Of a stretch of DNA of 64,000 bases, positions 1 through 64,000 are shown piece by piece (positions within the stretch are counted from its first letter, which is position 1; the number at the start of each line of letters is the position of its first letter). Below the pieces are notes generated by a model, which was not told the origin of the DNA, ran no database searches, and was given only the letters and a program-made list of their open reading frames with translations. The translations under genes were made by a program, and so were the position numbers. Origin of the DNA: Chondrosia reniformis (Eukaryota; Porifera; Demospongiae; Chondrillida; Chondrillidae); NCBI GenBank assembly GCA_947172415.1, contig OX359200.1, positions 4,404,501 to 4,468,500 of the forward strand, in the 5' to 3' direction.

Positions 1-2
1 CT

Positions 3-1099
3 TTGCTGTCAACGTTGATCTCCACTTTAAATTCCAACCTGCCAAAGACATATCCTGCTTTTGAAGGAGCTGGTGTTGTATGTGTTTCATTAAATTATTC
101 CACACATACAACTACCAGTAATCTTTCATTTTTCATGAACTCATATCTCCCAAAGAATAAAAGGGACTCTTTCAGTGTATTTATATTACATTATAACTTT
201 AGAATAAGAAATGGATTTATCCAGTCCTCGAACTCCATGAGATTTTCTCAAAAGTACTTTCCGGTGATTTCTAAAAAGTTGGATCCCTTTGTTGATATGT
301 TTTTAGGAAGTCTTTCATTGAAAGAAGATAACTACCTATCAGTACATGTGAGTATGTCTTTGAAGTGACAAGCCAAGCAAGTTACTTATATGCTCTATAG
401 GGTAGTATTTGATCAATTCAAGCAAGCAATTAAAGGTGGGAGGGGTCTATTGGCTAATTAGCTATGTAAGCTACTTTCCAAGCAGCCCATTGAAAGAATA
501 AAATTTGAAATAAATTGAAAATGTTAATTCTGTGTTTATTGTTGTTCGTGCGTGATATAGTATGTAGTGTGCTATGCACAATATTTCTCTCTATAATTAC
601 CCCTCTTTTTAAACTAACGTGTTTACTTGTTATATAGGTAAGGATTGAAAAACTCCTAAGAAGTCATGTACGTAAAAATATTACTTGTTGCATGGAGAAA
701 CTGAGGTCAGCCCTACTGGGAATGGGAGACGAGGCTGCAGATGGGCAAAGTAGGAAAATATTATTTATTACAGACATATCAAAGTATGGAACACAGTCCT
801 GTGTCAATAAGTGTGCTAACAAGTCACGAGCTACTCTAAGAGGGTTTTCTAATGTCATCAGACAAGAACCAAATTTCTTTGATGCTAGGAATTTCTATAG
901 ATACTTCCCTTTCAATAGTGCTGCTGTGTCAGCAATTGAACAAGAAGCCTTGAGTAAAGGGAAGTGGTTAATTGTAGTTGGGGGAGGAACATTTCAATAT
1001 TCACTGAAATCAAGATTTACTCAAATAAAAGAAAACCATAACAGTTTAGGGAAGCAAGCTGTAGAAATTTGTCAAGCAAAAGAGGCTTATGAATGTTAA
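3..1099 (+). CDS. O-fucosyltransferase-like protein, copy 1 (5' end outside window)
   Basis: Two exons are visible, 3-347 and 638-1099, joined in phase 0 by a GT-AG intron. The first continues upstream of the window. The join creates a His-Val-Arg (HVRIEKLL), which resembles the HxR motif of GDP-fucose O-fucosyltransferases (Pfam PF10250-type fold). Further on come FITDISKYGT, like the 'iaTDs' motif, and SAIEQEALSKG...VVGGGTFQYS, like the C-terminal Gly/Ser-rich sugar-nucleotide loop. Family assignment rests on motif order only. It is a close tandem duplicate of the gene at 3417-5254, differing at scattered residues and having a different C-terminal tail (...KEAYEC). The expected role would be Golgi/ER glycosylation, but this is inference. 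Confidence 0.55.
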
Positions 1100-1358
1100 A
1101 ACAACTTTCTTAGCTTAAATTTACGTTCTATATTTTATATTTTGAATACAAATTTTCTTTTTGCCAAGTGTCCAAATACAATCATTGATACAAACATTTT
1201 GTGTAGTGTGTGGATATTTATTAATTTACAGACTTTATACTTTTACAAATAAGATTGAGTTTACTATAAAGTTAATGCCTACACAAAACAGGTATGTGGG
1301 TTATATGTCATGATTTTTATAACTTACTAATAAGTGCTTTTTTTGATCAATCTATATG

Positions 1359-1410
1359 TACAATAAATCAGTAAAACGGGGATATATACTAACATCAGAA
1401 ATCAAAATAC
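1359..1410 (+). repeat. Dispersed repeat, GTACAATAAAT...GGGGATATA type
   Basis: A roughly 50-bp block seen three times in the window: here, at about 42973-43015 (+), and at about 48615-48672 (-). All copies share GTACAATAAAT followed by GTAAAA and ATATACTAACA, and each sits beside an ATT/TAA microsatellite. This looks like one end of a small interspersed element. Confidence 0.55.
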
Positions 1411-2519
1411 AACCTTAACATAAAATTTAAATTTACAATGGATAAATAATAATAATAATAATAATATAGTTACACATGCACATGCAACGGACATTGTCAA
1501 AGTGCTTATTATGAAACCATACATAATAATTACCCTTCCAGTGCAGAGTTTAAACAGCTTCACCTGATGACATTACTGAGCCATCTATATTATGTTTGAA
1601 CATAGTATTTGGTACTTGTATATGATGACTCTCTGGGAAGTGCAGACTAGTAACCTTAAGATAATGTTCCTAGGTAGTGGTGCTATGTACCTGAGTTGTC
1701 AGCCTGGTAGACGTACAAGAGGTGATGGTTTATACATGTATGTCCTGGTATAGTCTCAGATATAGAGATTGTCCCTCACTGATCAACGGATGTATGGACA
1801 AATGAATTATTTGTCTTTTATAAACTCTTTCACATTAATTGCTTGCTATTATTATTTCTTGTTAATATATGGCCAATTACCATAAATGCTATGCTGTTTG
1901 AAGTTCCTTTTCAGGAAATTGTAAGCTTATATAGAGACAGATTTGTTCCTATATTGTTGCAAAAGAAATTTGTTTAGGCAACCGCATTAAAACTTTGAAT
2001 GTAAAGATAGTGATTTCGTGTCGATCCGTTTGTGAATGGATGTGTAGCGATTAACTTTTCTCTTAAGAGGTCAAAATGTCAAACAGGCTTATATACAAAA
2101 ACAACTCATCAACTTATATCTTAACCATCTTTTACCTCCAATCATTGTTACAGTAAGGCCACACCAAGTAAATTTCCTGTTTCTCATCATCTGCCCTCAT
2201 GCACTTCCTGGCAATGGAGCTATCAAAAACACACTGTATTAAAAAATATACTTACTACATCTGCATTGAATATTGTACAGTAGACATAATATCATATGGT
2301 GATGATCATTGTCCCTAGGTGTTTTGTATCGAATATGTTGTCTGCTGGGATCGATCGCACAACAGCTGTTAACAAGGGGGGGTGAGTGCGATCAATTTAT
2401 AATGCTGTATAATATTGTTTCCTGTGTGTGTTATTTGCCCGCCCCCGTGTGGCTTTGAAGCCACTTCTTTGGATGAGAAACAGGAAATTATCCATATATA
2501 TATCCCTCCTAACCAACTA

Positions 2520-2660
2520 GTGGAGAAGAAGATGAAAGAAGGAAGAAAAGACTCCTGTATCTTCATCCAAATCTCTCTTCAGGTTTAGTTCCCCTATAGG
2601 CTCTTTTACAGAATAGGCATAGCATGTAGGAAAATGGTATCTTAGATTTTTCATGCCTCA
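2520..2660 (+). repeat. Dispersed repeat family R1, copy in intergenic DNA
   Basis: This carries the R1 hallmarks GACTCCTGTATCTTCATCC, GTTTAGTTCCCCTATAGG and GCATAGCATGTAGGAAAAT. The same blocks recur at 8405-8660 (-), 13095-13222 (+), 15470-15660 (+) and 31800-32040 (-). Shorter pieces lie near 5678-5752, 19018-19085, 21750-21860 and 30250-30310. No coding capacity; most copies lie in introns, as expected of a non-autonomous element. Confidence 0.65.
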
Positions 2661-3416
2661 TTCTCTCTCAAACCTAGTGATGCTGATCATGCGACTAAGT
2701 TCCAACAGACTCAATAATAAGATCGGTTTTAGCTATTTTCCCCTAAATTTCCCAAATTTTGCATGGTTTTTGCTCTGTAATTTTGTATTTAAATTAGTGT
2801 CCAATGACTAGACCCTATGATAAATCCTCAAACCATATGATCATGGCTGCTGAAATTTTAATCCTATATATCACGGCTGTGCATTTTCTACATAGCTACC
2901 TATATAGCTAGGTATAGATCTAGAACTATCGATGCAACTTGGCACATTGATGTTTTAAATTCTCGCTCAGTTTATGGAAGCTACGTACTTGTAAATAGAG
3001 ACCTATATAGACTAGTAGTCGAAAAAGTGGAAACCGAGGCCAGTGTACATTTTATTGGATTAGAAATGTACTGATAACTTCAGATAGTTTAGAAACAATC
3101 GATTTTACTGGACATTATTAAGAGGAAATAGAGAAGGAAACTTTCAGCAACCCTAGAGTAAACGCCACTATTGCCACTAAAGCTCTATCCATAGTCTATG
3201 CTCTATCGTGATTCAACCATAGACTAGTCTATGATTCATTGTCTATATGCTAATCAACCGCGATTGGAATCCATTTTTAAACTACGTAGATCCTACTCTA
3301 GCTGATTATAGGTCGGGACAAAGAAGAAAATTGCGCACAAAAGGATCATGTCCGCTTTTGAGGGAGTTAAATTAGAGGGAGTTCACTGTATATGATACCT
3401 TTATACCTATTGAATA

Positions 3417-5254
3417 ATGTTGAAGATACTATCTCGTAAATTGAAATACCTACTGATACTATTGATATGCTCTTCTTTGTTGGTTTTCTATTCGGCAATA
3501 TCTCACCAAGAATCACAAGGTATCGCAGGTAAAGCAGTTATCATTCCTCTAACTTTCAGCACCTCCAGCTCGAGGAAGACTGTATCACTGGAAACGCTAG
3601 AACATGGTGCTGTTACACTAAACACTCAACGTCTTGACACTTTAGCTGCGACAGAACCGCCCCAGAGTCGTTTTTTATTAGTCGTGTTTCCATCTGAACA
3701 ACTCCATGCTCAGACCAACAGCTACTTGGACACATGCAGAATAGCACGAGACTGGAATGCTTCCTTAATTGAACCGTTTATCTGTGGAACAAGATTATTT
3801 GGTTTAAAACATTTTGTCAGCAAACATTGCCCCAAAAGTGAGAGTGTGGTATCTTATGGTACAATATTTGACCTTTCCAGACTCGAAGAAGTACTGGAAT
3901 ACAACAATTGTGAGTTAAAGTCGTGGGGGCATTTCGAAAGACATTCATACCGTAAGATATTTCTCATAATAATAACAGTCAAGGAAAGTGGAGGGCAGAA
4001 ACCTGTCCTGACCATGTGTAACAATGGTAATTACGCTTTGCTGTCAACGTTGATCTCCGCTTTAAACTCCAACCTGCCAAAGACATATCCTGCTTTTGAA
4101 GGAGCTGGTGTTGTATGTGTTTCATTAAATTATTCCACACGTACAACTACCAATGATCTTTTATTTTTCATGAAATCATATCTCCCAAAGAATAAAAGGG
4201 ACTCTTTCAGTGTATTTATATCATATTATGATTACATAATAAGAAATGGATTCATCCAGTCCTCGAACTCCATGAGATTTTCTCAAAAGTACTTTCCGGT
4301 GATTTCTAAAAAGTTGGATCCCTTTGTTGATATGTTTTTAGGAAGTCTTTCATTGAAAGAAGATAACTACCTATCAGTACATGTAAGTATGTCTGTCAGT
4401 GAATTGATAAGCCAAGCAAGTAGTATTTGATCAATTCAAGCAAGCAACCAAAGGTGGGAGGGGTCTATTGGTTAATTAGCTATGTAGGCTACTTTCCAAG
4501 AAGCCCATTGAAATAATAAAATTTGAAAGTAAAATGAAAATGTTAACTTTATTGTTGTGATTGGGGATTGAAAACTTTCAAGGAAGGAGGGACATGCAGA
4601 TGTCACAAAAATTTCCAAATGTTTCAGTCATCAATCTAGGGCCTTCATCATGTCTTACATGTACACCTAGCCACACAAAGATTTTCAAAATGAATTTATT
4701 GTTATTTGCTAGATGTAATACACTATTTCTCTCTATAAGTTCCTTTTAACAAATGTGCTTATCTGTTATAGGTAAGGATTGAAAAACTCCTAAAAAGTCA
4801 TGTACGTAAAAATATTACTTGTTGCATGGAGAAACTGAGGTCAGCCCTATTGGGACTGGGAGATGAGGCTGCAGATGGGCAAAGTAGGAAAATATTATTT
4901 ATTACAGACATATCAAAGTATGGAACACAGTCCTGTGTCAATGATTGTGCTAACAAGTCACAAGCTATTCTAAGAAGGTTTTCTAATGTCATCAGACAAG
5001 AACCAAATTTCTTTGATGCTAGTAAGTTGTACTTCCCTTTCAATAGTATGACTGCTGTATCAGCAATTGAACAAGAAGCCTTGAGTAGAGGGAAGCGGTT
5101 AATTGTAGTTGGGGGAGGAATATTTCAATATTCACTGAAATCAAGATTTACTCAAATAAAGAAAAACCGTAACAGTTTAAGGAAACAGGCTGTAGAAATT
5201 TGCCAAACAAAAGTGAAATTTTCTTTCTGTCAAGTGTCCGAATACAATCATTGA
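3417..5254 (+). CDS. O-fucosyltransferase-like type II membrane protein, copy 2 (complete)
   Basis: Exons 3417-4382 and 4772-5254 join in phase 0 (GTAAGT...TTATAG) to give 482 aa. The ATG at 3417 is followed by a short basic stretch and one hydrophobic segment (about residues 10-28), typical of a Golgi type II signal anchor. Then come NSYLDTCRIARDWNASLIEP, which resembles the N-terminal Rossmann helix of O-FucTs, the HVR motif made exactly at the splice join, FITDISKYGT, and VVGGGIFQYS near the C-terminus. The family is called from motif order (PF10250-like); the acceptor substrate cannot be guessed. It is a tandem duplicate of copy 1. A divergent glycosyltransferase of another GT-B family is the main alternative. 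Confidence 0.6.
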
Positions 5255-5492
5255 TACAAACATTTTGTACAATTTATATTTATTGATCTATATACATCAA
5301 AATTCCTAGATATGATTTAACATATGGATACATTTAGAGGTCTACCTGATATAGGTATAGAATGAAGTATATGAAGTATATCAGTTGACTATGTTCATCA
5401 TATACACACAATGCAGAAAAGTGGCTATTAGGGCAGAGCTGATCAGATTGAGCCATCTACCGCCATATATCTCTATACGATTGTGGTTTAAA

Positions 5493-8400
5493 ATGGCCGA
5501 CCAGCTCGACTGCGAAGCACTTGAGAAACGAATTGATTCTCTCGTTGGAACAAATAAAAAGAGCATTGTAAGAGTTTTGAAATTGTTGAACAGAGAAAAA
5601 GATGTTCTTCAGCGAAAGGTAGGCTTCTTTAAGTTTTAATTGTGCATGTTTAGCACTGTAGGGCGAACCACACTAGAGCAGGTTTAGTTCCCTATAGGCC
5701 TTTTACTGCAGAATGAATGTAGTACGTATGCGGGAAACTGTATTTTAGAATACTATTTGTAGGTGTGACCCTCAGCTGCCTGTAGTAATATTGGTTGTTT
5801 GGTAGCGACATACGAGTACACTCTGAAGTGTGTGAGAAGCTGGATAGTAAACTCTTGAATATGTCCTTGTAGATGTATTATGTATGTATGTAGTACGATT
5901 GCACATTGCTTTGCATGACAGGCTTAGAATATTTGTCAGAAATTTGCAATTATTTATTTTTGTATCTTTATAATTAAGCAGTATTGTTTGAAGATTAAAT
6001 GTTAGTAAATAGATAACATTAGACCTTGGCACTGGAATACTGCCTCACTTAACCTATGTCAATTGGTATGTAAATGATTTATATACATATACATGTATAC
6101 AGTAATCTTAACATAGGCACATGACTATATATATAAGGTTGCCATCTTACTTAACCCATACCAATAGATGGATGGAATATAATATATAATTGCTACTTCC
6201 TGTGTATATAGGTAGATGGAGCATCAGATGATGATATGAGCGATGCACAAAAAGAAGTAACAGAGGTAGTGGAGCGGTTGGACCAGATGAGCAGGCAGTG
6301 TGATGCTATCCTGTCGGAAGGCAGGCCCAGGAGGGACACTCTCATCACAGCTGAAATTGAACATTTTGCAGATAAAACTTTTAAACCTGTAAATGATTTA
6401 GCGTTGCTCTTCTCCGTGCAAAAGTATTTACAAAAAGTACTTGAAATTAAGAAAATAGAGTAAGTTCATAGCATATACCACTTAACTGTTATCATGACAT
6501 GTGTTTGTGAATCTCAAAGTACGTAAACACAAATGCACAAAGGTTACTTTAAGTAGTTAAGTGCAAGGAAAGCTGCTAATAATAGTGTATCATTACATTT
6601 AGCAAATTTAGCATTTCCAACTATAGCTATGCTAAGGATGTGTGTAGATAACTAACCATGGCTATGGACAAGTGCCCGAACAGAACTGAGTGTGTAATTA
6701 TGATACTATAAGTGACTATTGGAGAGACAGTAAAACTCTCTAAATAGGGATACTGCTCAATTCAATGTACGTAGTATGGGTTATCATTATATAAAATGTT
6801 AATCTATTATAATTAAAAATTGATTGTTAATATAATTTAATAAAAATTGACTACGGTATTGACCAACAGGTTAATAGAGCTGTCTTTGACATTGCATAAT
6901 CTAATAATATTGTTCTTATGCTATTTACAAATTTTCAGTCAATTTATGTCCAGACAGGTCATGTGATTATCCTAAAGTTCATTTTGTGAATATATTGAGA
7001 ATGTATGTACATATGATTTCTGAGAGAGATGTTGTACCTAATGCTACTCCATTAGCTGTTGTTGTACATATAGGGAACAGGTTAATTGACATGTTTTTTC
7101 CAATCTAAGCAAGCGGGAAAATGTATGAATATGAATATTGTTGTCTTTCAGTTAGTTCATCGTTAATCATTTTGAGTGTCTAAAGACATTGCTGAAGAAG
7201 ACCCTCAGGGTACGACTTCTCTGAAGACACCAAACTGTGTCTTTAGATGCTCAAAAGATGAAAGATGAACATACCACCTGAAAGATAGGATGGCCTAGTT
7301 AGAAGAAATCCCTATCATCTCATGCATATTATTATTAATTCTTTCCACAGTGAACAGCTAACCAAATGTACAGGTGTAACCTTTGACATGGAGGTTGCTC
7401 TTAGTGCTTATATGAAGTTGGTTTTGCTGTGTGACACTGGATTGGTCCTGGAGTCGTGGGAACATCTTAAGGGATACTGTATGCAGCTGAAGAATGACTG
7501 GTGTCAAAAACTGAAGATTAACCTATCAAGGTATGGGTGTGGATTATTATGGACATGCTGATTATGTTACCAGTCATATAAATTGTATTCCATTTTTGTG
7601 TTACATAGAGTATTGCAAAAAGATTTGAAAACTTCCGGTTGGCCATTTATTAGTGGTTCAGGAGTAAACATTATAAAATGGAAGTCAGTCTCAGAGCACT
7701 TCAGTAGAGTGATGCTACATATGTTTGCAATAGAGAAATGGTATCCTAATCTGATGATTGAACAGGCTATTATGTTTCAATTAGTGGTGGGGGAAGCAAA
7801 GGGGATTCCCCAAGCTATTAGACACCTCCACTGTTTTTGTATTCACAATGTAATGCTTTAGTATACAACTCCTAGCTGGCCATCCTTCTCTGCATGCGTA
7901 CAGTCATAGCTAGCTGTATGTATGGAACACTGAGAGTCCTTAGCTGTTCCTTAGCACCGAGTCAGCAAAGCTACCAAAGTTGTCTGATCCATTGCATTCT
8001 GTCGTCTCAGCTATGGTAGAACCGTTGAGAAAGCGATTTGTGTACCACTTTCATGAAGACAGGAAAACAAATGACACAGATAAGGTATTGTATGAAGTGG
8101 TTATTTCTATATTTTATGAAGTATTTATGTATCTATTGTATGAAGTGTTTATATATTTCTAATATGAAGGTTTTATATATTTCTATTACTATCACTTTTA
8201 TTGTATGAAGTTTTTATGTCTGAATGTCTGCAGCCGGAATGGTTTTTATCTCAAGTATTACTGTGGATTAAGGATCATGGACCTTTCATCAAGGATCATG
8301 TGCAACCCCTTCTAAGTGGCACTGAATTTGAGAGGGTTAATGTGAGGGTATGTTCAGTACATTGTCTATTACAGTTATATGCAGCTATTAGCCATGTACT

Positions 8401-11400
8401 TCTAAGATACCATTTCCTACATGCTATGCCTATTCTGTAAAAGAGCCTATAGGGGAACTAAACCTGAAGAGAGCTTTGGATGAAGATACAGGAGTCTTTT
8501 CTTCCTTCTTTTCCTTCTTTCATCTTCTTCTCCACTGGGTAAGACAGCCGTTCCTGGGAATTCCACCCTTCATCAGTGATCCTGGGAGTCTTTGTTTTTT
8601 CTTTATCTGATCTTCTGTGAATCCTGTGTATCCATGCACTACGTATCCATGCACTTCTGTGCAGTGCAGACACATTTTAAATTATCTGAGGCTAAACCTG
8701 TTTAGATTAACATTAATTTGTGATGAATATGCCTCTTTAGTTACTAAAGGTGTACTATATACGTATGATGTCTGAATAGAAATTGGGACTTCTATTTCTT
8801 CTTGATCATTTTTTGACATACGCATCGCATCATGTGTCAAAGATGTATCTTTTAGCCAGTTTCCACATAGTACATGGTACTGATATATTTACGTATATAC
8901 ATGGTCTCAATTGGTTCGCAGCCTTATAATTACATGTATTACTACACTTTGTAGGTCGAATTTATTAGAGGACTACTTCAGGTTACGCATACCAAACTCT
9001 GTGAGGCACTGCTGGTCAAGGAGAAGCTGGTCCACAATGATGATGTTGTAGCCCATTGGATTGACGAGATACTTGAGTTTGAAAGAGACCTCAGACCACT
9101 CGAGTATCCCATTCCTCTTCCATCTTGTTTGACCATTTTACTGGAAGCTACAGTCTTTAATAAGTGGACCATTATTGAGAAAAAGTGTGAGCTATCTGGT
9201 GCACTCTTTTCCCAACCACTTCAATAAATGTTTGCGGTTGTAAACATTATTCATTTTTATTCAATGTGTAAAATTTTACATACAATCTTTTTGTTTTATC
9301 TTCTACTTTCTTGTTTCATGTCTATTTGGACATGTGATTTAGAATAGAATACTTTATTAGTGTCCATTGCAAAAGTGTGTAATGTCATACCCCTCTTATA
9401 CTAACCTACATAGTTTAAGTGAACCAGCGCGGTATTACTTCATTAGTCCAGTTGGCCCAGATGAAAACACCGTGTTAACAGGGATTGGGCCCGAACCACA
9501 AATGGACTAGACCAACTGTACCTGGTTGTGAATAGTAGTTACACACAGTAGAATGATCCTTTTAATTTTATAGTAACTGATTTATCATAAGCATGCAAGG
9601 AAAACCACAAGAAATGGTTCAGCCCATGTAAAACTTGTGTTTTTTACCAAAACTGGGCTCTATTAGATAGAAATGTTTATTGCTCACTGTTTAGTGGCTG
9701 TAGAGAGGATGGCAGTTGTAACCTCATCAGCTACAGCTTGGGAGACTGTACAAGGTACAACTGAGGATGGCACTACATTGAGTGATGCAGAGAATAGACT
9801 ACCAGAATGTGCTGAGAAGCTTATGTCAATAATATCATCCATTACAGGTGCATATTGTGTGAAAGTTGTGTATTCTAGCTGTATTGATCTATACCCCCTC
9901 TTATTATAGACAGATACAGTTTACTTCCAAGCCTTCCTCATCAGTTGGACTTCCTCAATATCCAAGTGTTCCTGCTCAATGAGTTTCATGTTGATCTCCT
10001 CTCGGCTGTACAGGGTCATGACAGTCTACTATCCAAGCAGCTTCTAGCCTATCTTAACACAGCTCACTTTATAGCAGCTGTACTTAGGCAGTGGGGAGAA
10101 CAAACTGTAAGTACCACAGACAAACGTACATACGTACGTACGTACAGTCAAACAGTATTTATGAGTCAATCAAGGGATTTACAACTCATAGAATACTTGT
10201 TATCAGGATTACGTATTTGTTCAACAAAATGTAGAGATATTTAGTTCTACTTATGTACATTCTTACCCATATCCTCTTGTAACTGTAATCCTTCTCCATG
10301 ATAGCCAAAATTAGCATTTTTGGGACAAGTTCCAGATAGTTTTCTTCATAATAGCTATTATTATTTGCTACATACCATTAGGGTACATTGATTTGTTGTT
10401 GTTATATATGTCCATATGCATGTATTAATGCTACCTTGCATTTTGGAGATAAGTATGTTTGGGAATGTAGACTTGTTGGCCATATTTGCCGCCAATAATC
10501 TGATAATATAATCAACTGCTCCATTATTGCATAGATAGACCAGTAATATACTGCTATATACAGTACAAGTTACAATATACTAAGGTAATCTAATATAAAT
10601 AATTAAATAATTATTATATTATTTATATAAGTTAGGTGATATTAACAGTTTATTTCTTTAATGTTTTGTGAAATGATAGTTTTTCCTGAAGCTTGCTTAC
10701 TGTCACCAACTCTTCACTGGTACTCCCCCTGACCCTTCCAAAGCAGACACATCAATCTCTCTCATGGATTATGATGAAGAGGAGTTTGAGCAAGTGTTGT
10801 CTAAAGACCCTGCCCTTTATAATCTCTCCTGCACCGCATTTGAAGTACCAACTGAGTCATTTGAGAAACTTGTCGTATTTATTGTTGAAATTATTGTGGA
10901 AAAGGTGCTAACTGTGTTTAAATCCTCTTGTGAAACAAAATGGGCCAAAGAAAAGTTAGTAAGCAGCACCTTTGGATGATCAATATAATTATTAGAATTG
11001 CTATGGATTTAGTGATCACAATCTATCAATTAAGTCTAATATAGTTCATAAACAGTTGGTATATACTCTATGGCAGATCTCACTCCTCTAAATCATCTCT
11101 GCATTGTACATATACTTTATGATCCTGTAATATGGTAATATGTAAGGTGAAATGATTGTCAACAATAGACTATACTTTTTAAGCATCTAATAAGACTATT
11201 TTAAAGGAAAAGTAACTGTATCCATCAGTATTTTTCACATTCTTAACTCATGCTCCCAAAAATCATAATTTTGATTTTCATTGACCAAAATCTTAATGTA
11301 TCTCTCTGACCTTTAATTCTTTACATATTTGTAGATGGCACTCTCTCCCTCCTCCCAATAAGTCCTATCTGGTACAAGAGATCAGTGAAGGTGGATTACA

Positions 11401-13467
11401 GGTTTGTATGAATATTAGAGATCAGTTCCAATTTCTGTCGTCAAAGCTGCACTGTGAGGTTAAACATTTAGTGTTGGACAAAGTGATTGCCCAAATGGAC
11501 ACAATCATTTTGAAACAAGTATGTTTACAGTACCTGTGTGCTTACCTCCAGAGATCTGTACACTCGTTTCCTCTTTTCATATCTGCTATTTTGTGTTTGT
11601 GTGCATAGTAGCTGTAATAAATGTCCAGTAATAGCGGCATATACGTAGACAGGTAATAGAACAGCTATAGTTCTGTAGTCGTTTTGTGTTACCTTTTTAA
11701 CCCGAGTCTAATGATTAAGACACCTTTTTCCTCTCTATTTAACTGGTGACTGGTACTGCTTCTGTAGTTGTATACATTTTATTGTCACTACATGTTGATT
11801 GGCACCACTAGTGCATGAAAAGCCCAATTATTTAAGTCTATATTAATCCCGCCTTCAGTGTAGATGGTTAGTTTAAAGAGTCACTCTTATGTATTCCAAT
11901 AGAGTATGTACGTATGTACAATATATCATTATCAGGGAGAATGGTAGTACTGCCAAAAAATATGGCCGCCCTATACAGTGTATTATCAATATTATATATT
12001 TGCATGTGTCTTCTCCTGTTGTTATAGGTTGTTATGGTAAACTATTTTAGTGATGGTGGAGCAGCCCAGTTTTGTACTGATCTGATGAAAAACCTGTTAC
12101 CTTTGCTGACTCAGCATCTGAATCTACCAAAGGAACATATTTTACCAAAGTGAGAACATAGAAGTTGTGTGTTTGAAGATGAGTTTCCTCTTTTGGACAT
12201 TTTAGTTGACCATAAGTATTTTATGTAGAAATCTGATACATTGGGGGAGCAATGGTATGAGGGTGCCTAAGCAGTTTAGGGGATCCCCAAAAGTCTAGGG
12301 CAAAATCAATCCTAGGGGGGAATGCCCCCTCCCCCTCTATGCAGCCCTGATTAAGCTATACACAATACTTTGGTATAATGGATCTCTTAAGGGATTTCTC
12401 ATAGGTATATCATCTCTCTATCCTTGGCCAGTGACATCTCCTTGTTTTTATGCACATAAACTTATGGTATGAATTTCAAATCTCTAAATTCTCAAAGTCA
12501 ATTATCTTACGTATATACCTTTTTGACTGTGAATTGCACTATAATGAGTGAAATAATATGTATGTATATCTATGTGTGCGAATACATTGTCGAGTGGAGA
12601 AGAATAGAAGGAGAAGGAAAACTCTTGTATCCTTTTCCTTTCTTTCATCTTCTTTACATCTACATCTACTTTAAAGTAAACAAGTAGTTCGAGTTTAAAA
12701 ACTCGTGGGGCTGCCGCCCCCGAATTAACTCGAACTACTTGGCCGCATCGTTGGGATTTAATATATATATTCGTAATGCTAACGATTGAGGACGCTTAAG
12801 TGTCCTGAACATTATAAATAACGATGGAAAAGCTTCGTTAACTAAAGCTTCCTGAACGCCGCCATTTGCAAAAACGATATATTGACGTATAAATTAAGTG
12901 TAACAATAGTTACGTATGAACTCGTATTATACATATATCGACGTATAAAATAAGTGTTATAATAGTTGCGTATGAACCCGTATTATATATATAGATATAT
13001 ATATATATATCTTTCCGTAACATGAAGCCGTACAACGTAATCGGCAAATGAAAACAATATAAGGGGCTGCCTGCGGCAGCCCCTAAAAACAGGGAACTTT
13101 GGATGAAGAAAGGAAAGACTCCTGTATCTTCATCCAAAGCTCTCTTCAGGTTTACTTCCCCTATAGGCTTTTTTACAGAATAGGCATAGCATGTAGGAAA
13201 ATGGTATATTAGATTTTTCATAGATTTTTAATGTAGCATGTTGAAAATGGAGTCTTGGATTATTCGTTATGCAGATCAACAAATGCCTGTACTCTACTTG
13301 GATTGCTGCCGGGCTCAGTTAAACTGCTAGCTGGTGTGCTAGTGAAGCTACAGTTCAATGTGGTCTCAGAGTATGACACTGCTGTAGCAGCACTCAGAGA
13401 CATAAAAGTGTCACATCTGGAACCAAGAGAAGCAGAACTTATTTTAGCAAGAAGAATTATTAGCTAG
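5493..13467 (+). CDS. RINT1: RINT1, RAD50 interactor 1 / TIP20-family tethering subunit
   Basis: Thirteen exons keep one open frame of 765 aa: 5493-5618, 6212-6459, 7351-7530, 7609-7740, 7955-8084, 8234-8347, 8955-9198, 9695-9847, 9910-10106, 10680-10954, 11335-11518, 12028-12149, 13275-13467. Human RINT1 is 792 aa. Recognised blocks include PLRKRFVYHF, KPEWFLSQVLLWI, LPECAEKLMSIISSITDRY, VNYFSDGGAAQF and a C-terminal LARR. RINT1 works with NBAS and ZW10 in the NRZ complex that tethers Golgi-derived vesicles at the ER; human RINT1 also binds RAD50. The first 42 residues look coiled-coil-like. The exon 4/5 and 7/8 borders are the least certain; exon 7 could end 14 bases earlier. The introns hold repeats, including a cruciform-ended element in the last one. 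The SLC37 gene starts 318 bp after the stop codon. Confidence 0.9.
7141..7289. repeat. Foldback element in RINT1 intron 2
   Basis: Imperfect inverted arms of roughly 48-52 bp lie at about 7141-7188 and 7238-7289. Both include GTTCATC, a TTTGAG core and GTCTAAAGACA or its complement. There is no coding capacity, so a small MITE-like element is likely. Confidence 0.6.
8405..8660 (-). repeat. Dispersed repeat family R1, long copy in RINT1 intron 6
   Basis: Reverse-orientation copy with TACATGCTATGCCTATTCTG, CCTATAGGGGAACTAAACC and GATGAAGATACAGGAGTC, extending through TTCATCAGTGATCCTGGGAG. It is very similar to the copy at 31800-32040 over its whole length, so these two are among the youngest family members here. 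Confidence 0.65.
12680..13090 (+). mobile_element. Cruciform-ended interspersed element, copy 1 (RINT1 intron 12)
   Basis: About 411 bp, sharing most of its sequence with 40724-41163. The 5' end is a nested palindrome: 14-bp perfect outer arms (12682-12695 and 12727-12740) enclose CGAGTTT/AAACTCG and GGGGC/GCCCC stems. The 3' end is a hairpin with AGGGGCTGCC / GGCAGCCCCT arms and a short loop. The middle is AT-rich, with CGTATAA repeats and a TATATA tract. No coding sequence was found. It could be a non-autonomous DNA element; Helitron was considered, but the 3' CTRR context is not convincing. An R1 repeat follows directly at 13095-13222. Confidence 0.65.
13095..13222 (+). repeat. Dispersed repeat family R1, copy in RINT1 intron 12
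   Basis: Contains GACTCCTGTATCTTCATCC, CCCCTATAGGCTTTTTTACA and GCATAGCATGTAGGAAAAT, and lies directly against the cruciform-ended element. Confidence 0.6.
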
Positions 13468-13784
13468 GTAGTTCCAACGCCACTCCTGCATGGTAGTGAC
13501 TTGCAATTGGTACTATTTGACTAATATTGATTTATTTAAAACTTTATTCTACCATCACCAAAATTTAATCTTACCGGATTCATAATTGGATGACGTCAGT
13601 CTGTATAGTGTGAGCGATATCCATTAAATAATTAAATGAAATCATCATACTCGAACACATCTCGTACAGACGTTGTTTTAGGGATATATATGAGGCAGAA
13701 TTGAGACAGGATGCCCCAGTGTATATAAATAGTTCACCCGCGCGAATTTGGATTACAAAGGAATGCCCATATCCGAAACCACTG

Positions 13785-16700
13785 ATGGCAGCGGACAGTA
13801 CCATGACTTTTGAGGACGAAAGCTTAGGCTCACTGGAAGAGGAGCAAGAGCAAGACTGCCGTTCGGTATAGCTCTACGTATGAACACGTTCACCGTTTGA
13901 ACTTCCTAATTAGCTTTTGCCAAATTGTGGTAGAATATTATAATGGAATTAGCGATTGGTTTTAAATCTCTACAATTTATTATTAGAAATTCTTAAAGAT
14001 GCCATGGGGAATTCTCGTCCTGGAAACGACTGGAGTTTGTAAACGCGTGCATAAAGAGAAGTGGAGAAGAAGAATGTTAGAAACAGAACACCACCCACTA
14101 AAATACTAATTTCTAGATCCGCTATACCATAATATTTGGTTATTTGAGAGTCTCACTGGTTTTCCGTTCCCTTATTTAGATATGGTACTATAGTCTTAAT
14201 GCTGACATTTCTTGTATATATGAGTTTTCACTTGTCTCGTGTGACAATTGGGACTGTTAAGGTAAGTTTTGTAAGTATTAATTTAGACATTTAATCAGAT
14301 CTCTGTGATGTGGTTAAACAGTACAGGCTCTGATTCCTATATATATTACATCACAGTACTGAATCCCTAGGATTTTTAATAAAATATCACAAGAAGGGGG
14401 TAAAATGTACAATATATTGGGGAAGCCTAGCACAGTATATTTTTGCAATTAAAAATGGGCAATTTGAGAGAAGGGAATAAAAAGCCCTTCAAAAGTAAAG
14501 GAGGCATATATATAGCTGAGGCACTGGATGATTGCATGGAGGTGATCACTATTTGTCCTTCTATTGGCCTTCAGTCATTAAATTTGATCATGAGTATATA
14601 TTTGTGTATATATACAGTCAAAATAATCCTGCTTGGAGTTGTGAGTTTACTTTTTGTAGATTGTACTTCTGCCAGAATGTAGAAGAAGTCTTTCATACAC
14701 TAACACAACTGAAATATGTACAAGCCTTCAGCCTGCCAGTAACCATAGTAACGAAACATGCCCACCTGGATGGCAGCCTTTCCGTGAGTTATATACTCAT
14801 AGGAGTAGCATACAACATCCCAGGGCAACCAAACACGTCCACATGTAAGCATCTTCCTTTGCCATGTAATGGTTAAGTAGGTATGTATATACATGCAGCA
14901 TGTATACCTGGTTAATTGCAAATACAATAAATATAATTTATATATTCTGCATAATATTCTGTGTAAAAGGGTTTTGTGTATATAAAAGTAGTTATGCACC
15001 TACGTACATCTTGTATTGATTGGGGATTCTCTTGTGATATATCATGTTACGAATCTCATTAGTTGGTCCAGAAGGTGCCACGAGGCTTGGTATACTTGAC
15101 AGCTCCTTCCTGTTCACTTATGCAGTGTGCATGTTTATCAGGTAAATTATACAACCATTGATTGAGCAAGAACTACACTGTGTTGCACAATGTGTATATT
15201 AATAATTGCAATATATCTGGTTTTATTTTCTCAGTGGCTATATTGGAGATAGAGTTCCATTGAGGTACTTTCTGAGCATAGGAATGTTTGGTCAGTTGGT
15301 TTACTATAAATGTATGTACGTATATGCAGGTCTACTGTAGACAAACACTGTTCTACTCTACATGCTAAGCAATTTATCCCATAGGACACTTTAAAACTTA
15401 GTCATATGCAATAATCAATGCCCAATGTTAGTGATTTCAAGTGCACGCAGGACTCACAAAAGATCAAGAAGAAGACAAAGATTTCCAGGGTCACTGATGA
15501 AGGGTGGAATTCCCAGAAACAGCTGTCTGACCCAGTAGACAAGAAGAATGTAAAAGGAGAAACATCTTGTATCCTCATCCAAAGCTCTCATGGGTTTAGT
15601 TCCCTATAGGCCTTTTACTAGCATGTAAAAATTAATGGTATATTGATTTTTCATGCCACTCTATGTTCCTTTTATCGTGTACAGGTGCTGCAGTGTCGAC
15701 TAGCCTCTTTGGAATGGCATTCTTCCTTGAAATTCATAGTCTAGCATATTTTATAATTATTCAGGTAAGTTTTTTTATCTCAGTTTTTTAACCTCCATTA
15801 GGAATTCATTTGATTTCTGATTCTATTGTCTGCCCAGATTTTAGGTGGTATGTTTCAATCAACTGGATGGCCAGCACTTGTGGCAATAGTAGCAAATTGG
15901 TTTGGAATGTCAAAGTCAGTAGATGCTAACAGCCTTTATTCAAAAATAGGGGAACTTTAAGATCTAAAGCCGATCTTAAAGTATCAACATTGATCATCAT
16001 TGAACTCTGGATGTTACCCCTGCCCACTCATGCATGTCCCCTCAGGAGTACAATGAGCTTGTATATATGCCATACTGATGAATCCTACTAAGGAGAAAAC
16101 AGCTGTCTATGGCTCGACCATCTTTTGAGTGGCTAGGGGTAGGGGGAGACTGTGGTCCCCATCAAGCGAACTTCGGTTCCGTCCATTAGCTCATTGCGCT
16201 CCTCATGCAAGGGACATGAGTGGGTAAGGGTAATATCCAGAGTTCAATGATGGTGAATAGCCTTTATTCACCTATATTTAGTGTTTAGGTACGTATCTGT
16301 GTCTGTTGATATTATAGGAGAGGGACGATTATGGGATTTTGGAATTGGCACACCTCGGTAGGAAATCTTTTGGGATACCTAATTCCTGGTATCTGGGCAC
16401 ATCCAGATAGCTGGTGAGTTTATGACAGAATTTTCTTAAACCTATGTATATGACTATGTGTATATGTATACCTGTAGGGGCTGGTCGTTCCTTGCTGCTG
16501 GTTTTATCATGTTTTCCATCAACTTAGCCATTTTCCTTTTTCTTCCAACAGGTCTGTAAAAGATATCTCTTTATACATAAACCTACGTATATATTATTAC
16601 AGTAGAGATATAGACAGATATGTGAAGGTATTTGTTGAAGATGGGCATAACTTAGAAGGAATTAAACTATTTATATACTGTATATCGGGAATGGAATGTG

Positions 16701-19700
16701 CATGTATGAGAGATTATATATAAGTTTGCCTGCATCCGCAATCCTCAGTACTGCAGTATACTAATCTGTACATCTTAAGGTTCATCTTACATTTTTTCAC
16801 CTTAAATTAATGGTTTATATTTATATCTGTAATTTAGATAAGTTGCAATTACCCTCTCATTTAATTCCTATAATATACAGTATATTATGTATTATGTAAA
16901 ACAAATCTTTAAATGTTCATCTGTTGATCTAGTGAGTGTCCATATAGGTGCAGTGTTGGTGTAATATTTAGTTAATTGTTTTGGCACCGGGGTTATTCTT
17001 CAGTGACTGTTTAGTGACATGCATGTATATATTGAGTCACTTGTATGTGAATGTAATACTCTTGAACAGTATACATATAACAAAAAAGACTCTTGTGATT
17101 CACTAGGTTTACCTTTCTCCAGACCCTGAAATGCTTGGTCTAACACCTCCACAACATCAAGAGCGACCAGAAAGTACTGACTCAAAAGAGACCAAGGTAG
17201 AATCTGAATCTGATCCCGTAGAGAAGACCTCTCTTGTTAGTATAGTCAAAATTAATGTTTATTACCATCACCTATGACCTTTATATGTAGGCTAGGAAAA
17301 AAAGGAAAAAAACAGCAGTTCAGTTTTTTCAAGCCTTAAAAATACCGGTATGTTTTATTTATCTACCTACGTACGTATGTGGAATAATGTGTACACAATT
17401 ACTTGTATGTCTCTCATGTAGGGCATAATAGAGTACTCCTTGGCCCTGTTCTTTGCCAAACTAATTGCTTACACTTTTCTCTTTTGGCTGCCTTTCTATA
17501 TCTCAAACACAAGTTAGTGTCACTCATATCTTCCAGGCCTGCTTCACCTATTCATTTAGTCATTATATTTAACCTCTTTGATTAGTTAACTGGAAATTCT
17601 CCTAGATTACAGTGGTAATACCTTTTTCTGTTATCTTTGTAATGTTAAAATAAACTCAGCATCTGATACAAAGCGCGTAGCCTTTATCATCACATTCTAT
17701 GAAACTATGTTAACGAAAGGATTCTTTAGAGTTTTATTTGTAATCAGACTATATGTAGTATGTATTTAAAGTTCTTCTCTGTCTGTTTTAATTAGGAGTT
17801 GGTGGTGTTTGTCTAAGTACTTATGAAGCTGTTCTTTTGGCCGGCCTCTTTGACGTTGGAGCTATGATAGGTTGGTTAAGATATATATGTATTGAGATGA
17901 ACATATATTTGAAAATATGAAAATTAATATTGTAGTTGTAACTTGTCTTATAAATAAATCACTGCTTCAAATTGTCATTATGTTTTTTGTTTGTACATAT
18001 ATATACTCAATATTACAGGTAGCTTATTAATTGGATTTTTATCTGATACCATTCACAGTCGTGCAATATCTTGCCTCATCTCATTTGTATTAGCTATACC
18101 ATCAGTGAGTTAATAGTTAACTATTGATAATAGTTAATATGTACTTTCATTGAATGCATATATACACATAGTGTATACTGGGTTGTATAATATTAATAGC
18201 AAATTTCTCCTTTTTTTACACTTACGTAGGTGTTATTTTATCTATTCTATGGCTATGTCAACTTGGGAGCCTCTATATGTACGTACGTAGGTGCCTCCAT
18301 TTACGTACCATATTTGTCTGAATAGAAGTCCAGGCCTTTATTTTGTTCCCGTCATTTTTGAATCAGCCTATATATATTTGAATCCGGCTCTATGCGAGCT
18401 TCTATGAAATAATTCTCTTGGTGTCCGTACCCATCTCCTGAGCAGCGTTTACTAAGTCTTTTTGCCATGCACTTCACAGCCTTAAGCTTTTCTCAACAAC
18501 ATTTTGGACCATCATATTGGCAATGCTACTGCAATGTAAACTACTGAGACTTATCAATCAGTTCACACTTTGACTCAGTGTGTCAACTCGAGAGACCCCA
18601 GCCTGTTTACAAGACCTGGCTTCTATTAAATTTTACAAATAGCCCAGCTAAGCTTCTATACAGACAAATATGTAAATAATCTAGGTTAGTGGATCTACAT
18701 TAATGTGGTTTATTTACTTGTAGTCTTAATCACAATGGCTGGCATCACAGTCAATGCTGCTTATGCCTTGATCACCACTTCTGTGTCTGCTGACTTGGTG
18801 AGTATACAGAATGCCTATTACTTTTGAATTGTAATTGATCATGAGAAATAATTGCTAATAATAGCAAAGATAATTTAATTTCATGATTTTGGACTTGTGC
18901 TGATTGTGTGTGAAGGGTACTCATAAAATAATGAAAGACAACAAGAAGGCCAAAGCAACAGTTGCTGCCATCATTGATGGAACTGGATCATTTGGTGAGA
19001 GAGAAAGAGAGATATACATTCAAAGCTCTCACATGGTTTAGTTCCCTATAGACCTTTTACGCTAAAGTAGATGTAGCATGTTGAAAGGTTTTGTTGGATG
19101 ATTTATGAGTAGCAGAATATCCGTACAGTTTATAAGAAAGCTTGAGAAACTTGATAAAATAACACAAAAAATGGACTGGAGTTGTGCATTTGTATATTGT
19201 TCGGCAGGACTACTATGAATTTAATAAGCCACCTTTTTAACTTTATTCAGTACATTTTATTATTTTTGGCTTCTATAGACACTCGGAATTATGAGATTTC
19301 ACTCTACATTTCATCCATGATATTGGTCGGAATAATTTGTATGTGGTTGTGTGTTCTTCTCTGTATACGTATATATAGGAGGGGCTATTGGACCATTTCT
19401 AGCAGGATTTATTAATGATCAATATGTGAGTTACAGTGTCAACAGGAGTTCCAGGACCTGTAAATACCATCCTTAGAATAAGTGCCTAAATATAATTTGA
19501 AAATAGAGCTGCAACATTGAATGAAATGGGCTCTTCATCTTTACTGTTACTGTAATGGTATAATGCATAATTATAATATCTACTGCTTGTTCATTATGTA
19601 GGGCTGGCCTGAAGTATTTTATCTTATAATTGCTTGTTGCTTAGCAGCAGGACTGGTGAGTGTACACAATACATAGGTGTTATACAATACTTTTTTAGTA

Positions 19701-20298
19701 CATCCACTCATCTATACATACATACATACATACATACATCATTTCGTCTGTCCAATCATCCTGATCCATTCATCAAACCACTTCTATATTAAATCAATCA
19801 AAACATCTACAGGTCCTTCAAGTCACCCATCCAATCATACAATCAATTATTGTCATGCACTATATCCAGAGTCTTCTTTATGTGTGCATGCATGCATAAG
19901 CAGTAACTTTACACTGTTTTAGATGGTATCCAGAATAGTTGTTAAAGACGTTATAAGGGGATTGAAGTATCTCAAGAGAAAGTAAGTATATACGTATTAT
20001 ATATGCTTATTAAATTAAAGGAATTTTAAAAATAGCATTTATTTGAATTATAATAATAATAAAGATTAAGGAGGAAGTGGATATTAAGACTTGTGAGCTA
20101 TATAATTAATGTAATTCAATTCCTGTCCTGGATGTACGTATACACTTTTGAATGCATTGTTAATGGATATTTGCTATTTTCAGGTGCTCAGCTTTGCCGC
20201 AGGTGCCTTTGGCTGTTAAATATAAAACTGCTCCTGCAGAAGATGATAGGACCATCTTAATTGAGGATGACTCTAATAATGTGTTGCATGCCAAATAA
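13785..20298 (+). CDS. SLC37-family sugar-phosphate/phosphate antiporter (SLC37A3-like)
   Basis: About 21 exons encode a 12-TM major facilitator protein. Well-joined exons include 14660-14783, 15072-15141, 15235-15290, 15685-15764, 15838-15914, 16318-16413, 16478-16551, 17107-17235, 17291-17347, 17422-17512, 17796-17870, 18019-18104, 18230-18278, 18724-18797, 18916-18994, 19379-19425, 19602-19655, 19923-19981 and 20184-20298. Diagnostic stretches are GYIGDRVPLRYFLSIGMFG (the MFS loop 2-3 motif), QSTGWPALVAIVANWFG, GIWNW-like MGFWNWHTSVGNLLGY, and ALITTSVSADLG. SLC37 members exchange glucose-6-phosphate or glycerol-3-phosphate for phosphate, usually at the ER. A basic KKRKK run lies in the central loop. 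Two joins do not resolve: exon 1 (13785-13865) to exon 2 (ending 14261), and 16551 to 17107; a small exon may be missing. Confidence 0.85.
15470..15660 (+). repeat. Dispersed repeat family R1, copy in SLC37 intron
   Basis: Shows CACTGATGAAGGGTGGAATT, TCCTCATCCAAAGCTCTCAT and GTTTAGTTCCCTATAGGCC. It lies wholly inside the intron between the exons ending 15290 and starting 15685. Confidence 0.6.
15993..16252. repeat. Foldback element in SLC37 intron
   Basis: Inverted arms of about 60-65 bp lie at roughly 15993-16055 and 16188-16252. They share CATCATTGAACTCTGGAT and CCCACTCATG with their complements, around a spacer of about 130 bp. MITE-like, without coding capacity. Confidence 0.65.
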
Positions 20299-20994
20299 CT
20301 TGTATATACTAATCTTTGTTTACAGTGAATCGTTCATGTACATATGCATATACTTACTTGTGCATGGATAAATCTTGTATCAGCTATATATTCAGTAAAG
20401 AAATTTCAAAACATCTCGTAGCAGTCTCCCTAAGTCTCCATATATAGTCTCATACTCTCCTGTGGTAGACAGACAGCTATTGCATGTATATTTATAATAA
20501 CTGACAAAATATTAGGAGATGTACTTTAAAGTTATTGGCATGCATGTAATGTGATCTTGGCATCCTGTATATCAAATTGAAATGTACAGGTTGTTCTTTA
20601 TATTGTATATATGATCCTGTAATGAAATGAAAATTAATGATCATATACGTACACTTTAATTAAGCTAGCTAATAAAGAAAAGGATGAACGGTTACTTAAA
20701 TTTCAGTATACAATTTCTTTCGTTATCACATAATCACTATCTTGTTTCGTTACTTTTTGCAGATGTACTAGTCACTGGAGAACACTGCCATTCCTACTTC
20801 TAACAGCATTTTTTTTATTTTACTTGTAATTAGATCATCACATGCTACGTCTGTCACAGTAATGGTGCAATCCTTGTTTATGCAGTCGTGTGACGTAACC
20901 TGATCATATGATACATACTTCTCTAACTTGTATATACGTACGTACCCCTCTCTTAAAACTATTCGACTGACAAGTAGTAGTTGTATTCCGAGCC
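20299..20994. other. Intergenic, SLC37 to CD225 gene
   Basis: No coding exon seen. A diverged relative of the 33846-34219 foldback lies at about 20750-20830 (TTTCGTTACTTTTTGCAGATG). The promoter of the CD225 gene must lie in its right half. Confidence 0.55.
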
Positions 20995-23900
20995 ATGGCT
21001 GATGGTGAGTTGATGCATGTGTTATCTACGTACTTTAAGATGCAAATTGTAATCGACTATGATTTATTTTATAAGATAATCTTGAGCTGGGAAGCGGTTG
21101 TCACCTCCAGACGTTTCCCTATGATTATTCTTGCTTTTGAATCGGACTTCCACTATAATAGGATCTAGGAACCTTAGATCTATAATACGCGTCCATCCTT
21201 GATTAATTCTGAAACGTCCATGAAAGTGAATCGATAATTTAAAGTGGGTTTGCTATTGGTACAGTTTTATGTTTTGAATTCTTAAAATACATATCCTAGA
21301 AAAAAGCAGACAAGAAGAAACTACACCGCTGATACCACAGACGCAGAAAGCGTCTCCAATGCAACCTAACCCACTTCCCCCACCTGGTGAGTGCTTTGGC
21401 TTATGAATGTAATTATGTATAATTTCAGTTTTTGTATATGGCATATAAGAAACAATCTTTATCAATTTTGATTCATACTGTTATACAGTAAGTCATTAAT
21501 TTTTTGTCCTTAATTTCAGAAATGTATTGATTGCTATATAATACATGTATGTTTGAATAAAATATAATTTTTGTTGTCTTTCTTATGTAATGTATACCTG
21601 AAGCTTACTCTGGAAGCACCTATCAAACAAAAGTAAGCCACATGCAAAAGATCTTCAAGCGCTGTACAAATATGCATATTAGGTGCGTATATACTAATAT
21701 AATACCCCATTTGTCAGCATGTATACATCTATACTTTAGAGTAAACTAAACCTACTAGGAACTTTGGATGAGAATACAAGAGTGTTCTCCCCCTTCATCA
21801 GTGACCTAGGGAATTTTTGCCTTCTTACTTCATGATTTTTTGTAATCCTTTCATAAATGTCAACTAAGTCTAGTTAATTGCAAACCATACACATATATGT
21901 ATAGCTATATATAATAATACCTTTACCTTGTTATTTCCATACAGGTCTTAATTGTTTGGCACGCATGTGTGACATGTCCACAAATTTCCGATTTTTGTAA
22001 ATCGTCTTATTAGCGCTTTCAGAGGTGTCACATTCCAGGCGGAAGTGTCTCTAGCATGTGACCTGCGCGTGAAGCGGAGCACCAGCCACTGAAACGTCAC
22101 GAGTCATCACTAGTCGTTACGATGTTAAATTATCAATTGTGAAAACTTATGAGCAATTTATATAGTATAGTGGAGGAAGGCCAACGACGGAGGAAGGCCA
22201 ATAAAGGCCTACGTGACCGAAACGTTCTATTTTTCTTTTGATTATACTACGTTAATAATCAAAAGAAGAATAGAACGTTTTTCTTTTGATTATACTACGT
22301 TAATAATCAAAAAAGAATAGAACGTTTCTGTCACGTAAGCCTTAATTCCTCAGCTATTATTAACGTATTATAATAGCTGAGGAATTAAGGCTTACGTGAC
22401 CGAAACGTTCTATTTTCTTTTGATTATACTTCGTTAATTGCTCATACATTTTCGCCATTGATAATTACATAGATATTAGTAGACATGCAATATGCTTACT
22501 GTTTCCACTTACCTCTTACAACAACAATAAACTCCGATCAAAGAAACTGTATCGCTACCGAGAAGCCTTACTTGACATATCAACTTCGGAAGTCTAATGT
22601 TTGTACCAAATATTTGGGTGCATATGCAACGTCATAAGACGTCATTGTATGATGGCTCAGCTATACTACTAATTTTGGCTGACAATCACGTGACAATACC
22701 ATTACTCGAAGGAGAAGAGACAAATGGAAAACGAACCGATTATTAGACAGTGGAGAATTGTATATCTAACCATTTTTTGACATCAATCTCTTCAGTAAGT
22801 AACAGCCTAAAAGTTGTGTGTATACTCCTGGAATATTCCCTTGTTTAACTGAGATATTAAGTACTAGAGGCGCCTGATAAAGGTACGAAAATACGTTTTC
22901 GATTATAATTTAAAAACTAAAGGGAATTTTAAAGGAGTATACATACCATCGTTAGATATCATTATCCTTCATAGGTTGGTGTCACCATTTATTCTATATT
23001 CGTATTTTCCACTGTCTAATAAAACATTTTTGGCGATTTCGCACCTATCACTTACGGCCGCTTACGTTCTCCTTTAAGCCTGCAATCGTGACGCTCTTGT
23101 AGCCAAACTATTACGAAAGAATAGCGCTTCAATTCTATATAATTTGTTTAGTGATACGATGTTTCTAAAGTAAAATAGAATAAATTAAAAAGAGTGTTAG
23201 TTAGCGACTTTTATCGAAAATTTCCGGAAGTATGGACATGTTCCACTAGCGCAAGCATATTATTATGCATTTACACACACACATACACACATACATCTGG
23301 CATATATTAATCTAAATTCCTTCTCCTCTACTCCATATAGACAAATGCCACTGTGATAACTACACAACCACAAGCATTGTACATTGACCCCAGGCAGCGA
23401 TCCCGTGAACGTCTCCCCATGATTGGCTTTATTATATCTGCTGTAATGCTTACCACTTGCCTTTCTTTTGGAAATATCTTTGCTTTTGTCTGTCTTATCC
23501 CAGCTTTTGTGTTTGCTATCTTGGTAAGTGTGATGCTCGTATACATGTTTATACATTATTGATAATAGGACGTTTCAACACGTAGGTCTTCATCAGCAAA
23601 CATGTATTGTCAATAATTTATGTGGCTGTTGCTCAATAATACCTCTGGATTATATAAATCATGATCACAACAAACAACCCTTATCACTTCATATTTATAC
23701 ATGTGTAATATATGTAAAAAATATAAATATAGTAAAATTGAACAATCTATATATTCTACATTGCACAGTATGCATATAGTTCTACAAGTATATGGTTCGA
23801 TATTATAGAAGATGTACTGTATTATTTTCATGATTAGTGATTTGAACTGCAAATTGTATATTGTATCCCATGTTGTGACATTTAGCTTTTCTGTACATAT

Positions 23901-24099
23901 ATGGCCAATATTATACACACATATACACATACTGCATTTTCTTTCTTTCATCATTCCATTTCTTTAGGGTTATTATGCTCCCACTGATAGATCTGCTTCT
24001 AACTACGGGAAGCTGAGCATTGCTTTCAACATATTCAACATTGTATTCTGGATCATTGGGATCATTGTAATGACCGTCTGTCTTATAACACTTTTATAG
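20995..24099 (+). CDS. CD225/dispanin-like small two-TM membrane protein with PPPAY motif
   Basis: Five exons (20995-21004, 21300-21386, 21604-21632, 23341-23523, 23968-24099) join cleanly to 146 aa. The N-terminal half is soluble and proline-rich, with PLPPPAYSG, a PPxY motif that binds WW domains of NEDD4-type ubiquitin ligases. The C-terminal half has two hydrophobic segments separated by a short loop with SASNYGKLSIAFNIFN, which matches the second half of the CD225 domain (the IFITM/PRRT/SYNDIG1 superfamily). Members sit in endosomal or plasma membranes with a cytosolic N-terminus. No conserved Cys cluster like that of vertebrate IFITMs is evident before the first segment, so a direct antiviral role should not be assumed. 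The first exon encodes only three and a third codons; exon 3 is 29 bp. Confidence 0.75.
22130..22463. repeat. Nested multi-palindrome in CD225 intron 3
   Basis: Outer arms of about 28 bp (22131-22158 and 22436-22463) enclose four copies, in alternating orientation, of a block made of TTTTGATTATACTACGTTAAT and GAACGTT, plus AGGCYTACGTGACCGAAACG and AGCTGAGGAATTAAGG palindromes. Several alternative hairpins are possible. No coding sequence was found. Confidence 0.75.
22820..22942. repeat. Short foldback in CD225 intron 3
   Basis: Inverted arms GTATACTCCTGGAATATTCC (22820 on) and its near complement ending at 22942 surround about 77 bp. Typical MITE size. Confidence 0.6.
23566..23660. repeat. 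Partial copy of GTAGGTCTTCATCAGCA foldback
   Basis: Shares GTTTCAACACGTAGGTCTTC and CTGTTGCTCAATAA with the complete foldback at 61006-61116. It lies right after exon 4 of the CD225 gene. Confidence 0.5.
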
Positions 24100-25075
24100 A
24101 AAACTTGCTAACTGCAGCGATACATACGCTTATATATATTGTTATACAAATATTTAGCAATGTGGCATACTATATGCTATATTCTATATAGATTAGTATG
24201 GCTGTATTTGGAGTATATATCACATGATCAATACAATTGTTTCATTACTTTTTCCGGATCAACACGTCAATATTGCAACACCACCTAAATCTAACATCGT
24301 CTTTTAATGTTTATATACTTAGTAATACGTATATATGGTATATATATTCTGATTAATAAGCTTGTATACTTTATTAACATGAATGTATTATATTATATGA
24401 ACAATTTAATTTTATACTATATATTTAGAGCATGGTTGACCAAATACATGTGTAATGTGTATATAGCCTGTCCAGTTGATAAATTGTGAGCAACTTAAGA
24501 TATATACAACTTATATGAGTAATAGATGAGAGCTAGACTTAATAATTATAAGCCCAGTAGAATAGTTGAAGAATTTAGTATATATACTGGTGTATAGCAT
24601 TTCCACTCAGTTGAACCATGACCATACACTGTCACATGATAACAATTCGTATATATTTGCACACGATAAGCATTTCTCATGTACCATGCATTAAGATTTA
24701 ATACTGCACTTAAATTGCTTTTTTGCCATTTATATATGAATTATTATACTGACATAATTATTGGCATATTGTGTGGTGGTTGTCTCTTGACTCAGTATAT
24801 AGTAATTATATATAACAGTAATTTATTATACTGTAAAAGTTTAGCAACGCACAATTTAGTTTTTTATACAAATGATGCAATATGCAATAAAAATAGCTAT
24901 TAATTACTGGCATATAGATTACAAATTATAGCTCTACATGCTTTATAATAAAGATTACACTGAATTACAATGTAAACATTATAATGTAACAGCTATATTT
25001 GAGTAATGCAACTGTATAGGGAAGATATTGTAATGAGTGAAATGTTTAGCTCATGATCAGTGGAACCAGATTTAG
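24100..25075. other. Intergenic between CD225 gene and CYP-A, with a P450 exon-1 relic
   Basis: AT-rich DNA without a coding exon except the relic described at 24508-24580. Confidence 0.6.
24508..24580 (-). pseudogene. Decayed CYP exon 1 relic downstream of CYP-A
   Basis: In the minus sense it keeps GAGTAATAGATGAGAGCTAG and AGAATAGTTGAAGAATTTAG (plus-strand letters), the same blocks as exon 1 of CYP-A and CYP-C, but with indels and no usable frame. It lies about 500 bp past the CYP-A stop codon in the same orientation. Confidence 0.7.
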
Positions 25076-28000
25076 CTATTCTCTTGATTCAAACTTGACA
25101 TGAACTCCTCCTTCAGCTCTCAAAGCACCTCCAAGGGCCCGCTTCAATGGTACCTATATATGGTAAGGCATGTAAATTATGTAATTCATAAGCAAAGTGT
25201 CTGAATCTATATTCGTGTGCCCATTGAAAAGGAGTCTGGTTTCTGAGAGGTGCATAATTCTAAAAGAGAATATACATACATACATACATCAAAAAACACA
25301 TTGTGACAGATGAATGGCAGTAATAGGGAATTATATGTATGCAAACCTGCATATTGTATAACTGAACAAACCTTTGTTTCGGGTGCTAGTAGTATCTTGT
25401 ACTTCCTTATGACTTCAATAAGAGCCATCTTAGCTTCCAGGTAGGCAAGTCTCATTCCAAGACAGTTTCTTGGACCAGACCCAAAAGTCAAAAAGGCACA
25501 TGCATGGTGATTCACCTTGTTTTCTGGACTGAACCTGTGAGAAGAAGAGCAATAACTAATGGACAATTCTTTTTGGAATTAAGAAAGACTTAAGGCTGAT
25601 GGAAACTTGCAACTTCAAGGTAGTATAAGTTATTGATTATGGATTAACTGGTTGACAAATTGCAGAATTTGCAATAATTATGCACTAATTTTGCATGCTA
25701 TATTAATATACAGTGCAGCACTTGTCAGCTGTAAAGTCATCTCTGTGAAAAAAAAACAGAAGGTAGGACAAATGAGATCATAAAGAACAAGCAATAAATT
25801 GTAAAAACGGTAGAAAAAGGAAAAAAAACTTAGTTTCCCGAATGGTGCTGCCATTTGTAAATTAAATACATGTATACTTATGTGTAAATAATTGTGTATG
25901 AACATATATAGCTACTTATATATCAAATGTAACATCTGGAAGTAGAAATGAAAACTACATTAGAATAAAAAATATTGGTGCATGTATATACATTTTTATT
26001 ACAATCAGCATACTGTCTATACTAACAATAAAAGAAACTATACAATGAAAGGACAGCAAGTTATAACTTACTTTAATTTAAACCTAAAGTTATACGTATA
26101 TCTATTTCCCTCCCTGTATTATTTAACTAAATGTTGCCTAACATTTTGATATTTCAGACAAAAGTATCCATGTCTATATGGAAATTCTTTGACATGATTA
26201 TGAATAAGAGGAGTATAGTTGAACAAGGCGGAAAACTCTTAATCAAGATACAATACGCGTAACAGTCGCTTCCGAAATGGAGTGTTTAAGTAGTCATCTT
26301 ATATTATTTATTTTCACACCTGTGAAGATACATATTTAATATTGACTTGTTTAAGGTCAACTATGTATACTCAACTTAAAAAGAACCATATACATAACCT
26401 GTATGTACGTATAATATAAAATATACTCATTATTATACGTACGCATACGTATGTACATATTATATAGATAAAAGTCTTTACCTTTCAGGATCAAATGTTT
26501 CTGGATCAGACCATATGTCTGGATCATGGTGAATGTTGTAAATAGGAATCATTACTGCTACACCCTTCTTGAACTGTATACCTTTAAGTACAATATCATC
26601 ATTGCACTGCCTTATGGTGCTAGATGTTGGAATAAGAAGTTAGAAGAACACTGACATACTTAGAGTACAATGTTTTTACTCACAGTGTTGCTATAGGGAA
26701 GAGTCTCAGTGCCTCATTGAACACCATATCCAGATAGTCTATACTGTGAGTGGCTTCATAGAGAGTTGAGTCCTAAATATACATGTACATGTATAAAAGT
26801 CAGAATTCTTCCTTAGTATGTATGTATGCGCATATAGTTATTAAACAGGGTATATATTGAATAAAGAGTATTCCACTGCCTATAGTAATAACATTGAATA
26901 TAGGGTAGGAAAAACAGGAGTGTTAATACGGTCATCCCTCCCTAGAGAGCATACCATGGTACTGTTTTATATACACTGATTAAAGAAAAATTCTTTTACA
27001 TACATATATACATGTAGTACATACAGGATTCTCAGAGAAGTAATTCTTGATCTCTTCCGCTAGTCTTTCTTGGATATCAGGATGGGAAGCTAGTAAACCA
27101 GTAGTAAATGTGAGAGCAGAACTAGTTGTCTCATAGCCAGCAATTAGAAATCCTACTGAATCTGCTATAATTTCTCCTTCAGATAAAACCCTCTTTGATT
27201 CACCATCACCTGCTTCCATCATTAGACCAAGTAGATCAGATTTCTGAAGCACAAACATGCAACATTATAAAGCCTACTGAGTAAATCTATAATACTATAT
27301 ACACCACAATAAAATCCCTCATAAACATCAAAAGATCACATACAGCACTTTTTTCATCATCAAGTTCCTTTCTTGACTTGATTATTTCCTGACTAGCCTT
27401 AGCCAGGTAGTCCATTGCATCACCGAAGACAATATGGCGAAAGAGAAATTGGCAGATTGGCATCAGTTTAGGAAAGGATACTATTAAGAAATAAGTAAAA
27501 TATATGTGTGAGTTCTAGTAGTAGAAATTGCATTAAAATAGCCAAATACTAGTACAACTGTCAAATTCCTTCAAAGATCAACAAAATACAGTTAAAATAC
27601 ACAGAAGTCCAGGCAGATTTAATTGAAGATACGTATATCTCCTAGTATACAAGAATGTTCAAAAGTTTGAATGTCCATATTAGGATGATAAAATGGATAG
27701 GAAGCTACTATAAGTACACAAGAATTGTCAGTGTATGGGCACAGCAGTGGCATTGAGGACTGTGATCTTTTGACAGCAAAGTTGAGTGTGAGCTAGAGCA
27801 AGTCCTTACAATGCTATGCATGTGCTGACACATGTTTGTGAAGCAAAAGTAATGAGGAAAGGACAAGGAAAGATTCTAAGCAGCATTATGAGGATGCTAG
27901 GAGTGACCTGCAGGTTGGGTTGTATTAGAAGAGAAGATACGCATTAGAAAAAGGTCTACAGCATTTCACAGGGTGACATAAAACAGGGCCGTGAAATCGT

Positions 28001-31000
28001 TAAGTATAGGGCTGTGAATTTAAAAAAATAACTGGGAAATCCTGTGAAATTTAACAACCTTCTCACCCTGTGAAATTTAAATTTCACAGCAATTTCACAT
28101 GTTTGGAAATGGTAGTGTGTGTAGGTACTATAGAAGTAACAGTAAGGAGAGAGAGAGAGAGAGAGCTGAAGAATGATAAAGATGTGAAGAACTAGATGCT
28201 TGGTAAAACAAGTAACGAAAGGAGTAGTGGAAGGAAAGAGGTAAGCCCAAAGGAAGACACAGAAAAATAGAAGGATGCATAATAGTCCCTAAGGTTACTA
28301 ATTTTATTGTTGTTTCTGCCCCCCCCCCCCCCCCCCCCACTTTGTCAAGCTGACAGCAATTTGTGAAAAATTTCAGCCTTCAAAATTTTGCAATGTACAG
28401 TACTTATCTCTGGCGGTAGTAGGGATAACAGTCGACAACCTCAGCTTCCTTCTAGTTGATCACATGTATCTGGTCAACCGCATGCTCCGCTACTGTACAG
28501 AGTGCCAGACAATGAATACTAATGAGGGCCCCTTGCCACACAGTGTTTGTTTTTTTGAGATTATAAATAGTATATGGTTCTAATTCAGACTGTGGAACAA
28601 TAATTACCACCTTACTGATGTAATGCATTTGTACACATATGTACATGTAAAATGCCACATACTGCATGTACAATTGTAACCTAGCTCACTTGATATGAAA
28701 TTTAGTAATCCAGCTGTCTTGCTTGCATGCTCTCCTTCAGTTGCAAAAGCACCAACTATCCTAACAGCTGACTCAAGTATCCTTCCTCCCTTGCCATTCT
28801 GTACATCCACAGCTCTTCCAAAAGCAGTTGATAGAATAACCTCCATTGTCATCTTGTTATACATCCTGCACATTAGACATTAAATTTATAGCAGCACTTA
28901 AATACATTTCTTGTTCAATTACGAAGGCATGTACCTACATTCAAAGTTAACAATCAAGGGAACACTTGGCATGTCATTATACATGCATACTTTAAAGCAT
29001 CTACTGATTCACCACTTTCTGCATATCCCGCAATCTTCTTTACGAGACGTCTAGTGCTTTCCATAATCAAAGGTTCCATCTAAATTTAAGTGGTAGAAGG
29101 CTTAAGTAGGATTTCATTAAAGCAAATCTAAGGATATCAAATAAACAAGTAGGAACCTTGCTTTCATAGTCACCTAATAGTAAGTAGAGTGTCTGTTTTG
29201 TTGAATGAATTATTGTACTTATATCACTTCAAGCATGCATTAGTGATACTGTATAACTATAATTAGAAAAAAGGTCTATTCTAAAGTATGTATTTATAGT
29301 TCAATCTTCAGTTTCCATGGTAAATGTATACATATAGAGACATGATGTAGTTATCAATAACAGGTGGTCACTACTACAACTCATATTATGCATGTATCCA
29401 CGTGTTACTAGTACTTGTGCGTCAGCCATATTGTCAACTCTCAACATTAATTTTTGTGTATATTGCACCGTGCAAAAATATTTCCTTGTGAATATCTCAT
29501 CTGTAAACGCTAGTATAATTTGGTAATGAGTTTGAACGACTGTCTTCAACCTATTAATCCATCACAGGTGAAACACTTGTGGTTTCATAATAACTGGCTA
29601 ATTGTTAAGTTTATCATACCCAAAAATGTTTGTAGTTAATTGCTTTATACTTAGAGTATGCATATGTATATATGTACACATACGAGCTTCATCTTATGTC
29701 CACTAAATGCTGGTGTGAGAATACGTCTTCTTTCCTTCCATTCTTCACCTCTGCTATCAAATAAAGAACTGTACTGTTTTCCTTTAACAACTATATTTAA
29801 AATACCATCCCTCTCCTACATATGTATATAAGGTTTAGATTTATACGTACGTATATCCTGGATTATTTAATCATGTACATATATGTACACCATTAATCTG
29901 CTAGTCAAGCATGGAATGGGGTACTGTATGTCTAAATAATGCAATGCACATATTGCATGGCACTCACAGATCGGTCAATGAAATTATCAGAATGCTTGAC
30001 TGTTATCAGTTTTAACAGATCAAGGTCTTTGGTCACTATGAAACCTTTCAATCCCAAGTACATTCTGTATTATATAAGAATGATAAAATATGATGATTAT
30101 AAAGTGATTTCAGTTTACTATACATTCACTCTCTTGCTGGGGCAACCAAGGCATATTATATTCCATAACTGTTGTACAACTACAATAAGAGACACTTTGG
30201 CCTCTAATTATACCAATACAATGTGATATCCCACCGATAACAAAGGTAACACCGAAAAGCCTATAGGGGCAGAGTGTATGAAAATCTAAGATACCATTTT
30301 CCTACATGTTATGCAGTATAATAGCTATATAATGTCATTTTGCGGTGTATCGATTATACACATACTTGCCCTTGGGCGTGTCTCATGCAAGTATATTATT
30401 TGATACACCGCAAAGTGACATTGTATAACTATTACATACAGTTTTATAAATGCATACAATTCACTTTCTGCTAGCCTCTCGATCATGGTGTCAGAAATGG
30501 GATGGCATATATAACTGATAAATGCTGTAATGTACCTCCTCGATTTTAGTTCTCATATAACATAATAATATAAAAATAAAAATTAACTTCATCTGCAAAC
30601 TCACCCAAATGTTGATCCATAATCTTTAAAGGCAGCATTAAAAAATGCCAGTATATCCAACTAAGATATAAAGTAGATAGGAAACAGATGTTATATAGTA
30701 TAGGCTATCAGCCATTAATGGTGGACAGCTTACTTGATACTTATTCAATAGGTTCAGGCTTCCAATAATTGGTTTTGGAGTGGGTCCAGGGATTCCATGT
30801 TGCTTGAAGTACTGGTGAGGTTTGTAGATAAAGCTATGTCCAAAATGGGAAAGTCAAGATATACAGAACAAGAGACAGTACTAGTAAATACGTATGACTG
30901 CATGGTTATCAATAATTGTGCGCATGGCAAAGGTACATAACCAACTTACGAGTAATAGATGAGGGCTAGACTTAGTAAGCCCAGGATTAACAGCAGAATA

Positions 31001-31032
31001 GTTGAAGAATTTAGTAGTGGTAATATTTCCAT
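25076..31032 (-). CDS. Cytochrome P450, CYP3-clan-like (CYP-A)
   Basis: Thirteen exons in transcription order: 31032-30950, 30833-30734, 30660-30605, 30064-29968, 29815-29684, 29079-28991, 28865-28690, 27480-27344, 27243-27025, 26772-26684, 26619-26482, 25534-25372, 25153-25076. They join with no stop into 518 aa. Visible P450 marks are the N-terminal ER anchor (1-27), the hinge PGPTPKP (43-49), helix C WKERRR (138-143), I-helix AGYETT (325-330), ExxR EALR (383-386), PERF (437-440) and the heme loop FGSGPRNCLG with ligand Cys463. Overall style fits the CYP3 clan (heme-thiolate monooxygenases or CYP5-like isomerases); the substrate is unknown. It shares exon lengths with CYP-B and CYP-C but is the most divergent in exons 3, 5 and 8. 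It starts 427 bp from CYP-B on the opposite strand. Confidence 0.92.
28319..28338 (+). repeat. Poly-C run
   Basis: An uninterrupted run of about 19-20 cytosines in CYP-A intron 7, close to a (GA)n tract at about 28147-28163. It is prone to length errors in assembly. Confidence 0.85.
30318..30434. repeat. Foldback element in CYP-A intron 3
   Basis: Inverted arms of about 34 bp (30318-30351, 30401-30434) contain TTTGCGGTGTATC and its complement, with about 50 bp between. CYP-B and CYP-C lack it in this intron. Confidence 0.65.
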
Positions 31033-31758
31033 TGAGTAATTATTATCGCCGTTATAGTTATCAGAGTACGGTAGTACTCTCTAAGTAGGGATGGCCCGAA
31101 AAAAATGGCCGCCATATTCAATGTATTACGGGTTAACACCTTATAAGTAGGCAGCGAATGTGTTTTTAGCTCTTTTAAACTCGTAATGTGTCTTTTCTGT
31201 ACGATTTCAATTGAGGGAAGCTGTTTTCAAGAGCGCATAAAGGCTCCAAGTTTGTAAAACGGATTCAGGCCTACTTCCGGTCTTCCTCATTTTCTTTACT
31301 GGTCTACTTACTATATATATAGAAGATCAATGATGTAACTACCGGAGAATGGTCACGAATAATGATGCAAGAACGGTTCGGGCTTATACGCAAGCCTAAG
31401 ATTTAAATAGAGCAAATGAGTCGGTAAACTATAACTATAACGGCGATAATAATTACTCAATGGAAATATTACCACTACTAAATTCTTCAACTATTCTGCT
31501 GCTAATCCTGGGCTTACTAAGTCTAGCCCTCATCTATTACTCGTAAGTTGGTTATGTACCTTTGCCATGCGCACAATTATTGATAACCATGCAGTCATAC
31601 GTATTTACTAGTACTGTCTCTTGTTCTGCATATCTTGACTTTCCCATTTTGGACATAGCTTTATCTACAAACCTCACCAGTACTTCAAGCAACATGGAAT
31701 CCCTGGACCCACTCCAAAACCAATTATTGGAAACCTGGACTTGTTGAAAAAGTATCAA
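30734..31758. repeat. Large inverted repeat joining CYP-A and CYP-B heads
   Basis: The region holding exon 2, intron 1 and exon 1 of CYP-A (30734 to about 31057) is repeated as a near-identical reverse complement in CYP-B (about 31434-31758). Intron 1 and about 25 bp upstream of the ATG are included. The non-palindromic centre is about 375 bp. Confidence 0.85.
31033..31459. promoter_or_regulatory. Shared bidirectional promoter region of CYP-A and CYP-B
   Basis: Only 427 bp separate the two divergent start codons. The half next to CYP-B (about 31325-31459) contains GATCAATGATGTAACTACCG and GAATAATGATGCAAGAACGG, which are also found upstream of CYP-C (55370-55515). CYP-A retains only the last 25 bp or so of this block. 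Promoter function is inferred from position and conservation. Confidence 0.6.
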
Positions 31759-34700
31759 GTAAGCTGTACACCATTAATGGCTGATAGCCTAGTATGTATG
31801 AAAAATAAAAAAAAGATACCATTTTCTGACATGCTATGCCTATTCTGTAAAAGAGCCTATAGGGAACTAAACCTGATAAGAGCTTTGGATGAAGATACAG
31901 GAGTCTTTTCTTCCTTCTTTTCTCTTCTTTCATCTTCTTCTCCACTGGGTCAGACAGCCGTTTCTGGGAATTCCACCCTTCATCAGTGATCCTGGGAGTC
32001 TTGGTCTTTTTCTTTATCTTGATCTTCTGTGAATCCTTGGTATGTATTCATTGTATAATTGATATACATGCTTTCCACCTGTTTTATATTTTATATTTCA
32101 GTTAAGTCTTCCCAAGTTTTTCATTGCTGCCTTTGAAGATTATGGATCTACATTTGGGTGTGTTTGCTTCTGAATTATATACTGATACTATAGACTATAT
32201 TCTTTTGTTTTCATATATACAAGTTAAATAGAAACATTCAAAAACGAAATTAAAAGTAGGGATTGCACTATAACCAGACATGTCAACTCTCACGTATTTT
32301 TCATGAGTCTCACTAAATTGACAGCATTCTCACGTTCTCACGGGCATGTGAAATAAACTCACGGTAATTCCAGAGCTTTAAATGGTACACTAACAGTCCG
32401 TACTTGACTTCAACACTCGCTACTTAGCCTTGCGTAGCCATTCCTTATATTAATTATTTCGCCCGACTTTAACTAGTAATAGTGTATACAACGAAATGTC
32501 ACTGTAATCAATTATAGCATAGATTATATAGACTACCATGGGTACTGTAAGTGAAAAAACCTTTGTATTCGATTTCGCTTTAAAAATGATTTTAAAGAAC
32601 ATTTTTATCAGAGTTTTAAATATCTATTCGATTTGCCCGTGTATACAGCGAATGAATGATAAATTGTATGACGTATATATTTAGCGAGTCAAGCGAGCAA
32701 ATATTTTTTGTCTTCTCACTTATTTTGGTTTCTAAAGGCATCTCTGTATAACAGTGATTGGCATATCTACGTAGGTGACGAAACAAGACACATTTATGCA
32801 TTACAAGAATGCTAATATAATATAAGTTGTTCTAGATACTTGAGCATCCCAGTTATTCAAGTCAGTTGCCCTATGTAGGATGATTATCGGGCTTTGTAAC
32901 TCCAATTACTTATTTCGTAAAACTGTATGATAGCCATATGCATTAAACTGTTGTTTACTGAAATTGTCACTTTATATTCATCATTCTTATATAATACAGA
33001 ATGTACTTTGGATTGAAAGGTTTCATAGTGACCAAAGACCTCGATCTGTTAAAACTGATAACAGTCAAGCATTCTGATAATTTCATTGACCGAACTGTGA
33101 GCATCATGCATACTATATATGTACCTATGGTGTATTCCATTCATGTACCTCACATAGCTCACATGATTATATGTGCAATATATGCATACCTCCTGTGACT
33201 TTAACATCACTCTGCTAGGAACACTAGAGGAAATACTAGTTATAACTACATGTGTACGTGCAATATTGAACCCTTTATAATAGTGTCAGTGGGGACAATA
33301 AAAAATATTAGATTGGGAATTTATTATAGTAAACCATATATTTAAGAATAGGTAATCTTTTAACATTTAAAAATTATATATGACTTCATATTCGTAACCA
33401 TACATGTATACGTATATATGAGCAGGTTTGCCATCCTTTTGAGGGCAAACCTGCTACAGCAATGCAAGTGCTATTAGTATGCTAACATTCCCTTCGATGA
33501 AGAGCAAGGTAGCCACTTTATTTATGTGGAAGAGCTGGAAAACATAGTGAGAGATGATTAAATATGGCGGACATTTGCCAAGTGAATACCGAAAGTGAAA
33601 GGCATAATAACGTTATAGGATGGGTGTCTTTGACCCTCTGACTGAAGGCACTTTCTACACAGTTCTCCTTATCCTGTGAACGTTGGGTGGCGATGAAACT
33701 TATATGCAGTTAAGATAAAATTTCAGTTAAAATGAATTTTAACGTATACATTCCCATAGTTAGCGCTTTGTTTAGTGTGAAAGCATTTTTTGTACACTTT
33801 TGGATAAGGTAAAATTTTATCGAAGATCTGTAATGGCAATGTATGCAAGTTAAATAAAAACATTCAAAAATGAAGTTAAAAGTAGGGATGGCACTATAAC
33901 AGTGATTGGCACATCTAGAAAAAGTAACGAAACAAGAAAGTGATCATATGGTAAGGCTAACATTGCAGAAGTGGCATATTGAAACTTAACTATACACATC
34001 ACTTCTATGTTTGGGCGCATCATGGATATACTAGAAGTAGGGATCGATGCGCCCAAACATAGAAGTGATGTGTAGTTAAGTTTCAGTATGCCACTTCTGC
34101 AATGTTAGCCTTACCATATGATCACTTTCTTGTTTCGTTACTTTTTCTAGATGTGCCAATCACTGTTATAGTGCCATCCCTACTTTTAACTTCATTTTTG
34201 AATGTTTTTATTTAACTTGTATTGCCCCTTTTTTCTTGTTTTGAGAGTTTTCTTGGTGAAAACTCGAAATAAAGTAGCAGAATATACGATGTAATCTTAA
34301 GTTCTAAATTAAAAAATGGCATCCGAAAAGATCCCAAATTTGTAAAATAGGTTTTCTACCGTACTTTAACTTTCAGATTAGGATGTTAAAGGCTCCATAA
34401 TCGTTAAGACTACAACTGTATAAAGGCCCTGCAAAGCGACTAAATAATTCGATCGCGGGGGGTGGCAGTACCTCCAATCTTTCTAACTCGAGTTATTTAT
34501 TTAGAGAGAATTTGAAACTTAATAAAAAAAAATGGCGTTCAAAGAGGGCCTAAATTTGGCACTTTCAAAAGTAACATGCTTCGGATAGAGCGCGTTGAAA
34601 TCTAGGGTAGCCTATTCCCTAGTTTGGAAACATTAATGACAATTAAGTACTTGTGTGTACCTGCGTAAGTTTGCATGTTAGCGCTAGCTCATTTGAAAGA

Positions 34701-37700
34701 AGAAGAAAAAATTAGGAATTTCAGAATTTGGCCTATTTCGGTTTTACCATGCACTTTTCTATTTCTAAACCCTGTTCCTTATTTGCCAACTGTGTAGGAA
34801 GGGACTGGCCTTTTAGTTACATATGTCGAGGGCAAGCAGTATGATGCTGTATTTGAAAGTAGTGGTGAAACATGGAAGGAGAGAAGACGTATTCTCACAC
34901 CAGCATTCAGTGGACATAAGATGAAGCTCGTATGTGTACATATATATACGTGTGTATGTATATTGTGAGTAATCTCGGGAAATTGTTACTTCAAACCAGC
35001 CAAGTAAACAAGTTCCTATATGTACGGTACGCATCATAAAAAAGGTAACAGTTATAACTTTTTACTTTTTACTGTTATCAGTTAAAGGTTAACTCTAAAC
35101 AGTTTAAAGTTAACTTGTAACGGTGAACCGATAACTGTTAACTATAAAAAATTTTGCGCAACTTGTTACGTAGCTACGTACGTGTTTACATTGAAGTGTG
35201 AAGTTATTTATAATCGATTGGCAGTGTTCGTGTTTGCGTAGTTCTCTTTTAATTTACGGTTAACGATGGATCAAGTTTGGATTCGATACGTGAATAACAG
35301 ATCAACAAAATATGACGGGAAAGATTATTTGGAATCGATTAAGAAGAATCGGCGAAAGGAAGGAGCTACTGGAAAGTTGCAACCTGGAGAATTGGTATTG
35401 GTAAAGACGAAATCCAGAGTCTGGAATGCCATTGTCATCAGTAATGTCAGAGTTGACCCTGAACAACCAAGTTAGACGAAAAAAACACATTCAGGCAAAA
35501 TCGAAGTCGAGCCTAGAGAGAAGAAAAGAAAAACTAAAGTGCATTCAAGTGAAGTGGGGCTCCAAAGACCTTTGCCAATTTTGGCTTCATTTAGTCCAGC
35601 AAAGCAACTGCAAGCTACTCCTATCTTGACAGACAACATCTATCCAGTTACAGTTACTCCTCAGGATTGGACAACCACTCAGCTGGAAAACATCCTTCCA
35701 GTTACAGTGACTCCTCAGGATCGGACAAACACTCAGCTGGAGCACATCCTTCCAGCTGAAGAGTACGACCCTGACTTTATACCTATGTCACCACACATGG
35801 TAATGGGAAATTGATTGCTTAGGATTTGCTCAATAACTGTCTCTCACACCAAATTAAAGATAAGCTGGATCACATTGACAGTAGGATCATGACACAATTT
35901 CAATCAGAGATTCTGCAAAGGATGGACAGACTGGAACATTCTTTTCAGGAAACGAAGCAGGAAAAGAAGACACCAGCAAGAAGACCACTAGTTGACATTA
36001 ATCATAGTCATCCACTACAGTGTGTTAGCTCTGCTAACAGTGACCTTAACATGGCCTTTCAAGATGTTCTGGGGAATCAAAAATTCTCAAATGGTGTGCA
36101 AATGGGCATGGCTTTGGTAAAAACTATGTTTACCGAACAGGAGTTGGCTTCATGTACTCTTACTGGACGTACTGTAAATGGTCAAGCCAGACATGCCTTG
36201 GATAGCTCCAAACTGAAGCTAATTGAAGACCTTATACAGAACAAGTATAATTTGATAGAAGCTGAATTTTCCTCAACAAGAAGCTCCTTTTGTCAGGCCT
36301 TGCTTGAATAGGTGTATATACTTGCGGTTAAAGTTTGCTCCTCAAAATCAGACACTTATCTGACATGAAATATAGCATTTACACTTAGTCTATATCTTTC
36401 TATTATAATGTTTTAATATTATGTATACCATTAAACATATTCTTTTTCATTTTACAGTTTTATTAAATGTTGTAATTATATATATAGTAGTATATTTCAT
36501 AGTAAGTAAGCAGAAAAAAATGTTAATATCCTTAGCTTCTCCATTTACTTCCAGCACCTTGGGATTCCCAAGGTGCTGGAAGGTGCCTTTCTGAGATGAA
36601 CACTTTGTACACTTTTCAGCTGTTACGGTTGTCCAGAAGATTTTTATGGAATGAATTAGTTCATCCTTGGTACGAGGTTTTGCTACTGTTCGAATGTAGT
36701 GCTTTAACTCATGCCACAAGTTTTCAATTGGGTTTAGATCAGGGCTCTCTGCAGGTGTCTTCATTACCTTAATTCTATGGTCCTTAAAAACTGTCTAGTA
36801 GAAAGTGATGTGTGGCAAGGGGTATTATCTTGTTGATATTTGCCATTTGGTAATTTTTCTTCAAGAAATGGCAGAAGATGTGTTTGTAGTACCTCTTGAT
36901 ACACTAGACTATCTACAGAGCCAGTAATTATGCAAATATTTGTCGCTCCTTTCTTTGATATTCCAGCCAACACCATCACTCTGTAGGGATTTTTTGGTCA
37001 TGCTTTGGGCTTTGGTGCTGTGCCAACGTTTCTGTAAGAGAAGGTCCTATGATTTTCCAGTTGAATTATGCACTCATCCGTCCATACCACATCTTCAAAA
37101 TTATTTCCAATATTTGCTTTTGCCCAAGCAAGTCTCCTTTCTTTGTTCCTAGCCCGAATCATTTGGCAGTACCTACTACCATGGAATGTCCATCCCAGTG
37201 TCTTCCTGGCCCTTATTATAGATGACTGGGAAATATTGAATCCCTGATTCTCTAAGTGTTTTAATAGCTGTGTAGCTGTAGTTTCATCATCTTCTGCCAT
37301 ACGATCTTCTATAAGTTTCAACATATCTCCAGTTAATTTGAATGGTCTTCCAGATCCTGGGAGACGACAAATAGTACCATGTGTCTTGTATTTTTGAATT
37401 GTCTTCCAAACTGTCTTCTTTGGTACTACTAGTCCTTCTGCTTTAAGAACTCTAACGACATTTCCGTATGAAATGCTCCTGTCAAAATACAACTGAATAA
37501 TCCTTTGTTTGCAATACATCGATAAAACCATCTTCCCACGCATTTACTAATATACTTTATTCAAAAAAGACACCTTTCAGCTAAATGCACTTGTCATAAA
37601 ACACCTTTGATCGTGATATTGTTATACGTACATGCGTATACGGAGCTCGAGTCATCAAATACGAACCGAGTTAACGATTTTGGTAAGTTTAGCTTTAGTT

Positions 37701-40700
37701 TTATAATAAGCCAAATATACAAGAAGTGATCACGGAGACGAGCGATGAATGCAGCATTACAGTGACGGAATATACGTACGTATATAAGGAACTAAATTTA
37801 CGTATACGAGGCATGCCCATATTTCTTGCACAATAACATCTACCTGTGCACGAGAGAAACAGTTAGCCGTTAACCTTTTTCTGGTAAATATTAACTGTTA
37901 ACGGTTAACAGTTTTATAATAACGAATAGCCGAAAAATGTTAACCTGTAACCAGTTAACGTTACCTTTTTATGATGCGTACCGTATATGTATGAATACCA
38001 ATTTATATGATTCTAACAAACACCCTAAATAGTATTCTGACCAATTAAGTGTTTGCTAATTAATTTAATAATTTCCCTACTTTCTTTTTTCCTTGTATAT
38101 GTTACTTGATGTCAATTTCATTGTCTTAGATGGAACCTTTGATTATGGAAAGCACTAAACGTCTTGCAGAGAAGGTTGCGGGATATGCAGAAAGTGGTGA
38201 ATCAGTAGATGCTATAGAGTATGTATAAATGCAATTCATGTCCAGTATTTCTTTGAATGTTGAATTTGAAGAGACACGCCTATATGTAATTGAGTAAGAA
38301 ATGTTGCCAATTCTGTACTGAATTAAATGTCTAATTTACAGGATGTATAACAAGATGACAATGGAGGTTATTCTAGCAACTGCTTTTGGAAGAGCCATAG
38401 ATGTGCAGAATGGCAAGGGAGGAAAGATACTTGAGTCAGCTGTAAAGGTATTTGGTATTTTTGCAACTGAAGGAGAGCATTCAAGCAGGGTTGCTAGAGT
38501 TCTAAACTTCATGGCACGTGAGCTAGGTTATATTTTATTTTTGAAGACTCTTCCTCCAATCACTTTTTGGCCATCTTCTGCAATTTCTATTGGTAATGCT
38601 CATATATGTAAGCATATGGATTTTTTATATTTCCTCTGTAGTTTCCTTTCCTAAACTGAAGCCAGTTTTTCGCCTTCTTATTCGCCATGTTGTCATCGGT
38701 GATGCAATGGACTATCTGGCTAAGGCTAGTCAGGAAATAATCAAGTCAAGAAAGGAACTTGATGATGAAAAAAGTGCTGTACGTGATCTTCTAATGTTTA
38801 CGAGGGATTTTATTGTGGTGTATAGTATTACAGATTTACTCAGTATAGGCTTTATAATGTTGCATGTTTGTGCTTCAGAAATCTGATTTGCTTGGTCTGT
38901 TGATGGAAGCAGGTGATGGTGAATCAAAGAGGGTTTTATCTGAAGGAGAAATTATAGCAGATTCAGTAGGATTTCTAATTGCTGGCTATGAGACAACTAG
39001 TTCTGCTCTCACATTTACTACTGGTTTACTAGCTTCCCATCCTGATATCCAAAAAAGACTAGCGGAAGAGATCAAGAATTACTTCTCTGAGAATCCTGTA
39101 TGTGCTACAAGTATTATATGTATATGTAAAAGAATTATTCTACATTTTTAATCCATACATATACTATGGGAAGGTTTTTACCTTTACATACATATTTAGG
39201 ACTCAACTCTCTATGAAGCCACTCACAGTATAGACTATCTGGATATGGTATTCAATGAGGCACTGCGACTCTTCCCTATAGTACCAATGTGAGTTCTGAG
39301 AAACAGTTAAGTCAGTATGTTTTTGACAATTTGTTTTGTTTTCTTTATCTAGCACCATAAGGCAGTGTACTGATGATATTGTACTTAAAGGTATACAATT
39401 CAAGAAGGATGTAGCAGTATTGATTCCTATTTACAACATTCAACATGATCCAGACATATGGCCTGATCCAGAAACATTTGATCCTGAAAGGTAAAGATTT
39501 TAGTACATGTTTGGATGTTTGTGTTTCGGTATGTATGTTTTTAACTTATGGAATTTGCTGACTAGCTTAAATCTTCAGTTGAGTTTCTCCTTCAAGTGTA
39601 TAAGTGCTTTGACTTACCAGTGCTTAAAATAAGAATTAGGATTTGCTTGGATTGGACATTTGCTTTTTTTGATCAGACACTATTGTCAGCCTATCATCTA
39701 ATTTAATGGTGCTTAAAATAGCTTTTATAATAAGACTACAACCCAGTTTTCTACCTAATATGTCACTGACTTCAAATCTCATCCACCTATTATTACCAGC
39801 CCTTTTTCTATAGCTCTCTATATTAGCAGGAAGAGTTGTTAAACATTGTTGATATATTTGCTAGACAAAGCTATATTCTTAAGTCTATTAACACAAATGA
39901 CACTTTCATCAGGACCAAAAATTACTTTATAGCTACAGTACACACGAAAAGAAACGCTTACTCGATTGAGATTGTCGAGGCTATCACTCGCCAAGACTCG
40001 TCAAAACCTCGCTAGAAGTCTCTACATAATCTCGGCCTTGTAAATCGCCAAACCAGTGAGACGGTGAGTGGTATGAATCGGCACATAATGGGTAATAACT
40101 GGAACGCTTTTCTAATTAGTGTGTGATATAGTTGAAGAAGAAGGATAAATCAATTTACACCCATCCCTGTCGAGGCACTCGCTAAAATCCCTCAACTTTT
40201 CCTTGCCTTGAATACCACTCGTTAACACTCTTCTCGCAGAGTGCCTCGCTCAAAAATCTTGATTGAGTAGGCGCTTCTTTTAGTGCGTACCGTACTTCCT
40301 AATAATACAAGAAGTATCTGGACACAATGACCGACTGAAGGTCTATTTGACCGTACCTAGCATGATTTTAATCGGACATTGTCTGATGTCCGATGTCCGC
40401 CTGCTATTTTATGCATGGTATGGTTTCCTTAGGGGAGGTTGAGATCGGTATTTCTAAAGAAACCATGAAGGTGTATATCTGATACAAATTATGTTCTCTG
40501 TCAAAGGCCCAGTAACTACTTTGTATAAAAAAGAATAATATTATATATCTCAATTCTTAACTTGCTACATAACTGATTTATTGGAAAAGGATGATGATGG
40601 ATGGTAATTAGATCATAAAGGAGGAAAAGGATTAAGAAAAGAAAAGGCCTAAATGTCCATATACAATAAAATACTAGATGATATAATTTAGGAAAACACA

Positions 40701-42459
40701 AACATTAAATAATTACACTGGAAACAAGTATTTCGAGTTTAAAAACTCATGGGGCTGCCGCCCCCCGAATCAACTCGAACTACTTGGCCGTATCGTTGGC
40801 ATTTAATATATATATTCGTAATACTAACGATTGAAGACGCTTAAGTGTCCTGAACACTATAAATAGCGACAGAAAAGCTTCGTTAACTAAAGCTTCCTGA
40901 ACGCCGCCATTTGCAAAACGATGTATTGATGTATAAATTAAGTATTATAAAGTATTATAATAGTTGCGTATATATGAACCTGTATTAAATATATATCGAC
41001 GTATAAATAAAGTGTTATAACAGTTGCGTATGAACCCGTATTATATATATAGATATATATATATATATATCTATATATATATCTTTCCGTAACATGAAGC
41101 CGTACAACGTAATCGGCAAATGAAAACAATATAAGGGGCTGCCACAGAGGCAGCCCCTAAAAATGAACTTTATAATACATGAATAATAATAATCAGAAAA
41201 AGAATATCATTGGGAATAAATTAAGTCAAAGTCATCAGGGGAGGAAGTTCCCAACACTGCTGCTGCGTTCCCCTGCTGCACTGCGACCGAAATTCTTTGA
41301 AATAAGTATTGGTAAGCCAGGGGCTCGCCTGACTCATCTCTGATTCGGCGGCCAAGCTCTCGAAAGAACCTCTGTGCCTCCGATCCAAAAACACCGGTGG
41401 TTTCAACTGCCAGTGAGACAAAATGGTGGGTGGTGGTTAGCTCCGCATACTTTGTCCTCTTCCTCTCTTCCGCCTGATCAGCCACTGCCCCAGCTCCCCT
41501 AGCGGCCAGGCCGAGATGGGATGGGGCAAAGGTATCAGGACAAGTGGCGTCCCAAACGAGGATTCTCCCACTTCTCCAGGGCAAGACCGTGGCCCAATCC
41601 GGCCTCTTCCCATCAGACCTGCAAATTCCCACTGGCTGTAGGTGCGCTGAGATCTTGGCGGACCCCAGCGACCTTTTGACAAGGTCGTTGATTGCTGAAT
41701 GGCGCAGCTGATGTCCCGCACTCTTCCGACAGTGTAGACCATGGGTACCCTGACAGTCCACTGGCGTCCCACATAGCTGGCACCTGTGAGGCTGACACAA
41801 TGGTATACCCAGGGGCAGTCCAGTGGCCACACGGAAGATGTCGTCCTCCATACGTAAGCCTAGAGATGACACTGGGAGGGCCTGCAGCCAAGCCCCTGCC
41901 TCTTTCCTGCTGGCCGCCAAGAGGCGAGCTTGGGTAGACACGTCCGGAACCACTTTATATTATTATATATTAGTTATTGCTCTTCTTCTCACAGGTTCAG
42001 TCCAGAAAATAAGGTGAATCACCATGCATGTGCCTTTTTGACTTTTGGGTCTGGTCCAAGAAACTGTCTTGGAATGAGACTTGCCTACCTGGAAGCTAAG
42101 ATGGCTCTTATTGAAGTCATAAGGAAGTACAAGATACTACTAGCACCCAAAACAAAGGTTTGTTATATGCTATACAGGTTTACATACATATATAATTCCC
42201 TGTTACTGCCATTCATCTGTCACAATGTATTGTTGTATGATAACAGTATATGCTCTTATATTATTGAAGTAGAAGTAGTATAGCTGTACATTTTGTAATC
42301 CTTATCAATGTCAATACATACATATATACGTAGGTTCAGGCACTTGTTTATAGACCATTTTGCATGCCTTACCACATGTAGGTACCATTGAAGCCGGCAT
42401 TTGGAGCTCTTTTGAGAGTTGAAGGAGGAGTTCATGTCAAGTTTGAATCAAGAGAATAG
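31460..42459 (+). CDS. Cytochrome P450, CYP3-clan-like (CYP-B)
   Basis: Thirteen exons: 31460-31542, 31659-31758, 32102-32157, 33000-33096, 34798-34929, 38130-38218, 38342-38517, 38642-38778, 38879-39097, 39200-39288, 39353-39490, 41995-42157, 42382-42459. All splice sites are GT-AG and the 518-aa frame is open. Motifs fall at the same positions as in CYP-A: anchor 1-27, PGPTPKP 43-49, WKERRR 138-143, AGYETT 325-330, EALR 383-386, PERF 437-440, heme Cys463. Introns 3, 4, 5 and 11 are swollen by foldbacks, a 3-kb TA-flanked transposon, a cruciform-ended repeat and a retroelement fragment; the coding exons are untouched. It is closest to CYP-C (exons 2, 5, 8), with which it is arranged tail-to-tail. 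Catalytic function is likely retained; the substrate is unknown. Confidence 0.92.
31800..32040 (-). repeat. Dispersed repeat family R1, long copy in CYP-B intron 2
   Basis: Near-identical to 8405-8660 across GCTATGCCTATTCTGTAAAA, GATGAAGATACAGGAGTC and CCACCCTTCATCAGTGATCC. CYP-C lacks this insertion in the matching intron. Confidence 0.65.
33420..33835. repeat. Intronic block shared by CYP-B and CYP-C intron 4
   Basis: Begins with a hairpin, AGCAGGTTTGCC / GGGCAAACCTGCT, and continues through GGTAGCCACTTTATTTATG and TTATCCTGTGAACGTTGGG to GATAAGGTAAAATTTTATCG. The reverse complement is present at about 53745-54150 inside CYP-C. Its presence in both shows that it predates the B/C duplication. 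Confidence 0.65.
33846..34219. mobile_element. Long foldback MITE in CYP-B intron 4
   Basis: Two arms of about 175 bp (33846-34020 and 34047-34219) are almost perfect reverse complements around a 26-bp loop. The outer ends read CAAGTTAAAT. Halves or diverged relatives lie at about 32222-32280 and 32745-32800 (CYP-B intron 3, split by other DNA), at about 54780-54870 (CYP-C intron 3) and at about 20750-20830. No coding capacity. Confidence 0.85.
34230..34797. other. CYP-B intron 4 remainder, nothing recognised
   Basis: AT-rich intronic sequence with no ORF, hairpin or repeat match that I could see. Confidence 0.5.
35266..36311 (+). pseudogene. BEN-domain protein ORF inside the transposon (interrupted)
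   Basis: The reading frame starts with MDQVWIRYVNN at 35266 and meets one TAG at about 35473-35475. It continues in the same frame to 35814, then resumes in another frame at 35826-36311. The C-terminal part has FTEQELASCTLTGR and LDSSKLKLIEDLI, matching the alpha-helical BEN domain, a DNA- and protein-binding module of chromatin proteins such as BANP and BEND3. A coiled-coil-like segment precedes it. The middle part repeats PVTVTPQD twice. The breaks may be mutations, or hidden splice sites; the gaps look too short for normal introns. Called a pseudogene for that reason. Confidence 0.6.
36447..37543 (-). pseudogene. Tc1-type DD34E transposase, broken
   Basis: Starting at 37543, an N-terminal helix-turn-helix region is followed by PGSGRPFKLT (the Tc1 GRPR-like linker). 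The catalytic marks are VVWTDEC (first Asp), QQDNTPCH (second Asp) and SPDLNPIENLW (final Glu), with 34 residues between the second Asp and the Glu. The frame is broken by an in-frame TGA at about 36998-37000 and by a one-base shift near 36790. It is otherwise well preserved, so inactivation is fairly recent. Confidence 0.85.
39938..40290. mobile_element. Non-autonomous element with TIRs in CYP-B intron 11
   Basis: About 350 bp with terminal inverted repeats of about 33 bp: the left end starts near GTACACACGAAAAGAAACGC and the right end is the complement of GTACGCACTAAAAGAAGCGC. The interior is rich in CTCG/CACTCGC motifs. No ORF. Confidence 0.65.
40724..41163 (+). mobile_element. Cruciform-ended interspersed element, copy 2 (CYP-B intron 11)
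   Basis: Matches 12680-13090 in order and sequence, including the nested palindrome at the start and the GGGGCTGCC hairpin at the end. The hairpin loop differs (ACAGA here, TGC there) while the stems are kept, suggesting that stem pairing matters. The outer 5' arm has one change (TATTTCG for TAGTTCG). It directly abuts the retroelement fragment. Confidence 0.65.
41207..41953 (-). pseudogene. Retroelement polyprotein C-terminal fragment (zinc knuckle plus PD-(D/E)xK-like nuclease domain)
   Basis: An open frame of 248 aa with no clear start of its own. It shows CQLCGTPVDCQGTHGLHCRK (a CxxC...H...C zinc-like cluster), RHSAINDLVKRSLGSAKI, then DGKRPDWATVLPW and ILVWDATCPDTFA, which resemble the Asp-Asp core of restriction-endonuclease-like domains in R2/R4-type non-LTR retrotransposons. 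I recognise this as a widespread marine-invertebrate repeat protein, but its class is not settled. GC content is clearly higher than that of the flanking intron. The fragment is truncated at about 41953 and followed by an ATT-rich tail near 41165-41195. Confidence 0.65.
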
Positions 42460-42924
42460 CTAAACCTGGCTCCACTGAGCTAAACATTCCACTTACTACT
42501 ATATCTTCCCTATATAGCTGTTGCTCACTATATGTATATGTATATGTGTGTGCATATATTTTTCCCTCATTGCTGAATTCTTCAGGATCTGAATATCCAA
42601 TTGACAACCTTAGAGGTTCAAGAATATGTAATGTAATTGCCTTTTGGTAATTTACAATTAGGGAACTGCATCATAAATTAACAAACATCCATTTTTCATA
42701 TGGGCTTGAAAATGTGTCACGTGACAAGTTGCTGATCAATCTTGCACCTTATATATATGAATGGAAGTATTATATTAAATATATATACTTCAACTATTCT
42801 ACTACTAATCCTGGGCTTACTAAGTCTATATAGCTCTCATCTATTACTCGTAAGTTAGGTACCCGGTAAGCTAAGTATATACACATTATTACGCATAATA
42901 TGAACTTTAAATTGTTATCATTAA

Positions 42925-42925
<1 letters not shown>
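42460..42925. repeat. Inverted copy of CYP-C downstream region
   Basis: The DNA past the CYP-B stop is the reverse complement of 48840-49322 past the CYP-C stop, including GTGACAAGTTGCTGATC and the exon-1 relic. It therefore forms the tail-to-tail inverted duplication. Confidence 0.75.
42788..42856 (+). pseudogene. Decayed CYP exon 1 relic downstream of CYP-B
   Basis: Plus-strand TTCAACTATTCT, AATCCTGGGCTTACTAAGTC and CATCTATTACTCGTAAGTTA match exon 1 and its donor site in the intact genes, with small insertions. It lies about 330 bp past the CYP-B stop, same orientation. Confidence 0.8.
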
Positions 42926-42973
<48 letters not shown>

Positions 42974-42974
42974 G
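42918..42974 (+). repeat. (ATT)n microsatellite
   Basis: About 18 ATT units without interruption. Confidence 0.9.
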
Positions 42975-43107
42975 TACAATAAATTGGTAAAATGGGGAAA
43001 TATACTAACACCATGGCATACTTCTAATATATAGAAACATACATACATTGTACCAATAAATAGATAGTAAGATCAAATATAACCATACATACGTATATGC
43101 TAACCAG

Positions 43108-43285
43108 AACCTACGTATGTAATAAAACGTAAAATGGTTTATAAACAAGTGCCTGAACCTACGTATATATGTATGTGTTAACATTGATAAGGATTACAAA
43201 GGTACAGCTATACTACTTCTACTTCAATAATATAAGAGCATATACTGTTATCATACAACAATACATTGTGACAGATGAATGGCAT
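43108..43285 (-). pseudogene. Fourth CYP relic, intron 12 piece
   Basis: Matches CYP-C intron 12 (49401-49565) in the same orientation, e.g. CAGCTATACTACTTCTACTT and ACATTGTGACAGATGAATGG. Exon 13 itself is missing. It breaks off at about 43285, where the gypsy fragment begins. This is the 3' part of the relic whose exons 5 and 2 lie at 46758-46792 and 47155-47256. Confidence 0.65.
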
Positions 43286-43690
43286 AAAGAAGGCCCAGGC
43301 TAGGCAGAAGAAACTGTTTCATATATATATAAGCACGCCAGACCAGAAAGGTTCCAAGCGGGGAAACGTGTCTTTGTTTACGTGCCTGCTGCCAAGAGTG
43401 GACCAGCTTACACAATTGTCAGACCCTACCATGGACCCTATAGAGTCACTAATGCTTACGACAGTGGAGTAGAAGTCAAACCAGTGGACAAGCCACAAGA
43501 TGCAACCATTTGGGTAGCCTTGGTGAGAGTTCGAAGATGTCCAGAGGAGTTAGGGAATGATTTCTATCCAAGATGTCAGTTGAGAGGACAGGATTAAAAG
43601 AGAACAATAGCTATTGGCAGTCTGAGGGTGAATGGACAAAAAGACTTCGTTCACATAGTGGGCAGGGACATCCACTAACTCAGGCCGGGG
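43286..43690 (+). pseudogene. Ty3/gypsy pol 3' fragment (integrase C-terminal part)
   Basis: The first frame (to about 43370) has KKAQARQKKLF and, after a one-base shift, the second has RVFVYVPAAKSGPAY, PYHGPYRVTNAY and VRRCPEELG. These are typical of the chromo-like region after the integrase core in gypsy polyproteins. A purine tract (GGCCGGGGAAA) at its end precedes an LTR. The rest of the element is absent, so it is a 5'-truncated or recombined copy. Confidence 0.75.
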
Positions 43691-43693
43691 AAA

Positions 43694-43917
43694 TGTAGAG
43701 TGAATTGATTTGTATATAACTAATTGATTATGTGTATATACATGTGCTGATTACTTCCTGTATGTGTGATATATATATAACTGTTTTTGATGCTTAAGGA
43801 TTTGGTTAGAACTAGCTGTTCTGTTGTAGTGTTGCTATTATTATTATTTGGTGAAAGTGTGTTTTGACCGCTTGGTGAGTTCTTCTCTGCCCTTCTATCG
43901 CAAAAGGAAGTGCTACA
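43694..43917 (+). mobile_element. LTR of Ty3/gypsy element (3' LTR)
   Basis: About 224 bp that starts TGTA and ends TACA, follows the polypurine tract directly, and matches 46873-47096 with small indels. Confidence 0.75.
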
Positions 43918-43924
43918 TTTGGGG

Positions 43925-44412
43925 GCTAGTACTAGTTATATTTACAAGTTGTATATATGTACTAGTTGTATGTAGTAGTTATATGTACTAATTGAATGTT
44001 CTAGTTGTATGTACTAGGTACTAGTTATGTACCAGTTGTAAGTACAAGTTGTATGTACTAGTTGTAGGTACTAGTTTTATGTACTAGTTATGATGTACTA
44101 GTTCTATGTACTAGATCTACTTGCTAGTTGTATGTACTAGTTGTATGTAAAAGTACTAGTTATATTTACAAGTTTTGTGTACTAGTTATAAGTACTAGTT
44201 ACTAGTTGTATGTACTAATTGTTTGTACTAGTATTATGTGTTGGTTGTATGTACTAGGTGTATGTACAAGTACGTACTAGTTATATTTACTAATTGTGTG
44301 TACGAGTTGTATGCACTACTAGTATGTGCTAGTTTTATGTACTAGTTGTATGTACTAGTTGAATGTATGTACTAGTTACTAGTTGTGTTTACTGGTTTTA
44401 TGTTCTAGTAGT
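43925..44412 (+). repeat. CTAGTTGTATGTA minisatellite
   Basis: About 490 bp of degenerate tandem units of roughly 12-13 bp (consensus TACTAGTTGTATG), with variants such as TAGTTATATTTAC. It starts immediately after the LTR and ends next to the piggyBac insertion. Confidence 0.85.
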
Positions 44413-44426
44413 ATGTTTTCCTTTAA

Positions 44427-46753
44427 CCCTTTTCCGTGCGCAAGCCACTTTAGTGGCTTACCCGTAAACGTGCGAATTATTTTTTTTCGAACGAATTTGT
44501 ATGATTCTTAGGCAATGGTTAGACAATAATATAAGTAATCGTAATATGCAGTTATAACGTCGTTGCATCCATACTAAAGAAGTTACAAAGGAAATAAAAA
44601 CGACAAGTATACTAAGAAATACAAGACAAATACGGGGATAATTAAAAGTAAAATGGCTTCCATAAGTTACGTAGTTTAGTTTTTCGTGTGGAAGATCCGA
44701 AAACAGGGCACTGGACAGAGCGGAACTGGATGTTTTGGATTGCAATCGGAACAAGCAAACGTAACACGTCTTCTCTGGTTATCTAGGGCACAAACAACGC
44801 ACTGAAGCTTTGATTTGATTCGATCTGGGAAGTGACGATCATTGAAACGAGTCGAAGGAGGAACATCTGCTGTGGGTCGGCGCCCTGCTCGCTTTCTGGA
44901 GTTGTGTTTACTGAGCAGTTCCTCTACGAGCTCCAAAATAAAGTTTTTTAGTGAACGTTTTGGAACATTTGGAGTTTCACAAGCCAGAATGTAGGCATTT
45001 ACCACGGAGAGATCAACTAGGAAGAAAAACAGACGGTGCCACCACTTCTTAGACTTCCTGGAGCAACTGTAAGTTTTCCTTCTTGCATCTGCCAAGTCTA
45101 CACCACCCATATAAGTGTTGTAGACCTTAATTGCAGTAGGGCAAGGGATGGCTTTCCTGCTCCCATCTTTCTGTCTCCTGTTGATGGTGGTAGTGTCTTT
45201 TAGACTGGTAATTGTGTTTACCATGGCAACACATTTGTTGTCCTTCCATACGAGGCAATTTACACTTCCTGATTTAGCCTCTTTAGAATCCCCTCGTTCC
45301 ATTTTTTTGTTCATTTCTTTGATATTGGCAAGGGTAGAAGGCCAATTTCTCCGGTCAGTCCTTGCAGTGCCTATGCAAAACAAATTTTTGCTAAGCAGTG
45401 ACTCTGCTAAGGAAACACTGGAGAAAAAATTATCAAAGAAGATGAAATATCCCTTGTTTGTTAGTGGAACTGTAAGGTCTTCTACGATTCTTTTCCCAAG
45501 GTTTTTCTCTACTGTACCATCTGAGGCTTTTCCAGCATAAACCTGCATTTGACTTATGTAGCCGTTGTGAGCATCTGCTCTGCACCAGACTTTAAACCCA
45601 CGCTTCACTGGCTTTTGGGGCATGTACTGTTTAAGAGAACTTCTTCCCTTAAATGGAACCATAGCCTCGTCAACAGATACCTCCCTATGCGGTTGATACT
45701 CTTCAAGGCAATTTTTATTTACTTCATCAAGCAATGGCCTAATCTTGTGTAGCTTGTCGTATCCTGGCTGATTTCTACTAACAGCTGTGGAATTATCATT
45801 GACATGGAGATTGCTCATCAAGGCCTTAAAGCGTGTCAAAGACATCCCTTGTACAATTGCTGGTGATCCAAGGATTGGATTCTGTGACCAGTAATCTTGC
45901 CACTCAGGCAAACGATTTATCCCAGTAGCAAGTACAATGCCAAGGAAAAGCATCATTTCATCAGGAGAAGTATCTTCCCAATTATACCTAGCTGAAGGGG
46001 GATTTTGTGAAGCATACAGGTTAGTCTGGAAACACAAGTCCTGGAAGGTGTTTTTCCCAAATATAGTAAGGAAAAAATCCAGTGCTGTACTATCGCTCTC
46101 TAGTGGATTTGTTACCCCAATCTTCTCCTTGAATTCAGCTATAGGTGTAGCAGTTTGATTGCCTTCACTAATGGATGTTAGGCAATCTGTCTCATCTGAA
46201 GAAGACATGTGATCTTCACTATCTTCATTCGCTTGAGCATTATCAAGAGGATCAGGTAATATCTCCATTACTTCAAGCAAACTATTGCCACCTTCAAACT
46301 CTCCTTCTACTTCAAAATCTTCATCTCCTGAATCATTCCAATCATCAAGAACCATGGAAAGAACTGCTCCATCATTGAAGGATTTTCCTTTATTCTAATA
46401 TTATAAATTACCAATTTATTTTAACTCTGTTTGTGCAAAACTTTATTGAATAATTTGTTCATACCTTATTCATTCCGTTTCTTAGTCGCAGAACAAGTAA
46501 AATAAGCCGAACCGCCGTAATACGAAGTTGTACGTTCAGTCGTTCGTAAGGAAAGGATACTCGAACGTTTTCCCGCCTTAATGCCTAGCTACGCAGCCGC
46601 TTTATTAAATAATCAAACTATAGTTTTTGCGGAGACTTATCGAAGCTAGAAAGAATCGTTTACAGTCGTTTTAGTTGAAATTAACGTCGAGCCACTAAAG
46701 TGGCTTGCGCACGGTAACGTGATTGATTATAACTTAACGCGCACGGAAAAAGG
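44427..46753. mobile_element. piggyBac transposon, apparently intact
   Basis: About 2.33 kb flanked by TTAA on both sides (44423-44426 and 46754-46757), the piggyBac target duplication. Terminal inverted repeats are CCCTTTTCCGTGCGC at the left and the complement of CCTTTTTCCGTGCGC at the right. Each end has a subterminal palindrome GCCACTTTAGTGGC. It carries one uninterrupted transposase gene on the minus strand. Confidence 0.9.
44676..46355 (-). CDS. piggyBac-family transposase (PGBD-like), full length
   Basis: 559 aa, normal for the family, with no stop or frameshift. An acidic N-terminus (to about residue 75) is followed by the DDE_Tnp_1_7 domain. The likely catalytic aspartates are Asp229 in SVDEAMVPFKG, Asp308 in IFFDNFFSS and Asp420 in MGGVDLADARR. 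The C-terminal 41 residues form a cysteine-rich finger (CVVCALDN...CSDCNPKH...CPVPCF), which in piggyBac binds the transposon ends. The coding sequence is less AT-rich than its surroundings. Full length, matching TIRs and an intact TTAA duplication suggest recent transposition. Confidence 0.93.
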   Translation of the reverse strand: MVLDDWNDSGDEDFEVEGEFEGGNSLLEVMEILPDPLDNAQANEDSEDHMSSSDETDCLTSISEGNQTATPIAEFKEKIGVTNPLESDSTALDFFLTIFGKNTFQDLCFQTNLYASQNPPSARYNWEDTSPDEMMLFLGIVLATGINRLPEWQDYWSQNPILGSPAIVQGMSLTRFKALMSNLHVNDNSTAVSRNQPGYDKLHKIRPLLDEVNKNCLEEYQPHREVSVDEAMVPFKGRSSLKQYMPQKPVKRGFKVWCRADAHNGYISQMQVYAGKASDGTVEKNLGKRIVEDLTVPLTNKGYFIFFDNFFSSVSLAESLLSKNLFCIGTARTDRRNWPSTLANIKEMNKKMERGDSKEAKSGSVNCLVWKDNKCVAMVNTITSLKDTTTINRRQKDGSRKAIPCPTAIKVYNTYMGGVDLADARRKTYSCSRKSKKWWHRLFFFLVDLSVVNAYILACETPNVPKRSLKNFILELVEELLSKHNSRKRAGRRPTADVPPSTRFNDRHFPDRIKSKLQCVVCALDNQRRRVTFACSDCNPKHPVPLCPVPCFRIFHTKN

Positions 46754-46757
46754 TTAA

Positions 46758-46792
46758 CAACTGCAGTTATAATACCATCCCTCTCCTACATA
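46758..46792 (-). pseudogene. Fourth CYP relic, exon 5 piece split by piggyBac
   Basis: Right after the piggyBac TTAA comes CAACTGCAGTTATAATACCA, then TCCCTCTCCTACATATG, matching the start of exon 5 of CYP-A (29783-29815) and its acceptor. The left flank GTATGTTTTCCTTTAA (to 44426) matches the neighbouring exon-5 letters GTACTGTTTTCCTTTAA. The transposon therefore landed on the TTAA inside exon 5. Confidence 0.7.
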
Positions 46793-46872
46793 TGTACATG
46801 TATAAGGTTTAGAATAATTAAATTATATATGTACATATATATACCTACATCATTAATTACTACATATGTATA

Positions 46873-47096
46873 AGTAGAGTGAATTGATTTGTGCATGCTA
46901 TGACTAATTGATTATGTGTATATACATGTGCTGATATTTTCTGTATGTGTGATATATAACTGTTTTTTGATGCTTGAAGGGTTGGTTAGAGCTAGCCGTT
47001 CTGTTGTAGTGTTGCTATTATTATTATTTGGTGAAAGTGTGTTTCGACCACCTGGTGAGTTCTTCTCTGCCCTTCTATCGCAAATGAAGTGTTACA
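46873..47096 (+). mobile_element. Solo LTR of the same gypsy family
   Basis: Same order and orientation as 43694-43917 (GAATTGATTTG, TGTTGCTATTATTATTATTT, GAGTTCTTCTCTGCCCTTCT, ending TTACA). The first two bases of the LTR are altered. It has no internal region beside it and is inserted in the CYP relic between exons 5 and 2. Confidence 0.75.
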
Positions 47097-47154
47097 AATA
47101 CTGTATGTATATATAAGGTTTAAAGGGTTCCAGGTTCAATGGTGTACAGCTTAC

Positions 47155-47256
47155 TTGATACTTATTCAATAGGTTCAGATTCCCAATAATTGGTTTTGGA
47201 GTGGGTCCAGGGTCCAGGTTGCTTGAAGTATATACTGGTGAGGTTTGTAGATAAAA
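47155..47256 (-). pseudogene. Fourth CYP relic, exon 2
   Basis: Closely matches exon 2 of the intact genes (CCAATAATTGGTTTTGGAGT, GGTGAGGTTTGTAGATAAA) but has a 2-base loss near 47210 and a 4-base gain near 47230, so the frame is destroyed. Splice-site letters at both edges survive. Confidence 0.8.
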
Positions 47257-47389
47257 CTATGTCCAAAATGGGAAAGTCTAGATGTACAGAAGAAGAGGTG
47301 ACCGCTTTAATAAGGTAACCGCTTACTCAGGTTCCACTGTATATACATCCCACAATTGTTGCCATTTTGTACATTCGGCCTACTCTGCC

Positions 47390-48160
47390 CCGTCAATCTT
47401 GCTATATATGAAATGAGATTCCATCATCAGAGGGAATCCAACAGGTGACCCATTAGGGCCTTTTTTGCCTCACCATCCGCTTATATCCAGCCCAGTGTCA
47501 GAGTTTAAGGTCTTTTCCTAGTTGATGGCACCATGGGCGGCGACCTCAATGATCTGATAGCTGACTTGAAGAGGATTAATGAGGAGGGTCAGGCATTGGG
47601 TTTGATACTTAACGTGTCAAAGTCTAAACAGATCTCACATGATCAGTCAAAACTGGGCACCATGTTTTCTACCTTCCAAGACCTTTATAGTTTTTGTGGA
47701 TCCAAAAATTGCCATCCTGTTGGGCTCTCCCCTAGGTTCCAATTCCATGATTGATTGCCTCCACAATCAAATCAGTCAATTGCGGATGGTTGGAGAACGT
47801 CTTTGCCATATCAAAGACCACAACACCATCACTTTCCTGTGCCACTCACTTGCAATCCCGAAACTTCTCCACATATATATATACTCAGAACATCACTAGT
47901 TTTTTCTTCACCTCTTTTGGTATCCTGGGATGAGCTGCTCTTGTCTGTTTGGGTCAGAATCATAAACACTGATTTGAGACTGGGAGATCCATCCTGGTTA
48001 CAGGCATCACTTCTAGTCTCATCTGGTGGTCTAGGGCTTAGGAACGCCTCGCATCTTGCACCCTCTACTTTTTTGTCCTCTGCTGATGGAGCATCCGCCC
48101 TGGTCCAGCAACTACTTCTACCACACCTACAAGTTCTGCAAGCGACACTTCCCTGATCTG
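47390..48160 (+). pseudogene. Retroelement reverse transcriptase fragment, degenerate
   Basis: Contains GDPLGP (RT motif B-like), then FLVDGTMGGDL at the place of the YxDD active site, NVSKSKQISHDQ, and further on LLGSPLGSNS and SGGLGLRNASHLAP. These pieces need several frame changes. The catalytic Asp pair reads V-D instead of D-D, so it is dead. It is likely the RT region of the same repeat family as 41207-41953. Confidence 0.65.
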
Positions 48161-48524
48161 CTGCCAGGTGTCCTCAATTGCCACTACTGCTCTTCGGGCG
48201 TGAACAGGAAGCATACTAAGTACTGCTGCAAGCAATTTGATGAGAGCGCCAGTTCCTCTTTGCATAGTTCCTTGCTTTTGACTATATCATACTATATACA
48301 GGCTGTCTCTGAAGATATTACTAAGTACGTATATTATCGTAAAACTGCCGCATAACACCGTATAGTCTTTCTTGTATATACATAAAGTTTTATATGTGTT
48401 ATAACTTCGTTGTAATATATTGCATGGCTGTATATATTACTACAAATTTAAATACTACTCACTATGTGTTACCTAGGAATGTTTTAAATAAAATTGGCTA
48501 AAGTAATCAAATCGTCCACAACCA

Positions 48525-48600
48525 CCAGTCGAAACCACTTTAGTGGCTTATCCACGATAATGCATTATTGCGCAAGGACATTTTTCCACAATAAAGGATT
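48525..48600. repeat. piggyBac-like terminal relic
   Basis: CCACTTTAGTGGCTTATCC, then a GCGCAAGGAC stretch and a closing GGATTAA resemble the subterminal palindrome and TIR of the piggyBac element at 44427-46753. Probably a remnant or short non-autonomous relative. Confidence 0.45.
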
Positions 48601-48614
48601 AAATTTTATGTTAT

Positions 48615-48672
48615 AGGTTGTATTTTCATTTCTGGTGTTAGTATATTTCCCCATTTTACTAATTTATTGTAC
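48615..48672 (-). repeat. Dispersed repeat, third copy
   Basis: Reverse-orientation copy of the block at 1359-1410 and 42973-43015, again beside an ATT-rich tract. Confidence 0.55.
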
Positions 48673-48912
48673 TATAATAATAATTATAATAATTTTATCA
48701 ATAAAATATTGATGAATTTGTTCTTGATGAACTCACTTATTGATTGTCAGTGACAGTGTCAATTTTCATTTTATTATTATAAATATTTACTCAATGACAT
48801 CTACTTATTAATTTTCACCCTCTCATTGTAAGATAAAAATAATAATATTAATGATAACAATTTAAAGTTCCTATTATGCGTAATAATGTGTATATACATA
48901 GCTTGCCCGGTA

Positions 48913-48999
48913 ACTAACTTACGAGTAATATATAGATGAGAGCTATATAGACTTAGTATAAGCCCAGGATTAATAATATTAGCAGTAGAATAGTTGAAG
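48913..48999 (-). pseudogene. Decayed CYP exon 1 relic downstream of CYP-C
   Basis: AACTTACGAGTAATATATAG, AAGCCCAGGATTAATAATAT and AGTAGAATAGTTGAAG match exon 1 of the intact genes with TATA insertions. It lies about 330 bp past the CYP-C stop, same orientation. Confidence 0.8.
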
Positions 49000-49322
49000 T
49001 ATATATTTATACTTCCATTCATATATATAAGGCGCAAGATCGATCAGCAACTTGTCACATGACACATTTTCAAGCCCATATGAAAAATGGATGTTCGTTA
49101 ATTTATTATGCAGTTCCCTAATTGTAAATTACCAAAAGGCAATTACATTACATATTCTTGAACCTCTAAGGTTGTCAATTGGATATTCAGATCCAGAAGA
49201 ATTCAGCAATAATGAGGGAAAAATATATGCACACACATATATATATACATATAGTGAGCAACAGTTATATAGGGAAGATATAGTAGTAAGTGGAATGTTT
49301 AGCTCAGTGGAGCAAGATTTTG

Positions 49323-52300
49323 CTATTCTCTTGATTCAAACTTGACATGAACTCCTCCTTCAGCTCTCAAAACAGCTCCAAATGCTGGCTTCAATGGTAC
49401 CTACACATGGTGAGACATGCAAAATGATTTATGAACAAGTGTCTGAACATATGCAGGGGCATGATAAGGATTACAAAATGTACAGCTATACTACTTCTAC
49501 TTCAATAATATAAGAGCATGCACTGTTATCATACAACAATACATTGTGACAGATGAATGGCAGTAACAGAGAATTATATATGCATGTAAACCTGTATAGC
49601 ATATAACAAACCTTTGTTTCTGGTGCTAGTAGTATCTTATACTTCTTTATGACTTCAATAAGAGCCATCTTAGCTTCCAGGTAGGCAAGTCTCATTCCAA
49701 GACAGTTTCTTGGACCAGACCCAAAAGTCAAAAAGGCACATGCATGGTGATTCACCTTGTTTTCTGGACTGAACCTGTGAGAAGAAGAGCAATAAGTGAT
49801 ATATAATTATTCTTTTGTATACAAAGTAGTTACCGGGGCCTTTGAGAGAGAACAAAATTTGTATCAGACATACATATATACACCTTCACCGTGGTTTCTT
49901 TAGAAATGTCTATCAACCTCCCCTAAAGAAACCATATATACCATCACTTCATAAATAGAAGATGAGCTCATTTGGAAGTATATAAAGTAGCAATATACCT
50001 TATTGGTTATAAACATAGGCAAATGGCTTAATTTAGGTTGTGTCAGCAGCTGTCACTGTGCACAAGAGAGCTACGTATATAGCAAATTTTGCCTTATATA
50101 CCCCATATACGTATTTTCCAAATGAAATCCTATTATTATTGGTTCATCCAGCATAATATAGGATGTGTTCTGTTAAAAGAGTAGGGGAAGGTTAATGGCC
50201 TTAAAACTTCAGTGTGTGCAGGTGTACACATTCTACATATCAGAGAGATCTATGTGCTTCAGGTTGCTTACACTGGGTTAGTAAGTCAAAGCACTTATAC
50301 ACTTGAAGGAGAAACCCAACTAAAGATTTAAGCTATAAAATGTAACTAAGCAAATTCCATAAGTTAAAAAAACATACCGAAAGAGAAACATCCAAATGTA
50401 TACTAAAATTCTTACCTTTCGGGATCAAACGTTTCTGGATCAGGCCATATGTTTGGATCATGTTGAATGTTGTAAATAGGAATCAATACTGCTACATTCT
50501 TCTTGAACTGTATACCTTTAAGTACAATATCATCATTGCACTGCCTTATGGTGCTAGATAAAGAAAACAAAACAAATTGTCAAAAACACACTGACTGATT
50601 GTTTCTCAGAGCTCACATTGGGGCTATAGGGAAGAGTCTCAATGCCTCATTGAACACCATATCCAGATAGTCTATACTGTGAGTGGCTTCATAGAGAGTT
50701 GAGTCCTAAATATGTATGTAAAGGTAAAACCTTCACATAGTAAATATATTGATTAAAAAAGTAGAATAATTCTTTTACATATACCTTAAGGACGGGTTTA
50801 AGTGCGAGTACTTAAGTTTGCAATTTGGCTACCCCTCACATTTTGCTGGTATTAATAATTGCGGATTTGCAAAACATCAATCATACCAAATGCAACTAGC
50901 CGATATTCAACTACTCCTAGTCCTGACTCACTGAGTGTGGGAACAGTCAGCCTCGTTGATTTCAGATGTAGCGGTCACGCATAATAGCGCATGCGTGTTA
51001 ACATTTCGTTAAACTGAGTTAGACCCTTGAACTACTAGCCAGTATGTCAGATAATTTGAAGATTCGATTCATTCCATTCGAATTAATCGAAAATTCAAAA
51101 TTACTCTCAAGAAATATTTAATATTCGCATGTATTAAGTATTGCGATTTCGACCTAAATCACAAAATTCGCAATTAATAGTACCCAATAATTAAACCTTC
51201 CCCTAAGGGTACATGTAGCACATACAGGATTCTCAGAGAAGTAATTCTTGATCTCTTCTGCTAGTCTTTCTTGGATATCAGGATGGGAAGCTAGTAAACC
51301 AGTAGTAAATGTGAGAGCAGAACTAGTTGTCTCATAGCCAGCAATTAGAAATCCTACTGAATCTGCTATAATTTCTCCTTCAGATAAAACCTTTGATTCA
51401 CCATCACCTGCTTCTATCATCAGACCAAGCAGATCAGATTTCTGAAGCACAAACAACATTAAGATATGAAGCCAGTTAAATCAGTCTGAGTAGCTATATG
51501 CATAATACTATATACACCACAATTAAATTCCTCATAAACATCAAAAGATCACATACAGCACTTTTTTCATCATCAAGTTCCTTTCTTGACTTGATTATTT
51601 CCTGACTAGCGTTAGCCAGATAGTCCATTGCATCACCGATGACAACATGGCGAACAAGAAGGCGAAAGACTGGCATCAGTTTAGGAAAGGAAACTACAGA
51701 GGGAATATAAACAATCCGTATGCTTGCATATATGAGCATTGCCAATAGAAATTGCAGAAAATGGTCAAAACGTGATTGGAGGAAAAGTCTTTCAAAAATA
51801 AAATATAACTTAGCTCACTTGCCATGAAGTTTAGAACTCTAGCAACCCTGCTTGAATGCTCTCCTTCAGTTGCAAAAGTACCAAATATCTTAACAGCTGA
51901 CTCAAGTATCCTTCCTCCCTTGCCATTCTGTACATCCACAGCTCTTCCAAAAGCAGTTGATAGAATAACCTCCATTGTCATCTTGTTATACATCCTGTAC
52001 ATTAGACATTTAATTCAGTACAGAATTGACAACATTTCTTACTCAATTACATATAGGCGTGTGTCTCTTCAAATTCAACAATCAGCGCAAAGAAATGGTG
52101 GACATGAATTGCATTTATACATACTCCATAGCATCTACTGATTGACCACTTTCTGCATATCCCGCGACCTTCTTTGCAAGACGTTTAGTGCTTTCCATAA
52201 TCAAAGGTTCCATCTAAGACAATGAAATTGACATCAAGTAACATCAATTACATATACAAGGAAAATAGAATGTAAGGAAATTATTAAATTAATTAGCAAA

Positions 52301-55300
52301 CACTTAATTGGTCAGCATAATATGTAGGGTGTCTGCTAGAATTGGTAAATTGGTATTCATAGATATTACAAGTGCCTACATGTAATAACAACAAGGACTT
52401 TAAATTGTCAATTAGTGACATCTACCCCAAAAAACTTATTCTTAAGAAAGATAAATACCAGACCTAGGAAATCCCCCCTTTTAGACTTAGATATAACCAT
52501 CACTCACGAATTTATTACTAAATTATATGATAAGCGAGAGGACTTTAACTTTGGAATACCTGATTAATTGTGTATTGAAGACATGTACACCATAGGCTTT
52601 AGGAATGTTACTATCTAGATGTGCGAAATTTACTACACCAAAATATGTAGTGACTACTCTAGTTTTCAGGCTAAATGTTTGCAGTTATGCAGTAGGCTTA
52701 TTAAATAGGATTACAAGTACTTTAAGCTAAATTCAGCCTTTAAAACCATTGACAGGTATATCAACCTTTTGAATCGTCTTTATAGGAGAACAGAGAAGGT
52801 AATCATCATTTAGAGAGTGTACTATGTATATATTATATATGGTATAGTAAGGAGGTTGATACCCTCAATATGGGACCTCAACGCTCGTATATATTTACCT
52901 TAGTGCTTCACGCCTCGGTAAATATGTAAGTGCCTTAAGTCTAATATATCGGATGTAAACCTCCTTGCCGTACTATATATATTATATATTGCATGTAAAC
53001 CTCCTTACCATAATATATATGTATATACGGACGGAAGTGGTATCTGGCCACTATAGTGGGCTTGCTTCAGCTCGCCTAATAAACTGTGAAGGATTAAGAT
53101 GAAGGCAGTTATCCTAACGCATCACCAAATTATACTACATTGATGAGCCCTAAAAGACGGAAACACAGCTGGAAACTAACAGGGAGGCAATCAGTAATTG
53201 CCACTCTTGATAAGATTTGGGTTCCCATCCAAGATAGGAACTTGTTTATTTGGCTGGCTTGAAGTAACAATTTGCAGAGATTACTCACAATATACATACA
53301 CACGTATATATATGTACACATACGAGCTTCATCTTATGTCCACTGAATGCTGGTGTGAGAATACGTCTTCTCTCCTTCCATGCTTCACCTCTGCTATCAA
53401 ATACAGCATCATACTGCTTGCCCTCAACAAATGTAGTAATAAGGCCACTCCTATCCTACACAGTTGGCAAATAAGGAACAGGGTTTAGAAAGAGAAATAC
53501 CGAATGCCGGTAAGGAATGTTTCTAAACAATTTTATATAAAAAGCATGTATATATACGTATATATACATATAATGTCTTCCTATAATCTCAGATCCTGCT
53601 CTATATATTCCTTACACACCTAGATACAAAGTTAAACTAGGTAACTTTCATTGATGATAGCTGAGACTGAAATTGTAATAGAAAAGCCATGTGATCTAGC
53701 TTACAATAGTAAGTTATTGCCTATATATACATTACCATTACAGATCTTCGATAAAATTTCACCTTATCTGAAAATGAAAAAAAACACTAAACGAAGTGCT
53801 AACTATAGGAATGTATACCGTAAAAATTGGGACTATGAAAAAATTTCATCTTAAGCGGGTTGAACTGTATATAAGTTTGATCGCCACCCAATGTTCACAG
53901 GATAAGGAGAACTGTCTAGCAAGTGCCCTCGGTCGGAGGGTCAAAGACGCCCATCCTAACATTATTATGCCTTTCACTTCCGGTATTCGCTTGGCAAATG
54001 TCCACAATATTTAATTATTGCTCTCTGTTTTCCAGCTCTTCCGCATAAATAAAGTGGCCACCTTGCTCTTCACCGAAGGGAATGTTAGCATACTAATAGC
54101 ACTTGCGTTGCTGTAGCAGGTTTGCCCTCAAAAGGAAGTCAAACCTGCTCATATATATGGTTATAAACAGGAAGTCATATATAAATATAAAAGGTAAAAG
54201 ATTGCCTATTTTCAATATTGAACCCTTTATAAGTATCAGTGGGAACAATAAAGAAGATTATATTAGATTGAGAAGTTAATATAGTAAACTGACTTGCACG
54301 TATATAGTTATAACTAGTATTGCCTCCTAGTGTTCCTAGCAGATCTAGAGTGATGTTAAAGTCACAGGAGGTATGCATATATTGAACATATAGTCATGTA
54401 CGTAAGCTACGTGAGGCTCATGAATGGAATATACCATAGGTACATATATATTATGCATGATACTCACGGTTCGGTCAGTAAAGTTATCAGAATGCTTGAC
54501 TGTTATCAGTTTTAACAGATCGAGGTCTTTGGTCACTAAGAAACCTTTCAATCCAAAGTACATTCTGTATTATATAAGAATGATGAATATAAAGTGACAA
54601 TTTCAGTAAACAACAATGTATATGGCTATAGTTTTACAAACGTCAATGAAAAAATAACAAGTAATTGGAGTTACAAAACCTTATAACCATCCTACAAGTA
54701 TATATAGGGCAGCTGACTTGAAAAACTTGGATGCTCAAGTATACAGAACAACTTATATTTTACTAGCATTCTTGCAATGTGTAAATGTGTCTTGTTTCGT
54801 TACTTTTTCTAGATGTACCAATCACTGTTATAGTGTCATCCCTACTTTATGTTTTTATTTAACTTGTATATATAAAAGCAAAAGAATATAGTCTAGAGTA
54901 TCAGTATATAATTTACGAGCTAACGCACCCAAATGTAGATCCATAATCTTTAAAGGCAGCATTAAAAAACTTGGGGAGACTTAACTGAAATATAAAACAG
55001 GGGGAGAGCACATATATCAGTTATACAATGAATACATACATACTAGGCTATCAGCCATTAATGGTGTACAGCTTACTTGATACTTTTTCAACAAGTCTAG
55101 GTTTCCAATAATTGGTTTTGGAGTGGGTCCAGGGATTCCATGTTGCTTGAAGTGCTGATGAGGTTTGTATATAAAGCTATGTCCAAAATGGGAAAGTCAA
55201 GATATACAGAACAAGAGACAGTAAATACGTATGACTGCATGGTTATCAATAATTGTGCGCATGGCAAAGGTACATAACCAACTTACGAGTAATAGATGAG

Positions 55301-55369
55301 GGCTAGACTTAGTAAGCCCAGGATTAGCAGCAGAATAGTTGAAGAATTTAGTAGAGGTAACACTTCCAT
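49323..55369 (-). CDS. Cytochrome P450, CYP3-clan-like (CYP-C)
   Basis: Thirteen exons in transcription order: 55369-55287, 55176-55077, 54984-54929, 54564-54468, 53455-53324, 52213-52125, 51994-51819, 51693-51557, 51441-51226, 50705-50617, 50553-50416, 49774-49612, 49400-49323. The open frame is 517 aa. All P450 motifs are present; the heme ligand is Cys462, one lower than in CYP-A and CYP-B because exon 9 lacks one Arg codon (SKVLSEG instead of SKRVLSEG), just before the I-helix. Exons 2, 5 and 8 group it with CYP-B. The intron 3 donor is GTGCGT. Intron 9 holds a 426-bp element that CYP-B lacks. Its upstream 145 bp match the CYP-B promoter. Substrate unknown. Confidence 0.92.
50784..51209. 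mobile_element. Non-autonomous DNA element in CYP-C intron 9
   Basis: 426 bp flanked by TA on each side, with imperfect terminal inverted repeats (left CCTTAAGGACGGGTTTAA, right complement of CCCTTAGGGGAAGGTTTAA). The matching intron of CYP-B runs straight through the flanks without it, which gives an empty site. Confidence 0.8.
52380..53235. other. CYP-C-specific segment of intron 5
   Basis: Left and right flanks match CYP-B intron 5, but this segment does not. It contains a foldback around 52848-52975 (GTAAGGAGGTT and AACCTCCTT arms around a TTTACCTTAGTGCTTC core). No coding exon. Confidence 0.55.
53745..54150. repeat. Intronic block shared with CYP-B intron 4
   Basis: Reverse complement of 33420-33835, with the same terminal hairpin (AGCAGGTTTGCCCTC). 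The two have diverged by several indels. Confidence 0.65.
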
Positions 55370-55515
55370 TCAGTAATTATTATCGCCGATAATACAGTTT
55401 GAACTGTAAACTCGACTCATTTGCTCTATTTAAATCTTAGACTTGTGTAAGCTCGAACCGTTCTTGCATCATTATTCGTGACCGTTCTCCGGTAGTTACA
55501 TCATTGATCTTCTAT
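55370..55515 (-). promoter_or_regulatory. Conserved upstream block of CYP-C
   Basis: Reverse complement of the CYP-B upstream block 31325-31459, including TAATTATTATCGCCG, CTCATTTGCTCTATTTAAAT, CCGTTCTTGCATCATTATTC and GGTAGTTACATCATTGATC. Such conservation next to the ATG suggests a common promoter, though the recent duplication could explain it alone. Confidence 0.55.
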
Positions 55516-56009
55516 ATTTAGTAGTATGGATAATCTATGGTTACATCATTAAATTTTTCCTGGTTGCTAATTTATATAAGTAGACTAGTGGCTGGCTGTT
55601 TACAACACAGATATAGCTAGGGTAGATTCCTGTACATATAATACAGATGGAAGATTATACTAATAATTTAGTCTTCATTAGTGGTCATTCTCTTTTATCA
55701 GAATGAGTGGATGATCAAGACCCGGCCAGTATGTATCATGGGTTTTGAAAGGAGACATTAATCCAAAGGAAATGAGAACAGCATATTATACTTAGGTAAT
55801 TATTTTTGAATGGACGTAAAGTATTGTTAATGTCTACTTTAAGCGAGTATAAATAGTAGTAAAGACAGTGTGACTTGGTAACAATGTACACCAACTTACA
55901 ATATTAATTAAATATCTCATCTGCAAAAGCATCTCTCAAAAAAGAAAAAAGTGGTTCACATACGTACTTGTGTAATGGAGATTTAGGAATTTATGAACTG
56001 CAGGTAATG
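55516..56009. other. Intergenic, CYP-C upstream to PEPD 3' end
   Basis: No exon or repeat recognised. Confidence 0.5.
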
Positions 56010-59000
56010 TCATTTTGCAGTCTTGTCTCCTTTCATGCAGTTCTCTATTTCTTCCACAGTTCTTGGAACCTGAGTCAACAATTCTGCACCATTTACAGTA
56101 ATAACCACATTATCCTCGATCCTGACCTACAAAATAAACACTAGTTAGTCTCTGCAGAACCAGTATGTCTCAAACATACTCCACCAAATCCTCTGAAACG
56201 TTGCAGTACTTCATTCCTGATGAAGCAAGCTTGGGTGGGATCTGCTAAAGCCTTGTCTATAAGCTACGTATATAATGGCAGAATATACAAAAATTATAAA
56301 AAAGTACACATTTGCAGAGTAAATCTCTGTTATCAATGAACCCACGTACATGATCAATGAAGTATATTCCTGGCTCTATAGTTAGAACCATACCTTCCTT
56401 CAGGACACGTGCAGTACGGAGAGATCTTAAGCCAGGCTGATTAATGCGGTCTACACCCTAAAGAAATTACACAAAAAGCCATACTGCGAGTACAGAACTG
56501 GAGCTAGTTACATCAATATGTATAGTAATCAAATTAGGTGAGCAACACAAAAGCTAACAGGATCAAATGTTTCAACCAATGGGTAGGTCTTCTTCAGGGT
56601 AAAATGATAAGGGGCTTACAACCATATAAATAAAAAGCTGACATGGTTTGAGTGATGATGTAATGTCCTCTTTGATCTAGCTCCTCAGTCTGTGTAAATG
56701 AAGTGTATACAGACAGCCTAGGAGTGGTTTATGTCCTTCTTCTGATTGACCTGTTGCGCCAATGTAAATCTATCCACAATTGCAAGGTACATTCCATATA
56801 CTTAGATGACCTCACTTTTGGTGGCTTTAGTTAACATCAGCTTAGTTACCAAGGACTCCCATAGGGGTAAGCCCCAGTGAAACCATCAAAGACCTTGTTA
56901 TCCCCTAGCTGTATGTTAAATTTATAAACAGAGCTGCAATCACACTAATTTAGTTAAAATCCCCCTGTAGTCATTTATTGCTGAATAAGACCAAAGCTTT
57001 CAGTTTCTGTTAACTTATGTGTTGCTAATGCTTAACCAATTACAGTTGACTCTCAATTAAATGAATTGGTTATATATAACTTTAATGAGTACAAATGTTC
57101 CGAACCTCAGCTTATAGCTATATAAATGTATATACGTAAATGGATAACCATTAACACACAATAGCAACACCTGATAAAACCTACATTTTACCCATCCTGT
57201 ATCATAAAAAACAGCTGAAAATACAGCATTAAGAAAAATTGTGTTTTCTTATAAAGCTTTTACTTTCAATGTTTAATCTAATTTACTCTAAATTGGTAAC
57301 TTATAGCTAATTTCTCTGAAGTTATCATCACATACTAGCATGGCTATTTGAAGACCACTGGGAAAAGCAGTAATTCCATGTACTAGTCCATATACCTTAA
57401 GTGTATTTCACATTCTTTTAACCATAATATGTACTTGTAGTTACAATCTCGTTTGATTCATGATATACATATATATGGTATTTTATATGCACATTTTGTC
57501 CTCCGTTTTCTACCAAACGGAGGCCTAAATGAATTTAAAATGAGTTTTATACCCTAATCTTTGTGCCCATTCTGTTTCTAGGACCTTTCTTGGAGCCACA
57601 TGAATTAGTTAATTATATTAGATTACCATAGTATGTTGTAACTTGCACATATGTATATGGTATTTGAAGTGACAAACAAGGTGTGTATATTGTGTTTCGA
57701 ACACTAGGAAAGCGATTCAATCAAAGAACTGTACCTCTGGATAGCCTCCAACATCGTGTACATCACAGCCCATAAAGTGGCCCAGACCATGAGGCATAAA
57801 CACAGCACCCAGATTCACCTGCACAAGAACAAGTGGCAAAGTGAACTACAAATATATACTTATGTACGTGCTTTGGTGGATGAAAGAACAGACCTTCATC
57901 ATTGCATCAACATCCCCTTGAACCAGACCGAACTTGACTAGTTCTTCCAGTTGTACACGTTCAGCAAGTTTATGCATATCCACCCAGCACACACCTGAAA
58001 TTGCCAGAGTGCAACTGGGTAATTGAATGGATTGTGAAACATATACTATACGACAGTCAGACTTCAAATACACCTTTGACTAAACACATACCTACAGGAG
58101 TCATGCGGCTACAATTTGTTCATAAAAAGTCTGGTATATAATTGGTTTGGTATTAAATATTAATACGTATATGTACAGATTGATGTACAATACATAATAA
58201 TAGTTCTACCATGTATGAGAATACCTAAGTAGATTTATGATGAAGTACGATTGACTGAAATACCTACGTATGTACAAAGTTATAGCTTAAAATTAACGAC
58301 AGAGTCACTTCAACTAATCCAAACATATGATTCACCTGGTTTAGCAGCAGCGAACACAGCTCTATTTGCCTTTAGAACAGCATTGTAGATTACTTTCTGG
58401 TCTTCAGAGAACTTTCCATTGACAGGAAAGGTACAGGTAATATCAGAAGCGTAACAATAGTATTCTCCTCCCATATCAAAAAGGCTAAAAAAGACACAGA
58501 TACGTGGACCTGTAAGGTAAATCCTCACTAAATGCCTTAGCATACAGTACATATACCCCTAATTAACAGTAAGTATTATTTGAGCATGCTACAACTTCCC
58601 AAAATATTACATACGTACATACTTTGACTAGACATGATTCATGGCTGATTGACTACAAAGGGTCAATGTTATTTAGAAACATTCAAGATATAATTTATGT
58701 TTCATTTTAAGGTAGCAGCTTAATAAAAGACCTCATTCCATCAGGCCACATGTGTACATGGGAAAATGTCTGTAAGCTGTGAGGTGCAAGTTGTCAAGCT
58801 TAGTAGAGCATGAGAACACACTTACAGCTGTAACGAATCAAATTGTGATTCTGTGTGCACAATTAGGCCTTACATAAGTATAGACGACATTTGTCTATAC
58901 AGAGGCAGGGTGTCAGCTTGGCTATTCATAATAGAGATAACTTATCCTAGGTGAAGCCAAGCAGCTGTAAAAGTTGAATCAAAATTCTGTTATCATGCAA

Positions 59001-62000
59001 GCAAAAAGGAAACACATGCAAGGAATTTATCTGCCTCCCCTATGGTTTTCATGCCCGCATAGGTATAGTATCCTTATTCACTAGGCCTCTAGAATAGACA
59101 CACTGGGTCAAGGTGCAAACTGATTGCAACATCTTACCAGTTGCAGTCATGATGTCAAAGCCGTAGTCCTATGATGTCTAATTGAAGGCTTTGTGTGCTG
59201 CTAAGAATACTAAGTAAGTGGCTGCTAGGAAGATGGCCAGCCACCAAGAGAATATTTTATAGAAGTGGGTTCAAAATGAGACTGGGTCAAAAATGAATGG
59301 AAATAAATATAGGGCTGGGCCTCTATTTGGACAAATACAATATATACATATATATGCCTGTATATCTCTATATCTCTATATCTTGATAGAAACACAGAGC
59401 TCAAGACAAATATTTCTAACCAAAGGTCACCATCATTCATGGTTCTGTCATTGGGGGCTCCAGCATGTCCGTAGTGCAGAGTGGCACAGTTGGTTCCGCT
59501 AACAATCAACAAAGAAAAGGCACAAAAATAAACCAACATAGCATACAGGCATCTACAGTAATTATATACGTACATCCATTCATCCATACTATATACAACA
59601 AAGAAACATTTTGAAGCAAACAGACGAACAGACGGATGTTTCAATACGTACATGTAGATGTTATCTGATTAAGACCTATGACTTGATCCTTGGTTTAAAG
59701 TGTTGCTGATTGCTCAAAATGTTTCGTTACCATTATTGCAACAAGTACCCCTTGTCATTTCATACTTACGTACGTACCTGGCACCAATACAGGTGTAAGC
59801 TACATGTCTGCATCCTCCTTTCGAGTAGCATACATGTTGAAAGAGGCTCTCCATTTCAAATTCCTTCATTCCTGGTCTAACTGCTTTCATGACCTCCTTG
59901 TGAGCAAAGCTACTCACTTCATTTGTGTACCTTATTATATCAATCTCCTCAGGCGTTTTAATGACTCGACTAGTACATAAGAAATGATACCTAACTCAAA
60001 CACAATATTACACCTAAATCAGTATACAGTGGAACATTCTTAATATGGTCACCCATGGGACCTACTGTATTGCAAAGCTGATTCGATTTAAAAGTATATA
60101 AAAATATGGTGCAAATTTTAGTACTGAAATTGAAGCGGCCACTTAAGCAGATTACTGTTCATGCAGGTCTCATTGTGTTATATGGACCAATACCATGCAG
60201 GATCGACTTCAGTCAAAGTCAGTATGTAGCTGGCCTGATTGAGTTTGCTGAAAACTAGACATATGTACATACCAGCTATGTACCTACGTATGCTCACGCA
60301 TTTACAATATGATAAATGAAACTTTTTGAAAAACAGCAACACACTTCTTCAAACAAACAAAGAACTGTTGCTGATTGTTCAAAATGTTTTCTTTATCATA
60401 ATAAATGCCAGCAACTACACCTTATCACATGTACATTCGTAGTACATCCCACACATCCAGCTATTATAGTAATCTCAGACTAAAATTCAGTGGAGGCTAA
60501 CATACGTATGTAACTTACCATTCAACAATTTCTGGATAAAGCAGTGAGTTGTTCACTTTGAACCTACCAAAAAACAAAATGCATTAAAATTAACAAATAA
60601 ATGTGAACAGAGGTGAACACATTTAATTCCTGCTTTCTAAAATATCAATAAACTATGTCAAGTTCCTTCATATACATACGTAGATTATGTAATTTAAAAA
60701 AACTGAATGTTTGTACTTTTCAATCCCGTCAAATGAGGCCTCTTTGGTTATACTGCCACTGTCTGTATTCTTTCCTCTCTGAATTCAGAAAGAGGACAGT
60801 CACATTGGAACACTGAAACACAGAGTTTATACACAACTAACCAGAGTCAAAAGAACTGATGGATTTATTTTATTCAGGCAGGAAGCAATCTACAAACAAG
60901 ATATGGTAAACAATCTTAGAGACGTACGTTCATTATAGTTTAGTAAAGGCTTAATACGTACATATATTAGTTTAAAGTGATAGGGTTTATTTGTCGCGAT
61001 CATGATGATATATGAAGTTTATTGAGCAACAGCAACATTAAATCTTTGGAATAGAATGTTTCAACCCGTAGGTCTTCATCAGCAATATGCTGTTGCTCAA
61101 TAAACTTCATATATCATATCTTAGTTAAAACAAATTTCCCTTATTTGTGTTTAACCAGAAGCTGCATTCAATAAATGATAACACTTGTAGACAAAATGAA
61201 GCCTTTGACTTACTCCGATCATCTGAAGATATGTTGACAGTATTGAATACATACATAGTTATAACCACAGACAGATATACCTTAGATCATGCATGATTAT
61301 TAAATTACTTAGCATGTGTGAGAGCCTGGCCTACTCAACTTTAAAGTGCAATCTTAGTGATTGAAAATCTTAATGACAAACAAGATTTTCAATCATTTAA
61401 ATAATTGTATTTCCCTGTTATATGATTAAAATTTCATTCAAGTATGTAAGTACGTACACCTCTAATACCCAAAGAGAGATAAAATGAGATAATTATGTAT
61501 TACATATGTACTTGCAGTTAGGATGACATTTCATACAGGTACGTACAGTGCTTATATACTAAACATAAAAGTAGATGATAAGGATTTCTTTTAACTACAC
61601 CAAAATTGCAAAATTTAGATACTCAAAAGACAAAAGACATGAGCCATCAGAAAGATAGATAAAGTTAGAACATATACTCTAACACATAACTGTTCAGCTA
61701 AGGTGAAATATTTCTACTGGTTAAGATCCCATACCTCATCAGTATAATGAACTTCGTCCAATTCATACTTCCCTTTAAAATATTCAGGAGGTTTAATCCT
61801 AAAGTTTGGAAATAAAAAGAGTACTATTTATACGTAAAGTGGAAAACTGGCGCACCTAATGACCACCTCAGTAATCCAACAGCTCATTCCCAAAATTTCC
61901 TCTATATTGTGTATTGAAATAGAATACGACTACCACGGAATTCGTTTTTATTACTAATTTTTCACCCAAACAATAGTGGGAACCTCACAATTACGACCAA

Positions 62001-63392
62001 CATGCAAAGAAAATGGTCATGCAAAAAGTGAATAGAGTTATCGTTGGAGGAAAAAGTACTGCTAATCAATGCCAGCAAGGGAATCAACAGTCAAAGGAAG
62101 CTAGCAGATCGAGATGGTTACTGAAGTGAAAGTTACAAAGACAACTGTAATTTGGCCTGCATGTTATTGAAATGAATATAACAATACTGAATTTTCAGAA
62201 TTCAAATCACCTCAAATTAAGACCACAATAGACCAGTGCCAATGGTAGTTAATTATGAGGTTCCACTGTATATATATACATATACGTATGTGTGCGTGTA
62301 CATGTGTATGTAGAACAGGCACTGACTTTCCCATCCAGGTGGCATACTCCTCAGGAAGACGTGAAATAAAGAGAAATGACTTCCCCGAGTCTACATCAAT
62401 GGCAGAATAGCAATCAGCTTCAGTCACTCCAAAGGCCCAGTGAAAGAAGGACTCCTATATACGTACGTATAATAAGAAGGTAAGACTGATATGTATATCA
62501 TTAACACATTATTTAACTTCTGAAAAGGCTTTACCACAACTTAAATAACAAAATGAATGATTTTCGATACATCCCATTTTACATGTAGGTACAGTAGGTA
62601 TCTATATTACAACACTTATATTACAAAAGAAAATAAATTAGAATCGTTAACATTATTACGTACTTTATATTTATTAAATTAAAGAATAAGTAGAGAAACA
62701 GATTGTTTTCATCACACTCTAACGAGGGAGGTGGGGAGTAGACATTAACTATAGTACAACCAGGAAGTAAATTAACACAATGTCACAAACATATCGTATA
62801 GCGAGAAAATTTGGCGAAGACTTAAATTTGGCAATTTGGCAAGTAGTTTGAAGCTCGCCAAATTTTCCTTAAGCATGATAGACAGCTCGAACATAACAAT
62901 ACCATCGTCCATTTAAACAATTAAGCCAACGATTGCGTCATAGTTACGGGGCAATACGCCAAATATAAAACTCCCCAAATGCTAAAATCGGGCATTTCGC
63001 CAAATATATTGTCTGCCAAATTTTCCAGCTTTACGGTATTCCTTAAATAAATGAAATGTTTGAAAAATTTAAGTCTAATCTTGCATACTATAGTGCTATA
63101 AAGTGAGTATCAATTTGCAGCTTAATAAAATTAAAAGTGGAACAGCCACAATTGATAGTCCTTTGAAGTAGCATTAAATGCTGTATAAAATGTTACACTT
63201 TCTGGTGGATTACTCGCGTACCTGTCTAAAGACTATATCAGTGTCTGTACAGTATCTCGCAGTTTGCCGTCCTCCTTCTAAAACTATAACCGAATTAGGC
63301 TGCAAGGTTTTGTTATCCTTCAGTTTCTGACAGAGACGTTTTCTGTTATTGGCAAACAGCTTCATGGCCACTTTCAGGGTTTCGCTGCTAAG
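56010..63392 (-). CDS. PEPD: Prolidase (Xaa-Pro dipeptidase), first coding exon not found
   Basis: Fourteen exons in transcription order: 63392-63222, 62454-62327, 61798-61735, 60889-60842, 60778-60717, 60563-60519, 59969-59778, 59498-59421, 58484-58336, 57994-57894, 57818-57735, 56457-56350, 56263-56180, 56126-56010. They give 476 aa in one frame; human PEPD has 493, so only a dozen or so N-terminal residues are missing. The pita-bread fold ligands known from human PEPD are visible: Asp in [10 protein letters not shown], Asp in YASDITCTF, His in HGLGHFMG, Glu in LTIEPGIYF, and Glu in VRIEDNVV. The enzyme is a cytosolic Mn-dependent homodimer that splits dipeptides with C-terminal Pro or Hyp, the last step of collagen breakdown. 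The N-terminal domain is also conserved ([12 protein letters not shown]). Confidence 0.95.
61006..61116. repeat. Perfect 29-bp-arm foldback in PEPD intron
   Basis: Arms 61006-61034 and 61088-61116 are exact reverse complements (they contain TTTATTGAGCAACAGCA). The loop includes GTAGGTCTTCATCAGCA. Related pieces occur at 23566-23660, about 56565-56600 and about 59695-59735. Confidence 0.8.
62795..63030. repeat. CGCCAAAT-rich foldback-like repeat in PEPD intron 1
   Basis: Several AAATTTGGC and GCCAAATTTT/CGCCAAATA copies face each other around the block. Outer limits are approximate. Confidence 0.45.
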
Positions 63393-64000
63393 CTGAAAAC
63401 ATGACCTAGTGATCAAGCACAAAGCATTATGAATATTGATTGATGTGGCTACATCCTCAACTACATACATATGTACATGTTTAGAAGATATCTAATTTTA
63501 TACATTTTACCCTATAAAGGTAAATCCTAAGCTATTTCTCAGACAAGTGTATATTAATGTATGACAACAGGTGACTAATACTTGCAGGTATAGCAATTAA
63601 AAATGACATAATATAGACAGGAAATGATGTCAGTGACGTCATGTGACTATCATGCTCCATGCAAGCATTAAATATCCACTTTCAAGTGACAAAAGTAACA
63701 CTGAGATGATCGATTGGTCATCAGGTACAAAATTGATAGTTTAATAATAACATTTAATACTTAAATAGTTTAAATAAGGTGAAACGTTGTACTTGAAGTA
63801 ATTTGATGATAATTAAAGACGTGTGTTACAAGTCCTAATAACTGTACAACCAGCCATGTCTAGTAACTTCTATTTCCATTTTGTCACTGAGATGTGACGT
63901 GACGTCACGTTTTACTATGCTCGATGCATACTCAGTCTATAGCGCTATTTGTTAAGCGATATTATTTGCTCACAGCCTAGGACTCGTACGTATATCTATT
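63393..64000. other. Upstream of PEPD exon 2; first exon or promoter expected
   Basis: The start codon of PEPD should lie here or beyond the window. No short exon joining in phase 0 could be chosen with confidence. TGACGTCA-like sequence occurs near 63635 (CAGTGACGTCATGTG) and at 63895-63910 (GTGACGTGACGTCACG), which resembles CRE/ATF sites. Confidence 0.4.

Follow-up and report, generated by a model that had tools for sequence, protein, structure and literature searches.

Introduction

Tc1/mariner elements are the standard example of transposons that work with one protein: a typical Tc1 element has one gene, an arrangement on which vectors such as Sleeping Beauty depend. Harbinger transposons encode a second, Myb-like protein, which is described as binding the terminal inverted repeat (TIR) and allowing joint nuclear import with the transposase (PMC9179366). 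BEN domains are found in other DNA-binding proteins, and those of NAC1 and Insv/Bsg25A are reported to bind palindromes (ACATGT, CCAATTGG; PMC7764960). Here we describe a locus of the sponge Chondrosia reniformis, within a 64,000-nucleotide stretch (hereafter the window), at which a BEN-domain gene and a Tc1 transposase gene share one transposon. No published description of Tc1 transposons with a BEN partner was found in the literature searched; within that literature, the proposal of the sequence-only reading that the system is undescribed holds, and we make no wider claim.

Results

Structure of the window element

Positions 35025-37983 of the window form one Tc1-type element enclosing a BEN-domain ORF on the plus strand that faces a Tc1 transposase on the minus strand. 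Its features are as follows.

35023..35024, no strand: left TA target-site duplication (sequence)
35025..35042, plus: left TIR, CGGTACGCATCATAAAAA (perfect inverted match to the right TIR)
35088..35264, no strand: left subterminal zone with 4 GTTAAC palindromes (places read from the sequence and counted)
35266..35472, plus: BEN-protein gene, piece 1, N-terminal domain, ending at an in-frame stop (ORFs; alignable with the N domains of other lineages)
35539..35811, plus: BEN-protein gene, piece 2, same frame as piece 1, linker (ORFs)
35826..36308, plus: BEN-protein gene, piece 3, another frame, coiled-coil-like stretch and BEN domain (ORFs, Pfam)
36447..36764, minus: transposase 3′ piece, another frame, NPIE motif and end of DDE_3 (ORFs, Pfam)
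36764..36979, minus: transposase middle piece, same frame as the 5′ piece, after the stop, QQDN motif (ORFs; motif via the alignment of relatives)
36998..37543, minus: transposase 5′ piece, HTH_Tnp_Tc3_2 and TDE motif, ending at a stop (ORFs, Pfam)
37869..37959, no strand: right subterminal zone with 5 GTTAAC palindromes (places read from the sequence and counted)
37966..37983, minus: right TIR (inverted match to the left TIR)
37984..37985, no strand: right TA target-site duplication (sequence)

The element thus has the TA target-site duplication, the TIRs and the HTH plus DDE_3 transposase of the Tc1/mariner (IS630-Tc1-mariner) group. The sequence-only reading had placed both genes within one TIR pair and one TA duplication, and this was borne out: the TIRs are identical at 18/18 bp (35025-35042 against reversed 37966-37983), TA stands on both sides, and a search allowing at most 5 mismatches in 20 returned only the two terminal matches, with no third TIR-like tip inside. 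Each gene is broken by one stop and one frameshift, which that reading had left unmentioned.

The plus-strand BEN assignment was likewise upheld, with piece 3 matching Pfam BEN above the gathering cut-off (E 4.2e-7, 30.5 bits against 23.2) over its residues 96-148. The coiled-coil-like stretch of this piece was judged by eye, and the linker of the gene contains a 54-bp tandem duplication at 35632-35739. The idea that the N- and C-terminal parts are separate genes, or are split by an intron, was rejected because among related copies L055 is open from the N domain to the coiled coil and L053 from the coiled coil to the BEN domain, and because the homologues L072 and P0004 are single ORFs.

The minus-strand transposase matched HTH_Tnp_Tc3_2 in its first piece (1.6e-9) and DDE_3 in its last (8.5e-8). 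Its earlier designation as DD34E needs qualification: the spacing is seen in six aligned relatives (D157, D242 and E277, the last two separated by 34 residues), while the frame of the window copy shifts between the second and third catalytic motifs. Among database proteins, the named neighbours of these transposases are annotated as Tcb2 and come from Holothuria leucospilota and Exaiptasia diaphana, each at 43% identity. Relatives were also sought in viral and prokaryote contigs, where none was confirmed.

Pairing of the two genes across the genome

In a genome-wide survey, same-strand matches were merged into loci when no more than 900 bp apart for the partner or 700 bp for the transposase, and many repeat rows of one locus were left out. 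Sixty-seven merged transposase loci were at least 850 bp long; a partner-type ORF lay within 4 kb in convergent orientation at 42, divergent at 11 and in tandem at 1, and 13 had none. The gap between convergent genes was 108-332 bp in 31 of the 42 pairs. Conversely, 31 of 125 partner-type loci, a set that includes some whose match is confined to the N-terminal portion of the L071-type protein, had no transposase locus within 4 kb.

A Pfam DDE_3 survey, independent of the seed elements, gave 87 matches (47 convergent, 14 divergent, 2 tandem and 24 without a partner); random placement averaged 0.9 matches with a partner and never exceeded 5 of 87 (500 trials). Among the matches listed with an open frame of at least 300 aa, 33 of 35 had an opposite-strand partner-type ORF within 4 kb, 24 of them convergent and 9 divergent. 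With Pfam BEN as the starting point, 18 of 24 matches had a transposase locus on the opposite strand no more than 4 kb away (16 convergent, 2 divergent) and 6 had none.

Other copies with both genes in the same layout, which the sequence-only reading had proposed to look for, were present, and none of the 9 full elements checked had an internal TIR tip; together these results exclude nesting in an unrelated element. That reading had also counted copies lacking a gene as evidence against a single unit. Such copies exist, namely the gene-less MITEs L065 and L066 (218 and 216 bp) and L078, one apparently transposase-only element of another family, but they leave the two-gene unit standing because the partner accompanies nearly all listed long-frame DDE_3 matches. 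The second partner-less DDE_3 entry, L079, is a decayed copy, since its transposase is split into 207- and 131-aa frames, no TIR tip was found and its best BEN-profile score was not significant (E 0.042).

Joint mobility and selection

Two elements, L069 and L070, are 99.45% identical over exactly the span from TIR to TIR (3474 positions), and their flanks show no match outside the TIRs at E 1e-5; both genes therefore move as one unit. Across 11 elements, the divergence of the transposase and that of the BEN protein were correlated (Mantel r 0.915; 0 of 20000 permutations), and in the pair L072 and L076 the two genes are of the same age (dS 0.033 for the partner and 0.032 for the transposase). 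Between lineages, the proteins have been preserved, with synonymous sites close to saturation: in the BEN part of the window element and L052, 68.8 of 94 synonymous and 118.2 of 347 nonsynonymous sites differ, and the transposase behaves likewise. Between-lineage dN/dS is accordingly a rough figure, since dS is at or near saturation. Recent copies are near neutral, with w of 1.36 for the BEN part of L052-L054, and of 1.06 for the N domain and 0.62 for the transposase of L053-L055. The two genes thus lie inside one TIR pair, have moved as a unit, have been co-inherited across highly diverged lineages and are kept by purifying selection.

Subterminal repeats

The two 250-bp stretches just inside the window TIR tips hold 9 copies of GTTAAC, against a shuffle mean of 0.18 and maximum of 3 (2000 shuffles), confirming the GTTAAC-rich subterminal zones noted earlier; only 1 copy occurs in the 2463 bp of the element's interior and 17 in the remaining 61037 bp of the window. 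The ends of the window element, L052, L053 and L055 carry 9, 6, 9 and 9 copies and their interiors 1, 0, 0 and 0, and copies are kept in two gene-less MITEs (6 and 3). Palindromic end arrays are clear in the window family and in L069/L070 and weaker in L074. An initial expectation that every lineage would have one was dropped, as no significant array was found in L060, L071 or L072. L060 falls within the window clade in the transposase tree; it has GTTAAC once at its ends and three times inside, and its end motif is non-palindromic.

Domains and relatives of the partner protein

In the partner proteins, a small domain at the N-terminus is followed by a linker of low complexity or coiled-coil type and, at the C-terminus, by the BEN domain. 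A profile of the BEN domain (9 rows) matched the solved structures of BEND3 (7w27, 1.5e-9) and BANP (2.6e-6), and from these matches the domain probably binds DNA. Pfam BEN also scored above its cut-off in P0001, L052, L073 and L074 and below it in L075 (19.2 against 23.2 bits). Whole L070-type and L071-type proteins (P0002, P0003) gave no Pfam BEN match, and these types scored 1e-4 to 3e-7 against our own BEN profile in a small ORF set. The N-terminal domain had no significant match in Pfam or PDB; its resemblance to the KDM4A Tudor domain is weak and non-significant (E 0.035). The predicted structure of a partner homologue (P0005, with P0004 and P0128) had a mean pLDDT of 41.5, too low for fold searches.

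Three candidate homologues from other species were discarded: P0128 matches the host's own L071-type protein at 99% identity, and P0127 and P0129, which share 96% identity, differ little from the host's L070-type P0002 (87% between P0002 and P0127) except that they have another C-terminus. P0004 is absent from this assembly, where the best-scoring match was 63% over the BEN end and a 56-residue fragment reached 73%.

Discussion

We favour, with fair though far from full confidence in the explanation as a whole, the view that the window element belongs, as a decayed copy, to a large group of Tc1-type transposons with two genes, in which the transposase is co-inherited with a putative DNA-binding partner analogous to Harbinger's Myb-like protein. 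The pairing points to a two-protein form of a family otherwise regarded as relying on one protein. In such a system, the DD34E transposase would cut and paste at TA, and the BEN domain would bind short subterminal sites, GTTAAC in the window family. By analogy with Harbinger, the BEN protein may bring the ends together, recruit the transposase to them or take it into the nucleus. Binding of the GTTAAC zones by the BEN protein is plausible; the end repeats could instead be bound by the transposase itself.

The same co-inheritance might reflect a role outside the transposition complex, with the BEN protein acting on transcription or chromatin, either opening the element's chromatin or repressing its own transposase and so limiting copy number. 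Known BEN proteins are described as chromatin and transcription factors (PMC11472053, PMC10206803), the faint Tudor likeness of the N domain points the same way, and the head-to-head arrangement of 9 of the 35 listed long-frame loci is compatible with a common control region. GTTAAC arrays at both ends, kept even in gene-less MITEs, are easier to reconcile with a cis role at the ends than with promoter control alone, and we regard the regulatory role as possible but on balance unlikely.

Capture of a host BEN gene as mere cargo would account for the broken window ORF and for dN/dS near 1 between closely related copies. It is strongly disfavoured by the partner's presence at 33 of 35 listed long-frame matches, by the correlated divergence and by purifying selection between lineages, which make it improbable. 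Most improbable of all is that a transposase element sits inside or beside an unrelated BEN element by nesting or chance. The unaccompanied loci (13 of the 67 long ones for the transposase and 31 of the 125 of partner type) are what such an origin would leave, yet the strand relation is constant, the gap is narrow, no internal tip occurs in any of the 9 full elements checked, copies with related TIRs carry both genes, and L069 and L070 have exactly the two-gene span in common.

The co-inherited two-protein reading can be extended, as a tentative and rather doubtful proposal when its parts are taken together: Tc1 transposition in these sponge lineages would require, besides the transposase, a DNA-binding subunit of the BEN type whose subterminal sites differ between lineages and are often palindromic. 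The partnership would have begun before the lineages seen here diverged, and such partners may be the ancestors of some animal BEN transcription factors. A diverse clade with a conserved BEN partner in nearly all long-frame members would mean that a two-component mode arose in the Tc1/mariner superfamily as in Harbinger, and the Tc1/BEN elements supply testable protein pairs and end sites. The adjacency of most Pfam BEN matches in this genome (18 of 24) to an opposite-strand Tc1 transposase raises the question of where animal BEN-domain chromatin factors originated. Annotation is affected as well, since a BEN gene of this transposon-borne kind can be taken in error for a regulator of the host.

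Comparison with known systems

With Tc1-like DD34E (Tcb2-like) elements, those described here have in common the TIRs, the TA duplication, the HTH plus DDE_3 transposase and, in relatives of the window copy, the DD34E spacing; they differ in adding an opposite-strand BEN-domain gene. The BEN domain itself is shared with BEND3, BANP, NAC1 and Insensitive, with profile matches to the BEND3 and BANP structures, whereas here it is transposon-encoded and joined to an N-terminal domain of no recognised family. The likeness to PIF/Harbinger lies in two genes per element, a faster-evolving DNA-binding partner (binding being predicted here) and congruent phylogenies of both proteins. PIF/Harbinger elements have a transposase of another superfamily and a Myb/SANT partner, whereas the present elements combine a DDE_3/Tc3-type transposase with a BEN protein of proposed partner function; having neither hallmark, they fall outside PIF/Harbinger, and their co-inherited partner marks a resemblance in manner of working rather than membership.

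Structure of the window element

A BEN-domain ORF on the plus strand and a Tc1 transposase on the minus strand lie within a single pair of terminal inverted repeats (TIRs) with flanking TA, and both carry their Pfam domains, which bears out the sequence-only reading of this region. The element holds two TIR-like tips in all, so the transposase is not nested under TIRs of its own. The relevant features of the window are:

35025–37983: Tc1-type element, with a perfect 18-bp inverted repeat at its ends and TA on each side
35632–35739: linker part of the BEN gene, with a 54-bp unit duplicated in tandem (89% identity)
36548–36582: perfect inverted repeat, its 17-bp arms separated by a single base, within the 3′ part of the transposase coding sequence
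38864–39148: cytochrome P450 exon (Pfam p450, 8.7e-14), adjoining the element downstream

The plus-strand ORF is split into three pieces, with the BEN domain in the last, and the transposase likewise. Both genes are broken, each by one in-frame stop between pieces 1 and 2 and a frameshift before the last piece. Because the P450 exon lies downstream and a P450-like stretch was recognised by eye upstream, the element probably sits in an intron, with its BEN gene in the same direction. The inverted repeat at 36548–36582 looks like a template-switch mutation private to this copy, since the translation there differs from that of the related host element L052. Proline-rich tandem repeats, longer than that of the window element, were seen in the linkers of the relatives L053, L055 and L072.

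Two-gene elements across the host genome

A DNA search of the host assembly (117,379,552 bases in 15 contigs) recovered relatives of both the transposase half and the ends of the window element. Piece 3 of the BEN gene matched the genome at 13 places, the window copy among them, and 10 of these have a transposase locus on the opposite strand no more than 4 kb away. Twenty host regions were retrieved for element comparison, and TIR pairs including TA were identified in, among others, L052, L053, L055, L060, L069, L070, L071, L072 and L074. Further copies with both genes do exist: the open frames of L072 face each other (transposase, 350 aa; partner, 515 aa), and L070 has frames of 348 and 449 aa. 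In L075, a region read without its right end, the genes (360 and 331 aa) are back to back; divergent loci of this kind form a lineage whose intergenic gap is often about 1 kb. After the BEN gene of L054, reverse-transcriptase-like ORFs were seen by eye at about 3287–6001, as if a non-LTR element had taken the place of the transposase half.

Merging the matches listed gave 125 partner-type and 154 transposase loci. For the transposase loci of at least 850 bp among these matches (n = 67), the partner within 4 kb was convergent in 42, divergent in 11, tandem in 1 and absent in 13. Because the first queries derived from BEN-carrying elements, the count was redone with Pfam DDE_3; 150 of 253 candidates were scored, so the hits are a lower bound, and the at least 87 hits comprised 47 with a convergent partner, 14 with a divergent one, 2 in tandem and 24 with none. 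Random placement within chromosomes (500 trials) yielded a mean of 0.9 and a maximum of 5 of 87 with a partner. When the DDE_3 hits listed were restricted to open frames of at least 300 aa (n = 35, two with stops inside the match), 24 were convergent, 9 divergent and 2 without a partner. Starting from Pfam BEN instead, which had 24 hits, a transposase locus on the opposite strand was present no more than 4 kb away for 18 of them (16 in convergent and 2 in divergent arrangement) and for none of the other 6.

The two partner-less loci among the 35 long-frame DDE_3 hits were inspected. In L078, a TIR-like tip follows the transposase at a distance of about 370 bp, and searches there found neither a partner match (best BEN-profile score, E 0.84) nor the opposite end. 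L079 is a decayed copy in which a search found no TIR tip; beside its decayed transposase, at 1342–1473, the two 54-bp arms of an inverted repeat (93%) flank a 24-base spacer.

The partner protein and the element ends

Pfam BEN was matched above its cut-off by the partner proteins of L072, L073, L074 and L052, as well as by two database relatives of the L072 protein, P0004 and P0005 (E 2.0e-61 and 9.7e-44); the L075 protein scored 19.2, under the cut-off. Whole proteins of the L070 and L071 types gave no Pfam BEN hit, and their assignment comes from a profile, with scores of 1e-4 to 3e-7 in a search of a small ORF set. Against solved structures, a profile of nine BEN ends, eight of which individually matched Pfam BEN (E up to 1), hit BEND3 chains best (1.5e-9) and BANP at 2.6e-6. 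At the N terminus, a domain roughly 60 residues long is alignable among the window, L071, L072, L074 and L075 types, and a search for a significant known relative found none. Numerous short matches to this domain alone occur at many places in C7 and C2 of the host assembly, several without a BEN or transposase entry among the matches listed; these are perhaps deletion derivatives or a separate N-domain family.

With ends defined as two 250-bp stretches per element, GTTAAC is concentrated at the ends of four window-family members: it occurs 9 times at the ends versus once in the interior of the window element, 6 versus 0 in L052, and 9 versus 0 in both L053 and L055, and two gene-less MITEs of 218 and 216 bp retain 6 and 3 copies. 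L060 has 1 copy at its ends versus 3 in its interior, and its end motif, CGGTTA, is non-palindromic. CGTACG occurs 6 and 5 times at the ends of L069 and L070 and ACGCGT, more weakly, 4 times at those of L074, in each case with none in the interior; no significant palindrome was found at the ends of L071 and L072. Several C+G-rich TTCCGCGGAA-like end repeats were noted by eye in L075. According to PMC7764960, the BEN domain of NAC1 binds the palindrome ACATGT and those of Insv and Bsg25A bind the palindrome CCAATTGG, and the NAC2 site is non-palindromic. Putative binding of the BEN protein to sites at the element ends, raised earlier as a possibility for the GTTAAC zones, is a reasonable model.

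Joint mobility and evolution

L069 and L070 share 99.45% identity over 3474 aligned positions with limits exactly at the TIRs, and a search for matching flanks found none. The two genes of the close pair L072–L076 have nearly equal dS (partner, 0.033; transposase, 0.032), and dN/dS for this pair was 0.39 and 0.34. Pairwise identities of transposases and BEN ends from 11 elements were correlated (r 0.915, reached by 0 of 20000 permutations), a value to which within-lineage similarity contributes much. The transposase tree (12 sequences) and the BEN-end tree (11 sequences, L060 being absent) share the groups L070+L077, L053+L055, window+L053+L055 and L052+window+L053+L055, the last joined by L060 in the transposase tree. 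Support fell short of the program's star mark for window+L053+L055 and, in the BEN tree, for L070+L077. In the transposase tree L072+L073+L074 group together with the star mark; the BEN tree leaves them unresolved with L071 and L075, both on long branches.

Between families, with both genes counted, 61–87% of synonymous versus 12–39% of nonsynonymous sites differ. Comparison of the window element with L053 gave dN/dS of 0.22 for the N domain and 0.05 for the transposase 5′ half. Ratios were higher in recent splits (L052–L054, BEN part 1.36; L053–L055, 1.06 for the N domain and 0.62 for the transposase), the pattern that decaying copies should show.

Comparison with known systems

Literature pairing 'BEN domain' with transposon terms, judged by titles and the starts of abstracts, with the top entries of broader searches added and with Repbase and most subscription journals outside its scope, yielded no description of a Tc1 element that carries a BEN gene. 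The term 'BEN domain' occurs in PMC5704228 in the reference list only, and the stem 'transpos' is absent from the main text of the C. reniformis genome note (PMC12181767). A two-gene Tc1 unit is well supported, and the best of three readings is that the BEN protein would bind the ends and assist transposition as a partner of the transposase. Among known systems Harbinger, which encodes a Myb-like partner, comes closest; the trees of its two proteins are likewise reported to be largely congruent (PMC9179366).
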